Of a DNA stretch of 64,000 nucleotides, positions 1-64,000 are shown one piece after another (within the stretch, counting starts at the first letter, position 1; every line of letters begins with the position of its first letter). A program made the translations under genes and the position numbers. Location of the stretch: assembly GCF_001618145.1 (NCBI RefSeq), contig NZ_LQNF01000009.1, forward strand, positions 1-64,000, given 5' to 3'. Source of the DNA: Oceanobacillus damuensis (lineage in GTDB: Bacteria > Bacillota > Bacilli > Bacillales > Amphibacillaceae). Below the pieces are notes generated by a model. It had not been told where the DNA came from. It was given only the letters and a program-made list of their open reading frames with translations, and ran no database searches.

Positions 1-298
1 CTTCCCGTAGGAGTCTCCGTGTATTTCCCCGAGCTGGTTAGAGGATTGCTTATTATTTTTTCATTTATAACAGCTAAAATAATATCTTACAACTACACCA
101 GTCCGGGATCGCTCCGGGCGGTGACTCCTGCGGGAATAGCACGTGTCCGAAGACCCCGCAGAGTGGTTTTCTCGAGGAGGCTGAGGCCGTGCCCGCGGAA
201 AGCATCCGCCCGGAGTGATCCCGGACGGCAGCAAAAGCGCGTTTTTCGGGAATAGAACTACAGTTTCTTCGCATTTATATCAACTGCGAAGTAAGCCT
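1..298 (+). repeat. Intergenic two-module repeat, copy 1 (truncated by window edge)
   Basis: The first 40 bases match the end of module A as seen at 50800-50837 (CTCCGTGTATTTCCCCGAGCTG). Module B follows, with the core from CTCCTGCGGGAAT through GAGGAGGCTGAGGCCGTG to CCCGCGGAAAGC at about 124-203. The core is enclosed by inverted arms at 101-121 and 206-226 that pair at 20 of 21 positions. The end carries a small hairpin, CTTCGCA...TGCGAAG (268-292), which recurs at the ends of the other copies. Two open frames cross this stretch but they follow the repeat and are not genes. There is no transposase, so I treat it as a structured non-coding repeat, either mobile or RNA-like. Confidence 0.8.
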
Positions 299-423
299 AA
301 CAGTTAATCCAAAGTCAACATTAGGAGGGTGTTTCGAATCCTCCTAATTTTAACAGGGCTTGTTTGTCAAATTCACTCTCAGTTGAGATATGACAAAATA
401 ATTTATAAAAAATTAAATAAAAT

Positions 424-452
424 TTCAAAAAATAGTGATTTATCGGTATAAT
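424..452 (+). promoter_or_regulatory. Probable SigA promoter of lcfA
   Basis: TTCAAA at 424-429 and a perfect TATAAT at 447-452 are separated by 17 bp. They lie 35 bp upstream of the chosen lcfA start. The -35 is weak but the -10 is consensus. Confidence 0.6.
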
Positions 453-454
453 GA

Positions 455-471
455 TTATAGTATAACTATAA
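455..471. promoter_or_regulatory. Perfect 17-bp palindrome at the lcfA promoter (operator candidate)
   Basis: TTATAGTATAACTATAA is a perfect 7-3-7 inverted repeat that starts 3 bp after the -10 box and runs into the Shine-Dalgarno sequence. This position is typical of a repressor site. It does not match the FadR consensus found at fadR, and it is spaced differently from the PerR/Fur-type 7-1-7 box. The regulator is unknown. Confidence 0.45.
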
Positions 472-486
472 GGAGGAATGCAGAAT

Positions 487-2187
487 ATGGAATTTACCCG
501 TAAATGGCATGATCACTATCCGGATGAAATCCCGCCGTCTTTGGAATACGATGAGAAACCGTTACATGCTTATCTGGTCGAAAGCGCTAAAACATACAAA
601 GAAAAGAAAGCGCTTTACTTTTTGGGGAAAGAGATGACTTACTCAGACCTGTATGCCGAATCAAAAAAGATGGCCAGCTATTTGCAGTCTCTCGGTGTAA
701 GAAAAGGGGATAAAGTAGCCATCATGCTTCCAAACTGTCCTCAGGCAGTAATCAGCTATTATGGTATTCTTATGGCCGGTGGTATTGTCGTGCAGACCAA
801 TCCTTTATATAAAGAAAGGGAATTGGAATATCAACTGAATGATTCCGATACATCTGTCATCATCTGTTTGGATATCCTGCTCCCGCGAGTAACAAATGTA
901 AAAATAAAAACCAGCCTGAAGCATACGATTGTAACCGGTATAAAAGATTATCTGCCATTCCCTAAAAACCTGATCTACCCGTTTATCCAGAAAAGAGAAT
1001 ACAACATGGTGGTTAAAGCCGAGCAAAGTGCGGATACCCATGTATGGAAGCTGCTAATGGAGAAGTCTTCCGGAGAATACCTGGAGACAGAAATTAATCC
1101 GAAAGAGGATCTCGCACTGCTTCAATACACGGGTGGTACGACTGGATATCCGAAAGGGGTCATGCTGACACATTTTAATCTTACTTCCAATGTTCAAATG
1201 TGTGAAGCGTGGTTGTACAGATCAAAAGATAGTCAGGAAGTAGTTCTAGGTGTCCTGCCATTCTTCCACGTTTACGGAATGACGACTGTTATGAACTTTT
1301 CAATTAAACAAGGTTCCAAAATGATTCTTATGCCCAAATTCAGTGCTGGTGATGTACTTAAGACGATTCACAAACAAAAACCTACCCTGTTTCCAGGTGC
1401 CCCAACCATATACGTTGGTCTTTTGAACCATCCTGATCTGAAGAAGTATGATCTGTCCTCCATTGAAGCTTGTCTCAGTGGTTCTGCCCCATTACCTCTG
1501 GAAGTACAGGAGCAATTTGAGAAGGTTACAGGCGGGAAGCTTGTTGAGGGATATGGTTTAACGGAATCTTCTCCTGTCACCCATGCAAACTTTATATGGT
1601 CAAACCGAGTGAATGGAAGTGTTGGTGTACCATGGCCGGATACAGACTCCAAAATCTTCAGGATGGATTCTGCTGGTGAAGAAGAGGAAGTTGGGGAAGT
1701 AGGAGAAATTGCTGTGAAAGGTCCTCAAATTATGCAGGGATATTGGAATAACCAGGAAGAAACGGATAATGTGCTTAGAGATGGCTGGCTGTTTACAGGG
1801 GACTTGGGTTATATGGACGAAAATGGTTACTTCTATGTAGTCGACCGGAAGAAAGACATGATCATTGCTGGAGGGTATAATATTTATCCGAGAGAAGTTG
1901 AGGAAGTTCTTTATGAACATGAAGCGATACAGGAAGCTGTTGTAGCAGGGATTCCAGATCCATACAGGGGTGAAACTGTAAAAGCATATATCGTTTTGAA
2001 AGAAGGAGCTGCAATTACGGAGGAAGAATTAGATGAATACTGCAGGAAACACCTTGCCGCATTTAAAATCCCAAGATTGTATGAATTCCGTGATGAACTT
2101 CCAAAGACAGCTGTGGGTAAAATACTCAGAAGAAAGCTGATTGATGAAGAAACAGAAAAACAGAAAGAAAACACGACGATTGTCTGA
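487..2187 (+). CDS. lcfA: Long-chain fatty acid--CoA ligase
   Basis: A 566-residue adenylate-forming enzyme that activates long-chain fatty acids to acyl-CoA for beta-oxidation. Visible signatures are the AMP-binding loop YTGGTTGYPKGV near residue 215, the GYGLTESSP motif, the TGDLGY and DRKKDMI hinge region near 435-460, and the C-terminal catalytic lysine in KTAVGKILRR. ATG at 487 is preferred because AAGGAGG (470-476) lies 10 bp upstream; the ATG at 478 would be too close. The length fits LcfA of B. subtilis (about 560 aa). It heads the lcfA-fadR-fadB-etfB-etfA group, so the whole fatty acid degradation step with its electron carrier is together. Confidence 0.93.
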   Translation: MEFTRKWHDHYPDEIPPSLEYDEKPLHAYLVESAKTYKEKKALYFLGKEMTYSDLYAESKKMASYLQSLGVRKGDKVAIMLPNCPQAVISYYGILMAGGIVVQTNPLYKERELEYQLNDSDTSVIICLDILLPRVTNVKIKTSLKHTIVTGIKDYLPFPKNLIYPFIQKREYNMVVKAEQSADTHVWKLLMEKSSGEYLETEINPKEDLALLQYTGGTTGYPKGVMLTHFNLTSNVQMCEAWLYRSKDSQEVVLGVLPFFHVYGMTTVMNFSIKQGSKMILMPKFSAGDVLKTIHKQKPTLFPGAPTIYVGLLNHPDLKKYDLSSIEACLSGSAPLPLEVQEQFEKVTGGKLVEGYGLTESSPVTHANFIWSNRVNGSVGVPWPDTDSKIFRMDSAGEEEEVGEVGEIAVKGPQIMQGYWNNQEETDNVLRDGWLFTGDLGYMDENGYFYVVDRKKDMIIAGGYNIYPREVEEVLYEHEAIQEAVVAGIPDPYRGETVKAYIVLKEGAAITEEELDEYCRKHLAAFKIPRLYEFRDELPKTAVGKILRRKLIDEETEKQKENTTIV

Positions 2188-2229
2188 GCCTCGTGCTCTT
2201 TTTCCTTCAATTTGGGGACAAGCTTTCCA

Positions 2230-2258
2230 TTGACAGAATTATCTGGTGAATGTAGAAT
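2230..2258 (+). promoter_or_regulatory. SigA promoter of fadR
   Basis: TTGACA (2230-2235), a 17-bp spacer and TAGAAT (2253-2258): nearly ideal SigA elements between lcfA and fadR. The FadR operator begins 7 bp downstream. Confidence 0.8.
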
Positions 2259-2265
2259 AAAATTA

Positions 2266-2283
2266 TGAATGATTATTCACTCA
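2266..2283. promoter_or_regulatory. FadR operator
   Basis: TGAATGATTATTCACTCA differs at only two defined positions from the known Bacillus FadR site TGAATGAATAnTCATTCA. It overlaps the expected transcription start of fadR, implying autorepression that is relieved by long-chain acyl-CoA (family knowledge). I did not see an equally good second site at lcfA. Confidence 0.82.
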
Positions 2284-2319
2284 TTTATGGAAAGATTGGA
2301 AGCAGCTAAGGAGAAAATC

Positions 2320-2907
2320 ATGAAAAATAATAAACCGAAATATAATCAAATTATTGAAGCGGCGGTTAAAGTTATCGCTGAAAACGGGTTTCATGCATCA
2401 CAGGTTTCAAAAATCGCGAAAGCTGCACGGGTGGCAGATGGTACAATCTATCTATATTTCAAGAATAAAGAAGATGTTCTTGTATCCGTGTTTGAAGAAA
2501 AAATGGGACAATTTATTGATAAAATAGCAGAAGCGATAAGTCAGAAGCAAAATGCGGAAGAAAAGCTGTACTCATTGATTGAAATGCATTTCAGACAGTT
2601 GTCGGATGATTATTATTTGGCCATTGTTACTCAGCTGGAATTAAGACAATCAAATTATACTCTTCGTCTTCAGATCAATAAAGTTTTAAAACCCTATCTA
2701 ACGGTTATTGACAGCATAATTAAGGAAGGGATGGAACAGAAGCTTTTTCGCAGTAATTTAAATATTCCACTGGTAAGACAGATGATATTTGGAACTATCG
2801 ATGAAATCGTGACCAATTGGGTAATGAAAGAACAGAAATATGATCTGATGAGTCAGGTACCAGAGGTGCATGCTTTACTTATTGGAGCACTATCGTCAAA
2901 AGGTTAA
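2320..2907 (+). CDS. fadR: TetR-family fatty acid degradation repressor FadR
   Basis: A 195-residue TetR-family regulator. The N-terminal helix-turn-helix (about residues 8-55, with VSKIAKAARVADGTIYLYF) is typical and is followed by an acyl-CoA-binding helical domain. ATG at 2320 is chosen because AAGGAG lies 8 bp upstream and the length then equals B. subtilis FadR (194 aa). An upstream in-frame ATG at 2269 would place the start inside the FadR operator. The gene sits between lcfA and fadB, and the operator in front of it supports both the identification and autoregulation. Confidence 0.93.
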   Translation: MKNNKPKYNQIIEAAVKVIAENGFHASQVSKIAKAARVADGTIYLYFKNKEDVLVSVFEEKMGQFIDKIAEAISQKQNAEEKLYSLIEMHFRQLSDDYYLAIVTQLELRQSNYTLRLQINKVLKPYLTVIDSIIKEGMEQKLFRSNLNIPLVRQMIFGTIDEIVTNWVMKEQKYDLMSQVPEVHALLIGALSSKG

Positions 2908-2952
2908 TGAATAATTACTTATCAATTATTGATAAAGGGGGATTTATGATAA

Positions 2953-3726
2953 ATGGGAAAAGTTGTCTATGAGACAGATGGGAACATAGCTTACTTAACA
3001 ATTCAAAGCCCGCCGGCCAATGCTTTATCGAGTACGCTTTTGAAGGACCTTTACGAGAAATTGGATGCGATTGAAGAGGAAAACAGCATTAAAGCAATCG
3101 TATTGAAGGGAGAAGGCAGATTTTTTTCGGCAGGTGCTGATATAAAAGAATTTACCAGCCTTCAGAAGGATTCCGATTATGAAACACTCTCGTTGAATGG
3201 ACAAAGGATATTAGACCGAATTGAAAAATCCTCAATCCCTGTCATTGCAGCAATACATGGTGCAGCTTTAGGTGGAGGACTCGAACTTGCGATGGCATGT
3301 CACATACGTATCGTGACTGAAAACGCGAAACTCGGCCTGCCGGAAATGAGCCTCGGCATAATACCTGGCTTTGCGGGAACCCAGCGGCTTCCAGGTTATG
3401 TTGGAACCGCAAAAGCCTACGAAATGATCCTTACAGGTGAACCCATAAGTGGATCCCAAGCTGCAGCTTATGGACTTGCAAACAAAGCAGTAGCTGAAGA
3501 TGCTTTAATTGCTGAAGCTGCAAAACTGGCAGAAAAAATAACCGCTAAAAGCAAGCCGGCAATCAATCATATAATGAACCTTATTCCATATGCAAAGACA
3601 GAACAATTTTCAGTCGGCGTTCGTGAAGAAGCGAAAGGTTTTCGCGACGTATTCGGTTCTGAGGATGCAAAAGAAGGTATAGCGGCTTTTCTGGAAAAAC
3701 GTAAGCCGAATTTTCAGGATAAATAG
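2953..3726 (+). CDS. fadB: Enoyl-CoA hydratase
   Basis: A 257-residue crotonase-fold protein that hydrates trans-2-enoyl-CoA in beta-oxidation. The oxyanion-hole and first catalytic glutamate region (HGAALGGGLELAMA) and the second glutamate motif (LPEMSLGIIPG followed by GTQRL) are both intact, so it should be a hydratase rather than a non-catalytic relative. An AAAGGGGGA ribosome site precedes the ATG. It follows fadR by 45 bp and precedes etfB by 26 bp, consistent with one operon. It corresponds to fadB (ysiB) of B. subtilis, not to the large bifunctional FadB of enterobacteria. Confidence 0.92.
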   Translation: MGKVVYETDGNIAYLTIQSPPANALSSTLLKDLYEKLDAIEEENSIKAIVLKGEGRFFSAGADIKEFTSLQKDSDYETLSLNGQRILDRIEKSSIPVIAAIHGAALGGGLELAMACHIRIVTENAKLGLPEMSLGIIPGFAGTQRLPGYVGTAKAYEMILTGEPISGSQAAAYGLANKAVAEDALIAEAAKLAEKITAKSKPAINHIMNLIPYAKTEQFSVGVREEAKGFRDVFGSEDAKEGIAAFLEKRKPNFQDK

Positions 3727-3752
3727 ATTATAATAGTTTAGGAGGATGCTAG

Positions 3753-4526
3753 ATGAATATTTATGTACTGTTGAAAAAGACATTTGATACGGAGGAAAAA
3801 ATATCTGTTTCAGGTGGAAGAATTGAAGATGATGGCGCAGAATTTATTATTAACCCCTATGATGAATATGCAGTGGAAGAGGCGATTAATCAGCGCGATG
3901 CACACGGTGGAGAAGTTACAGTAGTGACGGTTGGAGATGAGGACTCCGAGAAGCAATTACGAACCGCTTTGGCAATGGGTGCGGATAAAGCTGTATTGAT
4001 CAATGCCGAAGAGGATGTTGAAGAGGGGGATCAGTATACAACAGCGAAAACTCTCGAAGCTTTTTTTGAAGATAAAAATGTGGACTTAATTCTTGCCGGA
4101 AACGTAGCAATCGACGAGGCAAGTGGTCAAGTAGGTCCAAGGTTAGCTGAACTATTAGGTTTCCCATATGTTTCTACAATTACAAGCCTGAAAATTGATG
4201 GTGAAACAGTAATACTGGAAAAAGATGTAGAAGGCGATGTTGAAATCATTGAAACCAGTCTTCCCCTATTGGTTACTTGTCAACAAGGATTGAATGAGCC
4301 TCGCTATCCATCCCTTCCAGGAATAATGAAAGCTAAAAAGAAACCATTGGATGAACTGGAACTGGATGATTTGGATCTCGATGAAGATGATGTAGAGCCA
4401 AAAACAAAAACAATCGATATTTTTCTTCCACCTGAGAAAGAAGCAGGCAGAGTTCTGGAAGGAGAAATCGCAGACCAGGTAAAAGAATTGGTATCTTTGC
4501 TTAAAAACGATAAAAAAGTACTTTAA
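3753..4526 (+). CDS. etfB: Electron transfer flavoprotein beta subunit
   Basis: A 257-residue ETF beta subunit with the N-terminal nucleotide-binding fold (IYVLLKKTFDT), the central VTVGDEDSEKQLRTALAMGADKA-type region, and the CQQGLNEPRYPSLPGIMKAKKKP segment that docks acyl-CoA dehydrogenases. With EtfA it forms the AMP- and FAD-binding heterodimer that passes electrons from acyl-CoA dehydrogenases to the respiratory chain. The C-terminal third contains a strongly acidic linker (LELDDLDLDEDD). A TAGGAGGAT ribosome site precedes the ATG. It is 26 bp upstream of etfA in the same operon. Confidence 0.94.
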   Translation: MNIYVLLKKTFDTEEKISVSGGRIEDDGAEFIINPYDEYAVEEAINQRDAHGGEVTVVTVGDEDSEKQLRTALAMGADKAVLINAEEDVEEGDQYTTAKTLEAFFEDKNVDLILAGNVAIDEASGQVGPRLAELLGFPYVSTITSLKIDGETVILEKDVEGDVEIIETSLPLLVTCQQGLNEPRYPSLPGIMKAKKKPLDELELDDLDLDEDDVEPKTKTIDIFLPPEKEAGRVLEGEIADQVKELVSLLKNDKKVL

Positions 4527-4552
4527 GACTTGCTGATGAAAGGAGTAACGTT

Positions 4553-5524
4553 ATGAGTGATAAAATATTAGTTATTGGTGAAGTAAGAGAAGGGGAGTTA
4601 CGGAATGTTTCTTTTGAAGCTGTCGCTGCTGCCAAAAAAATCGGTCCCAATGGAGAGATTATTGGTGTAGTGGTAGGAGAAGGCAGCCTGAGTGGTTTGG
4701 CAGAAGAAATGATTCAATACGGGGCTGATCGGGTTACAACGGTATCTCACGAAAATCTGAAAACGTATACATCTGAAGGTTACGGACAGGCTGTAATGGC
4801 AGTCATAAATGATGAGTCACCAACAGGAATCGTGATGGGGCATACGTCCATTGGAAAGGATTTGACGCCAAAACTAGCCAGCAAATTGCAGTCCGGTTTA
4901 ATTTCGGATGCTGTGGATATTGAAACAGACGGCGATCAGACAGTGTTTGTTCGGCCAATATATTCAGGGAAAGCATTTGAGAAGAAAATTATTACAAATG
5001 GAATTACGTTCGTGACAATAAGGCCGAATAATATTTCGCCTTTAGAAAAAGATGAATCCCGCAGTGGTGAGATTAAGACAAAAGATGTAGATGTTGCAGA
5101 CATTCGAACAATTGTAAAAGAAGTTATCCGTAAAGCATCTAAAGGTGTAGACTTATCCGAAGCAAATGTCATTGTTGCTGGTGGCAGAGGTGTAAAAAGT
5201 GCTGAAGGTTTTAAACCGTTATATGAGCTTGCCGATGTTTTGGGTGGTGCCGTAGGAGCATCCCGTGGTGCATGTGACGCAGAATACTGTGACTATGCCC
5301 TGCAAATTGGTCAGACAGGGAAGGTAGTTACGCCAGACCTGTATATTGCAGTAGGTATTTCAGGTGCCATCCAGCATCTTGCGGGAATGTCCAATTCCAA
5401 AGTGATTGTTGCCATCAATAAAGATCCCGAATCGAACATTTTCAATGTGGCCGATTATGGAATTGTCGGCGACCTGTTTGAAGTAATACCACTACTTATA
5501 GAGGAAATCAAGAAAATAAAATAA
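4553..5524 (+). CDS. etfA: Electron transfer flavoprotein alpha subunit
   Basis: A 323-residue ETF alpha subunit. The C-terminal FAD-binding domain is clear: [11 protein letters not shown], then [20 protein letters not shown], the [13 protein letters not shown] signature and [10 protein letters not shown]. It binds the FAD that receives electrons during fatty acid oxidation. AAAGGAG precedes the ATG. It is the last gene of the lcfA group; about 350 bp without a gene follow. Confidence 0.95.
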
Positions 5525-5876
5525 CAGCATGACATGATGACCTGATACAAGAGAACAAATACTTTCCTTCCACAAGTATTGTACTTAAAAAGGATGTTCA
5601 GACAGGGAGGTAAATGCCGATTCTGTCCAGAGTCCTATAGGCCAGAGCATTTTGATACCAGCAATCATAAGGAAAAGACACCCACTGAAGTTTTGCCGAT
5701 ATAAAAAAGTGCAAGGATGTCAGCATTTCATATATGCACGTTAGCAGACACATCTTTACTGACTAATCAGATGTCCTGAGCATTTGTCATGAGCAAACTA
5801 TTAGGAAGTATATACGGACGGTGATATACTCTTACTAAGCTTCACTTAATATGGATTTTTTAGGAGGTAAAAAATA
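5525..5876. other. Gene-free stretch between etfA and trxA
   Basis: About 350 bp with no open frame of note and no clear match to the repeat family in this window. It lacks a convincing etfA terminator. A possible trxA promoter lies at its end: TATACT at 5825-5830 with only a weak -35 (TTAGGA, 5801-5806). A second, stress-type promoter is known for trxA in B. subtilis but I could not identify one here. Confidence 0.5.
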
Positions 5877-6191
5877 GTGGCTATTAAAAATGTTACTGAC
5901 CAGAACTTTACGGAAGAAACATCTAAAGGGCTTGTATTAGCGGACTTTTGGGCACCTTGGTGTGGACCTTGTAAAATGATTGCTCCAGTATTGGAAGAAA
6001 TCGACGGAGAAATGGAAGAAAAAGTTCAAATCGTGAAATTGGATGTGGACGAAAACCAGGAAACTGCAGGCAAATATGGTGTTATGAGTATCCCGACTTT
6101 ACTATTGTTCAAAGATGGTAACGTTGTTGATCAAGTTATTGGTTTCCAGCCAAAAGAAGCATTAACAGATCTAATCAACAAACACGCATAA
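5877..6191 (+). CDS. trxA: Thioredoxin
   Basis: A 104-residue thioredoxin of standard length with the redox motif WCGPC (cysteines 29 and 32) and the cis-proline in SIPTLLLF. It reduces cytoplasmic disulfides and serves ribonucleotide reductase and peroxiredoxins. The start is GTG, 8 bp after a strong TAGGAGGT. The order etfA-trxA-uvrC is the same as in B. subtilis. Confidence 0.96.
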
Positions 6192-6205
6192 AACAGCCAA
6201 AATTT

Positions 6206-6233
6206 TTGTACATTCTTTCAAAAAGTGTATAAT
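6206..6233 (+). promoter_or_regulatory. Possible promoter between trxA and uvrC
   Basis: TTGTAC (6206-6211), a 16-bp spacer and a perfect TATAAT (6228-6233). It would start transcription just before the hairpin at 6248-6280, so either uvrC has a terminator-like leader or only a short transcript is made. Confidence 0.45.
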
Positions 6234-6247
6234 ATGAACAAATATGT

Positions 6248-6280
6248 AAATCCCTTGTTACTGATGTAACAAGGGATTTT
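6248..6280 (+). terminator. Hairpin, probable trxA terminator
   Basis: AAATCCCTTGTTAC pairs with GTAACAAGGGATTT around a 5-base loop, followed by a short T run. It lies 56 bp after trxA and 24 bp before uvrC. Confidence 0.75.
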
Positions 6281-6303
6281 CTAAAGAAATAAAAGGATTT
6301 GAA

Positions 6304-8088
6304 ATGACTATGAATGATAAAATAGAAGAGAAGCTGGCAATAGTGCCAGGACAGCCCGGCTGTTACTTGATGAAGGACAGGCATGGCACGATTATATATG
6401 TCGGGAAATCCAAAATGTTGCGAAATCGAGTACGTTCCTATTTCCGTGGAGCCAACGATCGAAAGACACAGCGACTGGTTCAGGAAATAAATGACTTCGA
6501 ATATTTTGTAACCTCTTCTGAAATGGAAGCACTTATTCTCGAAATGAATCTGATCAAAAAATATGATCCGAAATATAATGTCATGCTTAAGGATGACAAA
6601 AGTTACCCATACCTAAAAATTACTTCGGAAAGACATCCTCGGCTGCTGATCACACGGAAGGTTAAAAAGGATAAAGGAAAGTATTTCGGTCCTTACCCGA
6701 ATGTAATTGCTGCCAGGGAAACAAAGAAGCTGCTCGATCGTATGTATCCACTAAAAAAATGCAATAATCCGCCTGGAAGACCATGTCTGTACTACCATAT
6801 GGGCCAATGCCTGGCATGCAGCAAGCAACCTCCTGCTGTTCAGGAGTATCAGGAAATCGTACAGGAGATCACATCTTTTCTTCAAGGTGGCTATAAAGAA
6901 ATACGAAAAAACCTGACAGTCAAAATGCAGGAAGCCAGCGAACTGCTTAATTTCGAACGGGCGAAAGAGCTCCGCGATCAGATCCAGCATATAGATGCAA
7001 TCATGGAACGTCAGAAAATGACGATGAATGATTTGGTGGACAGGGATATCTTTGGTTACAGTTATGACAAAGGTTGGATGTGTGTTCAAGTTTTCTTCAT
7101 CCGTCAAGGGAAACTGATAGAAAGAGACGTCACTGTATTTCCATTCTTTGATGACCACGAAGAAACGTTTGTAAGCTTTATCGGTCGCTTCTATTTACAT
7201 GAAAATCATTTGAAGCCGAAGCAGATTCTTGTTCCGATTGGCACGGATGGCCAATTATTGCAGCATCTGCTCGAAATCAACGTTCATACCCCACTTCGGG
7301 GACGAAAAAAACAGTTGGTTGAACTGGCGACCAAAAATGCAAAAATAGCATTGAATGAAAAATTCCAATTGATTGAACGTAATGAAGAAAGAACCATCAA
7401 GGCGGTGGAGGAACTTGGCGAACGCTTAAATATCGAAGTTCCACATCGGATTGAGGCTTTTGACAATTCGAATATTCAGGGGACAGATCCTGTTTCCGCG
7501 ATGATCGTTTTCATTGATGGGAAACCAAATAAGAAAGAATATCGAAAATATAAAATCAGGGATGTAAAAGGTCCTGATGACTATGAAACGATGCGTGAAG
7601 TTATTCGCCGAAGATACTCCAGAGTGTTGAAGGAAGATCTTCCATTACCTGATCTGATAATGGTCGATGGGGGAAAAGGCCAAATGTCAGCCGCGGCGGA
7701 TGTCTTGGAAAACGAATTGGGCCTTGATATCCCGCTTGCAGGTCTGGCAAAGGATGATAAACATAAAACAAGTGAGTTGTTATATGGGGTCCCCCCAGTA
7801 ATTATACCACTGGATAGACAATCTCAGGAATTTTATCTCGTTCAGCGTATTCAGGATGAGGTCCATCGGTTTGCAATCACTTTTCACCGTCAACTGCGGG
7901 GAAAAAGCCTATTCCAGTCCGAATTGGATAAGATTCCTGGTATAGGGGAAAAAAGAAGGAAGCTGTTACTCACACATTTTAAATCCGTCACAGAGATTGC
8001 AAAAGCATCCGTACCAGATATCACGAAGCTGGGAATACCGAAGAACACAGCAGAAGACATTATCAGTCATCTAAATAATGAAAAATAG
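6304..8088 (+). CDS. uvrC: Excinuclease ABC subunit C
   Basis: A 594-residue UvrC, the dual-incision nuclease of nucleotide excision repair. Domains in order: N-terminal GIY-YIG nuclease (GCYLMKD...IIYVGKSK, residues 15-40), UvrB-binding UVR segment near 200-235 ([14 protein letters not shown]), RNase H-like C-terminal nuclease ([18 protein letters not shown] and MVDGGKGQ), and a helix-hairpin-helix at the end ([16 protein letters not shown]). The length matches the family. The ATG at 6304 is followed by a second in-frame ATG two codons later; AAAGGA upstream fits either one. Confidence 0.96.
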
Positions 8089-8090
8089 AG

Positions 8091-8130
8091 AAAGGCAGAA
8101 GCTCCCCCTTATGGAACTTCTGCCTTTTTC
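8091..8130 (+). terminator. uvrC terminator
   Basis: AAAGGCAGAAG pairs with CTTCTGCCTTT, followed by a T run, directly after the uvrC stop. It lies between convergent uvrC and yslB. Confidence 0.88.
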
Positions 8131-8236
8131 TAAAAATAAGAAAGCATATTTAACAGCAATTAATTCTTATTCATAAACAGTAACGTCCAGTACCAACGCT
8201 TTTGTTCAGTAAATTACATATCTGCATGCCGCTTGA

Positions 8237-8674
8237 TCAGTCGGTAAATACTACCGAGAATTCTATTTGATTAATGCGCTGATTTATTTCTTCCAAGCAT
8301 TCACATTCAATTCCTTCCACTGACTGGAGAGCCTCCGATAAAAAACCAGCTTCCATCCGGAATTCCGTTTCAAAAGGAGCCTTTAATCGCAACACGACAG
8401 AGTCAGACAACAAATGAAAAATCAGTTCCTTTCTCTTTCGTTTCACCAACTCAAGCCGGCCCCAACCTAACTTATCAAACAGATAATATATATCTTCCAC
8501 AGTATTGAAATCGAATTTTCTTGCCAGGTTTTTCCCCATAAAATAGAGTAGGGTGTCTTTCTCCTCTCCCATCATTTCCGGTAAGGTCACATAACGCAGG
8601 ATGTCGTAACCCGCCCCTGTGGTATTTAATTCTTCCAGATCTGATAAATCCAATGTTTGATGCTTCTTTGACAT
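8237..8674 (-). CDS. yslB: YslB-family protein of unknown function (DUF2507)
   Basis: A 145-residue soluble protein found next to uvrC and sdhC in Bacillaceae. Recognisable features are the N-terminal GAGYDILRYVTLPEMMGEE segment, the GKNLARKF motif and an alternating beta/helix C-terminus, which together match the YslB/DUF2507 family. Function is not established; the fold resembles small-ligand-binding (V4R/TRAPP-like) domains. The start at MSKK (8674) is preferred because AAAGGA then lies about 8 bp upstream; longer in-frame starts at 8683 and 8695 exist. It is on the reverse strand between uvrC and the sdh operon. Confidence 0.82.
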   Translation of the reverse strand: MSKKHQTLDLSDLEELNTTGAGYDILRYVTLPEMMGEEKDTLLYFMGKNLARKFDFNTVEDIYYLFDKLGWGRLELVKRKRKELIFHLLSDSVVLRLKAPFETEFRMEAGFLSEALQSVEGIECECLEEINQRINQIEFSVVFTD

Positions 8675-8850
8675 CCTTTTCATCCTTTCCAACAAAAAAC
8701 TGCACCCATTTCCATTCGTGCTGGAAAAACGGCTCCAATGCTATTATCATTATCTATATAAATAAGGCAATAATCAAGTGTTCTCCTGATTTAATATTAT
8801 CGGATCATCCTTTTATCTCTATTAATCTATAAAATTAGTGTCATGTTTTC

Positions 8851-8879
8851 TTGACGCTTTTACCAGTAAGAAGTACAAT
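8851..8879 (+). promoter_or_regulatory. SigA promoter of sdhCAB
   Basis: TTGACG (8851-8856), 17 bp, TACAAT (8874-8879), about 118 bp upstream of sdhC. This implies a leader of roughly 110 nt. Confidence 0.75.
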
Positions 8880-8927
8880 AAATATGTTACAAATTTGGGC
8901 TATTATAAAAAGTTACGCTATTTGGTA

Positions 8928-8941
8928 TTAAAGCGCTTTAC
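8928..8941. promoter_or_regulatory. cre-like palindrome in the sdh leader
   Basis: TTAAAGCGCTTTAC contains the perfect palindrome TAAAGCGCTTTA and the AAnCGnT core of catabolite-responsive elements, but misses three consensus positions. Its place inside the transcribed leader would suit roadblock repression by CcpA. Low confidence. Confidence 0.3.
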
Positions 8942-8996
8942 TTTTTTAATAGGCTACATATCTCAGACAATACGAATCAGACTAAGGGGGGTAAAC

Positions 8997-9617
8997 ATGG
9001 CAGAGCAACGTGAGTTTTTCTACAGAAGACTGCATTCATTCTTAGGTGTTGTTCCAATTGGTATATTCCTGGTGCAGCATTTAATAGTGAATCATTTTGC
9101 TGTGTATGGAGAAGAAAGTTTCAACCAGGCGGCAGGATTTATGGGAGGGCTTCCATTTGTACTGTTGCTGGAAATATTCGTAATCTATCTGCCAATTTTG
9201 TTTCATGCAATTTTAGGGGTATATATTGTTTTCACTGCAAGAAACAATGTAAGCAGGTACGGATTCTTCCGCAACTGGATGTTCAAAATTCAGCGTATTA
9301 CCGGGATCATCACACTTATATTTATCGTATGGCATGTATTCGAGACACGTGTTCAAATCGGTCTTGGCAATGCAGAGGCTAACTATACTCTAATGGAAGG
9401 CATTTTAACAAATCCTTTTATGTTCTGGTTCTACGTTATCGGTGTAATATCTACAGTATTCCACTTTGCTAACGGACTATGGAGCTTCCTGGTTACATGG
9501 GGAATTACACAATCTCCGAAATCACAACGAATTTCTACGTATGCATGTATCGTTGTTTTCTTTGCGGTCAGCTATTTGGGAATCAGAACGCTGATCAGAT
9601 TTGCGTATGGTGTTTAA
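8997..9617 (+). CDS. sdhC: Succinate dehydrogenase cytochrome b558 subunit
   Basis: A 206-residue membrane anchor with five hydrophobic segments and well-placed histidines for the two b hemes (LHSF near 13, VQHL near 28, LFHAI near 70, VWHVF near 113, VFHFANG near 155). It carries electrons from SdhB to menaquinone in the plasma membrane. ATG at 8997 follows AAGGGGGG; the longer open frame reaching back to 8838 crosses the promoter and is not used. First gene of sdhCAB. Confidence 0.95.
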   Translation: MAEQREFFYRRLHSFLGVVPIGIFLVQHLIVNHFAVYGEESFNQAAGFMGGLPFVLLLEIFVIYLPILFHAILGVYIVFTARNNVSRYGFFRNWMFKIQRITGIITLIFIVWHVFETRVQIGLGNAEANYTLMEGILTNPFMFWFYVIGVISTVFHFANGLWSFLVTWGITQSPKSQRISTYACIVVFFAVSYLGIRTLIRFAYGV

Positions 9618-9645
9618 TAGAAAGAGAAGGAGTGAGTAAAGCAAA

Positions 9646-11397
9646 ATGAATAATCGTAAAGTCGCTGTTGTCGGTGGCGGATTAGCCGGGTTAATGGCAA
9701 CCATAAAAGCAGCCGAAGCAGGCGTAAAAGTAGATCTGTTTTCTATCGTTCCTGTCAAACGCTCTCACTCTGTATGTGCTCAAGGTGGTATTAATGGAGC
9801 AGTAAATACAAAAGGGGAAGGAGATTCTCCTTGGCTTCACTTTGATGATACAGTGTATGGTGGGGACTTCTTGGCAAATCAGCCACAAGTAAAAGCTATG
9901 TGTGATGCAGCTCCAGGTATTATACATATGTTTGACCGTATGGGTGTTATGTTCAACCGTACGCCGGAAGGATTGTTGGACTTCCGTCGTTTTGGAGGTA
10001 CACAAATGCACCGTACAGCATATGCAGGAGCAACGACAGGTCAGCAGTTGTTATATGCACTTGATGAACAAGTACGTCGTTTTGAGGTTGAAGGCCTGGT
10101 TACGAAATATGAAGGCTGGGAATTCCTGCAGGCGGTAATTGATGAGAATGGTGTCGGCAGGGGAATCGTTGCACAAGACGTTAAAACACATGAAATTAAA
10201 GCGTTTCGCTCTGATGCAACCATCTTTGCTACTGGTGGACCGGGAATTATTTTCGGTAAATCAACAAATTCCATGATCAATACGGGATCTGCAGCAAGTG
10301 TCCTTTATCAGCAAGGAGCTAAGTATGCTAACGGAGAATTTATCCAAATTCATCCAACTGCTATTCCCGGCGATGATAAATTACGTCTCATGAGTGAATC
10401 TGCTCGTGGAGAAGGCGGACGTATTTGGACTTACAAAGATGGTGAACCGTGGTATTTCCTGGAGGAAAAATATCCTGCATACGGAAACCTTGTGCCGCGT
10501 GACATTGCAACACGTGAAATCTTTGATGTATGTGTCAACCAAAAACTTGGCATCAATGGAGAAAACATGGTTTATCTAGACCTTTCCCATAAGGATCCTA
10601 AGGAACTTGATATCAAACTTGGTGGAATCATCGAAATCTATGAAAAATTTGTTGGTGAGGATCCACGCAAGGTTCCGATGAAAATTTTCCCTGCAGTCCA
10701 TTATTCCATGGGCGGTCTATGGGTTGATGAAAGTCAGATGACAAGTATTCCTGGTATTTTCGCAGCTGGAGAATGTGATTATTCACAGCATGGCGGTAAC
10801 AGACTTGGAGCTAATTCACTGCTTTCCGCAATCTATGGAGGGATGGTCGCTGGACCGAAAGCTATCGAATATATTGACGGTCTCGACCTGCACGCAGATG
10901 ATCTCAATGAAGAGTTATTTGAATCATTGGAAAAAGAAGAGAAGAACAGCTTCGAACAGCTAATGAATATGGAAGGTACGGAAAACGCATACCAGATTCA
11001 TAGAGAGCTCGGAGAATGGATGACTGATAATGTTACAGTTGTGCGTGAAAATGACAAACTGCTAAAGACTGATGAGAAAATCAAAGAGTTACTTGAGCGT
11101 TGGGACAATATCAATATTAATGATACTTCCCGCTGGAGCAACCAAGGGGTAATGTTTACACGGCAACTGAAAAATATGCTCCATTTGGCCAGGGTGATTA
11201 CCATTGGAGCCTATAATCGTAATGAAAGCCGTGGTGCACATTACAAACCGGAATTTCCGGAACGTAATGATGAAGATTGGTTGAAAACAACGATTGCCGA
11301 GTTTGATGCTGCGGCAAAATCTCCTGTATTCAGTTATGAGGAAGTTGATGTATCGTTGATACCACCGCGTAAACGTGACTACACATCAAAACACTAA
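9646..11397 (+). CDS. sdhA: Succinate dehydrogenase flavoprotein subunit
   Basis: A 583-residue flavoprotein. The FAD-binding GGGLAGL loop (residues 10-16), the covalent flavin histidine in RSHSVCAQGG (His 41), the catalytic loop IHPTAIPG and the ESARGEGGRIW segment are all intact. It oxidises succinate to fumarate in the TCA cycle. AAGGAG precedes the ATG. The gene is 28 bp after sdhC and 16 bp before sdhB, and the length equals that of B. subtilis SdhA (586 aa). Confidence 0.97.
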   Translation: MNNRKVAVVGGGLAGLMATIKAAEAGVKVDLFSIVPVKRSHSVCAQGGINGAVNTKGEGDSPWLHFDDTVYGGDFLANQPQVKAMCDAAPGIIHMFDRMGVMFNRTPEGLLDFRRFGGTQMHRTAYAGATTGQQLLYALDEQVRRFEVEGLVTKYEGWEFLQAVIDENGVGRGIVAQDVKTHEIKAFRSDATIFATGGPGIIFGKSTNSMINTGSAASVLYQQGAKYANGEFIQIHPTAIPGDDKLRLMSESARGEGGRIWTYKDGEPWYFLEEKYPAYGNLVPRDIATREIFDVCVNQKLGINGENMVYLDLSHKDPKELDIKLGGIIEIYEKFVGEDPRKVPMKIFPAVHYSMGGLWVDESQMTSIPGIFAAGECDYSQHGGNRLGANSLLSAIYGGMVAGPKAIEYIDGLDLHADDLNEELFESLEKEEKNSFEQLMNMEGTENAYQIHRELGEWMTDNVTVVRENDKLLKTDEKIKELLERWDNININDTSRWSNQGVMFTRQLKNMLHLARVITIGAYNRNESRGAHYKPEFPERNDEDWLKTTIAEFDAAAKSPVFSYEEVDVSLIPPRKRDYTSKH

Positions 11398-11413
11398 GGA
11401 GGAGTAAATATAT

Positions 11414-12178
11414 ATGGCTGAACAAAGTAAAGTTACCTTTATTATAACTAGACAAGACGGCCCGGAATCTGCTCCTTACGAGGAAACGTTTGAAATTCCT
11501 TACCGGCAAAATATGAACGTTATATCCGGCCTTATGGAAATCAGACAAAATCCTGTCAATGCAAAAGGAGAAAAGACAACTCCGGTAATGTGGGATATGA
11601 ACTGTCTCGAAGAAGTTTGTGGAGCCTGTTCCATGGTCATCAACGGGACTGCCAGACAATCCTGTGCAGCATTGGTTGATCAGCTGGAGCAGCCGATTCG
11701 TCTCGAACCAATGTCAACATTTCCGGTAGTACGTGATTTAATCGTTGACCGTGAGCGCATGTTTGACGCATTGAAACAAGTGAAAGCATGGATTCCGATT
11801 GATGGTACGCATGACCTCGGACCAGGACCTCGTATGCCTGAGAACAAACGCCAGTGGGCTTATGAGCTATCTAAATGTATGACTTGCGGTGTATGTTTGG
11901 AAGCATGTCCAAATGTAAACGATAAATCAAACTTTATCGGACCGGCAGCAATTTCACAGGCACGCCTGTTCAATGCGCATCCAACTGGCGAGATGAATGC
12001 TAGTGATCGTTTGAATGGTTTAATGGAAGATGGCGGAATTGATGGATGTGGAAACTCACAGAACTGTGTGCAAGTTTGTCCTAAAGGGATTCCTTTGACA
12101 ACTTCCATAGCGGCAATGAACCGTGCTACAAATATCCAGGCATTCAAAAACTTCTTCGGAAGTGACAGCGCATTATAA
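11414..12178 (+). CDS. sdhB: Succinate dehydrogenase iron-sulfur subunit
   Basis: A 254-residue protein with three cysteine clusters: the N-terminal plant-type ferredoxin motif CLEEVCGACSM plus a later cysteine for [2Fe-2S], CMTCGVCLEACP for [4Fe-4S], and CVQVCPKGIP for [3Fe-4S]. It wires SdhA to the SdhC hemes. AAGGAGG sits upstream of the ATG. Last gene of the operon; a strong hairpin follows. Confidence 0.97.
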   Translation: MAEQSKVTFIITRQDGPESAPYEETFEIPYRQNMNVISGLMEIRQNPVNAKGEKTTPVMWDMNCLEEVCGACSMVINGTARQSCAALVDQLEQPIRLEPMSTFPVVRDLIVDRERMFDALKQVKAWIPIDGTHDLGPGPRMPENKRQWAYELSKCMTCGVCLEACPNVNDKSNFIGPAAISQARLFNAHPTGEMNASDRLNGLMEDGGIDGCGNSQNCVQVCPKGIPLTTSIAAMNRATNIQAFKNFFGSDSAL

Positions 12179-12194
12179 TAATGAGAATAATAGC

Positions 12195-12236
12195 AAGAAT
12201 GACCCTTACCTTTTCCAGGTTAGGGTCATTCTTGTA
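12195..12236 (+). terminator. sdhCAB terminator
   Basis: AAGAATGACCCTTACC pairs with GGTTAGGGTCATTCTT, giving a long stem 16 bp after the sdhB stop. The T tail is short. Confidence 0.8.
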
Positions 12237-12294
12237 ATAGGCTGTTTCTATAAGGTTGATACTGTGCTTACTCGCCCCAACGAAATAATTCTGC

Positions 12295-12885
12295 TTGTGT
12301 ATAAAATGTGTAGATTGCGACGGAACTTAGGCTTATTCCCAGAGATATATGCTTCTCCCGCCGTCCGGGATCGCTCTGGGCAGTCGCTTTCCGCGGGCAC
12401 GGCCTCAGCCCCGAAGAGAAAACCACTCTTCTGGTCTTCGGACACGTGCTTTTCCCGCAGGACAAGGAAGGCTTCGTCAGCTTTCACATCGCACGAAGAA
12501 AATTGGTTTTTATTTTCGAGGAGTCGACTGCCCGCCGCTCACCCGTACTGGTAAAGCTGTATAATTAGATTTTGTTATTAAGGATGCAGTTTATTAGCAG
12601 CAAACTTAACCAGCTCGGGGAAATACACGGAGACTCCGTGAAAATGCGTCCGCATTTTCTGCGTGCGATGTAGCGCTGCCGAAGCTTTCCTTGTCCTACG
12701 GGACGAGAGGCATAGGTGAGCCACTGAAATGCGTGATTCTTGAAGGGGCTCACCAGCCGCCTTAGGATGCGCGCAGTGTATTTCCCCGAGCGGTCGCCGA
12801 AGTATCTCGCTTCCATTATTCGTGCCAAAGTTCTAACACAAATAGAAGTTACGTCGCATTTTATATCTACTGCGAAGATTCTAAT
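12295..12885 (-). repeat. Intergenic two-module repeat, copy 2 (inverted, rearranged)
   Basis: On the reverse strand this copy reads module A (about 12830-12611) then module B (about 12490-12363), the same order as in the forward copies. Module A is bounded by inverted 15-mers, CTCGGGGAAATACAC (12614-12628) and GTGTATTTCCCCGAG (12776-12790). Module B keeps its core but one arm has been replaced: the expected partner of GTCCGGGATCGCTCTGGG is missing, and GACAAGGAAGGCTTCG (12461-12476) instead pairs with module A at 12680-12695. The terminal hairpin motif is at 12848-12875. Short frames inside it are repeat-derived. Confidence 0.8.
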
Positions 12886-12932
12886 ACTGAATATATAACG
12901 ATAAGAGCCTTATGAAAAAGGAGGAAAGGTAA

Positions 12933-13376
12933 GTGCGAACAATAAATTACATAGAGAATATGGAGCAATGGCGTTCAGAGTTCACGTTTCATATTCCTGT
13001 AAAAGTGCGATTTTCAGAAACGGATATGTACGGCCATGTTAATAATGTTTCTCCCTTTATTTATTTTGAAGAAGCCCGCATTGATTATATCAAGCATACA
13101 GGACTGCTGACAGACATGGCAAGCAAGGATGGGGCTGTTATTGTTGCGGATTTGCAATGTGATTATTTACAGCAAATATACTTTAGTGAAAAGTTAAAAA
13201 TGTATGTGAAGACACATTCTGTTGGAAACTCGTCCTTTGAACTTCATTATATGGCGATCAAAGATAATGGTGAGATCGCACTTACAGGTCGCGGCAGGAT
13301 GGTATACTTCAACCCACAGACAGGACGACCTCAGCCATTGTCAGAGTCAAAGAAAAAGCTGCTCGTGAAAAACTAA
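12933..13376 (+). CDS. ysmA: Acyl-CoA thioesterase, 4HBT family (YsmA)
   Basis: A 147-residue hot-dog-fold protein. The YbgC-type motif FSETDMYGHVNNVSPFIYFEEAR contains the catalytic aspartate and the HVNN turn, so it probably hydrolyses an acyl-CoA, though the substrate is unknown. GTG at 12933 follows AAGGAGG by 8 bp. The length and position beside gerE match YsmA of B. subtilis. It is separated from sdhB only by the repeat at 12295-12885, so in this lineage the repeat has landed between the two genes. Confidence 0.87.
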   Translation: MRTINYIENMEQWRSEFTFHIPVKVRFSETDMYGHVNNVSPFIYFEEARIDYIKHTGLLTDMASKDGAVIVADLQCDYLQQIYFSEKLKMYVKTHSVGNSSFELHYMAIKDNGEIALTGRGRMVYFNPQTGRPQPLSESKKKLLVKN

Positions 13377-13447
13377 ATTTCCTTTCGGAGACAGCTCTCG
13401 TTCAATTTATACAGGCTGGTTAGAGCATATTACTTTGCCAAGACAAT

Positions 13448-13482
13448 CAAAACCGACCCCCTGTTAAGGGAAGTCGGTTTTG
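13448..13482. terminator. Bidirectional terminator between ysmA and gerE
   Basis: AAAACCGAC...GTCGGTTTT with an inner CCCCTGTTAAGGG stem; A and T runs on the two sides let it serve both convergent genes. It abuts the gerE stop. Confidence 0.82.
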
Positions 13483-13707
13483 TTAGAGTTTTAATTCCCC
13501 CATGCGAAGAAGCTCGACTACGGCTTGTGATCGCCCCTTGACTCCCAATTTTTGCATAGCATTTGAAATATGGTTCCGGACAGTTTTTTCGGAAATAAAC
13601 AATTCTTGTGCTATTTCTTTTGTTGTCTTATCCTGCACTAATAGTTCAAACACTTCTTTTTCGCGTTTGGTTAATAATTGCTTCGGTTTGTACTCTTTGT
13701 CCTTCAA
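13483..13707 (-). CDS. gerE: Spore germination/coat transcription regulator GerE
   Basis: A 74-residue protein made almost entirely of one LuxR-type helix-turn-helix (LTKREKEVFELL...TTKEIAQELFISEKTVRNHISNAMQKLGVK), the exact size and form of GerE. GerE acts last in the mother cell, switching on late coat genes with SigK and repressing others. The start is TTG, preceded by AAGGAGGGGG. It is transcribed against its neighbours and has a consensus SigK promoter 60 bp upstream. Confidence 0.96.
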   Translation of the reverse strand: MKDKEYKPKQLLTKREKEVFELLVQDKTTKEIAQELFISEKTVRNHISNAMQKLGVKGRSQAVVELLRMGELKL

Positions 13708-13766
13708 ATGTTACCCCCTCCTTGCTCTATAGAGCTGCAGTATGAAGGGAAATTATTTAGTCAATA

Positions 13767-13795
13767 TAGCTTATGAAATGTTAAGCAAATAGTGC
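13767..13795 (-). promoter_or_regulatory. SigK promoter of gerE
   Basis: Read on the reverse strand: GCAC at 13795-13792, 16 bp, then CATAAGCTA at 13775-13767. The -10 is a perfect match to the SigK element CATAnnnTA and the -35 carries the required AC. gerE is a known SigK target in B. subtilis. Confidence 0.8.
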
Positions 13796-14027
13796 GCACA
13801 TTTCAGTCAAATATAGAGCGTTTTTTCAGTCGAATAGTTTTCAATTTAGAGGATATGGTTTACTATTAAGTTGATATTGAAATACATAAGCTATCCGTTT
13901 TCCTCTGGATGGGCAAAATCAGTAATTTTGAATATACTGTGAAGTACATGATAACTCTATATAGTACAATGTTTTTACCAGGGTATGTTAAACTGTTCGT
14001 TAATGATAATTGTAGGGGGTAACACTT

Positions 14028-14480
14028 TTGGGAAAAGATGCAACAATGGAATCCGTTAAGAAAATGGAGAAAAGACTTCGTTATATTTCCGGTATTATTA
14101 AGCAAAACGGCCGGAAAATATTAAATAATTATCCTATAACATCACCGCAATTTGTTGCATTGCAATGGCTGTTGGAAGAAGGGGACCTGACAATTGGCGA
14201 GTTATCCAATAAAATCAGTTTGGCCTTCAGTACGACAACTGACCTTGTTGATCGGATGGAAAAAAATGAACTTGTTGAGAGAGTCCGAGACACAAACGAC
14301 AGAAGAGTAGTAAGAATACATTTATTAAATAAAGGAAAGAAGATAATTCGTGAAGTAATCAAAAAACGCCAGGAATATCTTGGTGAAGTTCTTGAAAAGT
14401 TTAGTGATGAGGAAAAAGATTCATTAAACTACCTGCTTGATTTTCTTTATGAGGAAATGAAGTCTGTAAATGAAAAATAA
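14028..14480 (+). CDS. ysmB: MarR-family transcriptional regulator (YsmB)
   Basis: A 150-residue winged-helix protein of the MarR family: dimerisation helices at both ends and a central DNA-binding wing with LTIGELSNKISLAFSTTTDLVDRMEKNELVERVRDTNDRR. The start is TTG at 14028, 7 bp after AGGGGGT. It lies directly before racE with 21 bp between them, as in B. subtilis, so it is probably co-transcribed with the racemase gene. The ligand and targets are not known. Confidence 0.88.
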   Translation: MGKDATMESVKKMEKRLRYISGIIKQNGRKILNNYPITSPQFVALQWLLEEGDLTIGELSNKISLAFSTTTDLVDRMEKNELVERVRDTNDRRVVRIHLLNKGKKIIREVIKKRQEYLGEVLEKFSDEEKDSLNYLLDFLYEEMKSVNEK

Positions 14481-14501
14481 CAACAAAGAGGAGACAGTAT
14501 T

Positions 14502-15326
14502 TTGGATAGAGCGATCGGTGTTATCGATTCGGGGGTGGGAGGCTTGACCGTAGTCCATGAATTGATGAGGCAATTACCAAAGGAAAAACTTATATACCTG
14601 GGTGACACTGCCAGATGCCCATATGGCCCCAGAACGAAAGAAGAAGTACAAAGATTTACCTGGGAAATGGTAGAATTCTTATTGACCAAGGATATTAAAA
14701 TGCTTGTCATTGCCTGTAATACGGCAACTGCTTTCACACTTGAGGAACTAAAGGAAAAGCTGGATATTCCTGTCATTGGGGTTATTCATCCAGGTGCGAG
14801 AGCGGCGATAAAATTCACAAAAAATAATCAAGTTGGAATTATTGGTACGGAAGGCACGGTGAGAAGTGGTGCCTATACGAATGCATTAAAAAAAATTAAA
14901 ACGGATATCCACGTTAGTGCACTTGCGTGTCCACTATTCGTTCCGATTGTCGAAAAAGGTATACTGTCAGGAGCGCAGGCAAAAGAAGTTGTTAGCAAGT
15001 CATTGAGTCCATTGAAGACCGATAGGGAAATGGATACATTGATACTAGGCTGTACGCATTATCCGCTACTGAAGGATACGATCCAGGAGGTTATGGGTGA
15101 CCACGTAACCATCATATCTTCGAGTGAGGAAACAGCAAGGGAAATAAGTACCATTCTCGATGTTCAACAGTTATTGAACAAGGAAGAATTAAGTCCTGTC
15201 CATCAATTTTACACAACTGGAGATTTAGAGATTTTTATTGAAATATCGAAGAGCATTTTTAAAGAATCAAAGTTTCAAATGCTGACAATAAAGAAAGCAG
15301 CTATCAGCAAACAACAGGTGTCCTAA
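14502..15326 (+). CDS. racE: Glutamate racemase
   Basis: A 274-residue racemase that supplies D-glutamate for peptidoglycan. Both catalytic cysteines are in place: VIACNTAT in the first half and LGCTHYPLL in the second. N-terminal [10 protein letters not shown] and [11 protein letters not shown] complete the signature. The start is TTG, preceded by AGAGGAGA. It could be named murI; racE is used for synteny with B. subtilis. Confidence 0.95.
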
Positions 15327-15347
15327 AACGGGCACCTGATTTTTTTG
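15315..15347 (+). terminator. racE terminator
   Basis: CAGGTGTCC pairs with GGGCACCTG around TAAAAC, followed by seven T. The stem starts inside the last codons of racE. A long T/G-only tract continues to about 15372. Confidence 0.9.
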
Positions 15348-15430
15348 TTTTTGTTTTTTGTTTTTGTTTGGTCTATTTTTTTCTGAGGCTCGTATATATA
15401 GTAGTACAAACCATCGTAGGGGGGAATGAC

Positions 15431-16489
15431 ATGCGTAAGCGAGGAATGCTTTTGATTGGGACAATGAGTATTTCTGTAATACTTTCAGGCTGTTTTCAGG
15501 GGGAGCAATCTTTAGAAGAAATAGATCCGCCTCAGGATGCTGAAGCTGTGGATAATTTGGAAAATATAGCGGAAGAGGTAAATGAAGATACTGAGGTAGT
15601 AGCGGAAGAGACGGTTCCAAGGCAGCTGTTTTTAATTGATTCAAACGGAATGGTTGCTTCACAGACTCTTGAACTGCCAGCTCCGAATGCTAATGAGGTT
15701 GCAGCACAGGTGTTGGAGTATCTTGTGAAGGGCGGGCCGGTCACACCTATGTTACCAAATGGATTTCAGGCCGTTTTACCGGAAGGAACCGAAGTATTAG
15801 GTTTGAATCTTCAGGAAGATGGCACCATGATTGTGGATGTTTCCGAGGATTTTAAAAATTATGAGGGTACGGAGGAACTCAAGATTCTGGAATCCATGAC
15901 ACACACATTGACACAGTTTGAGAATGTGAGCAAGATCAAGTTAAGAATCAACGGGCAAGCACTCGATGAAATGCCTGTAAACGGGACTCCGATAGGTGAT
16001 GGCTACTCCCGTGTGAATGGAATAAATATCGTTGATACGGATACATTGGATTTGCTTGAAAGTAAACCTGTAACGATGTATTACCCAGCAGAGCATGATG
16101 AAAACCGGTATTATGTTCCGGTTACACAATATATTGAGGTTGATGATAACAATGAATTCAGTTCTATTATACAAGGATTGATAGATGGACCAGGCTTCCA
16201 AACAAATGTTGTGCATGTATTTAATTCGGAGACATTATTGGCGAGTGAACCAGTATTAACTGATGGGGTGCTCGAGATTGTATTTAATGACGGAATTCTA
16301 AAAGATAGCGACCAATCCGTCATATCAGATGAGGTAATGGAGACGATCGTACGGACATTAACAGAGCAGCGTAATGTGGAAGCAGTAAATGTAAAAGTTG
16401 AAAATGTTAATCAGTTAGTAAATGAAAATGGGGAAGCGTATTCGGAACCTGTAACGAAGGAAACATTTACCCCGACGGAAAGACTATAA
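15431..16489 (+). CDS. gerM: Sporulation/germination lipoprotein GerM
   Basis: A 352-residue lipoprotein with two GerMN domains. A signal peptide ends in the lipobox LSGC (about residues 15-18), followed by an acidic linker. Domain 1 spans roughly residues 55-180 and domain 2 roughly 205-330; each has the pattern of a hydrophobic strand, an L/I-L-x-G-P turn (YLVKGGPV, GLIDGPGF) and a V-x-V/F-ending strand. GerM is needed for spore engulfment and germination and acts outside the membrane. ATG at 15431 follows a GGGGGGA site. The position between racE and rph matches B. subtilis. Confidence 0.93.
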   Translation: MRKRGMLLIGTMSISVILSGCFQGEQSLEEIDPPQDAEAVDNLENIAEEVNEDTEVVAEETVPRQLFLIDSNGMVASQTLELPAPNANEVAAQVLEYLVKGGPVTPMLPNGFQAVLPEGTEVLGLNLQEDGTMIVDVSEDFKNYEGTEELKILESMTHTLTQFENVSKIKLRINGQALDEMPVNGTPIGDGYSRVNGINIVDTDTLDLLESKPVTMYYPAEHDENRYYVPVTQYIEVDDNNEFSSIIQGLIDGPGFQTNVVHVFNSETLLASEPVLTDGVLEIVFNDGILKDSDQSVISDEVMETIVRTLTEQRNVEAVNVKVENVNQLVNENGEAYSEPVTKETFTPTERL

Positions 16490-16519
16490 AAATAGGCTGA
16501 GCTCATCAGCCTATTTTTT
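16490..16519 (+). terminator. gerM terminator
   Basis: AATAGGCTGA pairs with TCAGCCTATT around GCTCA, followed by seven T, immediately after the gerM stop. Confidence 0.92.
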
Positions 16520-16539
16520 TAGCTATTTTACAGCAGAAC

Positions 16540-16745
16540 TTTTTGATTGGCACCTCACATATATCCCATGTCTGTTACGGACTTGAAAATCTATAACTAT
16601 GTAGTAACTGCCAGCTGATCTCCACTGTGGAGAATAGCGCACCTTAGGGTTCGGACTCAAAGAGCGTATGAAGTAATTTGCTTCCAGTATAGAGTGCCAC
16701 CGATCTAACTCAATAGAAGTTACGTCCATAGTTACTGTGAAAGTC
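16540..16745 (-). repeat. Degenerate remnant of the intergenic repeat
   Basis: The stretch GAAGTAATTTGCTTCCA...TCTAACTCAATAGAAGTTACGTC (about 16669-16725) aligns with the outer flank of copy 2 (12798-12856) and with the reverse complement of copy 3 (50660-50713). AGCGCACCTTAGG near 16638 resembles the module A edge. Modules A and B themselves are gone. It occupies most of the 370 bp between gerM and rph. Confidence 0.6.
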
Positions 16746-16859
16746 AAAAATCTGAATAGCGGTAAAACTTACGGAAAGAGCCAAATTAAAGGGTATCAGC
16801 GTGTCTCTTTTGTATAAAATATGATAAGCTATTGATTGTACGATGAGGAGGAAATAGTT

Positions 16860-17606
16860 ATGAGAAACGACCAACGAGAAGTCAACAATCTGAGACCGAT
16901 GAAAATTACTGCAAATTATATTAATCATCCGGAAGGTTCTGTCCTGATAGAGGCCGGTAATACAAAAGTAATCTGCAATGCTAGTATAGAAGACAGGGTT
17001 CCGCCATTTATGCGCGGTCAGGGGAAAGGCTGGATAACAGCAGAGTATGCCATGCTTCCGCGTGCAACTGCGCAACGTAACATAAGAGAATCCTCTAAAG
17101 GAAAAGTAAGTGGAAGAACAATGGAGATTCAAAGGCTAATTGGCCGTGCACTACGATCTGTAGTTGATTTGGACAAAATAGGCGAAAGAACGGTATGGGT
17201 GGATTGTGATGTGATCCAAGCTGATGGCGGTACGAGAACAGCATCCATAACAGGGGCTTTTGTTGCGGTCGTTCTTGCTTTCGGCAAGTTATTGGAGAAT
17301 AAGTCCCTTACAAAAATGCCGGTAAAAGACTATTTAGCTGCAATTTCAGTCGGAGTATTGCCTGATGGGACCGAGGTTCTTGATTTGGACTACGAGGAAG
17401 ATTTCAAGGCACTTGTCGATATGAATATTGTCATGACTGGTGCAGGGGAATTTGTTGAAATACAGGGAACCGGGGAAGAAGCTACTTTTTCCCATAACCA
17501 GCTGCAAAATATGTTGAAACTTGCCGATGAAGGTTTGCAGGAGATTGTGGAAAAGCAAAAAACGGTGATTGGCGGACTAGCTGAACGCATCGGCGAAACG
17601 AAGTAA
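16860..17606 (+). CDS. rph: Ribonuclease PH
   Basis: A 248-residue phosphorolytic 3'-5' exoribonuclease that trims tRNA precursors. Conserved segments [48 protein letters not shown] and [19 protein letters not shown] are intact. ATG at 16860 follows GAGGAGG; an in-frame ATG at 16836 would give an atypical extension. It is followed 24 bp later by rdgB, as in B. subtilis rph-ysnA. Confidence 0.96.
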
Positions 17607-17630
17607 TTATCTGATAAGGAGAAAATTGCA

Positions 17631-18224
17631 ATGAAGCAAATAATAATCGCTACGAAAAACAAAGGAAAAGCCAAAGAATTTAAAGAATTCTTTTCAAAAC
17701 ACAATATAGAGGCAATTTCATTATTGGATCTGGACCAGGATATCCCGGATGTGGAAGAAACCGGCTCCACATTTGAGGAAAATGCAGCACTAAAGGCAGA
17801 GCAAATCGCAGCGTTACTAGACACCCCAGTGCTTGCGGATGATTCCGGTTTGATGATTGATGCATTGGATGGCAGACCAGGTCTTTTTTCCGCCAGGTAT
17901 GCAGGAGAACCCAAAGACGATCAGGCGAACATAGATAAGGTGCTGGAGGAGATGAAGGAGATACCGGAACCGGAGAGGACTGCCAGGTTTATTTGTGTAT
18001 TGGCAGTTGCCATTCCAGGAGAAAGAACCATTTTCCGAACAGGTTATTGTGAGGGTAAAATCAATTTTACCGAAAGAGGTGAAAACGGTTTTGGCTATGA
18101 TCCGATCTTTACGCCGGAAGGTTATGAAGTAACCATGGCTGAGTTGACACCGGATGAAAAGAATCAAATAAGTCACCGAAAAGATGCGATTAGTCAATTG
18201 GAAAAATGGATACATACTCTATAG
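17631..18224 (+). CDS. rdgB: Non-canonical purine NTP pyrophosphatase (RdgB/HAM1)
   Basis: A 197-residue inosine/xanthosine triphosphatase that removes deaminated purine nucleotides from the pool. The family motifs are present: TKNKGKAKEF at the N-terminus, the catalytic ADDSGLMIDALDGRPG loop with ARYAGE, the GFGYDPIFTPEGY segment, and SHRKDAI near the end. AAGGAGA precedes the ATG. This is ysnA in B. subtilis nomenclature. Confidence 0.95.
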   Translation: MKQIIIATKNKGKAKEFKEFFSKHNIEAISLLDLDQDIPDVEETGSTFEENAALKAEQIAALLDTPVLADDSGLMIDALDGRPGLFSARYAGEPKDDQANIDKVLEEMKEIPEPERTARFICVLAVAIPGERTIFRTGYCEGKINFTERGENGFGYDPIFTPEGYEVTMAELTPDEKNQISHRKDAISQLEKWIHTL

Positions 18225-18248
18225 ACAGCAATATTCGGAGGGGATTAA

Positions 18249-18758
18249 ATGACGAAGGTTCTGATTATGAGTGATAGCCATGGTTTGACTGAAGAAGTGT
18301 CCATGATTAAGGCCCGTCATGATATAAAATTCATGATTCATTGTGGTGATTCGGAATTAGATCTTGATGCGGATGAAATGGACGGATTTTATAAGGTGGC
18401 GGGAAATTGTGATTTTGATGCCAGATATCCAGACGAACAGACGATCCAGTTAAATGACCTTACTTTTTATGTTACCCATGGGCATCTTCATCATGTAAAA
18501 ATGGGGCTATTGGGATTGTCCTACCGGGCAGCGGAAGAAAAAGCAAACGTAATATGCTTCGGACATACCCATATTGCCGGTGTGGAACAGATTGATAAAC
18601 AGCTCTTTATCAACCCGGGAAGTATCCGTTCACCTAGGAATCGGCAAGAAAAAACTTACGCAATAATGGAATGGGACAGTCCAGCTTCGGTAACAGTAAA
18701 CTTTTATACAGTTAATGGAGATATGCTGGAAGACCTTGCCTTTCATGCCACCATATGA
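18249..18758 (+). CDS. ysnB: Metallophosphoesterase, YfcE/MJ0936 family (YsnB)
   Basis: A 169-residue calcineurin-like phosphodiesterase. All metal-binding motifs are visible: SDSHG, HCGDSE, AGNCD, THGHLHH and FGHTH. The natural substrate is not known. GGAGGGGAT precedes the ATG, 24 bp after rdgB. Last gene of the rph-rdgB-ysnB group; in B. subtilis the leu-ilv region lies beyond, whereas here two tRNA genes follow. Confidence 0.9.
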   Translation: MTKVLIMSDSHGLTEEVSMIKARHDIKFMIHCGDSELDLDADEMDGFYKVAGNCDFDARYPDEQTIQLNDLTFYVTHGHLHHVKMGLLGLSYRAAEEKANVICFGHTHIAGVEQIDKQLFINPGSIRSPRNRQEKTYAIMEWDSPASVTVNFYTVNGDMLEDLAFHATI

Positions 18759-18771
18759 GAGACGAACAGCT

Positions 18772-18807
18772 GATCAGGAATCATATGGAAATGGTTCCTG
18801 ATTAGAC
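18772..18807 (+). terminator. Weak terminator after ysnB
   Basis: ATCAGGAA pairs with TTCCTGAT and the inner CATATGG...ATGG extends it, but the T tail is poor. Confidence 0.45.
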
Positions 18808-18833
18808 CTTTAAAAATTAATTTAAATTTACTG

Positions 18834-18862
18834 TTGACAAAAAAATATATTTTGCATATAAT
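18834..18862 (+). promoter_or_regulatory. Strong SigA promoter of the tRNA pair
   Basis: TTGACA (18834-18839), 17 bp, TATAAT (18857-18862): both hexamers perfect. About 190 nt of leader separate it from the first tRNA. The leader contains short hairpins (GTCC...GGAC near 18870-18886, GGTGGCTCACC near 18933) and the palindrome TGAAATATTTCA (18970-18981), and no open frame. Confidence 0.88.
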
Positions 18863-19059
18863 AATTCTTGTCCGCTAATTTTGGACACTAAAAAATACTT
18901 CACATAGTACATATATGAACGTCGTTAGTAAGGGTGGCTCACCTGCAGGTTATATTTATGTAGCAGGGATTGAAATATTTCATAACATAGTAGTGGCTTG
19001 AGTGCATTTATGGTAACCGAAGTTGCGTGAATCTAATTAAATAATCTATCATACACCGT

Positions 19060-19133
19060 GCGGGTGTAGTTTAGTGGTAAAACCTCAGCCTTCCAAGCTG
19101 ATGATGAGGGTTCGATTCCCTTCACCCGCTCCA
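19060..19133 (+). tRNA. tRNA-Gly (anticodon TCC)
   Basis: 74 nt with acceptor stem GCGGGTG/CACCCGC, anticodon stem TCAGC/GCTGA around loop CTTCCAA (anticodon TCC at 19092-19094), T-loop GGTTCGATTCC and an encoded CCA end. Confidence 0.97.
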
Positions 19134-19143
19134 AACATCATAT

Positions 19144-19217
19144 GTCCCAGTAGCTCAGCTGGATAGAGCAACAGCCTTCTAAGCTGTGGGTCGCAGGTTC
19201 GAATCCTGCCTGGGACG
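19144..19217 (+). tRNA. tRNA-Arg (anticodon TCT)
   Basis: 74 nt with acceptor stem GTCCCAG/CTGGGAC, anticodon stem ACAGC/GCTGT around CTTCTAA (anticodon TCT), T-loop GGTTCGAATCC and discriminator G. No CCA is encoded, so the end must be added after transcription. It follows tRNA-Gly by 10 bp. Confidence 0.96.
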
Positions 19218-19221
19218 TCTA

Positions 19222-19265
19222 ACAAAGAGAAACCTAAGGGAGTATATTAGGTTTCTCTTTTTTCT
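19222..19265 (+). terminator. tRNA operon terminator
   Basis: AGAGAAACCTAA pairs with TTAGGTTTCTCT, followed by a T run, right after tRNA-Arg. Confidence 0.93.
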
Positions 19266-19387
19266 TAGTTGCAGAGCAGGTTGCGAATGTACGTACAAAC
19301 GCTATGTAATGTTTATTTATTAAAAATACGGGAATCCATAGTTACTAACGTATTTGAAATTACTGTGCAAGGGGAAGAGGTGAATAA

Positions 19388-20368
19388 ATGGAACCGAATT
19401 CAGATAATATCATACTTTTTCCAAGATTAAAGAAAACACTTGAGGAAGACAGTTTAAAAGCACTTCAGGAAAAAAAGTATGATGAGGCTCTTGGGAAATT
19501 AAATCAACTGATAAGCTATGGTGAGGACAGTCATGAAATTGTGATAGGGAAACTTATTTGTCTGATGGAACTGGGGAGGCATGAAGAAGCACAAGATCTT
19601 TGTGAGGAACTGATTCAACACAAGAATGAAAACTATTATCATTATGTACATATTTATTTGACCATCCTGTTTCAGACTAGCCAATATAGGCTTTTAATGG
19701 AACAGATTGAGTATGAGTTTGAAAATAATCAGGTTCCGGAGCCATTACAGGAACAATTTAAGCAGTTGTACGATATGAGCGAAAAAATGAAACTTGACTT
19801 TGTTATGGAAAAGTCCGACACTAAAGTCGAGGAGTTATTTACGGCTGTAAACCAGGATAACCATATAGAACAATGGCGGATTGTTGATCAGTTGAGAAGC
19901 ATGAAGGTACAGCCGGATACTCAAATATTGTCTTTATTGAAGAGTGAACATGTGCATCCCGTTATCAAAACAGCGATACTTGCCTGGATGAAGGATGCAA
20001 GCATAACAGATGAGGTGGAAATACATAAATTTAGTTTAAGTACGCATGTGAAACCAATTGAAATTCCACCGATAAAAACAAACGAAGTGTACAAACAGAT
20101 TATGTTACTGCTGAGTGAGGTCGAACAGAATAATCCGACATTATTCCAGCTGCTAGACCAGTTACTTTATCGCTACATATATGTGATCTATCCATTCATG
20201 CCGCCAAGTGAAGATGTGGAATCGATTATGCAGGCAATCAAAAATATAGGAAATCAGTATTTACATATACAAATTGAGGAAAGCGATGAAACGAGTGACG
20301 AAGTTCAGCACTATATGAAAGAAATCAGAATGTGCGACTCTTTATATTTGAGTATCATAGAGGAATAG
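19388..20368 (+). CDS. ysoA: TPR-like protein YsoA
   Basis: A 326-residue all-helical soluble protein. The N-terminal third contains tetratricopeptide-like helix pairs (ALQEKKYDEALGKLNQLISYG, then LICLMELGRHEEAQDLCEELIQH). The rest is helical without a named domain. Its place directly before tig, and its length, match YsoA of B. subtilis (about 336 aa), a protein of unknown function. Protein-protein scaffolding near trigger factor is possible but not shown. AAGGGGAAGAGGTG precedes the ATG. Confidence 0.8.
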   Translation: MEPNSDNIILFPRLKKTLEEDSLKALQEKKYDEALGKLNQLISYGEDSHEIVIGKLICLMELGRHEEAQDLCEELIQHKNENYYHYVHIYLTILFQTSQYRLLMEQIEYEFENNQVPEPLQEQFKQLYDMSEKMKLDFVMEKSDTKVEELFTAVNQDNHIEQWRIVDQLRSMKVQPDTQILSLLKSEHVHPVIKTAILAWMKDASITDEVEIHKFSLSTHVKPIEIPPIKTNEVYKQIMLLLSEVEQNNPTLFQLLDQLLYRYIYVIYPFMPPSEDVESIMQAIKNIGNQYLHIQIEESDETSDEVQHYMKEIRMCDSLYLSIIEE

Positions 20369-20390
20369 GGTTTCCGGCAGCAGTAAATGC

Positions 20391-20418
20391 TTGAAACCAC
20401 TATTAATTATGTTATAAT
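20391..20418 (+). promoter_or_regulatory. SigA promoter of tig
   Basis: TTGAAA (20391-20396), 16 bp, TATAAT (20413-20418) with an extended -10 TG. About 85 bp upstream of tig. Confidence 0.8.
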
Positions 20419-20504
20419 GAGATGGTTGCAAATTTGATTATATATCAGAATACGCATGAAAAGTTAAAAAATGAATGGAAACAATAGATTTTGGAGGGAA
20501 TTTT

Positions 20505-21794
20505 ATGACAGCAAAATGGGAAAAGCAAGAAGGCAACAAAGGAGTACTTACATTTGAAGTAACATCTGAAGAATTTGATAAAGCATTGGATCAAGCATTC
20601 AAAAAAGTTTCCAAGGATGTTCAAATCCCTGGATTCAGAAAAGGTAAAATTCCGCGCGGACTATTTGAAAAACGTTTTGGTGTTGAATCACTTTATCAGG
20701 ATGCAGTGGATATTGTGCTTCCTGGTGCATATACGCAAGCAATTAATGAGACGGATATCTTCCCTATCGCTCAGCCGGAAGTGGACATTGAGCAAATTGA
20801 AAAAGGAAAAGACCTGGTTTTCACTGCTACTGTTGAAGTGAAACCGGAAGTAACTTTAGGTGATTACAAAGGCCTTGAAGTTGAAGAGCAATCTGTAGAA
20901 ATTACAGATGAAGATGTAGATAAAGAACTCGAGCAAATCCGCGAGCGTCATGCAGAGCTTGTTGTCAAAGAAGAAGGTAAAGCTGAAAACGGCGATACTG
21001 CTGTAATAGATTTTGAAGGATTTCTTGATGGAGAAGCTTTTGAAGGCGGAAAAGGAGAAAACCATTCATTGGAAATCGGTTCAGGACAATTCATCCCTGG
21101 TTTTGAAGAGCAATTAATCGGTAAAGAAACGGGCGATGAATCTGAAATTGAAGTTAATTTCCCCGAAGATTACCATGCAGAAGAGCTTGCTGGTAAAAAA
21201 GCCGTTTTCAAAGTTAAAATACATGAATTGAAATTCAAAGAACTTCCTGAACTGGATGATGAATTCGCTAAAGATGTTGACGAAGAAGCAGAATCTCTAG
21301 AAGATTTGAAGAAAAAGAAAAAAGAAGAGCTTGAAGCTCAGGGAAAACAGAATGCAGAAAATGAAAAACGCGAAGCACTGATCCAAAAAGCATCTGACAA
21401 TACGCAAGTTGATATTCCAGATGCCATGGTTGATACAGAGTTGGATCAAATGGTGCGTGAATTCGAACAACAATTGCAAATGCAGGGCATGACAATGGAA
21501 ATGTATGCACAGTTCTCTGGCCAAGATGAGGCAGCATTGAAAGAGCAGATGAGAGAAGATGCAGCTAAACGTGTTAAAACGAATCTTACTTTAGAAGCTA
21601 TCGCTGAAGCTGAAAATCTTGAAGCTTCTGACGAAGATGTTCAGGCGGAGCTTGAGAAAATGGCTGGCATGTACGGTGCAGAAGTCGATCAGCTAGTACA
21701 AATGCTTGGTGGCAATACAGATACGATTAAAAATGATTTGAAAATGAGAGCGGCTATTGATTTCCTGGCTGAAAACAGCAAAACTGTCCAATAA
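20505..21794 (+). CDS. tig: Trigger factor, ribosome-bound chaperone
   Basis: A 429-residue folding chaperone and peptidyl-prolyl isomerase that binds the ribosome exit tunnel. In order: ribosome-binding domain with the signature [17 protein letters not shown] (residues 40-60), FKBP-type PPIase domain near 160-245 ([20 protein letters not shown]...[13 protein letters not shown]), and a long helical C-terminal domain. ATG at 20505 follows TTGGAGGGAA; an in-frame ATG at 20475 is not supported by a ribosome site. The protein is acidic. It precedes clpX as in B. subtilis. Confidence 0.97.
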
Positions 21795-21822
21795 ATCAAA
21801 CATTAACTAAAATGTTCTCAAA

Positions 21823-21860
21823 CAAGGTGCGATTTATGTCGCACCTTGTTTTGCTTTTTT
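21823..21860 (+). terminator. tig terminator
   Basis: CAAGGTGCGA pairs with TCGCACCTTG around TTTATG, followed by a T-rich tail. Confidence 0.92.
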
Positions 21861-21928
21861 GAAGTAAATCATGCTATTAATTTGGTTTACCTCATATAGT
21901 AAATGTAAGACGTTTCCAAAGTTATAAG

Positions 21929-21956
21929 TTGACTTTTTTTAATATTTATCCATAAT
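21929..21956 (+). promoter_or_regulatory. Candidate clpX promoter and leader
   Basis: TTGACT (21929-21934), 16 bp, CATAAT (21951-21956). It is bracketed by the inverted heptamers GTTTCCA (21912-21918) and TGGAAAC (21955-21961). About 145 nt of AT-rich leader without a gene lead to clpX. The start site is not certain. Confidence 0.4.
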
Positions 21957-22102
21957 GGAAACAACAACCATTTTTAAATGCAGCATTTCTTACGTTCATC
22001 ACATAAAAGGTTTATTGTTTTGTTTTTTAAATTGTATCTGATATGATGACTATAAAAGTTGAAAGCTGATATAAAATTCAGCATGTTTAGGGGTGAGATG
22101 TA

Positions 22103-23380
22103 ATGTTTAAGTTCAATGAAGAAAAAGGTCAACTGAAATGTTCATTTTGTGGAAAGAGTCAAGAACAAGTACGTAAGTTAGTCGCCGGTCCTGGCGTTTA
22201 TATATGTGATGAATGTATTGAACTCTGCACAGAGATTGTTGAGGAAGAGCTTGGTACGGAAGAAGAAATGGAAATGGAAGAAATTCCGAAGCCAAAGGAA
22301 ATCTGTAATATTCTTGATGATTATGTTATCGGGCAGGAAAAAGCCAAAAAGAATATGGCAGTGGCGGTATATAATCACTATAAACGTATTAATACTACAA
22401 AAAGTACGGATGACGTTGAAATATCTAAAAGTAACATAGCGATGATAGGACCAACAGGAAGTGGTAAAACATTGCTGGCTCAAACATTGGCTCGTATCAT
22501 TAACGTACCTTTTGCAATGGCAGATGCGACATCATTAACGGAGGCAGGTTATGTCGGTGAAGATGTTGAAAATATTCTTCTCAAATTGATCCAGTCAGCA
22601 GATTATGATGTTGAAAAAGCTGAGAAAGGGATTATCTACATCGATGAGATCGATAAAGTTGCCCGGAAATCAGAAAACCCTTCCATTACACGAGATGTAT
22701 CGGGGGAAGGGGTTCAGCAGGCGCTGCTGAAAATTCTTGAGGGGACAGTTGCTAGTGTTCCGCCACAGGGTGGACGAAAGCATCCACATCAGGAATTTAT
22801 CCAAATCGATACGACAAATATCCTTTTCATCGTCGGTGGCGCGTTTGACGGAATTGATCAGGTAATCAAACGACGTCTAGGTAAAAAGGTAATCGGTTTT
22901 GGTTCAAATGAAAAACAGGAAGATCTGGATATGGGACAGCTGCTTTCAAAAGTATTACCTGAAGATCTGCTGCGTTATGGTCTGATTCCTGAATTCATTG
23001 GACGTATTCCAGTTATCGGGAGTTTGACCCCGTTGGATGAAGATGCATTGATTCAGATTCTGACGAAGCCTAAAAATGCACTGGTCAAACAATACCAAAA
23101 GCTATTTGAAATGGATAATGTCGAGCTCGAGTTCGAAGAGGAAGCCTTGGTGGAAATCGCCAAAAAAGCAATTGAACGTAAAACCGGAGCTCGTGGTCTG
23201 CGTTCGATTATAGAGGGCATCATACTGGATGTTATGTTCGATCTCCCATCCAGGGAAGATGTTGAAAAATGTGTCATAACTAAAGATACAGTTACAGAGG
23301 AAGATGGCAGTCCGAAACTGATTTTTAATGATGGAACGGTTAGAAAAGGAAACGAAAAGCTTCCAAAAGAAAGTGCATAG
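22103..23380 (+). CDS. clpX: ATP-dependent Clp protease ATP-binding subunit ClpX
   Basis: A 425-residue AAA+ unfoldase. The N-terminal zinc-binding domain ([11 protein letters not shown]...CDECIELC) recognises substrates and adaptors. The AAA+ core has Walker A GPTGSGKT, Walker B YIDEIDK, the pore loop GYVGED and the IGF loop (KVIGFGSN) that docks ClpP. It feeds tagged or regulatory proteins to ClpP. GGGGTGA lies upstream of the ATG. In B. subtilis lonB lies between clpX and lonA; here lonA follows directly. Confidence 0.98.
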
Positions 23381-23387
23381 ATAAAGT

Positions 23388-23454
23388 ATGAGACTGACTC
23401 GGGGCAACTTCTTCTTTTTGAAAGAAATGCCTTTGGTTGGTCTCTTTTTTTGTT
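23388..23454 (+). terminator. clpX terminator
   Basis: GAGACTGACT pairs (with G-U pairs) with TTGGTTGGTCTC across an A/T-rich loop, followed by seven T. Confidence 0.72.
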
Positions 23455-23601
23455 TATGAAAGCAAATTACGGTCATACTAACGGAGATAAAATAAAACAA
23501 AAGGTAATAAATGGATTTACAAATGGCTGTTTTTTCATTAGACTTAAGTGATACATAATAGAATTAGTTTCAATAATACATATAAAATGGAGGTACTGAT
23601 A

Positions 23602-25938
23602 ATGAGTGACAAGACAATACAAATTCCCCTCCTCCCTTTGCGTGGACTGTTGGTGTTTCCATCAATGGTTCTTCATTTGGACGTAGGCAGAGATAAATCA
23701 ATTGCGGCACTTGAAAAAGCGATGATGGAAGATCAAAAAATCTTTCTCGCCGCCCAGAAAAAAATCGATCTGGATGATCCGGAGCCTAAAGACATATATA
23801 CAATCGGAACGGTGGCGACCGTAAAACAAATGCTGAAATTGCCAAACGGAACCATACGAGTATTGGTTGAAGGGTTATCTAGAGGTGAAATTCAGCGCTA
23901 TATTGATTCGGATAACGAATATATGATTGAGATAAACCTGTTGGCGGAAACCCATGGTGATAAGCACGAAGAAGAAGCTTTAACACGCTCCTTGCTGGAA
24001 CAATTCAAGCAATACATAAAATTATCCAGAAAAATAACACAGGAAACTTATGAAACAGTCGAAGATATCGAGGAATCGAGCAGGCTGGCCGATATAATCG
24101 CATCCCATCTGGCGCTTAAGGTAAAAGATAAGCAAGAGATTCTGGAATTAACAAATGTGACTGACCGAATTAAGCTTCTGATCAAAATTATCTCGAATGA
24201 GAAAAAGGTTCTCGATCTGGAAAAGAAAATCGGACAGCGTGTAAAGACATCCATGGAAAAAACACAAAAAGAATATTATTTGCGTGAACAGTTAAAGGCC
24301 ATCCAAAAGGAGCTCGGTGAAAGGGATGGAAAGTCCAGTGAAGTTGAAGAACTGCGGGACAAGATCGAGCAGTCAGATATGCCGGAGCATATTATGGAAG
24401 TTGCCCTTAAGGAATTAGGAAGGTATGAAAAAGTACCTCAAACTTCTGCTGAGAGCTCTGTGATCAGAAATTATTTGGAATGGCTGATCGTGTTGCCATG
24501 GACGAAAAAGACACAGGATCAGATTGAGATCAAACATGCTGAAAAGATATTGAATGAAGATCATTATGGTCTGGAAAAAGTAAAAGAGCGTATTTTGGAA
24601 TATTTGGCCGTTCAAAAACTGACGAATACGATTAAAGGGCCCATTTTATGTCTTGTTGGTCCACCAGGTGTAGGTAAGACTTCACTTGCCAAATCAATAT
24701 CCCGGTCAATTGACCGTAATTTCGTTCGTATTTCACTTGGTGGTGTCAGGGATGAGGCAGAAATAAGAGGTCACCGAAGAACATATATAGGAGCCATGCC
24801 AGGGCGAATTGTCCAAGGTATGAAAAAAGCAGGTACAATAAATCCGGTCTTTCTTCTGGATGAGATTGATAAAATGTCAAATGATTTCCGGGGCGACCCT
24901 TCTGCCGCGATGCTCGAAGTGTTGGACCCTGAACAGAACAGTACATTCAGCGATCATTTTATCGAAGAAAACTATGATTTGTCCAATGTGCTTTTTATTG
25001 CAACAGCAAACAATGTAAACAGTATCCCTGGACCGTTATTGGATCGGATGGAACTTATCTCAATCGCTGGTTATACCGAGGTGGAAAAGCTTCATATAGC
25101 GAAAAAGCATCTATTTCCAAAGCAGCTGAAAGAAAATGGTCTGAAAAAAGGCAATATGCAGATCAGAGAAGGGGCCATCCTGAAACTGATCCGGACCTAT
25201 ACTCGGGAAGCAGGGGTACGTGGTCTTGAAAGGCAATTGGCCAAATTATGCCGGAAAGCAGCGAAAATAATCATTTCAAAAGAAAAAGATAAAGTGATTG
25301 TAACTGAGAAAAGCCTGGAAGAATTACTCGGCAAGCCTATTTACAGTTATGGCCTTATGGAACAGGAAAATCAAGTAGGAACTGCAACAGGTCTGGCTTA
25401 CACATCTGCTGGAGGCGATATCCTTTCGATTGAAGTCAGCCACTATCCGGGTAAAGGTAAATTGACGCTTACTGGAAAACTTGGAGATGTCATGCAGGAA
25501 TCAGCCCAGGCTGCATTCAGCTACATTCGTTCCCGTACAACAGAATTTAAAATTGAACCGGATTTTCATGAGAAATATGATATCCATATTCATGTGCCGG
25601 CCGGTGCCACACCTAAGGATGGGCCATCAGCCGGAATTACAATTGCTACCGCACTCGTTTCTTCATTAACTGGAAGGGCAATTAAGAAGGAAGTTGGAAT
25701 GACAGGGGAGATTACACTTCGGGGACGAGTATTACCGATTGGCGGATTAAAAGAAAAGTCGTTAAGCGCACATCGAGCGGGCTTGACTACACTGATTGTG
25801 CCGGAAGAGAACGAAAAAGATATAGAAAATATACCAGAAAGCGTGCGAAACGAACTGACATTTATCACTGTAAAACACCTTGATCAGGTTCTCGAGCATG
25901 CATTAGTGGGGGAGAAAAATGAAAGTAACAAACGCTGA
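23602..25938 (+). CDS. lonA: ATP-dependent protease LonA
   Basis: A 778-residue Lon protease. In order: N-terminal substrate-binding domain ([16 protein letters not shown] at the start), coiled coil near 200-260, AAA+ module with Walker [10 protein letters not shown] and Walker [10 protein letters not shown], and a C-terminal protease domain with the serine-lysine dyad ([10 protein letters not shown] and a lysine in [13 protein letters not shown]). It degrades misfolded and regulatory proteins. ATG at 23602 follows GGAGGT. The end overlaps ysxC by 20 bp, indicating translational coupling. Confidence 0.97.
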
Positions 25939-26506
25939 AATTGTAATCAGTGCCGTAAGTCAAAAGCAATACCCGGGTGACATGCTGCCCGAGATTGCCC
26001 TTGCTGGTCGTTCCAATGTTGGTAAATCGTCATTCATTAACAAGCTGATCAACCGCAAGAACTTGGCACGCACATCCTCAAAACCAGGGAAAACACAAAC
26101 ACTAAATTTTTACAAAATCAATGATGGCTTCTATTTCGTTGATGTTCCTGGATATGGATATGCAAAAGTTTCCAAAAAGGAACGGGAAAAATGGGGAGTT
26201 ATGATGGAAGAGTATTTCCAGACAAGGGAAACGTTAAAAGCTGTCTTACTTATTACGGACCTTCGTCATGAACCGACCAAGGATGACCTGCAAATGTATG
26301 AATTCTTGAAATATCATGATCTGCAGGTCATCATCATTGGGACTAAACTTGATAAAATACCTAAAAACAAAAGGGCGCAGCATATAAAGCGTACAAAGCA
26401 GACATTTCAGGCAGGGCCAGATGATATTGTCATACCATTCTCTTCCGAAACCGGAGAAGGTAAAGAGGAATCATGGTCTGTAATTACTGCGTTTTTAAAA
26501 AACTGA
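25919..26506 (+). CDS. ysxC: Ribosome biogenesis GTP-binding protein EngB/YsxC
   Basis: A 195-residue TRAFAC GTPase needed for late 50S assembly. G1 [13 protein letters not shown]2 region SKPGKTQT, G3 DVPGYGYAK and G4 GTKLDK are intact. The ATG lies inside the end of lonA with GTGGGGGAG upstream, so expression depends on lonA transcription. The lonA-ysxC coupling is typical of Bacillaceae. Confidence 0.96.
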
Positions 26507-26507
26507 T

Positions 26508-26553
26508 AAAAGCTCACTTGCCAGTATCTGCACATGGCAAGTGAGCTTTTTTA
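26508..26553. terminator. ysxC terminator
   Basis: AAAAGCTCACTTGCCA pairs with TGGCAAGTGAGCTTTTTT. The stem is flanked by A and T runs, so it may also serve the convergent membrane protein gene. Confidence 0.92.
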
Positions 26554-26584
26554 ACAGGAAAGAGATGTATAAATTGCAATTTAT

Positions 26585-27064
26585 TCATCTCTTTCTGAGA
26601 AAATAGATTCCGACAAGGATGAGTGCAATCGGCCAAAAGCTTTCTAATACATCAACAATCTCGTATATCCAATCCAAATAATCCGGCAGATTAATAGAAA
26701 AGATCATCAGGACAGCAAGAGCAACGAGAAACAGCCCCGGAAGCAATCCATTCTTCGTTTTGCTGTAACGAACGATGAATGCCAATCCGATAATCAATAG
26801 AAATACTGCCCAATGATCAATCCAGAAGCTGTAATGCTGGACTCCATGCAAGTGAATTCCTATCCCAAGAATGATTGTTCCACCGAATAAATTTTGATAG
26901 CCTTTTGATGTGTAGCTATGTATTAGAAGTGAAAGGCCGATAATAATGAGTAATGTCTGCCAGGAATAAAAGTCTGTAAGAATTGGAATCTTAAGCTCTC
27001 TTAAAAGAAAATAGATACCGATTCCAATGAGTAGATAGGCGAGTAATGAATTTTGTTTTTTCAT
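26585..27064 (-). CDS. LiaI/LiaF-type transmembrane domain protein
   Basis: A 159-residue integral membrane protein with about six hydrophobic segments. Repeated units of the kind LLIGIGIYFLLRE and IALILVGIYFLRKR at the two ends are characteristic of the small LiaI/LiaF-like transmembrane domain. It lacks the cytoplasmic C-terminal domain of LiaF. Function is unknown; relatives occur in cell-envelope stress systems, but no kinase or regulator gene is nearby. GGAGGGAC precedes the ATG on the reverse strand. It stands alone between ysxC and hemA, where B. subtilis has no such gene. Confidence 0.7.
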   Translation of the reverse strand: MKKQNSLLAYLLIGIGIYFLLRELKIPILTDFYSWQTLLIIIGLSLLIHSYTSKGYQNLFGGTIILGIGIHLHGVQHYSFWIDHWAVFLLIIGLAFIVRYSKTKNGLLPGLFLVALAVLMIFSINLPDYLDWIYEIVDVLESFWPIALILVGIYFLRKR

Positions 27065-27213
27065 TAATGAATGTCCCTCCGGAGTATGAGTCGATTTGTT
27101 GATAACCCGTCTACAGTATGGTAAAGTACAGACGAGTTGTTATTATACGTTTTATACTAACATATTGTTTCAGAATCTGTTCACAATTTAATGATAAAGA
27201 CTACCGCAATACA

Positions 27214-27222
27214 TGTTATACT
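27214..27222 (+). promoter_or_regulatory. Extended -10 promoter of the hem operon
   Basis: TGTTATACT (TGn plus TATACT) lies about 145 bp upstream of hemA. No good -35 is seen at the usual distance, which fits an extended -10 promoter. I saw no convincing PerR box. Confidence 0.55.
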
Positions 27223-27228
27223 AGTAGA

Positions 27229-27350
27229 CAGGTAACGTAAGTATGGGGATATATCCGTAATTTATCTAGAGGCAGGAAAGTACAGGCTTGCCTGTCTGCC
27301 TAAGCGAAATGAAGGCTGTCACCGAAAGACTTGGTGGCAACCAAGTTTTC
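27229..27350 (+). promoter_or_regulatory. Structured hemA leader with terminator-like hairpin
   Basis: The untranslated leader contains one hairpin at 27271-27300 (outer GGCAG/CTGCC, inner ACAGG/CCTGT) and a second at 27329-27346 (ACTTGGT/ACCAAGT) followed by TTTTC, shortly before the hemA ribosome site. This arrangement suggests transcriptional attenuation of hemAXCDBL. I do not recognise it as any known riboswitch class. Confidence 0.45.
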
Positions 27351-27366
27351 TAATGGGGGTAGAAAA

Positions 27367-28740
27367 GTGCATATTTTAAAAGTAGGTTTCAATTATAAAA
27401 CAGCCCCTGTAGAAATAAGGGAGAAGCTCACGTTTGCAGAACAATCTCTTCATGAGGCGATGGTTGAATTGAAGAGACAGAAAAGCATTCTGGAAAATGT
27501 GATTGTTTCAACATGCAACCGGACAGAAATCTATGCCGTGGTCGATCAATTACACACCGGCCGTTATTATATAAAGCAATTTCTGGCTGATTGGTTTCAA
27601 ATGGATAAGGAGGAATTTTCCTCTTATTTGCGTATTACGGAAGATGATGGTGCAATGGAACACCTTTTCCGTGTTTCTACAGGGCTTGACTCTATGGTAC
27701 TTGGTGAGACGCAAATCCTTGGTCAGGTAAAACAGGCATTTTTGACCTCACAGGAAATGCAGACGACTGGAACGATCTTTAATGAATTATTTAAACAAGC
27801 GATTACATTTGGAAAGCGTGCCCATAAAGAAACAGAAATTGGCGAGCATGCCGTTTCAATCAGTTATGCTGCCGTGGAATTGGCAAAGAAAATCTTTGGT
27901 GATCTGCAGAACAAACATGTAGCAATTCTCGGGGCGGGAAAAATGGGCGAGCTTGCTGCCAAAAACCTGCAAGGCTCAGGGACAACGGAAATTACGGTTA
28001 TTAATCGTACATTGAAAAAAGCAGAAGAGCTGGCAAATAAATTTAACGCAAAAGCCCAAAGCATGGACAACTTACTGGATGTTATTCAGAAAGCAGATAT
28101 ATTAATCAGCTCCACTGGATCTGATTCTATTGTACTGACGAAGGAAATGCTCGAGCCAATTCAGAAAAACCGCAAAGGAAAAGTTCTTTTCCTCGTAGAT
28201 ATTGCCGTTCCAAGAGATGTCGACCCACAAATCAGCAATCTGGATGATGTGTTTCTTTATGATATCGATAATTTAAAAAACATCGTTGATGATAACCTGG
28301 AAGCTAGAAAAGCAGCTGCCAAGCAAATAGAAATAATGATGGAAGAAGAAATTGTCATGTTTAAGGAATGGATGAAAACATTGGGAGTAGTGCCTGTCAT
28401 TTCGGCATTACGTAAAAAAGCACTATCCATCCAGGCGGAAACGATGAAAAGTATCGAAAGAAAAATGCCTGATATGACAGCCCGTGAAAAGAAAGTGATC
28501 AGCAAGCATACAAAAAGTATTATTAACCAGCTGTTGAAAGAACCGGTTACACAAGCGAAAGAGCTTGCCGGGAGCGAAAAGGCAGAAGAATCATTACAGC
28601 TTTTCATCGATATTTTCGGTATTGAGGAGGAAGTGAAGGAAGAATTTGAGAGACAGGCAAAAAAAAGTGAATTGATGCAGACACTTGCAAAAGATGAAAA
28701 AACTTCCTTTCCGGTCATTGAAAAATTATCTACCAGTTAA
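27367..28740 (+). CDS. hemA: Glutamyl-tRNA reductase
   Basis: A 457-residue enzyme making glutamate-1-semialdehyde from glutamyl-tRNA, the first committed step of C5 tetrapyrrole synthesis. The catalytic cysteine is in [11 protein letters not shown] near residue 50; the tRNA-binding and NADPH-binding parts ([14 protein letters not shown] and [15 protein letters not shown]) follow, then a C-terminal dimerisation helix. GTG at 27367 with GGGGGT upstream is the best start and gives the usual N-terminus [14 protein letters not shown]. An in-frame longer version begins inside the leader hairpin. First gene of hemAXCDBL. Confidence 0.96.
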
Positions 28741-28977
28741 CACCAAAAAGGTTGGAGCATCAGTACAGAATAGAGGCATGTGACTATAACCGGCACGTTT
28801 AGCCCACCTATTTTCACCGCATCTATTTCCTTGTGTCGATGTGCACTTCTTTCTCGAACGAAAATATGGAAAGTGTATTAGGCGATGGACACTGTGGCTG
28901 GATGTGGATAGCCATTATGCCCTTCGTTATCCAGGCCGCCAATTACAGTTTCCTAAGAATGAAGAAAGGATAATACG

Positions 28978-29796
28978 ATGATTGAAATGAAGTGGCTTTA
29001 TGAAATTATTCTTATTATATACGGCTTCAGTTTAATCGGTTATTTTATAGATTTCATTCATAACAGCCGGAAAGCAAATAGAATTGCTTTCTGGTTGCTT
29101 AGTATGGTTTGGTTTATTCAAACTGTTTTTTTCGTTTATGAGATAATCGTTCAGAAGAGCTTTCCTGTTGCGACCGTCGTGGATAGTCTGCTTATGTATT
29201 CATGGGTCCTCATTACGTTTTCGCTCATCATCAATAAACTGTTTCCTGTTCGTTTTATAGGAATGTTTATAAATATATTCGGATTCTTTATTTTGTTGAT
29301 GTATGTGGCTGCAAGTGCTGCCAACCGTTTTCCAAGTCAGGCGATTGCTTTTGTACATGAAATTCTCATTGCCCATATTACACTTGCAATCATTTCGTAT
29401 GGTTTTTTTACATTGGCGTTTTTGCTATCCATTATGTATTTAATTCAATATCGTTTCTTAAAAAAGAAAAAAGGTTTAAAATGGATGTGGCGGCTTGGTG
29501 ATTTAGGTGTGCTGGATAACTATAGTTTTAGAGCGGTGTCGGCAGGGGTACCATTATTATTAATAGCGATTATACTAGGTGTCGTCTGGGCCAATGTCTC
29601 CACATCAGCATTTTTTTGGATTGATGCTAAAACGATTGGTTCCATCATTGTTTTGATTGTTTATACAGTGTATTTAATTTTAAGGATCATATTCGGTTAC
29701 AAAGGAAAGTTCCTATCATCTTTCAACACAGTTGCTTTCCTGATTTTGCTGATCAATTTCTTTTTATTCAGCTCATTATCGAATTTTCACTTTTAG
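28978..29796 (+). CDS. hemX: HemX, cytochrome c assembly-type membrane protein
   Basis: A 272-residue integral membrane protein with eight hydrophobic segments, a CcsA/HemX-family protein. In B. subtilis HemX lowers the level of HemA protein. AAGAAAGGA precedes the ATG. The gap to hemA is 237 bp, much longer than usual within this operon, and contains no gene I can recognise. The gap to hemC is 11 bp with a strong AGGAGGA. Confidence 0.9.
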
Positions 29797-29807
29797 GAGG
29801 ATCATAT

Positions 29808-30737
29808 ATGCGCAAGATTGTAGTAGGTTCAAGACAAAGTAATTTAGCCCTGACCCAAACAAAGTGGGTAATTAATCAGCTGAAAGAAGCTGGAGTTAAA
29901 AATGATTTTGAAATAAAAAAAATCGTAACAAAAGGAGATCGGATTCTTGATGTTACGTTATCAAAAGTAGGCGGTAAAGGTCTCTTTGTAAAAGAGATTG
30001 AGCAGGCTATGTATGATAAGGAAATTGATTTTGCAGTACATAGTATGAAAGACATGCCATCAGAGATGCCAGAGGGACTTGTGATTTCTTCTATTCCTGT
30101 GAGAGAAGATCATCGTGATGCCTATATTGCAAATGATCATGTAAAACTTGCAGACTTGCCAAAAGAGGCGATTGTTGGAACAAGCAGTTTACGTCGAGCA
30201 GCGCAAATACTCGCTGAACGTCCGGACCTAAAGATTAAATGGATCCGCGGCAATATTGAAACACGGATTCGAAAATTACAGGAAGAGGACTACGATGCGA
30301 TTATTCTTGCTGTCTCCGGGCTTAAACGGGTTGGATTGAGTGAAGAACTAATTACCGAATACTTGGAGCCGGAAATCTGTGTTCCAGCTGTTGGGCAGGG
30401 CGCTTTAGCTATTGAAAGCCGTGAAGATGACGAAGAAATCCGCGGGATTCTGGAAAAAATCAACGACGACTTAACAACAAGAACTGTAACAGCAGAAAGA
30501 ACATTTCTGAACTTACTTGAAGGCGGATGCCAAGTACCAATTGGCGGATACGCTTACCTTGAAGAGAATGATATTGTCCTGACCGCATTAGTCGGAACAC
30601 CTGATGGAAAAACAATACTCAAAGAAATTGTCCGAGGAAGTGATCCGGAAGCAGTCGGAAAAGAGGCGGCAGAATCATTGATCAAGCAAGGTGCCAAGGA
30701 GATTGTGGAACAGGTAAAAGAGGAGCTAGACAAGTAA
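29808..30737 (+). CDS. hemC: Hydroxymethylbilane synthase (porphobilinogen deaminase)
   Basis: A 309-residue enzyme that joins four porphobilinogen units. Substrate-binding segments [12 protein letters not shown] and [10 protein letters not shown] are intact, as is the dipyrromethane cofactor cysteine in [20 protein letters not shown] precedes the ATG. Its stop codon overlaps the hemD start by one base, so the two are translationally coupled. Confidence 0.97.
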
Positions 30738-31522
30738 TGGATCTATCATTGCATGGATGCAAAGTTCTTATAACAAGGGAAGCGAAGCAGGCAAATGTGC
30801 TTGCAGAAAAACTTGCAGCCCTTGGTGGCATACCTGTTACGGTTCCATTACTTAGAATTTCATGTAAAGATGCAAAGGAAAATCAGCAAATCCTTGCCAA
30901 AATCCAGACCTATACATGGATTTTTTTTACAAGTGCCAACGGGGTGGATTGTTTTTTTCGTCTAACTGAAAAATATCACGTGCATACTTTTGGACAACTT
31001 AAATTTGCCACTGTGGGTCAGAAGACAGAACAGGCTTTAAATGCATATGGTTATCAAACCTCATTTGTTCCTTCTACCTATAATGCGGAGAACATGGCCA
31101 AGGAATTTGGGAATGAATTCAGTGAGGAAGGTCCAGTCCTCTTGATTCGCGGCAATCGTTCAAGGGATGTTCTGCCGGTGGAATTTTCCAAAAAGCAGCT
31201 AGCCTTTGATTCCATGGAGGTTTATGAGACATCTGTTAATAATGATGCAAAAGAAGAGCTCAATCAAATCCTGTCAAAGGATGACATTGATTTTATTACT
31301 TTTACAAGCCCTTCAACTGTTGAGGCATTTCTGGAAATGGCTGAAGCGATACCTGAGAAGAATATTGTCTGTATTGGTACCACAACAGAACAGCGGGCAA
31401 GGGAACTTGGTTTCAGTGCCATCATTACACCACATAAGTTCACTACAGAGTCGATGCTAGAAGCAATAAGCAATTACATAAACAGAAAGGAAGGATCATA
31501 TGTCTCACCCGATAAACTTTAA
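30737..31522 (+). CDS. hemD: Uroporphyrinogen-III synthase
   Basis: A 261-residue protein that closes and inverts ring D of hydroxymethylbilane. The family is poorly conserved, but the two-lobed alternating alpha/beta pattern, [12 protein letters not shown] in the first half and [15 protein letters not shown] with [14 protein letters not shown] in the second, is typical. The ATG overlaps the hemC stop; the end overlaps hemB by 23 bp. Confidence 0.92.
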
Positions 31523-32486
31523 GCGCCACCGAAGATTACGTTCATCCTCGGGCTTGCGTTCCATGGTACGTGAAACGCATTTACGTACAGAAGATTTTAT
31601 TTACCCGATGTTTGTCATTGAAGGCCAAAATGTAAAAAATGAGGTTCCATCAATGCCGGGGGTATATCAGCTTTCCTTTGACTTATTGCTTGATGAGGTA
31701 AGGGAAGTGTACGAGCTTGGAATCCGCTCTGTTATTTTCTTTGGAGTAATCTCAGAGAAAGATGAAGTCGGTTCTGGAGCATTCGCAGAGGACGGCATTA
31801 TCCAAAAAGCGACACGTCTAGTCAAAAAGGAATTTCCTGAACTGCTTGTAGTCGCTGATACTTGCTTATGCGAGTACACTTCACACGGTCATTGCGGTGT
31901 TATTCACGATCATGACGTCAATAATGACGAATCACTGAAATTACTCGCCAAAACTGCAGTTTCCCAAGCCCAGGCAGGTGCAGACATTATTGCACCTTCC
32001 AATATGATGGATGGTTTTGTCGCAGTTATCCGGGCAGCATTGGATGAGGCCGGATATTTACATATTCCAATTATGTCTTATGCTGTAAAATACGCGTCAG
32101 CATTCTACGGTCCATTCCGTGATGCAGCAGACAGTACACCACAGTTTGGTGATCGCAAAACATACCAGATGGACCCTGCAAACCGATTGGAAGCACTGAG
32201 GGAAGCTGAAACTGACGTTGCGGAAGGAGCAGATTTTCTTATTGTAAAACCTGCAATGTCGTACCTTGACATCGTTCGTGAAGTGAGGGACAACTTTAAT
32301 TTACCAGTAGTTGCCTATAATGTAAGTGGTGAATATGCGATGGTAAAGGCAGCAGCGCAAAATGGCTGGATTGATGAGAAATCATTGGTAATGGAAAAGC
32401 TAACTTCCATGAAACGTGCCGGAGCAGATTTAATCATCTCGTACTTTGCAAAAGATGTTGCCATATGGCTGAAAGAAAATGACTGA
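31500..32486 (+). CDS. hemB: Delta-aminolevulinic acid dehydratase (porphobilinogen synthase)
   Basis: A 328-residue enzyme condensing two aminolevulinate molecules. Zinc cysteines are present ([16 protein letters not shown]), and both Schiff-base lysines are in MSYAVKYAS and [11 protein letters not shown]. The ATG lies within the end of hemD, after AAGGAAGGA. It belongs to the zinc-dependent class by its three-cysteine motif. Confidence 0.97.
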
Positions 32487-32496
32487 AGGGGTGTAA

Positions 32497-33792
32497 ATGG
32501 TGAGAAGCTATAATAATTCTATGGATGCATATAAAGAAGCAGTAAATTTAATGCCTGGCGGAGTCAATTCTCCCGTACGAGCATTTAAATCAGTTGGGAT
32601 GTCTCCTGTTTTTATGGAAGCAGGAAAAGGTTCCAAAATTTACGATATCGATGGCAATGAATACATCGACTACGTATTAAGCTGGGGACCATTGATTTTA
32701 GGGCATGCTGATGACCGTGTGGTAGCAAGCTTAAAGGAAGCTGCCGAAAAAGGGACGAGCTTCGGGGCTCCAACCGTACTGGAAAATAAACTTGCACAGC
32801 TTGTGATTGAACGTGTACCTTCAATTGAAATGATCCGTATGGTCAATAGTGGTACAGAAGCTACAATGAGTGCCATTCGACTTGCAAGAGGATATACGGG
32901 CAAAGACCTTGTCTTAAAATTTGAAGGTAGCTACCATGGGCATGGAGATTCTTTATTGATAAAAGCAGGCTCAGGTGTTGCGACGCTAGGTTTGCCGGAT
33001 AGTCCGGGAGTTCCGAAATCGATTGCCAGCAACACGATTACAGTACCGTATAATGATATGGATAGTGTGAAGGTTGCATTTGATAACTTCGGTGATAACA
33101 TTGCGGCAGTTATTATGGAACCTGTGTGTGGTAATATGGGCGTTGTCCCACCACAGAACAGCTTCTTGCAGGAATTAAGACAAATAACAGAAGACCATGA
33201 GACTTTATTGATCTTTGATGAAGTTATGACTGGATTCCGTGTAGACTACAATTGTGCACAAGGTCATTTCGATGTTACACCAGATCTTACTTGTCTCGGT
33301 AAAGTGATTGGCGGGGGACTGCCAGTTGGTGCCTATGGCGGAAAGCGTGAAATAATGGAGCAAATTGCCCCATCTGGACCGATTTATCAGGCTGGAACAT
33401 TATCAGGTAATCCATTGGCCATGACTGCAGGCTATGAGACATTAGCAGCTTTAACAAAAGAATCATACGAAGCGATCAGTGAAAAAGTTGATCATCTTGT
33501 CGATGGATTCCGTGCAGCCGCTGCGGAATATGATATACCATTGCATATTAACCGTGCTGGTTCTATGGTTGGAGTATTCTTTACGAATGAGGAAGTAACG
33601 GATTTTGAAAGTGCCCAAGCATCAAACCTTGATTACTTTGCACAATATTATCGGGCGATGATGGACGAAGGTGTCTTTCTTCCGCCATCACAATTCGAAG
33701 GACTATTCCTTTCCACAGCCCATACGGATGAAGATATTGCAAAAACAATCCAGGCCATCCGTACAGCATTTTCTAAAATAGAAAAGCAGTAA
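32497..33792 (+). CDS. hemL: Glutamate-1-semialdehyde 2,1-aminomutase
   Basis: A 431-residue PLP enzyme that makes 5-aminolevulinate from the HemA product. The PLP lysine is in [36 protein letters not shown] at the N-terminus and [12 protein letters not shown] are diagnostic. AAGGGGTG precedes the ATG; a GTG one codon later would be equally plausible. Last gene of the operon. Confidence 0.97.
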
Positions 33793-33810
33793 TCATCATA
33801 AATTAGACAT

Positions 33811-33871
33811 AAGCTATTCCGTTATTGAAAACATCTGTAAAGGTGAGATTCAATGAAGGAATAGCTTTTTT
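33811..33871 (+). terminator. hem operon terminator
   Basis: AAGCTATTCC pairs with GGAATAGCTT across a 37-base loop, followed by a T run. It contains a smaller inner stem. Confidence 0.82.
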
Positions 33872-33952
33872 CATGCATATACAATTGTTGCTGTTCATAT
33901 AGATTATAAAGACATATCGGCATATGGATATATGTTGAAGGGAGGAATTTTT

Positions 33953-35023
33953 GTGACAGGCGATTCCAAGGCATTTACCTTTGAACTGGAGGAGTCTCTG
34001 TTTTTCGAAAAGGGACAGGAAGTTGCGGAAATGAGAGCAATAGCTTTAGAACCTGAAATCTCTATTCAGTCCTATGATGAGTACATTTCCATTAAAGGAA
34101 TTATTGAACTGCGTGGAGAATATGAAAGATCACCGTCTGCAGAGAGCGAAGATGAAGTGCTTGATTTCGACGATTTCCAGGCAAAACGTTATGTGGAAAA
34201 AGTCATTGAAGAAGACGGTACAGTTGTTTTCTCCCACTCTTTTCCGGTAGAGATTTCCGTACCGCCTTACCGGGTTGCAGACTTGAACGATGTGACGGTG
34301 AATATTGAATCATTTGATTATGAATTACCGGAATCAGGTAAATTAAAGCTCTATGCATCCATTGAAATCCATGGAATCAACAGTGAGGAAGAAAAACCAC
34401 GGACAGAAAAAGAAGAACAAGTTCTGGATGAGTTTGCAGATGATGAAGAAGATACCTTTGAATTCGAAATCAGAAAGCAAAAAGAAGAATTTGCTGAGGA
34501 TAGGGAAGAATCGAAAGAAGCAGAAACGGAAAATCCTCCTGAAGTAATAGAGCAGGAAAATCAGGATATCCAAGCTGAAGAAACGGAAGGCGAAGCTATG
34601 GAGAAGGAAGATCCAGACCGTTGGAAAGTAAAGTCCCAGACATTAGCGGAGTTTTTCAATAAGTTACCAGAGGAACAAGAAGATAAGGCAGAAGATATGG
34701 AAGAATTGGTGGCACAAGAATCGGAAGTTAATTCAACAGACGATAACAGCACTTCCGATGGTGAGCAATCTGTTGAGGTTCATCCTTCGGGGTATGAAGA
34801 GCAAACCATGGAGGACGCTACTTATTTATCGGATATTTTTCGAAGCACTGAGGAAGAAAGCTTCACAAAAATGAGACTTTGCATTGTTCAGGACCAGGAC
34901 ACAATTGAAAGCATTGCACAACGTTTTTCGATCAGTCCACTGCAATTGATAAAACATAACGATTTGGATACGGATTTTGAAGTATATGAAGGCCAGCTGT
35001 TGTATATACCGCACAACAGTTAA
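33953..35023 (+). CDS. spoVID: Spore coat morphogenetic protein SpoVID
   Basis: A 356-residue protein that drives encasement of the spore by coat layers. The N-terminal domain (about residues 1-140) is beta-rich; a long, highly acidic linker rich in Glu and Lys (about 150-290) follows; and a C-terminal LysM domain begins near residue 305 (QDTIESIAQRFSISPLQL...GQLLYIP). GTG at 33953 is preferred, 8 bp after GGGAGG. It follows hemL and precedes ysxE, as in B. subtilis. It interacts with SafA (also in this window) in known systems. Confidence 0.93.
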   Translation: MTGDSKAFTFELEESLFFEKGQEVAEMRAIALEPEISIQSYDEYISIKGIIELRGEYERSPSAESEDEVLDFDDFQAKRYVEKVIEEDGTVVFSHSFPVEISVPPYRVADLNDVTVNIESFDYELPESGKLKLYASIEIHGINSEEEKPRTEKEEQVLDEFADDEEDTFEFEIRKQKEEFAEDREESKEAETENPPEVIEQENQDIQAEETEGEAMEKEDPDRWKVKSQTLAEFFNKLPEEQEDKAEDMEELVAQESEVNSTDDNSTSDGEQSVEVHPSGYEEQTMEDATYLSDIFRSTEEESFTKMRLCIVQDQDTIESIAQRFSISPLQLIKHNDLDTDFEVYEGQLLYIPHNS

Positions 35024-35085
35024 GAGATTTAACCCCTTGTCTATTTATATTCAGGGGGTATATCATTTTAGGGGTGGTGAATGAG

Positions 35086-36090
35086 ATGGATAAGATAAAG
35101 AAAGTCATGGAAGCCTATAAGGTCTATCCAATCCGTACAGAAAAAATAACCGAGCGATTATACCGAGTGAATGACGGCCAACGCGATTACGCCCTGAAAA
35201 TGAGTAAACTAAATGAAGCGAATATTGAAAAATGGCAAAATGTATATTACTTGGCGAATGAAAAAAACCTCTCGGAAATAGTACCAGTATATTTAACAAA
35301 AAATGGCAAGCTATTCGAGAAATTCAATGAAGCGTTCTTTTACCTGACTCCATGGATAGATATTCCTGCCCGTGGAAATGATGAAAACACAATAAAGAAT
35401 ACAATGCATCGTTTAGCAAGTGTACATGAGAAAACCAAAAATTCCCAGCGTATTTCCAGTGAGAAATTAAAAGAAAACTTTCATACATATCAAACCTTTT
35501 GTAAGCAGTTGCCGTCAGAATTGCTTTCCATTATAAGACAGTTTGAAGGTAATCGGTATATGTCGCCATTTGAGCTCCTGGTTTGCACGCAGTACAGAGA
35601 CCTCGAATATGCAACCAATGCAAATAATGAGTTAATTAATGACTTCCTTGAACAAAATGAAGCACATATCCCATGGAATCGTTGCCTCTGTCACGGTAAT
35701 TTGCGAAAAGAGCATATTGCAGATCGGCATCTTTTGAATTGGGAAAATGCTGGGTACGATTTACCTGCAACGGATCTGGCTGTTTATTTCAGTCACTTGA
35801 CCGGAAATTATGACCAACCCGTCGAAACGATAACAGAAGGGTTCAAAATCTACAAAGAAAAAAACGACCTTTCTGGACCGGAAATGCAGCTGCTTTCGAT
35901 TTATCTGTTTAACCCATCTTCTTATATAACAATCGTTCGTGATTACATGGGGCGTTCTTCCACTAAGCCAATGACAGACCAAATCACAGAATTGCAGCAA
36001 CAATACAGAAAAATCCTTTTCGCAATAAAATGGAGGAAGTTCATCAGGGAGGAATATGAGAGCATCTCTTTTGACAACTCTGCTACCTAA
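35086..36090 (+). CDS. ysxE: CotS-family spore coat protein YsxE
   Basis: A 334-residue kinase-like protein of the CotS/aminoglycoside phosphotransferase fold. LCHGNLRKEHI corresponds to the catalytic-loop motif (here HGN rather than HGD), and LLNWENAGYDLPATDLAVYF to the metal-binding segment (here NWE). The usual acidic residues are thus altered, so activity is uncertain. ATG at 35086 follows AGGGGTGG. It is paired with spoVID, and YsxE is a coat protein in B. subtilis. Its stop overlaps the convergent small gene by 4 bp. Confidence 0.9.
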   Translation: MDKIKKVMEAYKVYPIRTEKITERLYRVNDGQRDYALKMSKLNEANIEKWQNVYYLANEKNLSEIVPVYLTKNGKLFEKFNEAFFYLTPWIDIPARGNDENTIKNTMHRLASVHEKTKNSQRISSEKLKENFHTYQTFCKQLPSELLSIIRQFEGNRYMSPFELLVCTQYRDLEYATNANNELINDFLEQNEAHIPWNRCLCHGNLRKEHIADRHLLNWENAGYDLPATDLAVYFSHLTGNYDQPVETITEGFKIYKEKNDLSGPEMQLLSIYLFNPSSYITIVRDYMGRSSTKPMTDQITELQQQYRKILFAIKWRKFIREEYESISFDNSAT

Positions 36091-36275
36091 ATCCATTCCA
36101 AATAAAATGCAATAAACAGACCGATAAACAATCCAAGCAACAGCACATCAAATGTTGTAGGAATAAGTAACGTACGTATTAATTGGAAAATCAGGATTGG
36201 CAATGTTACCTTTTCCAGAACGTAGAGACAGTGCCTCCCCCATGGAGGAAGCTTATACCGATAATAACGGGCCAC
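36087..36275 (-). CDS. Small two-segment membrane protein of unknown function
   Basis: A 62-residue frame with a basic, aromatic N-terminus (RYYRYKLPPWGRH), a first hydrophobic segment near residues 18-36 and a second near 42-58, ending in YLEWI. I do not recognise the family. GTG at 36275 has AGAGGTG 7 bp upstream; a GTG at 36284 would lie directly against that site. It is convergent with ysxE (4-bp overlap) and divergent from valS. A CATAGTATA box (36335-36327) with GCAC 18 bp upstream resembles a sporulation SigK promoter, but the spacing is long. Confidence 0.55.
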   Translation of the reverse strand: MARYYRYKLPPWGRHCLYVLEKVTLPILIFQLIRTLLIPTTFDVLLLGLFIGLFIAFYLEWI

Positions 36276-36376
36276 TGAATACACCTCTTTTTGGTAAAAT
36301 TATGCTCACATCTTCGCTTTTGCTTATATACTATGTATAAACACCCCACATTTGTGCAATACAATAGTAAAAATAG

Positions 36377-36405
36377 TTGACGTTGCAGGTTGTTACGGAT
36401 AAAAT
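36377..36405 (+). promoter_or_regulatory. SigA promoter of valS
   Basis: TTGACG (36377-36382), 17 bp, TAAAAT (36400-36405), about 35 bp upstream of the T-box leader. Confidence 0.75.
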
Positions 36406-36440
36406 AATAAGCATACTAATAAGTAAACCAATATACGAAA

Positions 36441-36779
36441 GCGATGACAGGGAAGAGTACAGAGTAAACGCCTAAAAGAGAGGGAAATCAAGTGCTGAGA
36501 ATTTCCCAGGCAGGTTGTTCTGGAAGGTCGCCCAAGATGCAGCTTCTTTGAAATTGTAGTAGAGGAAGCCGGTCATTGACCGTTATCAATACATGAGTGT
36601 ACAAACTCTTTCATAGTGCAGATAAGCAGGTGTAAACCTTCTCTATTTGTATTCATGCAAATAGGGCATTTGCCTGAATGCATGGGGACTGCCAGCATAT
36701 TCCGAGTTTGTAAACAAAGGTGGTACCACGGAAGCTTACCCTTTTCGTCCTTTATTTCAGGATGAAAAGGGTTTTTTAG
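36441..36779 (+). promoter_or_regulatory. T-box leader of valS
   Basis: Starts with GCGATGACAGGGAAGAGTA, the usual 5' side of Stem I. The specifier loop probably presents GTC (valine) at 36527-36529. The T-box sequence AAAGGTGGTACCACGG (36716-36731), which binds the NCCA end of uncharged tRNA, is followed by the terminator ACCCTTTTCGTCC...GGATGAAAAGGGTTTTTT (36738-36776). Uncharged tRNA-Val should allow readthrough into valS. Confidence 0.93.
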
Positions 36780-36805
36780 TATAGTTAAAATAGGAGGCAT
36801 ACAAA

Positions 36806-39451
36806 ATGAGCGATCAGGAAAACACATCACTTCCATCAAAGTATAACCCACAGGAAGTGGAAAAAGGACGATATCAGTTTTGGGTGGAAGGAAAATACTT
36901 TGAGGCTACCGGTGATCCGGATAAAGAAGCCTTCTCGATTGTTATTCCACCACCAAATGTAACCGGGAAACTTCATCTCGGTCATGCATGGGATACAACA
37001 ATGCAGGATACGATATCCCGTATGAAACGGATGCAGGGCTATGATGTATTGTGGCTTCCCGGTATGGATCATGCCGGAATTGCAACACAGGCAAAAGTAG
37101 AAGCAAAACTGAAGGAACAGGGTACAAATCGATATGAGCTTGGTCGTGAGAAGTTTTTGGAAAAGGCATGGGAATGGAAGGAAGAGTATGCGGATTTCAT
37201 TCGTTCGCAGTGGGAAAAAGTTGGTCTTGGCCTTGACTACTCCCGTGAACGTTTCACATTGGATGATGGCCTGTCAGATGCGGTTAAAGAAGTCTTTGTC
37301 AGGTTATATGAAAAAGGGCTTATCTATCGCGGGGAGTACATCATTAACTGGGACCCCGAGACCCAAACAGCTTTATCCGATATTGAGGTGATTTATGAAG
37401 AGGTGCAAGGTAAATTTTATCATATGCGCTATCCAATCAAAGACAGTGACGAAACAATTGAAATAGCAACTACACGTCCCGAAACAATGCTTGGTGATAC
37501 CGCAGTTGCCGTACACCCGAAAGATGAACGTTATAAACATCTGATCGGCAGAACGGTGATCCTGCCGATTGTAGGTCGTGAAATTGAAATTGTAGCCGAT
37601 GAATATGTGGATATGGAACTTGGATCGGGTGCAGTTAAAATAACACCTGCTCACGACCCTAATGATTTTGAAATTGGTAATCGGCATGATCTGAAACGTA
37701 TCCTTGTTATGCATGAAGATGGTTCCATGAATGAGAACGCTGGAAAATACGAAGGGCTTGACCGCTTTGAATGCCGTAAGCAGATTGTGAAGGATCTTCA
37801 GGACATGGATGTTCTGTTTGAAATAGAAGAACGTGTGCATCAGGTAGGGCATTCTGAACGAAGTGGCGCAGTTGTGGAACCATATCTTTCAACACAATGG
37901 TTTGTTAAGATGGAACCCCTCGCAGAAGCTGCAATAGAGATGCAGCACGGGGAAGATAAAGTGAATTTCGTTCCGGAACGTTTTGAGAAAACATACTTTA
38001 ACTGGATGGAGAACATTCGTGATTGGTGTATTTCGCGCCAGCTTTGGTGGGGACATCGCATTCCGGCATGGTATCACAAAGAAACAAAAGAGGTCTACGT
38101 TGGAAAATCAGCGCCAGCAGATATCGAGAATTGGGAGCAAGATGAAGATGTGCTTGATACATGGTTCTCCTCTGCATTATGGCCGTTCTCCACAATGGGC
38201 TGGCCGGACACGGAGGCAGAAGACTTCAAACGCTATTTCCCGACAGATGTACTTGTAACGGGATACGATATCATTTTCTTCTGGGTAGCGAGAATGGTAT
38301 TCCAGTCGAAGGAATTTACTGGAGAAAAACCGTTTAAAGATGTACTGATGCATGGACTTATCCGGGACGCCGATGGCCGTAAAATGAGTAAGTCATTAGG
38401 TAATGGCGTTGACCCAATGGATGTAATAGAAAAATATGGGGCCGACTCATTAAGATACTTCCTTCTGACTGGTTCTACACCAGGTCAGGATCTGCGTTTC
38501 CAATGGGAAAAAGTGGAATCTACCTGGAACTTTGCCAATAAAGTATGGAATGCATCGCGCTTCTCATTAATGAATATGGAAGGATTGCAATATGAAGATA
38601 TTGACTTAAGCGGAGAGCTTTCCCTGGCTGATAAATGGATTCTTACACGCCTGAATGAAACGATCGAATCGGTAACGAAGAATACCAATAAATATGAGTT
38701 TGGTGAAGCTGGTCGTCATCTATACAATTTCATCTGGGATGAGCTTTGTGACTGGTATATTGAAATGGCAAAACTTCCACTATATGGTGACGATGAAGAG
38801 AAGAAGCAAACAACAAGATCTGTTCTTGCCTATGTACTTGATCAGACAATGCGTATGCTGCATCCATATATGCCGTTTATTACTGAAGAAATCTGGCAGC
38901 AGCTCCCACATAAGGGAACTTCCATTACGGTAGCAAAATGGCCGGAAGTACGCAATGAGTTCCATGACGAAGATGCCTCCAAGGAAATGAAACGATTAGT
39001 GACCATCATCAAGTCGGTACGTAATATTCGTGCGGAAGTGGATACACCGATGTCGAAACAGATTAAGATGATGATTCAGGCAGAGAACGGGGAGATTGTT
39101 CGTGAGCTTGAAGGTAATCGTGAATATCTGGAACGCTTCTGTAATCCTAGTGAATTAATGATTGCTGAAAAATTGGATATACCTGAAAAGGCGATGTCTG
39201 CTGTTGTAACGGGTGCAGAAATATTCCTGCCGCTTGAAGGACTGATTGATTATGAAAAAGAAATTGAGCGTTTAGAGAAGGATTTGACCAAATGGACAAA
39301 AGAAGTTGAACGCGTTCAGAAGAAACTATCCAACCAAGGTTTTGTCAGTAAAGCACCACAATCAGTTGTAGATGAAGAAAAACGCAAGGAACAGGATTAT
39401 CTCGATAAACAGGCCAAAGTTAAAGCACGATTATCGGAGCTTAAGGGCTAA
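36806..39451 (+). CDS. valS: Valyl-tRNA synthetase
   Basis: An 881-residue class I synthetase. The HIGH-type motif [15 protein letters not shown] (near residue 48), the editing domain with [17 protein letters not shown], the KMSKS motif [11 protein letters not shown], an anticodon-binding helical domain and a C-terminal coiled coil ([14 protein letters not shown]) are all present. It charges tRNA-Val. TAGGAGG precedes the ATG. It is controlled by the T-box directly upstream. In B. subtilis folC follows; here two ATP-grasp genes on the other strand intervene. Confidence 0.97.
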
Positions 39452-39452
39452 C

Positions 39453-39495
39453 ATGAAAACAGCGGAAATCTGATCAGATTTCCGCTGTTTTCATG
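39453..39495. terminator. Bidirectional terminator between valS and the ATP-grasp genes
   Basis: ATGAAAACAGCGGAAATCTG is followed at once by its near-perfect complement, giving a 20-bp stem with A/T runs at both ends. It serves both convergent units. Confidence 0.92.
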
Positions 39496-40342
39496 TAATT
39501 TCAGCTTTGATAAATGCCATATACTTTTCAAGAATATTGATGTCACTCGTTGCACTTAACGTTCTGGAGCCTACCACATCTTCTATCTCATTAAATAATA
39601 ATTCACCATTATGGCCAATTAAAAAATCGATTCCAACCATCCCAAAATCAAAGTGTACGATAATCTTATATATCTGTTCTTTTTCGTGCTCCTTCAGATT
39701 ATAAAGTTTGGCAGATCCACCGAGTTTATAATTAGCTCTGAAATCCGACGAGCTTTCGCGCAGCACGGCACCAACAATCTCTTTACCGACAATGAACACA
39801 CGAAGATCCTTACCTAGCTGCACGTCTGCAGATTGAAGGATGATATCTGTCTGAATCGTTGTTTTGCATTTCATCCAATCCTTTGGGTTTTCGATATAAT
39901 ATACCTGCTTGCCGCTTCTGCCGCTTACTTCCTTCACAATAAACGGGTATGAGAAGGGGGGTGTATCCGGAATATTGTCTTTGCTGCTGAAAATTGTTTC
40001 CACCATCGGAACTCCCAGCTGATTAACATGAAGATGGGTCAAAGCTTTGTTATTGCAGATACGGGAAACCTCTGCAGAATTAAATACGGGTATTCCCATC
40101 GCTTCCAAATGAAGGTTCAATAATGGTTCAACACTTCTGACAATAGTAAAATCCGGTTGGGGTACAGTCTTGTTATTAACCTGTATGCTCATATCATTGT
40201 TTATGATTCCAATCGTCATTTCTTCACGAAGGATTAATGACAATAACAGATCTTGTTTGTTTGCTTCGTCCATAAGCCACTTAATATAAGATGCGTTTTG
40301 CAAGGCATCTGTTTTACTGTAAATAAGCCAGCCATTTTTCAC
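39491..40342 (-). CDS. ATP-grasp ligase, RimK-like, second gene of pair
   Basis: A 283-residue ATP-grasp protein. The central domain shows FIVKEVSGRSGKQVYYIE (ATP-binding lysine and glycine-rich loop), GKDLRVFIVGKEIVGAVLRES and DFRANYKLGGSA, all typical of the RimK/LysX superfamily. The metal-binding segment reads FNEIEDVVGSRTLS rather than the usual E-V-N. The N-terminal preATP-grasp domain is divergent. It probably joins an amino acid or carboxylate to an amine using ATP; substrate unknown. The start is GTG with GGAGG upstream, overlapping the stop of the first gene (GTGA), so the pair is translationally coupled. Confidence 0.82.
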   Translation of the reverse strand: MKNGWLIYSKTDALQNASYIKWLMDEANKQDLLLSLILREEMTIGIINNDMSIQVNNKTVPQPDFTIVRSVEPLLNLHLEAMGIPVFNSAEVSRICNNKALTHLHVNQLGVPMVETIFSSKDNIPDTPPFSYPFIVKEVSGRSGKQVYYIENPKDWMKCKTTIQTDIILQSADVQLGKDLRVFIVGKEIVGAVLRESSSDFRANYKLGGSAKLYNLKEHEKEQIYKIIVHFDFGMVGIDFLIGHNGELLFNEIEDVVGSRTLSATSDINILEKYMAFIKAEIT

Positions 40343-41229
40343 GACAAAACCTCCGTAATATAGTCTATTATGTATTCGGCAGCGTTTATACCAGTACAGT
40401 CAAGAAGGTTTCTAATATGTGCATTTGAATTAACCTCACAAATCAGGCGGGTCTGCCCAGGACCTATCAATATATCCACCCCGCCAAAGTCAGCATGAAT
40501 GGCCTTTACTGCCGATACAGCAAGCTGCGATTCGATTTTGGACGGTTGATAAGATTCCATCGATCCGCCTGCAGTGACATTTGCACGAAAGTCATTCCTA
40601 TTTGTTCGTTGCATAGCTGCAACTACTTGGTCTCCAACAACTTGGAGACGTAAATCTCTTCCGAAGCTGGATGGGATAAATTCCTGGAACAGATAAGGTT
40701 TCTCTTGTATCTCCTCCATCTTCTCCATGACAGCCTCCTTGCTCTCCAGCAAATAAACCTGTTCCCCAAACGAACCATATGTTTCCTTAATAATTAAAGG
40801 GAAACCAAAGGTGTTCGTGACCTTATTCACTAGCTCAGAATCAATTTTACCATTTTTAAAAATTTTGGGCGCAATGATTGTCTTCGGTATTGGTAGGTTA
40901 TTGGCTGCCAGTAACTGATAGGTGGCAATCTTATCATCGCTTATTTCGATAGCCTGACTGGAGTTGAAAACACGAATGCCGAGTAATTCAAGTTGTCTCG
41001 CCAAATAAATATCTTTATCGGCAAAAACGACAAAATCCGGTAAGTCAATATTGCCGGTATGTAACAAATCAAGCTTGTTCTCTGTAAGCAAACCAAGCAA
41101 AACATTATTTTTGAAGATGACAGTTTCTATATTTTTTTCCGTAGCTGCCTGCTGTACCATTTCCGCATAATCAAGAAATTTATTTCCGGGCAGATTGCCA
41201 TTATATATAATCCAGCCTTTTATATTCAT
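40339..41229 (-). CDS. ATP-grasp ligase, RimK-like, first gene of pair
   Basis: A 296-residue RimK-type ATP-grasp protein, near the usual length (about 300 aa). Visible motifs: ISDDKIATYQLLAANNLPIPKT before the ATP domain, FPLIIKETYGSFGEQVYLLE (ATP lysine and loop), FQEFIPSSFGRDLRLQVVGDQVVAAMQR, DFRANVTAGG, and the metal-binding ICEVNSNAHIRNLLDCTG with intact E-x-N. It likely forms an amide or peptide bond from a carboxylate and amine. A GAAAGGA site precedes the ATG. It shares a 57-bp divergent intergenic region with folC. The two ligases are about the same size but clearly different in sequence. Confidence 0.85.
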   Translation of the reverse strand: MNIKGWIIYNGNLPGNKFLDYAEMVQQAATEKNIETVIFKNNVLLGLLTENKLDLLHTGNIDLPDFVVFADKDIYLARQLELLGIRVFNSSQAIEISDDKIATYQLLAANNLPIPKTIIAPKIFKNGKIDSELVNKVTNTFGFPLIIKETYGSFGEQVYLLESKEAVMEKMEEIQEKPYLFQEFIPSSFGRDLRLQVVGDQVVAAMQRTNRNDFRANVTAGGSMESYQPSKIESQLAVSAVKAIHADFGGVDILIGPGQTRLICEVNSNAHIRNLLDCTGINAAEYIIDYITEVLS

Positions 41230-41244
41230 AGGGTATATCCTTTC

Positions 41245-41253
41245 TGCTATAAT
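41245..41253 (+). promoter_or_regulatory. Extended -10 promoter of folC
   Basis: TGCTATAAT (TGn plus perfect TATAAT), 34 bp before the folC start, in the short divergent region. It overlaps the ribosome binding site region of the reverse-strand ATP-grasp gene. Confidence 0.6.
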
Positions 41254-41286
41254 AAATTTTACTTACATATTGGAAGGTGTGGAACG

Positions 41287-42570
41287 ATGTTTACTACGTT
41301 TCAGGAAGTAGAAGCTTTTTTTGACTCTAGAAAATCACTAGGGATTAAACCTGGATTGGATCGTATGAATAACATACTTCAACAGCTGGGTAATCCACAA
41401 AGAAACATACAGGCAGTGCACATTGCCGGAACCAATGGAAAGGGTTCGACCGCCCAATACATCAAAAATGCCCTCGAGGCGAACGGCTATCAGGTTGGCG
41501 TTTTCTCTTCACCGAGCCTTTCCGGACTGACGGGCCATATACTTCTTGATGGTAAAGAAATCGGTGAAGAAGCATTCAAAGATTTATGTAATGAAATTTA
41601 TCCAGTGATTAAGCAAATGGATGCGGCCGATCTTGCACCAACGGAATTTGAAATCATTACAGTGATCGCATTTATTTATTTCGCACGCTATAGTGATATT
41701 GCTCTTATTGAAGCGGGTATGGGTGGCAGGGAAGATACTACCAATTGCATTCAGCCTATTTTATCTATTATCACGAATGTTGCGAAAGACCATATTGGCT
41801 TTCTCGGAAATACAATTGCAGAAATAGCTTATCAGAAAGCCGGCATTATTAAAAGTGGTGTCCCTGTTATTACCGGAGAGCTTGTGGAAGAAGCACTGCC
41901 TGTTATTAATTTGGAGGCTGAGAAAAGAAAAACAACAGTCTATCGGTTTGGTGCCGATTTTACGTTTGAAAAAAGAAATGATAATTATATGATTTGGACA
42001 AACGGCCAAAGAAAAGCTGTAACAAAGCTGCGCATGCTTGGCAAACATCAGTGTAAAAATGCGTCTATTGCATTTATGGCACTTGAGAAACTTTCAGATG
42101 CAGGATATGCAATGTCATCGAAGAAAGCAGCAGATGGGATAGGAAATACAACGCTTGCAGGAAGATTTGAAATGGTAAGCAGAGAACCTGCCATTATTTT
42201 GGATGGTGCCCACAACCCAGATGGAATAAACGCTTTCGTAAACACTGTTGAGGAGTACTATGGTGAGGCTGAAAATCATATTTTATTTGCTGCTTTTAAA
42301 GATAAAGAACTGAAAAAGATGCTAGAGCGAATGGAGACCAGTTTTTCGTCGATTACACTTACAAGCTTTAACCATCCCCGTGCAGCTGATGCCTCTGAAC
42401 TAGGAGATTTAGTAGAATATGCAGAAAATAAGAAGGTAGCAGCCAATTGGGAAAGGGCAGTGGATGAGATTCTAGAAAACAAATCAGGAAATCACTTTAT
42501 TACTGGCTCACTGAATTTCATTTCCTTAGTACGTACATATATTTTAAATAAGTCAGCTTACACCGAGTGA
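41287..42570 (+). CDS. folC: Folylpolyglutamate synthase / dihydrofolate synthase
   Basis: A 427-residue Mur-ligase-fold enzyme adding glutamate to folates. The ATP loop GTNGKGSTAQYI (near residue 48), the omega-loop segment GVFSSPSLSGLTGHI, the EAGMGGREDTTNC motif and DGAHNPDGI in the C-terminal domain are intact. GGAAGGTGTGG precedes the ATG. In B. subtilis comC follows; here about 270 bp without a gene precede spoIIB. Confidence 0.94.
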   Translation: MFTTFQEVEAFFDSRKSLGIKPGLDRMNNILQQLGNPQRNIQAVHIAGTNGKGSTAQYIKNALEANGYQVGVFSSPSLSGLTGHILLDGKEIGEEAFKDLCNEIYPVIKQMDAADLAPTEFEIITVIAFIYFARYSDIALIEAGMGGREDTTNCIQPILSIITNVAKDHIGFLGNTIAEIAYQKAGIIKSGVPVITGELVEEALPVINLEAEKRKTTVYRFGADFTFEKRNDNYMIWTNGQRKAVTKLRMLGKHQCKNASIAFMALEKLSDAGYAMSSKKAADGIGNTTLAGRFEMVSREPAIILDGAHNPDGINAFVNTVEEYYGEAENHILFAAFKDKELKKMLERMETSFSSITLTSFNHPRAADASELGDLVEYAENKKVAANWERAVDEILENKSGNHFITGSLNFISLVRTYILNKSAYTE

Positions 42571-42839
42571 CATTGAAAAAAGGCTTTTACAATTATGGGT
42601 GGAAGATACGCTGTTTAAGTGGGTCTTGATTGACTGTTAGTTCCTAGTAATATGGATATCCTGAGACTCCCTGGCTCCTTTCAGTGTTTTAACTTTAGTT
42701 AGTGGCACAAGAGTTGTGTAAATAATTGAAAGAAGCAGAAAGATGTAGAACGATTTTTTCTTCTTCTGTCATTATTCGTCTTACTTTTTATATATGCTGT
42801 GCTAGAGTTTAACATATTAACGGGCATAGGAGGCGAGTT

Positions 42840-43718
42840 ATGGAAAAAAATAAGGCAGTACTAGTAGAAAAGAATGGGAAACAGCTAAAATATAAACTGC
42901 AGGATCGAACAAATCGCCACTCTCCAGATGAAGAATTCGCGGCTGCCCTCGAAGAATCTGATGAATCGATTCCCGTCCTGAGTGGCGTCAATAAATATAA
43001 CGCTTCTAAAAAGAAAAAGAAAAGCAGAATTTATTTTTCCAAGCCAATGTTATTCGCTATTCTATCGGCCATCATCGTTGGGACTGTGATGGGATTCGCG
43101 ATGCTTCGTATTTTCGTGGATGTGGAGGCTGAAAGTGATGGACAACCGCTTAATAATCAGCCGCCAATCACAGCTGCGAATGAGAACGCCTCCGCTGAAA
43201 AGGCATCGCCATTTTCGATGGACCCACTGGAGGCATATATATTACAGGCGGGGGTTTTTTCAGAAAAAGAAAATGCAGAGAAGTGGGCTGCAGAATATAC
43301 GGATAAAGGAATTGAGACGATTATATGGAATAGGGATAATCAATTTTATCTCTTGGCTGGAATCGCTCCAACGAAAGAAAAGGCAGTGTATATAGCTGAT
43401 GAATTAAAAACCGGAAACTCCATTGATCTATTTGTAAAGGAATGGAGTACGATTGCAGGCGAAGCACCATTAAATGTTGAAGAACAGGAGTGGGTAGGTC
43501 ATTTTCAGGATGTGTGGAAGGATTCATTGAGCAACATGAACGAAGGGCAGTCAAACTCTATCGATAACTGGAGTAATCTAATGGACAGGAAACCGAATCA
43601 ATCGGATATATTAGCCCCCCTGGTTACCTCTATAGGCGATTCAAGCAGGGAAGGGAACCCGATACAGCTATTGCAATGGATGTATCACTATGAGCAAATG
43701 ATGGAATCTAAGCAGTAG
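42840..43718 (+). CDS. spoIIB: SPOR-domain sporulation protein SpoIIB
   Basis: A 292-residue bitopic membrane protein. A charged cytoplasmic N-terminus of about 60 residues ends in a basic patch (KKKKKSRIYF); one transmembrane segment spans about 70-92; the outside part has a disordered linker and a SPOR domain near 130-195 (YILQAGVFSEKENAEKWAAE...FYLLAGIAPTKEKA) that binds denuded peptidoglycan at the septum. SpoIIB helps begin engulfment and septal thinning. It is somewhat shorter than B. subtilis SpoIIB (332 aa). Its position before radC and mreB fits; maf, normally next, is missing. Confidence 0.87.
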   Translation: MEKNKAVLVEKNGKQLKYKLQDRTNRHSPDEEFAAALEESDESIPVLSGVNKYNASKKKKKSRIYFSKPMLFAILSAIIVGTVMGFAMLRIFVDVEAESDGQPLNNQPPITAANENASAEKASPFSMDPLEAYILQAGVFSEKENAEKWAAEYTDKGIETIIWNRDNQFYLLAGIAPTKEKAVYIADELKTGNSIDLFVKEWSTIAGEAPLNVEEQEWVGHFQDVWKDSLSNMNEGQSNSIDNWSNLMDRKPNQSDILAPLVTSIGDSSREGNPIQLLQWMYHYEQMMESKQ

Positions 43719-43750
43719 AACAGGTAATTTACATATTACCTGTTTTTTAA
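43719..43750 (+). terminator. spoIIB terminator
   Basis: AACAGGTAA pairs with TTACCTGTT around TTTACATA, followed by a T run. Confidence 0.9.
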
Positions 43751-43905
43751 TTTTACGTAACAAAAGTTGGCTTAAATTACTATTTTCCCTAAGCGATTTT
43801 CTAATAATAGAGACGAATACCCCCTTTAAAATACAATTTTGATAATTTGTTAGTCTGAAGAGTAATGAGTATGATAGTGTTATCAAAATTGAAAGGGGAA
43901 TGGAA

Positions 43906-44595
43906 ATGACTCTACCTACCGTAACGATTAAGGATGTACCTAAGGAGGATCGCCCTCGTGAAAGATTGTTGAAGCTTGGTCCAGGACATTTATCGAATCA
44001 GGAAATACTGGCTATTCTTATTGGCAATGGAACAAGGGAAGAACCGGTAATGTCGGTGGCAAATCGGATACTAATGCATTTTGAAGGTTTAAAATTATTA
44101 AGGGAAGCAACAATTGAGGAGCTAACTTCGATTAAAGGTATTGGCACTGCAAAAGGCTTAATCATTTTGTCTGCAATTGAACTAGGAAAACGCATGAATG
44201 AATACAAACCGAACGATAAATATATTATCCGTTCTCCGGATGATGGAGCCAACTATTTAATGGAAGAAATGAGAAATTTGACCCAGGAACACTTTGTCGT
44301 TTTGTTTTTAAATACAAAAAACCAGATTATTCATCGGCAGACAATTTTTATCGGCAGTCTCAACGCCTCGATCGTTCACCCGAGGGAAGTCTATCGGGAA
44401 GCAGTAAAACGGTCTGCAGCCTTTATCATAGTAGCCCATAATCACCCCTCCGGAGATCCGGCACCCTCCCAGGAAGATATCCATGTGACCAGAAGATTGG
44501 TCGAGTCAGGAAAAATGATAGGTATTGAACTTTTGGATCATATCATCATTGGGGACAGGAAATTTGTTTCATTAAAAGAAAAAGGATACTTATAA
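43906..44595 (+). CDS. radC: RadC-family JAB-domain protein (YsxA)
   Basis: A 229-residue UPF0758/RadC protein. An N-terminal helix-hairpin-helix (LTSIKGIGTAKGLIILSAIELGK) is followed by an MPN/JAB domain with HNHPSGDPAPSQED, the zinc motif H-x-H-x(7)-D with an upstream glutamate. Its biochemical role in Bacillus is not settled; the historical repair function is doubtful. ATG at 43906 gives the right distance from AAAGGGG; the ATG two codons earlier is too close. It lies before mreB, as in B. subtilis. Confidence 0.93.
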   Translation: MTLPTVTIKDVPKEDRPRERLLKLGPGHLSNQEILAILIGNGTREEPVMSVANRILMHFEGLKLLREATIEELTSIKGIGTAKGLIILSAIELGKRMNEYKPNDKYIIRSPDDGANYLMEEMRNLTQEHFVVLFLNTKNQIIHRQTIFIGSLNASIVHPREVYREAVKRSAAFIIVAHNHPSGDPAPSQEDIHVTRRLVESGKMIGIELLDHIIIGDRKFVSLKEKGYL

Positions 44596-44645
44596 TACTA
44601 TCTATTTTAGAAGATTTTTCGTATAATTATATAAGGACTGACAAA

Positions 44646-44690
44646 GCAGCGCCATTTTTCTATTTTAAAATGAAAGTGGCGCTTATTCTC
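44646..44690 (+). terminator. radC terminator
   Basis: AGCGCCATTTTTC pairs with GAAAGTGGCGCT; the T tail is weak (TATTCTC). About 130 bp then lead to mreB, with no gene. Confidence 0.65.
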
Positions 44691-44824
44691 ATTAGGAATT
44701 TAGGTGGATTAGTTTACTTATTTCCATGAAAATGTAATAATTAGAGCTTGTTTACGACCAATAATTTAACGACAAGGTTTAACTACATATTAAAAGGGAT
44801 TGTGTATCGGAAAGGGAGATAGCA

Positions 44825-45865
44825 GTGGGGATTTTTGATTTTTCACAGGATTTGGGAATAGATTTAGGAACGGCTAATACGCTAGTCTTTGTTAAAGGGA
44901 AGGGGATAGTAGTACGTGAACCTTCTGTAGTAGCAAAAAATACTACAACCGGCGAAATTGAGGCTGTCGGTAGTGCTGCCAGAAATATGATTGGACGAAC
45001 TCCCGGAAACATATCAGTCATACGCCCGATGAAAGATGGGGTAATCGCTGATTATGAGACGACTGCTGTCATGATGAAATATTATATGAAAAAAGCGATG
45101 AAAAAACGTTCCTTTTTGGCAAAAAAACCAAGTGTCATGGTTTGTGTGCCTTCAGGTATCACGATGGTGGAGGAACGGGCAGTGATTGATGCTTCCAAGC
45201 AAGCAGGTGCTAAAGAAGCATATCCGATTGCAGAACCTTTTGCGGCGGCAATTGGTGCAGGCCTCCCTGTATGGGAACCGACAGGCAGCATGATTGTCGA
45301 TATCGGGGGTGGAACGACAGAAGTAGCTGTCATCTCATTAGGTGGCATTGTAACGAGTGAATCTATCCGTGTTGCTGGTGATGATATGGATGAGGCAATT
45401 ATTAACTATATTCGGAAAAACTACAGCCTCATGATTGGAGAAAGGTCTGCTGAGTCCATTAAGATGGATATCGGAGCTGCAAGGCAGCAGAATTCCGAGG
45501 AAGAAATGGAAATTCGCGGCCGAGATCTATTGACCGGATTACCGAAAACCATTACTGTAACAGCAAATGAAATTTCTGGTTCTCTTGGGGATACAGTCGA
45601 TTCAATTGTAAACGCAGTAAAGATCACATTGGAAAAAACACCTCCGGAGCTGGCTGCGGATATTATGGATCGTGGTATTGTATTATCGGGTGGGGGAGCA
45701 TTGCTCAGGAATCTGGAGCAAGTAATCAGTGATGAAACAAAAATCCCTGTATTTGTGGCGGAAAGTCCTTTGGAGAGTGTTGCAATAGGAACAGGAAAAT
45801 CTTTGGAATATATCCACCATTTCCGCTCCAGTCCGAATGTGTCATCCCGACCTTTAAATAATTAA
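44825..45865 (+). CDS. mreB: Rod shape-determining actin MreB
   Basis: A 346-residue bacterial actin that guides side-wall synthesis. The phosphate-1 loop [15 protein letters not shown], phosphate-2 [19 protein letters not shown] and adenosine loop [13 protein letters not shown] are clear. The start is GTG after AAAGGGAGA. First gene of mreBCD-minCD. Confidence 0.97.
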
Positions 45866-45877
45866 GTAGGTGTTTTT

Positions 45878-46756
45878 ATGCAGTTTTTTCGTAATAAGAG
45901 ACTTTTTATTCTACTCATAGGGTTTATCGTATTAGTGTCATTAATCGGTTATTCATTAACAGATAGAGATAAATTATCCACAGCTGAGAAATTTATTAAT
46001 GATGCAGTCGGCTGGTCACAAAGTATCATTCATACTCCGGTAACCTTTATAACGGATATTGTGACAAATATAAAAGATCTCAAGAACACTTATGATGAGA
46101 ACCAGCTATTGAAAGAGCAGCTTTCTCAATATAAGACTTTGGTATATGAAGTGCAGGAGATAGAAGAGGAAAACGAGGAACTTAGGGATTTAATCGGTAT
46201 TACAGAATCAGCCAGAGATTATGTTCCAATACAGGCTACGGTAATTTCGAGATCTCCGGAGCGTTGGGTGGAACAAGTAACCATTAATAAAGGGGAGCAG
46301 GACGGTGTCCGTTCCAATATGGTGGTCATTACTGCAGAAGGAATGGTCGGAAAAGTTCAAAGTACATCTGAATTCACATCCACTCTGCAGCTTTTAACTG
46401 GTTTTGATCAATATAACCGCATTTCCGCCACAATATCACGAGATGATGAAAATGATATATTCGGTATGATTGAAGGGTTTGATGAGGAGACAAATTCACT
46501 CATCTTCAGAATTATCGAAGAATCAGAAAAAGATCTGGAAGAGGGAGAATTGGTTGTTTCCTCTGAACTAGGTGGAGAATACCCTGCAGGCCTGCCTATC
46601 GGTACTGTCAAAGAGGTGGTGTCGGACCAATACGGACTTACTCGTATTGCGATGGTTGACCCTGCTGCTGACATGTATGATTTCCGGAATGTCATTGTCG
46701 TCGATCGTGCCCTTGCTGAACCGGAAGAAAGCAGTGATGAGGAGGAAGAGGAATAA
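45878..46756 (+). CDS. mreC: Cell shape-determining protein MreC
   Basis: A 292-residue bitopic protein with one N-terminal transmembrane helix (residues 8-27), an extracellular coiled coil near 65-105 (ENQLLKEQLSQYK...IEEENEELRDLI) and two beta-barrel domains (VIWIS-like VISRSPERWVEQVTINKGEQDGVRSNMVV). The C-terminus is strongly acidic. It links MreB to the outside synthesis machinery. Its stop overlaps the mreD start by one base. Confidence 0.95.
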   Translation: MQFFRNKRLFILLIGFIVLVSLIGYSLTDRDKLSTAEKFINDAVGWSQSIIHTPVTFITDIVTNIKDLKNTYDENQLLKEQLSQYKTLVYEVQEIEEENEELRDLIGITESARDYVPIQATVISRSPERWVEQVTINKGEQDGVRSNMVVITAEGMVGKVQSTSEFTSTLQLLTGFDQYNRISATISRDDENDIFGMIEGFDEETNSLIFRIIEESEKDLEEGELVVSSELGGEYPAGLPIGTVKEVVSDQYGLTRIAMVDPAADMYDFRNVIVVDRALAEPEESSDEEEEE

Positions 46757-47295
46757 TGAAACGTTTATTGTTCCCTCTCATTCTTTTTCTATTGACGATA
46801 TTGGAAGGTTTAGCATTGGAACTATTGCCCCCGGATCTCGTCATGGGCAATTTGCTTATTGTTCCCCATTGGGTTTTCGCATTCCTGGTATATATGGCAG
46901 TATTCTATGATAAGGACAGTACGTATCATTCCGTTGTTTATGCATTGCTCTTCGGGTTGCTGATCGATGCAGTATATACTGGGATACTTGGTGTTTACAT
47001 GTTCTCCTATGCCCTTGTAATCTACATAGTTCACGGTATGAAAAAAATTCTGCACGGGAATTTCTACGTGCTCGTATTACTTGGGATTGTCGGTATCTTT
47101 TTAGCTGATCTATTTATATATTTCATCTATTCTTCCATAGGGTTAGTGGATATGGTATTCGAAGATTATATTGTTCATCGGATGATTCCTACAATATTAT
47201 CGAACCTTGTGTTTATCTTACTTCTTTATCCCATGACCGCCAAACATCTTGCCAGGTGGGGGAGAGAACAACTGACTGGAAGCAGTACACTATGA
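46756..47295 (+). CDS. mreD: Rod shape-determining protein MreD
   Basis: A 179-residue integral membrane protein with five to six hydrophobic segments, typical of MreD. It works with MreC and the RodA/PBP complex. The ATG overlaps the mreC stop. A 14-bp tandem duplication (AGCAGTACACTATG twice, 47281-47308) spans the stop codon, so the terminal Ser-Ser-Thr-Leu may be lineage-specific. Confidence 0.92.
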   Translation: MKRLLFPLILFLLTILEGLALELLPPDLVMGNLLIVPHWVFAFLVYMAVFYDKDSTYHSVVYALLFGLLIDAVYTGILGVYMFSYALVIYIVHGMKKILHGNFYVLVLLGIVGIFLADLFIYFIYSSIGLVDMVFEDYIVHRMIPTILSNLVFILLLYPMTAKHLARWGREQLTGSSTL

Positions 47296-47300
47296 GCAGT

Positions 47301-47335
47301 ACACTATGAGCAGGATGCTCATAGTGTGATTACAT
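47301..47335 (+). terminator. Hairpin after mreD
   Basis: ACACTATGAGC pairs with GCTCATAGTGT around AGGAT. The left arm is part of a tandem duplication, so a second identical left arm exists at 47287-47297. The T tail is poor; minC follows at once, so termination is likely partial. Confidence 0.55.
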
Positions 47336-47371
47336 AAAAGAGACAGGTTATTTTAATGAGGTGAACTTGCT

Positions 47372-48058
47372 GTGCTGGACAAGAAACAAATGATTACTAT
47401 AAAAGGAACTAGAGAAGGACTTAGCTTATTTATCGAAGAATCCGCATCGTTTGATGATGCAATAAAAGAACTAAATGAAAAGATTATGGCGAGCAAACCA
47501 AAGAAAGATGAACCTGTCGTATCTGTTAAAGTGAAATTGGGTAACAGGTATCTGAATGAAGAACAGGAACAGGTGTTAAGAAGAATTATAAGTGGGGAAA
47601 ATCGTTTTCATATAGAATCAATTGAATCAGAGCTTATTAGAATAGAAGATGCGTTAAAGTGGCAGGAAGAGAGTGAGATTAAGGCAATAAATCGAATTGT
47701 AAGATCCGGCCAGGTCCTGTATATAAAAGGAGACCTTCTCTTGATCGGCGACGTCAATCCGGGAGGTAAGGTTATAGCGACCGGTAATATATATATTATG
47801 GGTAATTTATACGGTATAGCGCATGCCGGTTCAGAAGGAGATCGCGATGCCTTTATTGCAGCCTCCTATATGAAACCGACACAACTTCGGATTGCCGACT
47901 ATATTAGCCGTGCCCCGGACTATGAAGCTGACGGTGTATATATGGAATGCGGCATCATCGATGAGGAACAGGATAAAATCATTATCGATTCATTAAAGAT
48001 TCTTTCACATAAACGTAAGGAAATAAGCGGATTTGAAAGGAGAATGAATAATGGGTGA
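47372..48058 (+). CDS. minC: Septum site-determining protein MinC
   Basis: A 228-residue FtsZ inhibitor. The N-terminal FtsZ-binding domain is followed by the C-terminal beta-helix domain that binds MinD, with the signature IVRSGQVLYIKGDLLLIGDVNPGGKV and GNIYIMGNLYGIAHAG. The start is GTG after TGAGGTG. Its end overlaps minD by 8 bp. Confidence 0.96.
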   Translation: MLDKKQMITIKGTREGLSLFIEESASFDDAIKELNEKIMASKPKKDEPVVSVKVKLGNRYLNEEQEQVLRRIISGENRFHIESIESELIRIEDALKWQEESEIKAINRIVRSGQVLYIKGDLLLIGDVNPGGKVIATGNIYIMGNLYGIAHAGSEGDRDAFIAASYMKPTQLRIADYISRAPDYEADGVYMECGIIDEEQDKIIIDSLKILSHKRKEISGFERRMNNG

Positions 48059-48851
48059 GGCTATTGTTATTACTTCCGGAAAAGGCGGTGTAGGTAAAAC
48101 AACAACGTCTGCAAATATTGGTACTGCATTGGCTTTGATGGAGAAGAAAGTCTGTTTGATAGATACAGATATTGGCTTAAGAAATCTAGATGTAGTTATG
48201 GGACTCGAGAACAGAATTATCTATGATATTGTAGACGTTATTCAAGGACGATGTAAGCTGAAGCAAGCACTTATCAAAGACAAGCGGTTCGATTACCTGT
48301 CACTGCTTCCGGCAGCCCAAACCAGTGATAAAACTGCTGTCACAATAAGTGGAATGAAAGAAATAGTTGCTGAGCTGAAACAAGAGTATGATTATATCAT
48401 CATTGACTGTCCTGCAGGTATTGAGCAAGGGTTCCAGAATGCCATTGCCGGAGCAGATAGAGCGATTGTAGTAACTACTCCCGAGAAGTCCAGTGTTCGA
48501 GATGCCGATCGTATCGTAGGATTGCTCGAGAAAGAGGATATGAAAGAGTCTCCGAGTCTAGTTATAAACAGGATCCGTAATCATATGATGAAAAGCGGAG
48601 ATATGATTGATGTTGATGATATTGTCCAATTGCTTTCCATTGATTTGATTGGAATTGTCATTGATGATGATGAAGTTATTAAAGCTTCCAATAAGGGCGA
48701 GCCAATTGCGCTCAGCCCAAACTCGAAAGCATCGATTGCCTACCGCAATATTGCAAGGAGGATTTTAGGGGAAACAGTACCATTACAATCCCTTGAAGAT
48801 GATAAAGGCGTTTTGATGAGAGTTAAAAAATTTTTAGGTATGCGTGGATAA
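48051..48851 (+). CDS. minD: Septum site-determining ATPase MinD
   Basis: A 266-residue deviant Walker ATPase. GKGGVGKTTTSANIG carries the signature lysine; DTDIGLRNLDVVMGLE and DCPAGIEQGF follow. The C-terminus LMRVKKFLGMRG is the amphipathic membrane-targeting helix. It recruits MinC to the membrane to block polar division. AAAGGAGA precedes the ATG inside the minC end. Confidence 0.97.
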   Translation: MGEAIVITSGKGGVGKTTTSANIGTALALMEKKVCLIDTDIGLRNLDVVMGLENRIIYDIVDVIQGRCKLKQALIKDKRFDYLSLLPAAQTSDKTAVTISGMKEIVAELKQEYDYIIIDCPAGIEQGFQNAIAGADRAIVVTTPEKSSVRDADRIVGLLEKEDMKESPSLVINRIRNHMMKSGDMIDVDDIVQLLSIDLIGIVIDDDEVIKASNKGEPIALSPNSKASIAYRNIARRILGETVPLQSLEDDKGVLMRVKKFLGMRG

Positions 48852-48900
48852 TATGAATGAAATAAGCTTGAACAAATAATCGTGTGTGCCACATATTACT

Positions 48901-48936
48901 GATGTAATGAAATAACCTTCATTGCATCTTTTTTTG
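48901..48936 (+). terminator. minD terminator
   Basis: GATGTAATGAA pairs with TTCATTGCATC around ATAACC, followed by a T run; it ends the mre-min operon. Confidence 0.9.
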
Positions 48937-49000
48937 TTCATACATCTTCCCACGAGAACATATACATATGTACAAATGAATCTGAAGGATTGTGAGGAAA

Positions 49001-49765
49001 ATGGACAAAGATATCAGAGAAATAAGAAAGTCTATTGAACAGCGGAAGAAAAATCGGGGGCTCAATCCAGGAACTGATACCAAAAAACAAGTCATGTCTC
49101 CTTTTCCAGAAATAGAAGAGAAACATGGCTACTATCCTGTATTTACCGGTACGGGTGAACCAAGATCCAAAAACAATGCAGTGGCTGGTGTTGCAGTAAA
49201 AGGAATTTTGTCCGTCATGCTTTTTTTGGGTACCGCAATTGTCTGGCAAACGGATTCTGATCTTTTAGAAACGCCTAAGCAATGGACAAGCCAAGTTCTG
49301 ACAGATGAATTTCCGTTTGCAAAAGTAAATGTGTGGTATAAGGAAGCTTTTGGCAGACCATTATCTTTGACACCTAATCCTGTGGCAGAGGTGGATCAGT
49401 CACAAACAATAGCTTTGCCTGTTTCGGGTAGTATTACAGAATCCTTTCAGGCCAACGGAACAGGAATTATGATCAGTCCAGGTGAAACGGCAACAGTATC
49501 CGCAATTCGGGAAGGGGTTGTCATTTTTGCCGGAAATGATAGGGAAACAAACAAAACGGTAACGGTACAACACTCGGATGGATCTGTATCCAACTATGGC
49601 AATCTAAGCTCTATTGATGTTCATCTATATCAGTTTATCACAGGGAATCAGCGAGTTGGAAGCTTTGTACCTGATGTGGAAAATGAAACCGTATATTTCT
49701 CAATTGTAAAAGATAATGATTATATTGATCCTGTACAGGTGATCCCGGTTGATGAACTTCAGTAA
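49001..49765 (+). CDS. spoIVFA: Stage IV sporulation protein FA
   Basis: A 254-residue membrane protein that holds SpoIVFB inactive until the SpoIVB signal arrives. A basic cytoplasmic N-terminus, one transmembrane segment near residues 65-85 (KGILSVMLFLGTAIVW) and a C-terminal M23/LytM-like domain (GTGIMISPGETATVSAIREG...VTVQHSDGSVSNYGNLSS) are visible. The domain lacks the full zinc histidine set, as is normal for SpoIVFA. ATG at 49001 is chosen; a GTG three codons earlier is possible. The end overlaps spoIVFB. Confidence 0.93.
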   Translation: MDKDIREIRKSIEQRKKNRGLNPGTDTKKQVMSPFPEIEEKHGYYPVFTGTGEPRSKNNAVAGVAVKGILSVMLFLGTAIVWQTDSDLLETPKQWTSQVLTDEFPFAKVNVWYKEAFGRPLSLTPNPVAEVDQSQTIALPVSGSITESFQANGTGIMISPGETATVSAIREGVVIFAGNDRETNKTVTVQHSDGSVSNYGNLSSIDVHLYQFITGNQRVGSFVPDVENETVYFSIVKDNDYIDPVQVIPVDELQ

Positions 49766-50612
49766 ATATTTGCCGAGTATCCATCTCCATCCTGTGCTTT
49801 ATATTTTTATTGTCATTTCTTTTTTGACAGGTACGTTCCTGGAATTATTCATTATCTTTTTTCTCGTACTGTTTCATGAAATGGGACATTATGCTGTTGC
49901 TAGAAATTTGAAATGGAGAATCGGAAACATCGTTCTTTGGGTATTTGGTGGCGTTATGGATACCGAGGAACATGGGAATAAACCAATAAAAGAAGAAGCA
50001 CTCGTTACCCTGGCAGGTCCTTTCCAGCACTTGGTCATATATTTTCTGTGCTTTTTGGCAGAATCTTTTTACCTTGTTCCGGTATCTGTTGTCGAGCTCG
50101 TGCTATACTATAATACGGTCTTATTATTATTTAATTTACTTCCCATTTGGCCTTTGGATGGAGGTAAATTACTGCTTTTAATTTTATCTGCATACATTCC
50201 TTATAAAAAATCCTATCAGTTTACAATTTTGTTTTCTATGGTTACTACTGTCTGTGTTCTACTCATTCAGCTCTTGTTTTTCCCTTTTACATTAAGCTCA
50301 TTTTTTATTTGGTTATTTTTGTTTGGGGAAAACAGGTCTGACTGGAAACAGCGCTCCTATGTATTTATGCGATTCCTGCTAAAGCGATATGAAGGGGAGT
50401 CTTCCATTAACGGTGTTATCCCAATTAATGTTGCATCTGACAGTACTTTTTTAGAGCTTTTTTCGCGGTTCAGAAGAGAGAAAAAACATCCCGTCTATAT
50501 AATCTATCCAGGGAATGAACGAAAATCGGTCGATGAAACGGATTGTCTTCAAAGCTATTTCTATGAAAGAACCTATGATACTTCTGTTGGAGAAGCATTT
50601 TTATATAAATAA
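49752..50612 (+). CDS. spoIVFB: Intramembrane metalloprotease SpoIVFB
   Basis: A 286-residue site-2-type protease that cuts pro-SigK in the mother cell. The zinc motif HEMGH (residues 42-46) in the second hydrophobic segment and the partner motif NLLPIWPLDGGK supply the catalytic site. Four to six membrane segments and a C-terminal cytoplasmic CBS-like domain (FLELFSRFRREKKHPVYIIY) complete it. The ATG overlaps the end of spoIVFA by 14 bp. Its product would activate the SigK that reads the gerE promoter at 13767-13795. Confidence 0.94.
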   Translation: MNFSKYLPSIHLHPVLYIFIVISFLTGTFLELFIIFFLVLFHEMGHYAVARNLKWRIGNIVLWVFGGVMDTEEHGNKPIKEEALVTLAGPFQHLVIYFLCFLAESFYLVPVSVVELVLYYNTVLLLFNLLPIWPLDGGKLLLLILSAYIPYKKSYQFTILFSMVTTVCVLLIQLLFFPFTLSSFFIWLFLFGENRSDWKQRSYVFMRFLLKRYEGESSINGVIPINVASDSTFLELFSRFRREKKHPVYIIYPGNERKSVDETDCLQSYFYERTYDTSVGEAFLYK

Positions 50613-50635
50613 AACTATTTATCAGGTTTTCTTTA

Positions 50636-51030
50636 TATTGCGCGGTTGATATAAAGTGCGAAGTAACTTCTATGTTGGGTCTCTAACCTGGTAATGGAAG
50701 CATGTTACTTCGGCAACCGCAGCCCGTATACACTCCGCTTTCCACGGGCGGCTGGTGAGCCCCTTCATGCTATCGCATTTCAGTGTCTCACCTATGCCTC
50801 TCTTCCCGCAGAAGTCTCCGTGTATTTCCCCGAGCTGTTATATTGTCCAGAAAATGAATTCGCTCTTTTATGGCAGTTGATTGGAGCGGAGGACAGTTGA
50901 CTCCTGCGGGAACAGCACGTGTCCGAAGACCCCGCAGAGTGGTTTTCTCGAGGAGGCTGAGGCCGTGCCCGCGGAAAGCAACTGTCCGCAGCGGAAATCA
51001 ACCAGCAGTTACTTCGCATTTTACATATTT
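50636..51030 (+). repeat. Intergenic two-module repeat, copy 3 (complete)
   Basis: The most complete copy. The left end TTGATATAAAGTGCGAAGTAAC (50645-50666) is matched by the inverted right end GTTACTTCGCATTTTACATA (51007-51026), like terminal inverted repeats. Module A runs about 50725-50837 with inverted edges (ATACAC/GTGTAT). Module B runs about 50876-51002, its core flanked by arms GTTGATT...GGACAGTTG (50876-50899) and CAACTGTCC...AATCAAC (50979-51002) that pair with each other. No transposase. Three short frames in it are repeat-derived. Confidence 0.85.
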
Positions 51031-51112
51031 TGTGACAGAAACATCATTATTTTCGTAGGGAAGGGTACCAGAGTATCGGACTTTTAGAAAACAGTGATTT
51101 ATTTAGATAAGC

Positions 51113-51142
51113 TTGACATAAGCTGGCGAAACATGGTATTAT
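51113..51142 (+). promoter_or_regulatory. SigA promoter of rplU
   Basis: TTGACA (51113-51118), 18 bp, TATTAT (51137-51142) with an extended TG. It drives the L21 leader and rplU-prp-rpmA. Confidence 0.82.
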
Positions 51143-51149
51143 CAATACG

Positions 51150-51240
51150 TTATTCATCGTAGCACCCGTGCTACAACCGCACAGATCAGGTTATAAACTT
51201 TTCGGAGTACCTGTATGGCGAGTCTGAGTCTATTAAGGAG
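51150..51240 (+). promoter_or_regulatory. Ribosomal protein L21-type leader
   Basis: A structured leader of about 95 nt between promoter and rplU, with hairpin GTAGCACCCGTGCTAC and a second paired region around CAGGTTATAAAC...GTACCTG. Position and size fit the L21 leader family of Firmicutes, through which L21 is thought to repress its own operon. Confidence 0.75.
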
Positions 51241-51248
51241 GTGCAAGT

Positions 51249-51557
51249 ATGTACGCAATTATTGAAACAGGCGGTAAACAAGTTAAAGTTGTTGAAGGTC
51301 AGGAAATCTTTGTAGAAAAAGTTGCAGGAGAAGCAAATGATTCTGTTACTTTTGAAAAAGTTCTTTTTGTTGGCGGAGATGATGTTAAAGTTGGTGCTCC
51401 ATACGTGGAAGGTGCTACAGTAACTGCTAAAGTTGCTAAACAAGGTCGTCAGAAAAAAGTTACAGTTTTCAAATTCAAAGCAAAGAAAAACTACCATCGT
51501 AAACAAGGTCATCGTCAGCCTTACACAAAATTAGTGATCGAAAAAATTAATGCATAA
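51249..51557 (+). CDS. rplU: 50S ribosomal protein L21
   Basis: A 102-residue L21 of normal length: [18 protein letters not shown] at the start and [19 protein letters not shown] at the end, where it contacts 23S rRNA. AAGGAGGTG precedes the ATG. First gene of rplU-prp-rpmA. Confidence 0.98.
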
Positions 51558-51569
51558 GGGTTTTGGATT

Positions 51570-51899
51570 ATGATTCGGGTAACTGTATTTCGAGCAGACA
51601 AACAAATTACATCTCTTGAATTATCCGGACATGCAGATAGCGGTCCATATGGATATGATCTCGTATGTGCTGGGGTTTCAGCTGTATCAATTGGTGCTGT
51701 GAATGCAGTGATGGAATTATGTGAAACAAACCTGGAAATCGAACAAGGCGGAGAAGGCGGTTATTTACATGTAAAACTGCCGGAACAGCTTGAACCTGAA
51801 ATAATGGGGAAAGTGCAGCTCTTATTCGAAGGTATGATTATCTCACTTAAATCAATTGAACTTGAATATAGTGAATTTATTAAGATAGTAAACAAATAA
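51570..51899 (+). CDS. prp: Ribosomal-processing cysteine protease Prp (YsxB)
   Basis: A 109-residue cysteine protease that removes the N-terminal extension of L27 in Firmicutes. The catalytic histidine lies in LSGHADSG and the cysteine in LVCAGVSAVSIG. It sits between rplU and rpmA, the conserved arrangement, and the L27 encoded next door carries the matching cleavage site. Confidence 0.95.
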   Translation: MIRVTVFRADKQITSLELSGHADSGPYGYDLVCAGVSAVSIGAVNAVMELCETNLEIEQGGEGGYLHVKLPEQLEPEIMGKVQLLFEGMIISLKSIELEYSEFIKIVNK

Positions 51900-51909
51900 G
51901 GAGGTGTAA

Positions 51910-52203
<294 letters not shown>

Positions 52204-52214
52204 TTAAAACTATA

Positions 52215-52249
52215 AAACTCCAGCCAATTCGTTGGCTGGAGTTTTTATT
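52215..52249 (+). terminator. rpmA terminator
   Basis: AAAACTCCAGCCAA pairs with TTGGCTGGAGTTTT around TTCG, followed by T. A classic tetraloop terminator. Confidence 0.95.
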
Positions 52250-52393
52250 TTACATAGGTTTCTTTTCCGTTGTAAATTTATACGTTCAAGTTCGCCTGCA
52301 CTGCGGTCTCTTGCTTATGCGTACATTTCTAAACAGTCGCTTCCGCTTTTGGTTTATTTCTGCTATACTTTCATCATAATGGGGTGGTACGGG

Positions 52394-52924
52394 ATGAGTA
52401 CGGAGATTGTTCAAATGTTGCAGCATTATCGTCATGATTTAATGAACCGTCTGCAAATTGTGCAAGGTTATTTAAGCATGGGGAAAGCAGAAAAAGCAGA
52501 GGAGAAACTTAATGAAGCTTTGCATTATTACAATGAAGAGCGTAAATTGATGAGTTTGAATGTGCCCGAATTTATGCTTTGGATTCTGAAATTTAATAGT
52601 AATTTCAATAATTTCCGCTTGAATTATACTATTCAAGCAGTGAATAAAAACATGCATTTGTCAGATTCTATACTATTGGGTAACTGTATCGATATTATGG
52701 ACAGCTGTACAGAGGAACTTGATTCACAGGTGCTTTATGAAATAGATCTGGAAATCAGAGAGGTATCAAATATGCCCTTTATGGATGTTGTTTTTTTCAT
52801 TAAAGGGGAAGTTAATCCGATATCAAAATTGGAAAATATAAAAAAAAGGTTTGTAAATACAGAAATTGACATCGAGAAATCATTAGACGGATTGGTTTTT
52901 TCTTTTTCTGTTCCATGTCAATAA
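52394..52924 (+). CDS. spo0B: Sporulation phosphotransferase Spo0B
   Basis: A 176-residue phosphorelay protein that moves phosphate from Spo0F to Spo0A. The helical hairpin with the phospho-histidine motif HYRHDLMNRLQIVQGYLSMG (His 14) is clear; the C-terminal part is a degenerate histidine-kinase ATPase-like fold. ATG at 52394 follows GGGGTGG and gives a length near B. subtilis Spo0B (192 aa). The longer open frame runs back over the rpmA terminator and is rejected. It is 13 bp before obg, as in B. subtilis. Confidence 0.9.
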   Translation: MSTEIVQMLQHYRHDLMNRLQIVQGYLSMGKAEKAEEKLNEALHYYNEERKLMSLNVPEFMLWILKFNSNFNNFRLNYTIQAVNKNMHLSDSILLGNCIDIMDSCTEELDSQVLYEIDLEIREVSNMPFMDVVFFIKGEVNPISKLENIKKRFVNTEIDIEKSLDGLVFSFSVPCQ

Positions 52925-52937
52925 TGAGGTGAAATGA

Positions 52938-54218
52938 ATGTTTGTTGATCAGGTCAGTGTTTATGTGAAAGCTGGTGACGGTGGGAATGGACTTGTTGCC
53001 TACCGAAGAGAAAAATACGTTCCCATGGGCGGCCCTGCCGGTGGAGACGGTGGAAATGGTGCAGATGTAATTTTTAAAGTGGATGAGGGTCTTAATACGC
53101 TGATGGACTTTCGATATAACCGTCACTTTAAAGGGAAACGCGGAGAGAACGGAATGAGCAAGACGCAGCATGGCAAAAATGCTGCACCATTGGTTGTAGC
53201 TGTTCCACCAGGGACTACAGTAATCGATGAAGATACAGGAGAAGTAATTGCAGATCTGCTTGTACATGAGCAAGAGGCTATAATCGCCAAAGGAGGAAGG
53301 GGTGGACGTGGAAACACTCGTTTTGCCACTCCGAGAAATCCCGCTCCCGATATAGCCGAAAATGGTGAGCCTGGACAGGAGCGTAATATAAAGGTGGAGC
53401 TAAAGCTAATTGCTGATGTAGGGCTTGTTGGTTTTCCAAGTGTCGGTAAATCTACATTTCTTTCTGTAGTCAGTGCCGCAAAACCTAAAATCGCGGATTA
53501 CCACTTTACGACATTGTCTCCTAATCTCGGTGTTGTCGACACAAGTGATCAGCGGAGTTTTGTTATGGCCGATCTTCCAGGTTTGATTGAAGGTGCATCT
53601 GAAGGGGTCGGACTCGGGCATCAGTTTCTTCGTCATGTGGAGCGTACAAGGGTTATCGTCCATGTTATCGACATGGCAAGCACAGAAGGCCGAGAGCCAT
53701 ACGAAGATTATGTAAAAATCAATCAGGAATTAGAAGAATATGATGAAAAGTTAATGAATCGTCCGCAGATTATTGCAGCAAATAAAATGGATATGCCTGG
53801 TGCAAAAGAAAACTTAGAAATTTTTAAAGAGCAGCTGGGGGAAGACATACCGGTGTACGAAATCTCTGCTCTTACAAAAGAAGGTTTAAGAGATATTCTT
53901 TTTGCCATTGCTGATACGCTCGAGGCAATTCCAAAAATCACGAAGGAATTGGATGATGTCGATGAAACGGTTGTTTACCGCCATCAGAAGGAAGAAGCAC
54001 CTTTCCACATCACAAGGGATCCGGACGGTGCGTATGTTCTGTACGGTAATAAGATTGAAAAACTGTTTAAAATGACTGATTTCCAACACGATGAGGCAGT
54101 GCAACGCTTTGCCCGTCAAATGCGGGGAATGGGTGTAGACACAGCTCTCAGGGAACGCGGAGCCAAAGATGGAGATACAATCCGCCTACTTGATTATGAA
54201 TTTGAATTTGTAGAATAA
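52938..54218 (+). CDS. obg: GTPase Obg
   Basis: A 426-residue essential GTPase of ribosome assembly and the stress/sporulation network. The glycine-rich Obg fold covers residues 1-158 ([19 protein letters not shown]...[16 protein letters not shown]), then the G domain with [20 protein letters not shown] and NKMD, then a C-terminal OCT domain. TGAGGTG precedes the ATG. It forms an operon with spo0B. Confidence 0.97.
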
Positions 54219-54251
54219 AAAAAAGCTTGAGCTTTTGGGGGAGGAAATTTT

Positions 54252-55103
54252 TTGACGACAATAGGCTATTTGGGCCCAAAGGGGACCTTTACAAAGCTGG
54301 CGGTAGATACTGCCTTCAATCAAGAAAAAAAGAAAAGCTATAAAACCATTCCCGAATGCATAGATGCCATTTCCATGGATGAAATTGAAATAGGTGTCGT
54401 CCCACTGGAAAATGCGATTGAGGGGACAGTCCAATTGACAGTTGATTATCTGATTCACCAGGTCAGACTTCCGGTTGCTGCTGAAATAGTCGTTCCTATC
54501 CAGCAGCATTTACTTGTCAGAAAAGATTTTGATGGCGATCTGCGTGACATTAGGGAAGTGCACTCTCATAGTCACGCAATAGCACAATGCCATCAGTATA
54601 TTCATCAGCACTTGACGAACGCCACGATAAAATATACGACATCCACCGGTAAAGCAGCCGAACTTGTAAGTGAAAGCGGTGAATCGATTGCAGCAATTGG
54701 AAATAAACTTGCTGCAAGTGAATATGATTTAAAAATACTGGAAGAAAATGTACATGATTACCCAAATAATCATACGCGTTTCCTTGTTTTGACCAAAAAT
54801 GAAGATTTAGTTAAAATTAATCATGAAGTACTATCAGAGAAAACAACCTTGATGATTACGTTACCAAGCGATCAGGCTGGTGCATTACATCAAATCCTGT
54901 CAGCATTTGCCTGGAGGAAAATGAATCTTTCCAAGATTGAGTCGCGGCCAACAAAGACAGGGCTGGGTAATTATTTCTTTATGATTGATGTCGAGCAGGC
55001 TTATGATGATGTTCTGTTTCCAGGTGTTCAAGCAGAACTGGAAGCCTTGGGCTGTAATGTTTCCGTTCTTGGTACATACCCTGTATATCATTTAAATATA
55101 TAA
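54252..55103 (+). CDS. pheA: Prephenate dehydratase
   Basis: A 283-residue enzyme that turns prephenate into phenylpyruvate for phenylalanine synthesis. The catalytic domain has YLGPKGTFT at the start and the TTSTGKAAELV motif (substrate Thr); the C-terminal ACT domain (LPSDQAGALHQILSAFAWR, ESRPTKTGLGNYFFMIDVE) provides feedback inhibition by phenylalanine. The start is TTG after GGGGGAGGA. The ACT protein gene pheB, which lies between obg and pheA in B. subtilis, is absent. Confidence 0.96.
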   Translation: MTTIGYLGPKGTFTKLAVDTAFNQEKKKSYKTIPECIDAISMDEIEIGVVPLENAIEGTVQLTVDYLIHQVRLPVAAEIVVPIQQHLLVRKDFDGDLRDIREVHSHSHAIAQCHQYIHQHLTNATIKYTTSTGKAAELVSESGESIAAIGNKLAASEYDLKILEENVHDYPNNHTRFLVLTKNEDLVKINHEVLSEKTTLMITLPSDQAGALHQILSAFAWRKMNLSKIESRPTKTGLGNYFFMIDVEQAYDDVLFPGVQAELEALGCNVSVLGTYPVYHLNI

Positions 55104-55105
55104 GC

Positions 55106-55152
55106 TAACCACCGGGCGACTTTCATTCGCTTGGTGGTTTTCTTTTTTCAGT
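55106..55152 (+). terminator. pheA terminator
   Basis: AACCACCGGGCGA pairs with TCGCTTGGTGGTT around CTTTCAT, followed by a T-rich tail. Confidence 0.9.
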
Positions 55153-55256
55153 CGGTCCCCAATCCATTTCCTGGGCAACTTTTATTCTTTTCGTGCATAT
55201 GCTGATATAGAGTAATTAGCCCAGATTTTTATGCAACGAAAGGAGCAGGATCAGTT

Positions 55257-56252
55257 TTGAAAATACACATTGTTCAAAAAGGAGATACATTGTGGGAAAT
55301 CTCCAAGAAGTATGGCGTGGATTTTGAAGAACTAAAAGGAATAAATTCGCAGTTGTCCAGTCCGGATATGATCATGCCGGGGATGAAAATTAAAATACCT
55401 GGTACATCAAAACAAGTTCAGAAAGAAAATGTTGCACTCAAAGAAACAAAAAAGGAAACAGTACAGCAGCCATATAAGGATTTCTCACCAAAACCAATAG
55501 CTGCAATTCAAGAGGATGATGCTAAAGTCCAAAAACCGGTAAAGCCGAAAATGCCAATACCATCATTGCCACAAATGCCGGTATATGAACAGGATATCAA
55601 ACAATATACAACGATAAACTTCCCGCAAATGCCGCAAATGAAAGCACCACAAGTAAAACCTGAAAAGGAAAAAGTTAAAAAAGAAGAAGTTAAGCAACAA
55701 CAACCAATCATGAAGCCAATACAAAAGCCACAACAGCAGCCTGTAAAGCTGCCGCAGTCAACTATGAAGCCGGCACAGCAACCTATACAACCGACACAGC
55801 AACCCGTACAACCGACACAACAGGCACCTGTATATCAACCTATACATCACCAGCCAATGCAGCATCCGTGTCCTCCTGTCATCCCTGTATGCTGGCACCA
55901 TTTCCACCATCCATACTGTCCACCTATGCCATATCATCACACACCGATTCCTTACGGTGAGCAAATGAATCCCAATTTTACTATGCCTGCCCAGGATTTC
56001 AATGTAGCTGATTGCGGCTGTAACGGAGGTCAAACGATGGCATATGGCCAGATGGATCCGGGCTTGTATCCAATGGCGGATGGTTACAGTGTACAACAAC
56101 AGCCATTTGGTGGAATGTATCCACCGCAGTTTGGCAGTATGCAGGACGATGGCAGTCTTTATCCACAACCACCAGCATTTCCAGGGTTCTCTGCTTTACG
56201 TAAAGAAGAGAATGATCAAGAAATGGATGAAGAAAAAGAGAATGACGAATAG
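55257..56252 (+). CDS. safA: Spore coat assembly protein SafA
   Basis: A 331-residue protein with one N-terminal LysM domain (VQKGDTLWEISKKYGVDFEEL...MIMPGMKIKIP), which targets it to the cortex/coat boundary, then a low-complexity region rich in Pro and Gln with short repeats of the type QPTQQPVQPTQQ (about residues 160-200), then a His/Pro/Tyr-rich and Met/Gly-rich tail. The start is TTG after AAAGGAG. Known SafA works with SpoVID to build the inner coat. Confidence 0.9.
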   Translation: MKIHIVQKGDTLWEISKKYGVDFEELKGINSQLSSPDMIMPGMKIKIPGTSKQVQKENVALKETKKETVQQPYKDFSPKPIAAIQEDDAKVQKPVKPKMPIPSLPQMPVYEQDIKQYTTINFPQMPQMKAPQVKPEKEKVKKEEVKQQQPIMKPIQKPQQQPVKLPQSTMKPAQQPIQPTQQPVQPTQQAPVYQPIHHQPMQHPCPPVIPVCWHHFHHPYCPPMPYHHTPIPYGEQMNPNFTMPAQDFNVADCGCNGGQTMAYGQMDPGLYPMADGYSVQQQPFGGMYPPQFGSMQDDGSLYPQPPAFPGFSALRKEENDQEMDEEKENDE

Positions 56253-56260
56253 AAAATCAG

Positions 56261-56290
56261 CAGAGACGAATATCATTCGTCTCTGTTAGT
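56261..56290 (+). terminator. Hairpin after safA
   Basis: CAGAGACGAA pairs with TTCGTCTCTG around TATCA; the T tail is short (TTAGTTTA). Confidence 0.7.
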
Positions 56291-56326
56291 TTATGGTGAA
56301 AAAAAGCGAAATAATGGCATTATTTT

Positions 56327-56354
56327 TTGAAAAATACTTAATCAATGTTAAAAT
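56327..56354 (+). promoter_or_regulatory. Promoter of nadE
   Basis: TTGAAA (56327-56332), 16 bp, TAAAAT (56349-56354) with extended TG, about 34 bp before the start. Confidence 0.7.
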
Positions 56355-56387
56355 ATAGGAAATATAATGCAGCAAGGAGAGATTACA

Positions 56388-57128
56388 ATGGAAAAAGATG
56401 TACATGGGATTGTGGAATGGCTCCAGAATCAGGTTAAAGAAACTGGGGTAGATGGTCTGCTTGTCGGAGTTAGTGGCGGTCTTGATTCTGCAGTGGTTGC
56501 CAATTTAATCAAACGGGCATGTCCGGATAACTCTCTCGGTGTCATGATGCCAATCTATACATCCGCTTCCGATTTGGGTGACGCTGAAAATGTAATTGAA
56601 AAATGTGGGATCGATTCGATGCTCGTTGACCTGACAGAGACCCATGAGGTGATGTATTCCCAGATTCAAAAAGGCTTGAAGGAAAAAGGCGAGTTCAATG
56701 AAGAGAATGACCGACTGGCCGGAGCAAACCTTAGGGCGAGACTTAGAATGGGAACATTATATACCATAGCGACGAACTACAATTATCTCGTTGTAGGTAC
56801 GGATAATGCTGCAGAATGGTATACAGGTTACTTTACGAAATACGGTGATGGCGGTGTGGATATCCTTCCCCTTGTCGAATATACAAAAACAGAAGTTAGG
56901 GAACTTGCCAAGTATCTTGATGTTCCAGAACATATTGTGACAAAAAAACCGAGTGCAGATCTATGGGAAGATCAGACAGACGAAGCGGAAATGGGTGTAA
57001 CCTATGATACGATTGATGCCTATTTGAAAGGCCAAAATATCGCAGAAAAAGATATAGAAATCATAGAGGATTTGCATAGACGGACAGCTCATAAACGTGA
57101 GGCACATCCAAAATATACAAGAAGCTGA
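56388..57128 (+). CDS. nadE: NAD+ synthetase, ammonia-dependent
   Basis: A 246-residue N-type ATP pyrophosphatase that amidates deamido-NAD. The PP-loop VGVSGGLDSAVVANL (near residue 28), RARLRMGTLYTIA, VVGTDNAAEWYTGYFTKYGDGG and PSADLWEDQTDEAEMG are diagnostic. It lacks a glutaminase domain, so it uses free ammonia. ATG at 56388 follows AAGGAGA; an ATG seven codons upstream is less suitable. It is shorter than B. subtilis NadE (272 aa) and more like clostridial/archaeal forms. It sits where B. subtilis carries the nadABC-nifS region nearby. Confidence 0.93.
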   Translation: MEKDVHGIVEWLQNQVKETGVDGLLVGVSGGLDSAVVANLIKRACPDNSLGVMMPIYTSASDLGDAENVIEKCGIDSMLVDLTETHEVMYSQIQKGLKEKGEFNEENDRLAGANLRARLRMGTLYTIATNYNYLVVGTDNAAEWYTGYFTKYGDGGVDILPLVEYTKTEVRELAKYLDVPEHIVTKKPSADLWEDQTDEAEMGVTYDTIDAYLKGQNIAEKDIEIIEDLHRRTAHKREAHPKYTRS

Positions 57129-57154
57129 TTTTTCCTTAATTTAACTGTGTAATA

Positions 57155-57191
57155 AAACCTCCCTTATACAAACTATGTATAAGGGAGGTTT
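57155..57191 (+). promoter_or_regulatory. 15-bp hairpin covering the ribosome site of the next gene
   Basis: AAACCTCCCTTATAC (57155-57169) pairs perfectly with GTATAAGGGAGGTTT (57177-57191) around a 7-base loop. The right arm contains AAGGGAGG, the Shine-Dalgarno of the lipoprotein gene that starts at 57199. No T run follows, so it acts poorly as a terminator and would hide the ribosome site. Confidence 0.7.
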
Positions 57192-57198
57192 GCATTCT

Positions 57199-57753
57199 AT
57201 GACAATAAAAAAAATAACCCCATTCATTCTAATGGTGTCAATTGTTGGTGCCTGTAACGGTGGAGCTCAAAATACTTCGGAACAGAGTTATGATGATTCG
57301 GTGCAGCCAATGCATTTTGATGAGAAAACAGAAGATATCTATGATGAACAGGAACCTTCGATTGGAGATATGGGTGGTTATCATCAAAGCGAACAAAGAA
57401 ATGTAAATAAGTCTGATTTCAGTGAATATAGTGATGTTTTTACCAACGAGGAATCAATCCGTATATCAGAGGAATTGGCGAATCAGAAGGATATTATCCA
57501 GGCCCAGGTAGCCTCGACAGATGACCGTATCATTGTTGCTGTCATGCTGCGTGAGCATTTTGACCACCACGCATCTGTTGATATTGAAAGTGAAGTAAGG
57601 AAAATAGTGCCGGAAACGGAAAAGCAGATTACCGTCTATACAGACGATATACAATGGGATCGCATGAAAAATCTGGATGCAAGGCTGCAGGCGAAAACGA
57701 TTGGTGAAGACATGGAGATCTTCGTGGAGGAATTGTTCCAATTGAATGACTGA
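57199..57753 (+). CDS. YhcN/YlaJ-family sporulation lipoprotein, CoxA-like
   Basis: A 184-residue lipoprotein: short signal peptide with lipobox VGAC (about residues 16-19), an acidic disordered stretch, and a C-terminal YhcN/YlaJ domain (residues 85-180; IRISEELANQKDIIQAQVASTDDRIIVAVML, then ITVYTDDIQWDRM). Family members reach the spore inner membrane or cortex; B. subtilis CoxA (YrbB) lies between safA and yrbC, and this gene occupies nearly the same place. The ATG at 57199 has its Shine-Dalgarno inside a perfect hairpin. Confidence 0.83.
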   Translation: MTIKKITPFILMVSIVGACNGGAQNTSEQSYDDSVQPMHFDEKTEDIYDEQEPSIGDMGGYHQSEQRNVNKSDFSEYSDVFTNEESIRISEELANQKDIIQAQVASTDDRIIVAVMLREHFDHHASVDIESEVRKIVPETEKQITVYTDDIQWDRMKNLDARLQAKTIGEDMEIFVEELFQLND

Positions 57754-57840
57754 TACATGGAGCTTTCAAAGGGTTTCTCTTTTCCGGGACCGTATTATTT
57801 GGTATAGTAAGAAAAGAATTTCTAGAGAGGGGAAAGTCTA

Positions 57841-58572
57841 ATGGCTGGTCATTCAAAGTGGAAAAATATACAAAAAAGAAAAAATGCACAGGATGCCAAA
57901 AAAGGAAAAGTCTTTATGAGGCATGCTAAAGATATCTATAATGCGGCGAAACAAGGTGGAGGAGATCTCGATACAAACGCCTCTTTGCGAACTGCAGTGG
58001 AAAAAGCGAAAGCCGATAACATGCCCAATGAGAATATCGACAGAAATATCAAAAAGGCAACAGGTACGCTTGATGGAGCGACATATGAGGAAATCACCTA
58101 TGAAGGTTATGGACCTGGTGGTGTTGCAGTCATTGTAAATGTCCTGACTGATAATAAAAATAGAACTGCGGCAGATATTAGACATGCATTCAAGAAAAAT
58201 GGCGGAAATCTCGGAGAAAATGGAAGTGTCTCCTTTATGTTCGATCGGAAAGGATATATCGTTATCTCCAATGAAGAAGGCTCTATCGATGAAGATTCCA
58301 TTACATTGGATGCTCTTGAAGCGGGAGCAGAGGATATCACAAACCAGGAAGATGCCTATGAAATTTTCACAGAACCTGAAAACTATCAGGAAGTAGTTGA
58401 TCGTCTTAAAGAAAACGGCTATGAGATTGCTGATGGAGAAGTGACGCTTATCCCGCAGAATTATAATAAATTACCTAAAGAAGATGAAGATAAGATGATG
58501 AACCTTATTGATACATTGGAAGAAAGCGAAGATGTGCAGGATATTCATCATAATCTCGAAGAATCCAATTAA
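57841..58572 (+). CDS. yebC: YebC/PmpR-family protein
   Basis: A 243-residue protein of the YebC family, starting [22 protein letters not shown], with the three-domain pattern (helical domain, then two alpha/beta domains around [18 protein letters not shown] and [15 protein letters not shown]). Described as a transcription regulator in some bacteria and more recently as a factor relieving ribosome stalling; the role here is not certain. AGAGGGGA precedes the ATG, and an extended -10 (TGGTATAGT, 57800-57808) lies upstream. Equivalent to yrbC of B. subtilis. Confidence 0.94.
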
Positions 58573-58580
58573 ACCGCCGT

Positions 58581-58617
58581 ATAAACTTCTATTTCTATGC
58601 AGGAATAGAAGTTTATT
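58581..58617 (+). terminator. yebC terminator
   Basis: ATAAACTTCTATT pairs with AATAGAAGTTTAT around TCTATGCAGG; the T tail is short. Confidence 0.75.
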
Positions 58618-58660
58618 GCTTAGAACACATTTATGTTAAAATAAGTAGAGGAATGATTGC

Positions 58661-59269
58661 ATGATAGCATATATAAAAGGTCATCTGGCAATGATCCAGG
58701 ATGAATCCGTCATAGTGGATGTACATGGTGTCGGTTATGAGTTGGTCTGTGCAAATCCTTTTTCTTTTCAATCATCGCTGAATAAAGAGGTACTGATTAA
58801 TACATATCACTATGTCCGGGAAGATACACAAGTATTATTTGGCTTTAAAAACGAAGATGAGAAATATTTATTTACAAAACTGATTTCAGTGTCCGGTATT
58901 GGCCCAAAGGGTGCCCTGGCAATTCTTGCAGGTGTGGATATAGCTGGTTTTGTTTCGGCAATCGAACAGGAAGACGATAAGTTTCTTACAAGCTTTCCTG
59001 GCGTAGGCAAAAAAACAGCGAGACAGATTATTCTGGACTTAAAAGGTAAATTAACGACTGTATTCTCCGTGAATGCCAAAGAAGAAAAAGACCTTGTCGA
59101 GCAGGAAGGGAATGCATCCGAATCATACAGGGAAGCGGAAGAGGCGTTAAAAGCACTTGGTTATACAGACAGGGAAGTGAAAAGTGTTATTCCTGTGCTG
59201 AAAAAGGAAAAAATTACAAATACAGATGAAATAATACGTAAGGCGTTAGGATTACTCGTACGAAATTAA
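58661..59269 (+). CDS. ruvA: Holliday junction DNA helicase subunit RuvA
   Basis: A 202-residue junction-binding protein. An OB fold ([28 protein letters not shown]), two helix-hairpin-helix motifs ([32 protein letters not shown]) and a C-terminal domain III ([16 protein letters not shown]) that contacts RuvB are visible. An extended -10 (TGTTAAAAT, 58634-58642) lies just upstream. Followed by ruvB after 14 bp. Confidence 0.97.
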
Positions 59270-59283
59270 AGGGGGGAAGTGAA

Positions 59284-60285
59284 ATGGAAGAGCGTATGGT
59301 GACCGGTGATTTGCAGGAAGATGATACAGCAATCGAACTGAGTCTTCGTCCAATAAGCCTGAGACAATATATTGGTCAGGATAAAGTCAAAGAGAATCTC
59401 AGTATATTCATTCAAGCTGCAAAAATGCGGGAAGAACCGTTGGATCATGTATTGTTATATGGACCGCCGGGGTTGGGAAAGACTACCTTAGCTGCAATTA
59501 TAGCGAATGAGATGGGTGTCAACTTCAGATCTACATCCGGTCCAGTCATCGAGCGTGCCGGAGATCTTGCTGCTATTCTGTCTTCCCTCGAACCAGGTGA
59601 TGTATTGTTTATTGATGAAGTACATCGTTTGCCAAGGGCTGTGGAAGAGGTCCTCTACCCTGCCATGGAGGATTTCTTTCTTGATATTGTCATTGGAACT
59701 GGTCCAAGTGCCAGATCGGTAAGGATTGATCTGCCCCCATTCACTCTTGTCGGTGCGACTACAAGAGCTGGATTGCTGACGGCCCCACTTCGGGACAGAT
59801 TTGGTGTTCTTAGCAGACTGGAATTTTATGAAGTAAAAGATCTGTGCTCCATTGTTGAAAGAACAGCTGAAATTTTTGATACGACGATTTCAAAAGAAGC
59901 AGCTACTGAAGTGGCACGCAGATCCAGAGGAACCCCCAGAATCGCTAATCGATTGCTCAAACGAATCCGGGATATTTCCCAGGTTAAGGGAGAAAAAGAA
60001 ATCAGCCTGGAATCAACGGATATCGCTTTAGAAATGCTTCAGGTCGATGATGCTGGGTTGGATCACATTGACCATAAAATCCTAAAAGGGATTATTGATG
60101 GATTCCAGGGTGGTCCGGTTGGTCTTGATACGATTGCTGCTACAATCGGAGAAGAATCCCAGACAATCGAGGACGTTTATGAGCCATACCTTCTGCAAAT
60201 CGGTTTTATCCAACGAACGCCGAGAGGAAGGATTGTAACTCCGAAAGCATATCAGCATTTGGGATTAAAAAGGCATGGTGAGTGA
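59284..60285 (+). CDS. ruvB: Holliday junction DNA helicase RuvB
   Basis: A 333-residue AAA+ motor driving branch migration. Walker [10 protein letters not shown], Walker B FIDEVHRL, sensor 1 GATTRAG, the arginine-containing PLRDRFG segment and a C-terminal winged helix ([22 protein letters not shown]) are intact. AAGGGGGGAAG precedes the ATG. Its stop is adjacent to the small downstream membrane gene. Confidence 0.97.
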
Positions 60286-60290
60286 TGAAT

Positions 60291-60482
60291 ATGGGCAGAC
60301 TTTTTATCATACTTGGTATTTTGTTTATCATTATCGGCCTCATATGGTCATTTATCGGAAAATTGCCAGGGGATATTACTTTTAAAAGAGGAAATTTCAC
60401 GGTTTATTTTCCTATCATGACATCTATTGTAGTCAGTATCATACTCTCATTGTTATTTTTTATATTTGGCAGATTTCGTTAA
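60291..60482 (+). CDS. DUF2905 family small membrane protein
   Basis: A 63-residue protein with two hydrophobic segments separated by GKLPGDITFKRGNFTVYFPI, the hallmark of the DUF2905 family. It is commonly found between ruvB and queA in Firmicutes; function unknown. ATG at 60291 has GGTGAG 8 bp upstream. Alternative starts at 60282 and 60285 overlap the ruvB stop. Confidence 0.85.
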   Translation: MGRLFIILGILFIIIGLIWSFIGKLPGDITFKRGNFTVYFPIMTSIVVSIILSLLFFIFGRFR

Positions 60483-60503
60483 GATACAGTTAGGAGATTT
60501 ATT

Positions 60504-62688
<2,185 letters not shown>

Positions 62689-62715
62689 TTTAATGAAGAA
62701 ATGAGGTGAAAATAT

Positions 62716-62976
62716 ATGGAAATGTTAGTATCATTATTACCTATTATCCTGATGTTCGTCATTTTTTACTTCTTGCTTATTCGTCCGCAGCAAAAACGTC
62801 AAAAGCAAGTAAGACAAATGCAGAACGACCTGCAAAAAGGCGATGAGATCGTAACGATCGGTGGTTTGCACGCAAAGGTCCATGCACTTGATGAAGCTAC
62901 AATCGTCCTGATTACTGGCGATGGAGCGAAACTTACTTATGACCGCTCAGCGATCCGCGAAGTAAAACAGTCTTGA
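62716..62976 (+). CDS. yajC: Preprotein translocase accessory subunit YajC
   Basis: An 86-residue protein with one N-terminal membrane helix (residues 4-22) ending in LLIRPQQKRQKQ, then a small cytoplasmic domain (DLQKGDEIVTIGGLHAKVHAL). It associates with SecDF at the translocon. TGAGGTG precedes the ATG. Equivalent to yrbF. Confidence 0.96.
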   Translation: MEMLVSLLPIILMFVIFYFLLIRPQQKRQKQVRQMQNDLQKGDEIVTIGGLHAKVHALDEATIVLITGDGAKLTYDRSAIREVKQS

Positions 62977-63104
62977 TAAGTATCGGGTCATAAGCCAAAG
63001 ATGATGATCTTTGGCTATGCAGGTACTCGTTTTATGTATTTTTCAGTACATAGATGACTTTACAACTTAATCGATGTTAACGGAATGTTAACGCTAGAAG
63101 CAGA

Positions 63105-63139
63105 AAAGAAGTTAATGCACAGGCATTAACTTCTTTTTA
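63105..63139. terminator. Bidirectional terminator between yajC and yrzE
   Basis: AAGAAGTTAATGC pairs with GCATTAACTTCTT around ACAG, flanked by A and T runs. A second stem without a T tail (AGCCAAAGAT/ATCTTTGGCT, about 62994-63017) lies closer to yajC. Confidence 0.9.
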
Positions 63140-63149
63140 TTCGATAGAG

Positions 63150-63530
63150 TCACTCACTTGGTTCCCCTGCGACATTCACTCCAATGATACCGCCTAATAA
63201 TGCGACAGCAAGATACGCAAGGTGGTAAAGGGACTGTTCGAGTGAAAATCCTTGCTGGTATCCAAGGTACTGTACCAAAAAAATAATGAGAGAAAATCCG
63301 AGTCCAATTGTACCTCCTATCATCCATCCTTTAGCTTTTCCTTTAATTCCCGCCGTGATTCCACCACTGAAAAGTGCCACAAGTCCAATAATCAATGTTG
63401 CCCATTCCAGTCCCGGCCGTTCAAATGAAGTGAAATTCAGAATAAGAGCTAATACAAAACTGGATATTAGAATGATACCGAAGACTACAATCCACCCATA
63501 CAACAATGCAATAAATTGATTTTTTTGCAT
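63150..63530 (-). CDS. yrzE: TIGR04086 family membrane protein (YrzE-like)
   Basis: A 126-residue protein with four hydrophobic segments and glycine-rich turns (SGGITAGIKGKAKGWMIGGTIGLGF, LLGGIIGVNVAG). This matches the small TIGR04086/YrzE membrane family found beside yrbF in Bacillaceae. Function unknown. The ATG at 63530 follows AGGGGGG; an in-frame GTG at 63563 is less likely. Confidence 0.82.
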   Translation of the reverse strand: MQKNQFIALLYGWIVVFGIILISSFVLALILNFTSFERPGLEWATLIIGLVALFSGGITAGIKGKAKGWMIGGTIGLGFSLIIFLVQYLGYQQGFSLEQSLYHLAYLAVALLGGIIGVNVAGEPSE

Positions 63531-63660
63531 CTGTTTCCCCCCTAATGTTTGTCCGTCTATCACTATATTATTCCTGACAAATTAATTTAGAAGAAAATAT
63601 TTAAATTTTCCAAGCATATAATCTATAGAAGAATTTACCTTTGGATGAAAGAGGGGTAAT

Positions 63661-64000
63661 ATGGATGTCATCCTTGCAGCTTTAATTTTTGTAATCAGTT
63701 ATTTTTTTATTATGACAGAAAAAATAAACCGTGCTATTGCGGCACTTGCAGGAGGGGTACTCCTACTACTGACTGGAATATATTCGACATATGAAGTGTT
63801 CTTTCAGTATATAGACTGGAATACAATTGCACTATTGTTCTCGATGATGGTACTGATATCCATCACAGAGAAGACAGGTTTATTTACATTTATAGCAATC
63901 CGGTTTGCACAGAATGCACGAGGGAATCCAATATATCTTTTAATAGGTTCGGCATTGCTTACCGCATTAGGCTCTGCATTCCTTGATAATGTAACAACGG
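63661..64000 (+). CDS. ArsB/NhaD-type permease, N-terminal part (runs off the window)
   Basis: The first 113 codons of an ion transporter. The ATG is preceded by GAGGGGT. Three or four hydrophobic segments are seen, with ISYFFIMTEKINRAIAALAGG, NTIALLFSMMVLI and the membrane-reentrant signature SAFLDNVTT typical of the ArsB/NhaD and SLC13-like superfamily. The substrate cannot be told from this fragment; anion, arsenite or sodium/proton exchange are all possible. B. subtilis has spoVB at about this place. Confidence 0.8.
   Translation, partial: MDVILAALIFVISYFFIMTEKINRAIAALAGGVLLLLTGIYSTYEVFFQYIDWNTIALLFSMMVLISITEKTGLFTFIAIRFAQNARGNPIYLLIGSALLTALGSAFLDNVTT

Follow-up and report, generated by a model that had tools for sequence, protein, structure and literature searches.

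A folding repeat module of Oceanobacillus damuensis as a probable passenger of mobile elements of different types in the class Bacilli

A dispersed, self-complementary repeat was followed up in the window, that is, the whole stretch of 64,000 nucleotides of Oceanobacillus damuensis DNA that was analysed, and we consider it reasonably likely that it is a structured passenger domain housed in various types of mobile element across the class, the module of copy 3 being half of a non-autonomous element. Four observations carry this reading, namely the absence of the element from its site in relatives, a covarying fold, the occurrence of several carrier types elsewhere, and the reassortment of cores and arms.

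Module B of copy 3 is one half of an inverted pair of modules in an element bounded by terminal inverted repeats (TIRs). The order of its parts, TIR, module A on the minus strand, spacer, module B on the plus strand, and TIR, would be that of a non-autonomous, mobile element. These parts, together with those of copy 1 and of a third composite in the window, are the following.

50646 to 50668, plus strand: left TIR of the composite, TTGATATAAAGTGCGAAGTAACT (TIR pattern, at most 3 mismatches)
50725 to 50828, minus strand: module A, of the same structured family (R1 78.5 bits, E 2.4e-21)
50876 to 50899, plus strand: left arm of module B, GTTGATT type (sequence and arm pairing)
50887 to 50991, plus strand: module B of copy 3 (R1 98.6 bits, E 1.9e-27), its arms extending past the model to 50876 and 51002
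50979 to 51002, plus strand: right arm of module B, AATCAAC type (19 of 24 positions pair with the left arm, counted on the sequence)
51007 to 51029, minus strand: right TIR, AGTTACTTCGCATTTTACATATT, an imperfect inverse of the left end, read from the sequence
111 to 216, plus strand: module B of copy 1 (R1 91.6 bits), with arms 101 to 121 and 206 to 226 of the CCGGG type and a fully paired centre
1 to 27, minus strand: possible end of the module A of copy 1, at the window edge (weak, 12.4 bits, E 0.28)
12374 to 12477, minus strand: module B of the third composite (R1 49.4 bits), with a 58-nt hairpin insert in the left arm
12681 to 12782, plus strand: module A of the third composite (R1 25.1 bits, E 3.8e-5)
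12847 to 12869, minus strand: terminal repeat of the third composite (TIR pattern, 2 mismatches)

Five module matches in the window thus reach E 4e-5 or better with the R1 model, and modules A and B are recognised as one family by the GACTCCTGCGGGA-like and GCCCGCGGAAAGCG-like joints that both carry around variable stems. The repeat extends beyond the arms, being part of composites that, by BLAST among the 39 copies of this genome, span 348-790 bp before giving way to unique sequence; a contig end truncates one of the three shortest, and the window edge another. TIRs bound these composites and typically enclose two modules in opposite orientation; the TIR pattern TTGATATAAAATGCGAAGTAACT and its inverse gave 71 matches in the genome at up to 3 mismatches, versus 0 for a reversed control pattern. 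At least 105 R1 module matches were recorded in the genome (150 of 444 candidates scored), and, with 104 of the 105 used, adjacent modules less than 700 bp apart were arranged minus-plus in 39 of 40 pairs. Among 45 close pairs in other species, 31 were minus-plus, 12 plus-plus, 1 plus-minus and 1 minus-minus, the plus-plus class including tandem arrays (L124 54-1080 and L167 1525-2762) with periods near 180 and 227 bp. In these arrays the spacers are repeated along with the module.

The composite of copy 3 is an insertion between two gene units. The site could be read in 12 of 16 same-genus relatives and the element is absent from all 12, which indicates that it is mobile. One flank is an ORF (49749-50612) that in our own reading encodes an M50-protease, SpoIVFB-like protein, and the other holds the rplU promoter and the L21 leader. 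Using crude ORF calls and gaps of at least 60 bp, modules were located in 45 of the 217 gaps between tandem genes, in 14 of 60 between convergent genes and in 6 of 80 between divergent ones, and this avoidance of divergent gaps fits insertion at the stem-loops of gene ends. In tandem gaps, with the same crude calls, 32 modules were oriented as the genes and 29 opposite to them, in counts that leave out 28 of 136 modules inside called ORFs and 21 of 136 at locus edges; the balance says little, since most modules are in inverted pairs that force much of it. ORFs containing modules are mostly short among the 20 of 28 that were listed. Elsewhere in the window, a T-box leader was recognised at 36435-36755 (111.8 bits against a cut-off of 93).

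The first-pass annotation had described a nearly identical core surrounded by unrelated, self-complementary arms in copies 1 and 3, and this description is borne out: positions 122-215 and 50898-50991 form a 94-nt direct repeat with 95% identity, and the arms of both copies are paired. For the arms of copy 1 the earlier count of 20 pairs in 21 was reproduced, as 19 Watson-Crick pairs and 1 G.U. The arms of copy 3, placed in the same 21-position frame, pair at 16 of 21; over the whole 24-position arm, where 19 pair, the five mismatches are all purine-purine. The comparison was extended to 38 of the 39 copies in the genome (L017 was left out, no left arm being found in it), after removal of a 58-nt insert that occupies a fixed point of the left joint of module B in 11 of the 38. 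Arms show a median of 14 Watson-Crick pairs in 21, with at least 17 in 7 copies; in 24 of the 38 the count lies above 13, the 99% point of a null with shuffled arms, and in 14 it does not. They fall into a few types, 3 being GTTGATT/AATCAAC, 9 fully paired CCGGG, and the others mostly CCGGG with a mispaired centre. In line with the first reading, arms are thus neither mostly unpaired nor constant. Regarding the 58-nt insert, its carriers include L013, L014, L034 and the copy at ~12.4 kb of the window, and a related form is also present in module A.

In layout the module is a ~106-nt imperfect hairpin. Its arm stem and two other stems are variable, and its joints (GACTCCTGCGGGA and GCCCGCGGAAAGCG) and a purine-rich inner loop are conserved. 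Over 35 pairs in 51 diverged modules, a covariation score of 0.366 was obtained versus 0.123 upon shuffling, none of 500 shuffles reaching it and slid-structure controls giving 0.07-0.12, on the understanding that sequences found by their core and a structure written from the alignment favour the structure somewhat. Paired cells amounted to 81.8% versus 65.7% in shuffles, changes occurred on both sides in 25 of the 35 pairs, and further pair types numbered 80 versus 71.7, with 1 of 500 shuffles reaching 80. The compensatory pairs of the module hence exceed both shuffled and slid controls. An alignment-free test of the arms, at one fixed offset, agrees with the covariation of the written structure: 58 non-redundant modules, most of which come from other genomes, show pairing at arm positions k=3-6 in 76%, versus 29-41% when right arms are redealt, and the nine-position pairing sum is 5.43 versus a maximum of 3.53 in 2000 shuffles. 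Additionally, at columns 44/92 and 45/91 Watson-Crick pairs alternate with a tandem G.A/A.G step. That complementarity is retained while sequence changes, as first proposed from the window, is therefore seen in the arms and inner stems of the 51 diverged modules. The compensatory variation that had been read into copies 1 and 3 holds across those modules, but not between the two copies themselves, which represent two arm types on a shared core.

Mismatches give some indication of the strand that folds. In 100 modules below 90% identity, arm helices contain 61 A.G/G.A versus 4 T.C/C.T mismatches, an excess that makes the plus strand look the folded one, in the arms, and that comes in part from a conserved AGCG/AGCG inner loop. 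The opposite is found for the inner stem P2 (20 T.C/C.T versus 6 A.G/G.A), where a single position common to related cores accounts for 18 of the 20, all of them T.C. The plus strand would be the folded one, and the fold may be kept because the element needs a single-stranded form, either hairpin DNA or RNA, for its own spread. Arm helices hold 848 Watson-Crick, 23 G.U and 10 A.C pairs; the ratio of G.U to A.C is 5 to 1 in P2, 0 to 12 in P3, whose anchor may be off, and 43 to 37 over all variable columns. These counts are weak evidence for an RNA form, and as a proof of RNA the ratio is not decisive. The first-pass annotation had left the choice between a functional stem and an insertion with inverted flanks, and there is something in both, a maintained stem and a mobile insertion, any functional RNA being no more than putative given the scarcity of G.U pairs in the arms.

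Such an RNA, used by the host as a dispersed sRNA or cis-regulator and mobile only incidentally, is in our opinion unlikely. It would account for strong covariation accompanied by conserved unpaired joints, and distant members match the sRNA tsr24 above its cut-off in 6 of 20 loci. Nonetheless, the arms favour G.U over A.C by only 23 to 10, the 32 versus 29 count in tandem gaps reveals no orientation bias (albeit inverted pairs force much of that balance), and one genome bears more than 100 copies, yet 182 of 250 class genomes bear none at E 1e-5. At that threshold and with strict filters, module matches appear in 68 of the 250 sampled genomes, the present one included, and in 26 of 106 genera; Oceanobacillus, Lentibacillus, Virgibacillus, Psychrobacillus, Sutcliffiella, Metabacillus, Planococcus, Sporosarcina, Bhargavaea and Evansella are among the matches listed, which are 80 of at least 105 matching stretches. 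Two plasmid records carry the module, and none of the phage records searched does.

Comparison of 20 loci from the complete genome G061 revealed one 62-nt core that is identical letter for letter in ten copies. One of them (L262) has TTTTGAAGCC/GGCTTAAAA arms and lies in a GGTTCTTT-ended element with a TSD of 6 of 8, and the other nine have GTATTGTAGT/ACTACAATAC arms, 8 of them adjoining an IS1182 gene. In the O. damuensis genome the apical hairpin AGTGGTTTTCTC sits in both CCGGG and GTTGATT arms, in copies 1 and 3 alike, and it is found in both GTTGATT-armed copies of the compared set. Elsewhere, it is present in 3 of 3 CCGGG-armed modules and in 0 of 35 GTTGATT-armed ones, and in one of the 126 other-genome modules of the remaining arm classes. 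This distribution by arm class and genome means that core and arms were reassorted, and we conclude that cores reassort between arm types while the arms stay paired. Mosaics within the O. damuensis genome, in which apical stem halves, the 58-nt insert (11 of 38 copies) and two 3' joints are shuffled, include the recombinants L021 and L036, with apical halves from different types. Gene conversion among copies is the simplest cause of the shuffling; conversion between differently armed modules would make the cores within one genome uniform.

Identical cores between unrelated arm pairs, with sharp boundaries, are also what would be observed if the core could move on its own, inserting at the tips of palindromes already present and finding each time a ready-made stem. 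We regard this as quite improbable, because gene conversion covers the same data without any new mobility and because stretches inspected, unsystematically, yielded no core-free palindrome with matching arms. The composite arm pair without a core in L331 keeps part of the insert, and so looks like a deletion.

Three copies of the O. damuensis genome with fully paired CCGGG arms have left arms matching the inverted right arm at 17-18 of 20 positions, versus 12-13 for the commoner left arm, which would suit the copying of one arm from its partner. The common CCGGG arm with a mispaired centre is probably the older form, its inner loop being common to other genomes. Compensatory change would restore the pairing of the arms, as would, at times, such copying between the two. 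Pushed further, the pairing might be functionless, with hairpin-templated copying at replication continually improving imperfect palindromes, and both the likeness of the fully paired arm type to a copy of the opposite arm and the lack of a strong preference for G.U would suit such a process. On the contrary, the conserved purine-rich inner loop and the asymmetric joints persist from genus to genus and have not been corrected to perfect pairs, and we give this explanation little credence. L335, whose module A consists of two 3' halves and is nearly palindromic, was rejected as proof of arm copying, since a centre deletion of an inverted A-A pair explains it equally well.

The elements that carry the module differ in their ends and in their target behaviour. 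In G061, 9 of 11 loci tried are ~175-bp MITEs that contain the module and have both GGTTCTCT/AGAGAACC-like ends recognisable, with 8-bp TSDs that are perfect in 6 and match at 6-7 of 8 in 3. By end sequence and TSD length these MITEs, for which no linked transposase was seen, are putative ISL3 ones. In the same genome the module is set inside full-length IS1182-family elements with GAGGCTGGGACATAAA ends, ~112 bp upstream of the transposase, on the opposite strand and pointing away, in 10 of 11 IS1182 loci tested; it is for the GAGGCTGGGACATAAA ends in G061 that an autonomous relative with the same ends was found. Outside G061 the IS1182 link is weak: the same test detected no module at the 2 IS1182 loci of the O. 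damuensis genome or at the single locus of G228, and the 10 loci of G054 gave one weak match. Ends of the form CAG..TGT.GACAAA lie on both sides of the module in 8 places, 7 of them with a direct copy of a stem-loop outside each end (26 of 26 bases repeated in L179) and the eighth, L101 at 1212, without the duplicated stem-loop; by eye, such ends also bound an IS1182-family gene in G054 (L292). Moreover, a GAGGCTGGGACATAA end adjoins modules in L092, L113, L115, L129, L144 and L176, and GGCTCTTTTCGT-ended elements surround modules in L120 and L145, with 8-bp repeats recognised by eye. L134 1803-1990 holds an element of ~185 bp that has GGCTCTTTTC ends and an 8-bp repeat, without a module. In other species most clusters have no detectable TIR, flanking inverted repeats exceeding the 99% null point in 6 of 86, one of which (L167) is a neighbouring module.

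As for the O. damuensis genome, no copy was found with both outer ends or a TSD, and no transposase with the TIR of the composites was found in the contigs covered, which are the larger ones. The candidates there are a single gene of the ISL3 family and two matches to IS1182, of which one is full-length and the other a fragment. The ISL3-family gene was dismissed as mobiliser on account of ends that do not match the composite TIR, and the IS1182 copies as carriers on account of their lacking a module. The ends at L322 and L294 differ from the composite TIR.

The inverted pairs of modules resemble BIMEs, and the genome contains one gene for a REP-associated tyrosine transposase (RAYT; L201 1450-2040, G000 C2:198832), so that a REP/BIME-like repeat moved by such an enzyme was also contemplated. 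This seems very improbable, since no module is present in the 3.3-kb stretch around that gene and no association emerges over the 250 genomes, RAYT genes occurring in 35 of 68 module-bearing genomes versus 96 of 182 others (odds ratio 0.95). A RAYT-driven REP system was on these grounds rejected as a requirement. By eye, the L201 gene is flanked on both sides by GTGCCTGTCAC-type repeats instead of modules.

Returning to the passenger domain, a bolder version of it is put forward tentatively: the module may be a selfish folding cassette that belongs to no single transposon and is associated with more than one transposase family, its core moving between arms and its structure being inherited apart from sequence and vehicle. 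If true, the cassette could serve several elements as a common means of getting stem-loop-seeking transposases to find, copy or spare them. Covariation is standard evidence for functional RNA, and here it is strong inside mobile elements; arm copying and core conversion may account for part of it, and the family consequently tests how far covariation alone proves RNA function. It also lends itself to the question of how a structure is preserved in selfish DNA, it links the staphylococcal sRNA tsr24 to IS1182-family elements and a Bacilli-wide repeat, and it adds cases of a mobile element with an entire terminator-like stem-loop copied on each side.

Among known families, the Bacillaceae-1 motif, suggested by the first-pass annotation for comparison, turned out to have no involvement, and no Rfam family scores above its cut-off at the module at 50887-50991, where only tsr24 (RF02577) was returned, with 18.3 bits against a cut-off of 50. 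In 6 of the 20 loci tested (G061 and G228, one genus), on the contrary, tsr24 exceeds its gathering score with 61.7-90.8 bits, and on these distant loci tsr24 is probably a member of the module family, with which it has joints in common such as GACTCCTG.GGGA. In Rfam, tsr24 is filed as an S. aureus sRNA gene. The open literature searched yielded nothing on the function of tsr24, and no published description of the module by topic or by core-sequence string. In G228, group II intron domains lie close to a module (L251 1083-1352).

Stem-loop targeting has a precedent in IS1272, an IS1182-family element for which replacement of a stem-loop without TSD is described (PMC5678879). The point in common is that full-length elements of the IS1182 family contain the module in G061; the portion of the IS1272 account available to us features no such module (PMC5678879). 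The stem-loop families Bhal-1 (74 bp, 36 copies in B. halodurans), Efa-1 and Bcr1 are short, multi-copy and foldable like the module, as far as can be compared from their description in the accessible part of that source (PMC2267715). Finally, the pneumococcal BOX, RUP and SPRITE sequences are interspersed structured repeats judged parasitic, some of them expressed, and, in the sections available, are given as nearly absent beyond pneumococcus and S. mitis, with BOX relatives in S. suis (PMC3049150). By comparison with that partial account, the module extends to 26 of 106 sampled genera and resides in elements with different ends, and BOX is the nearest concept to it.
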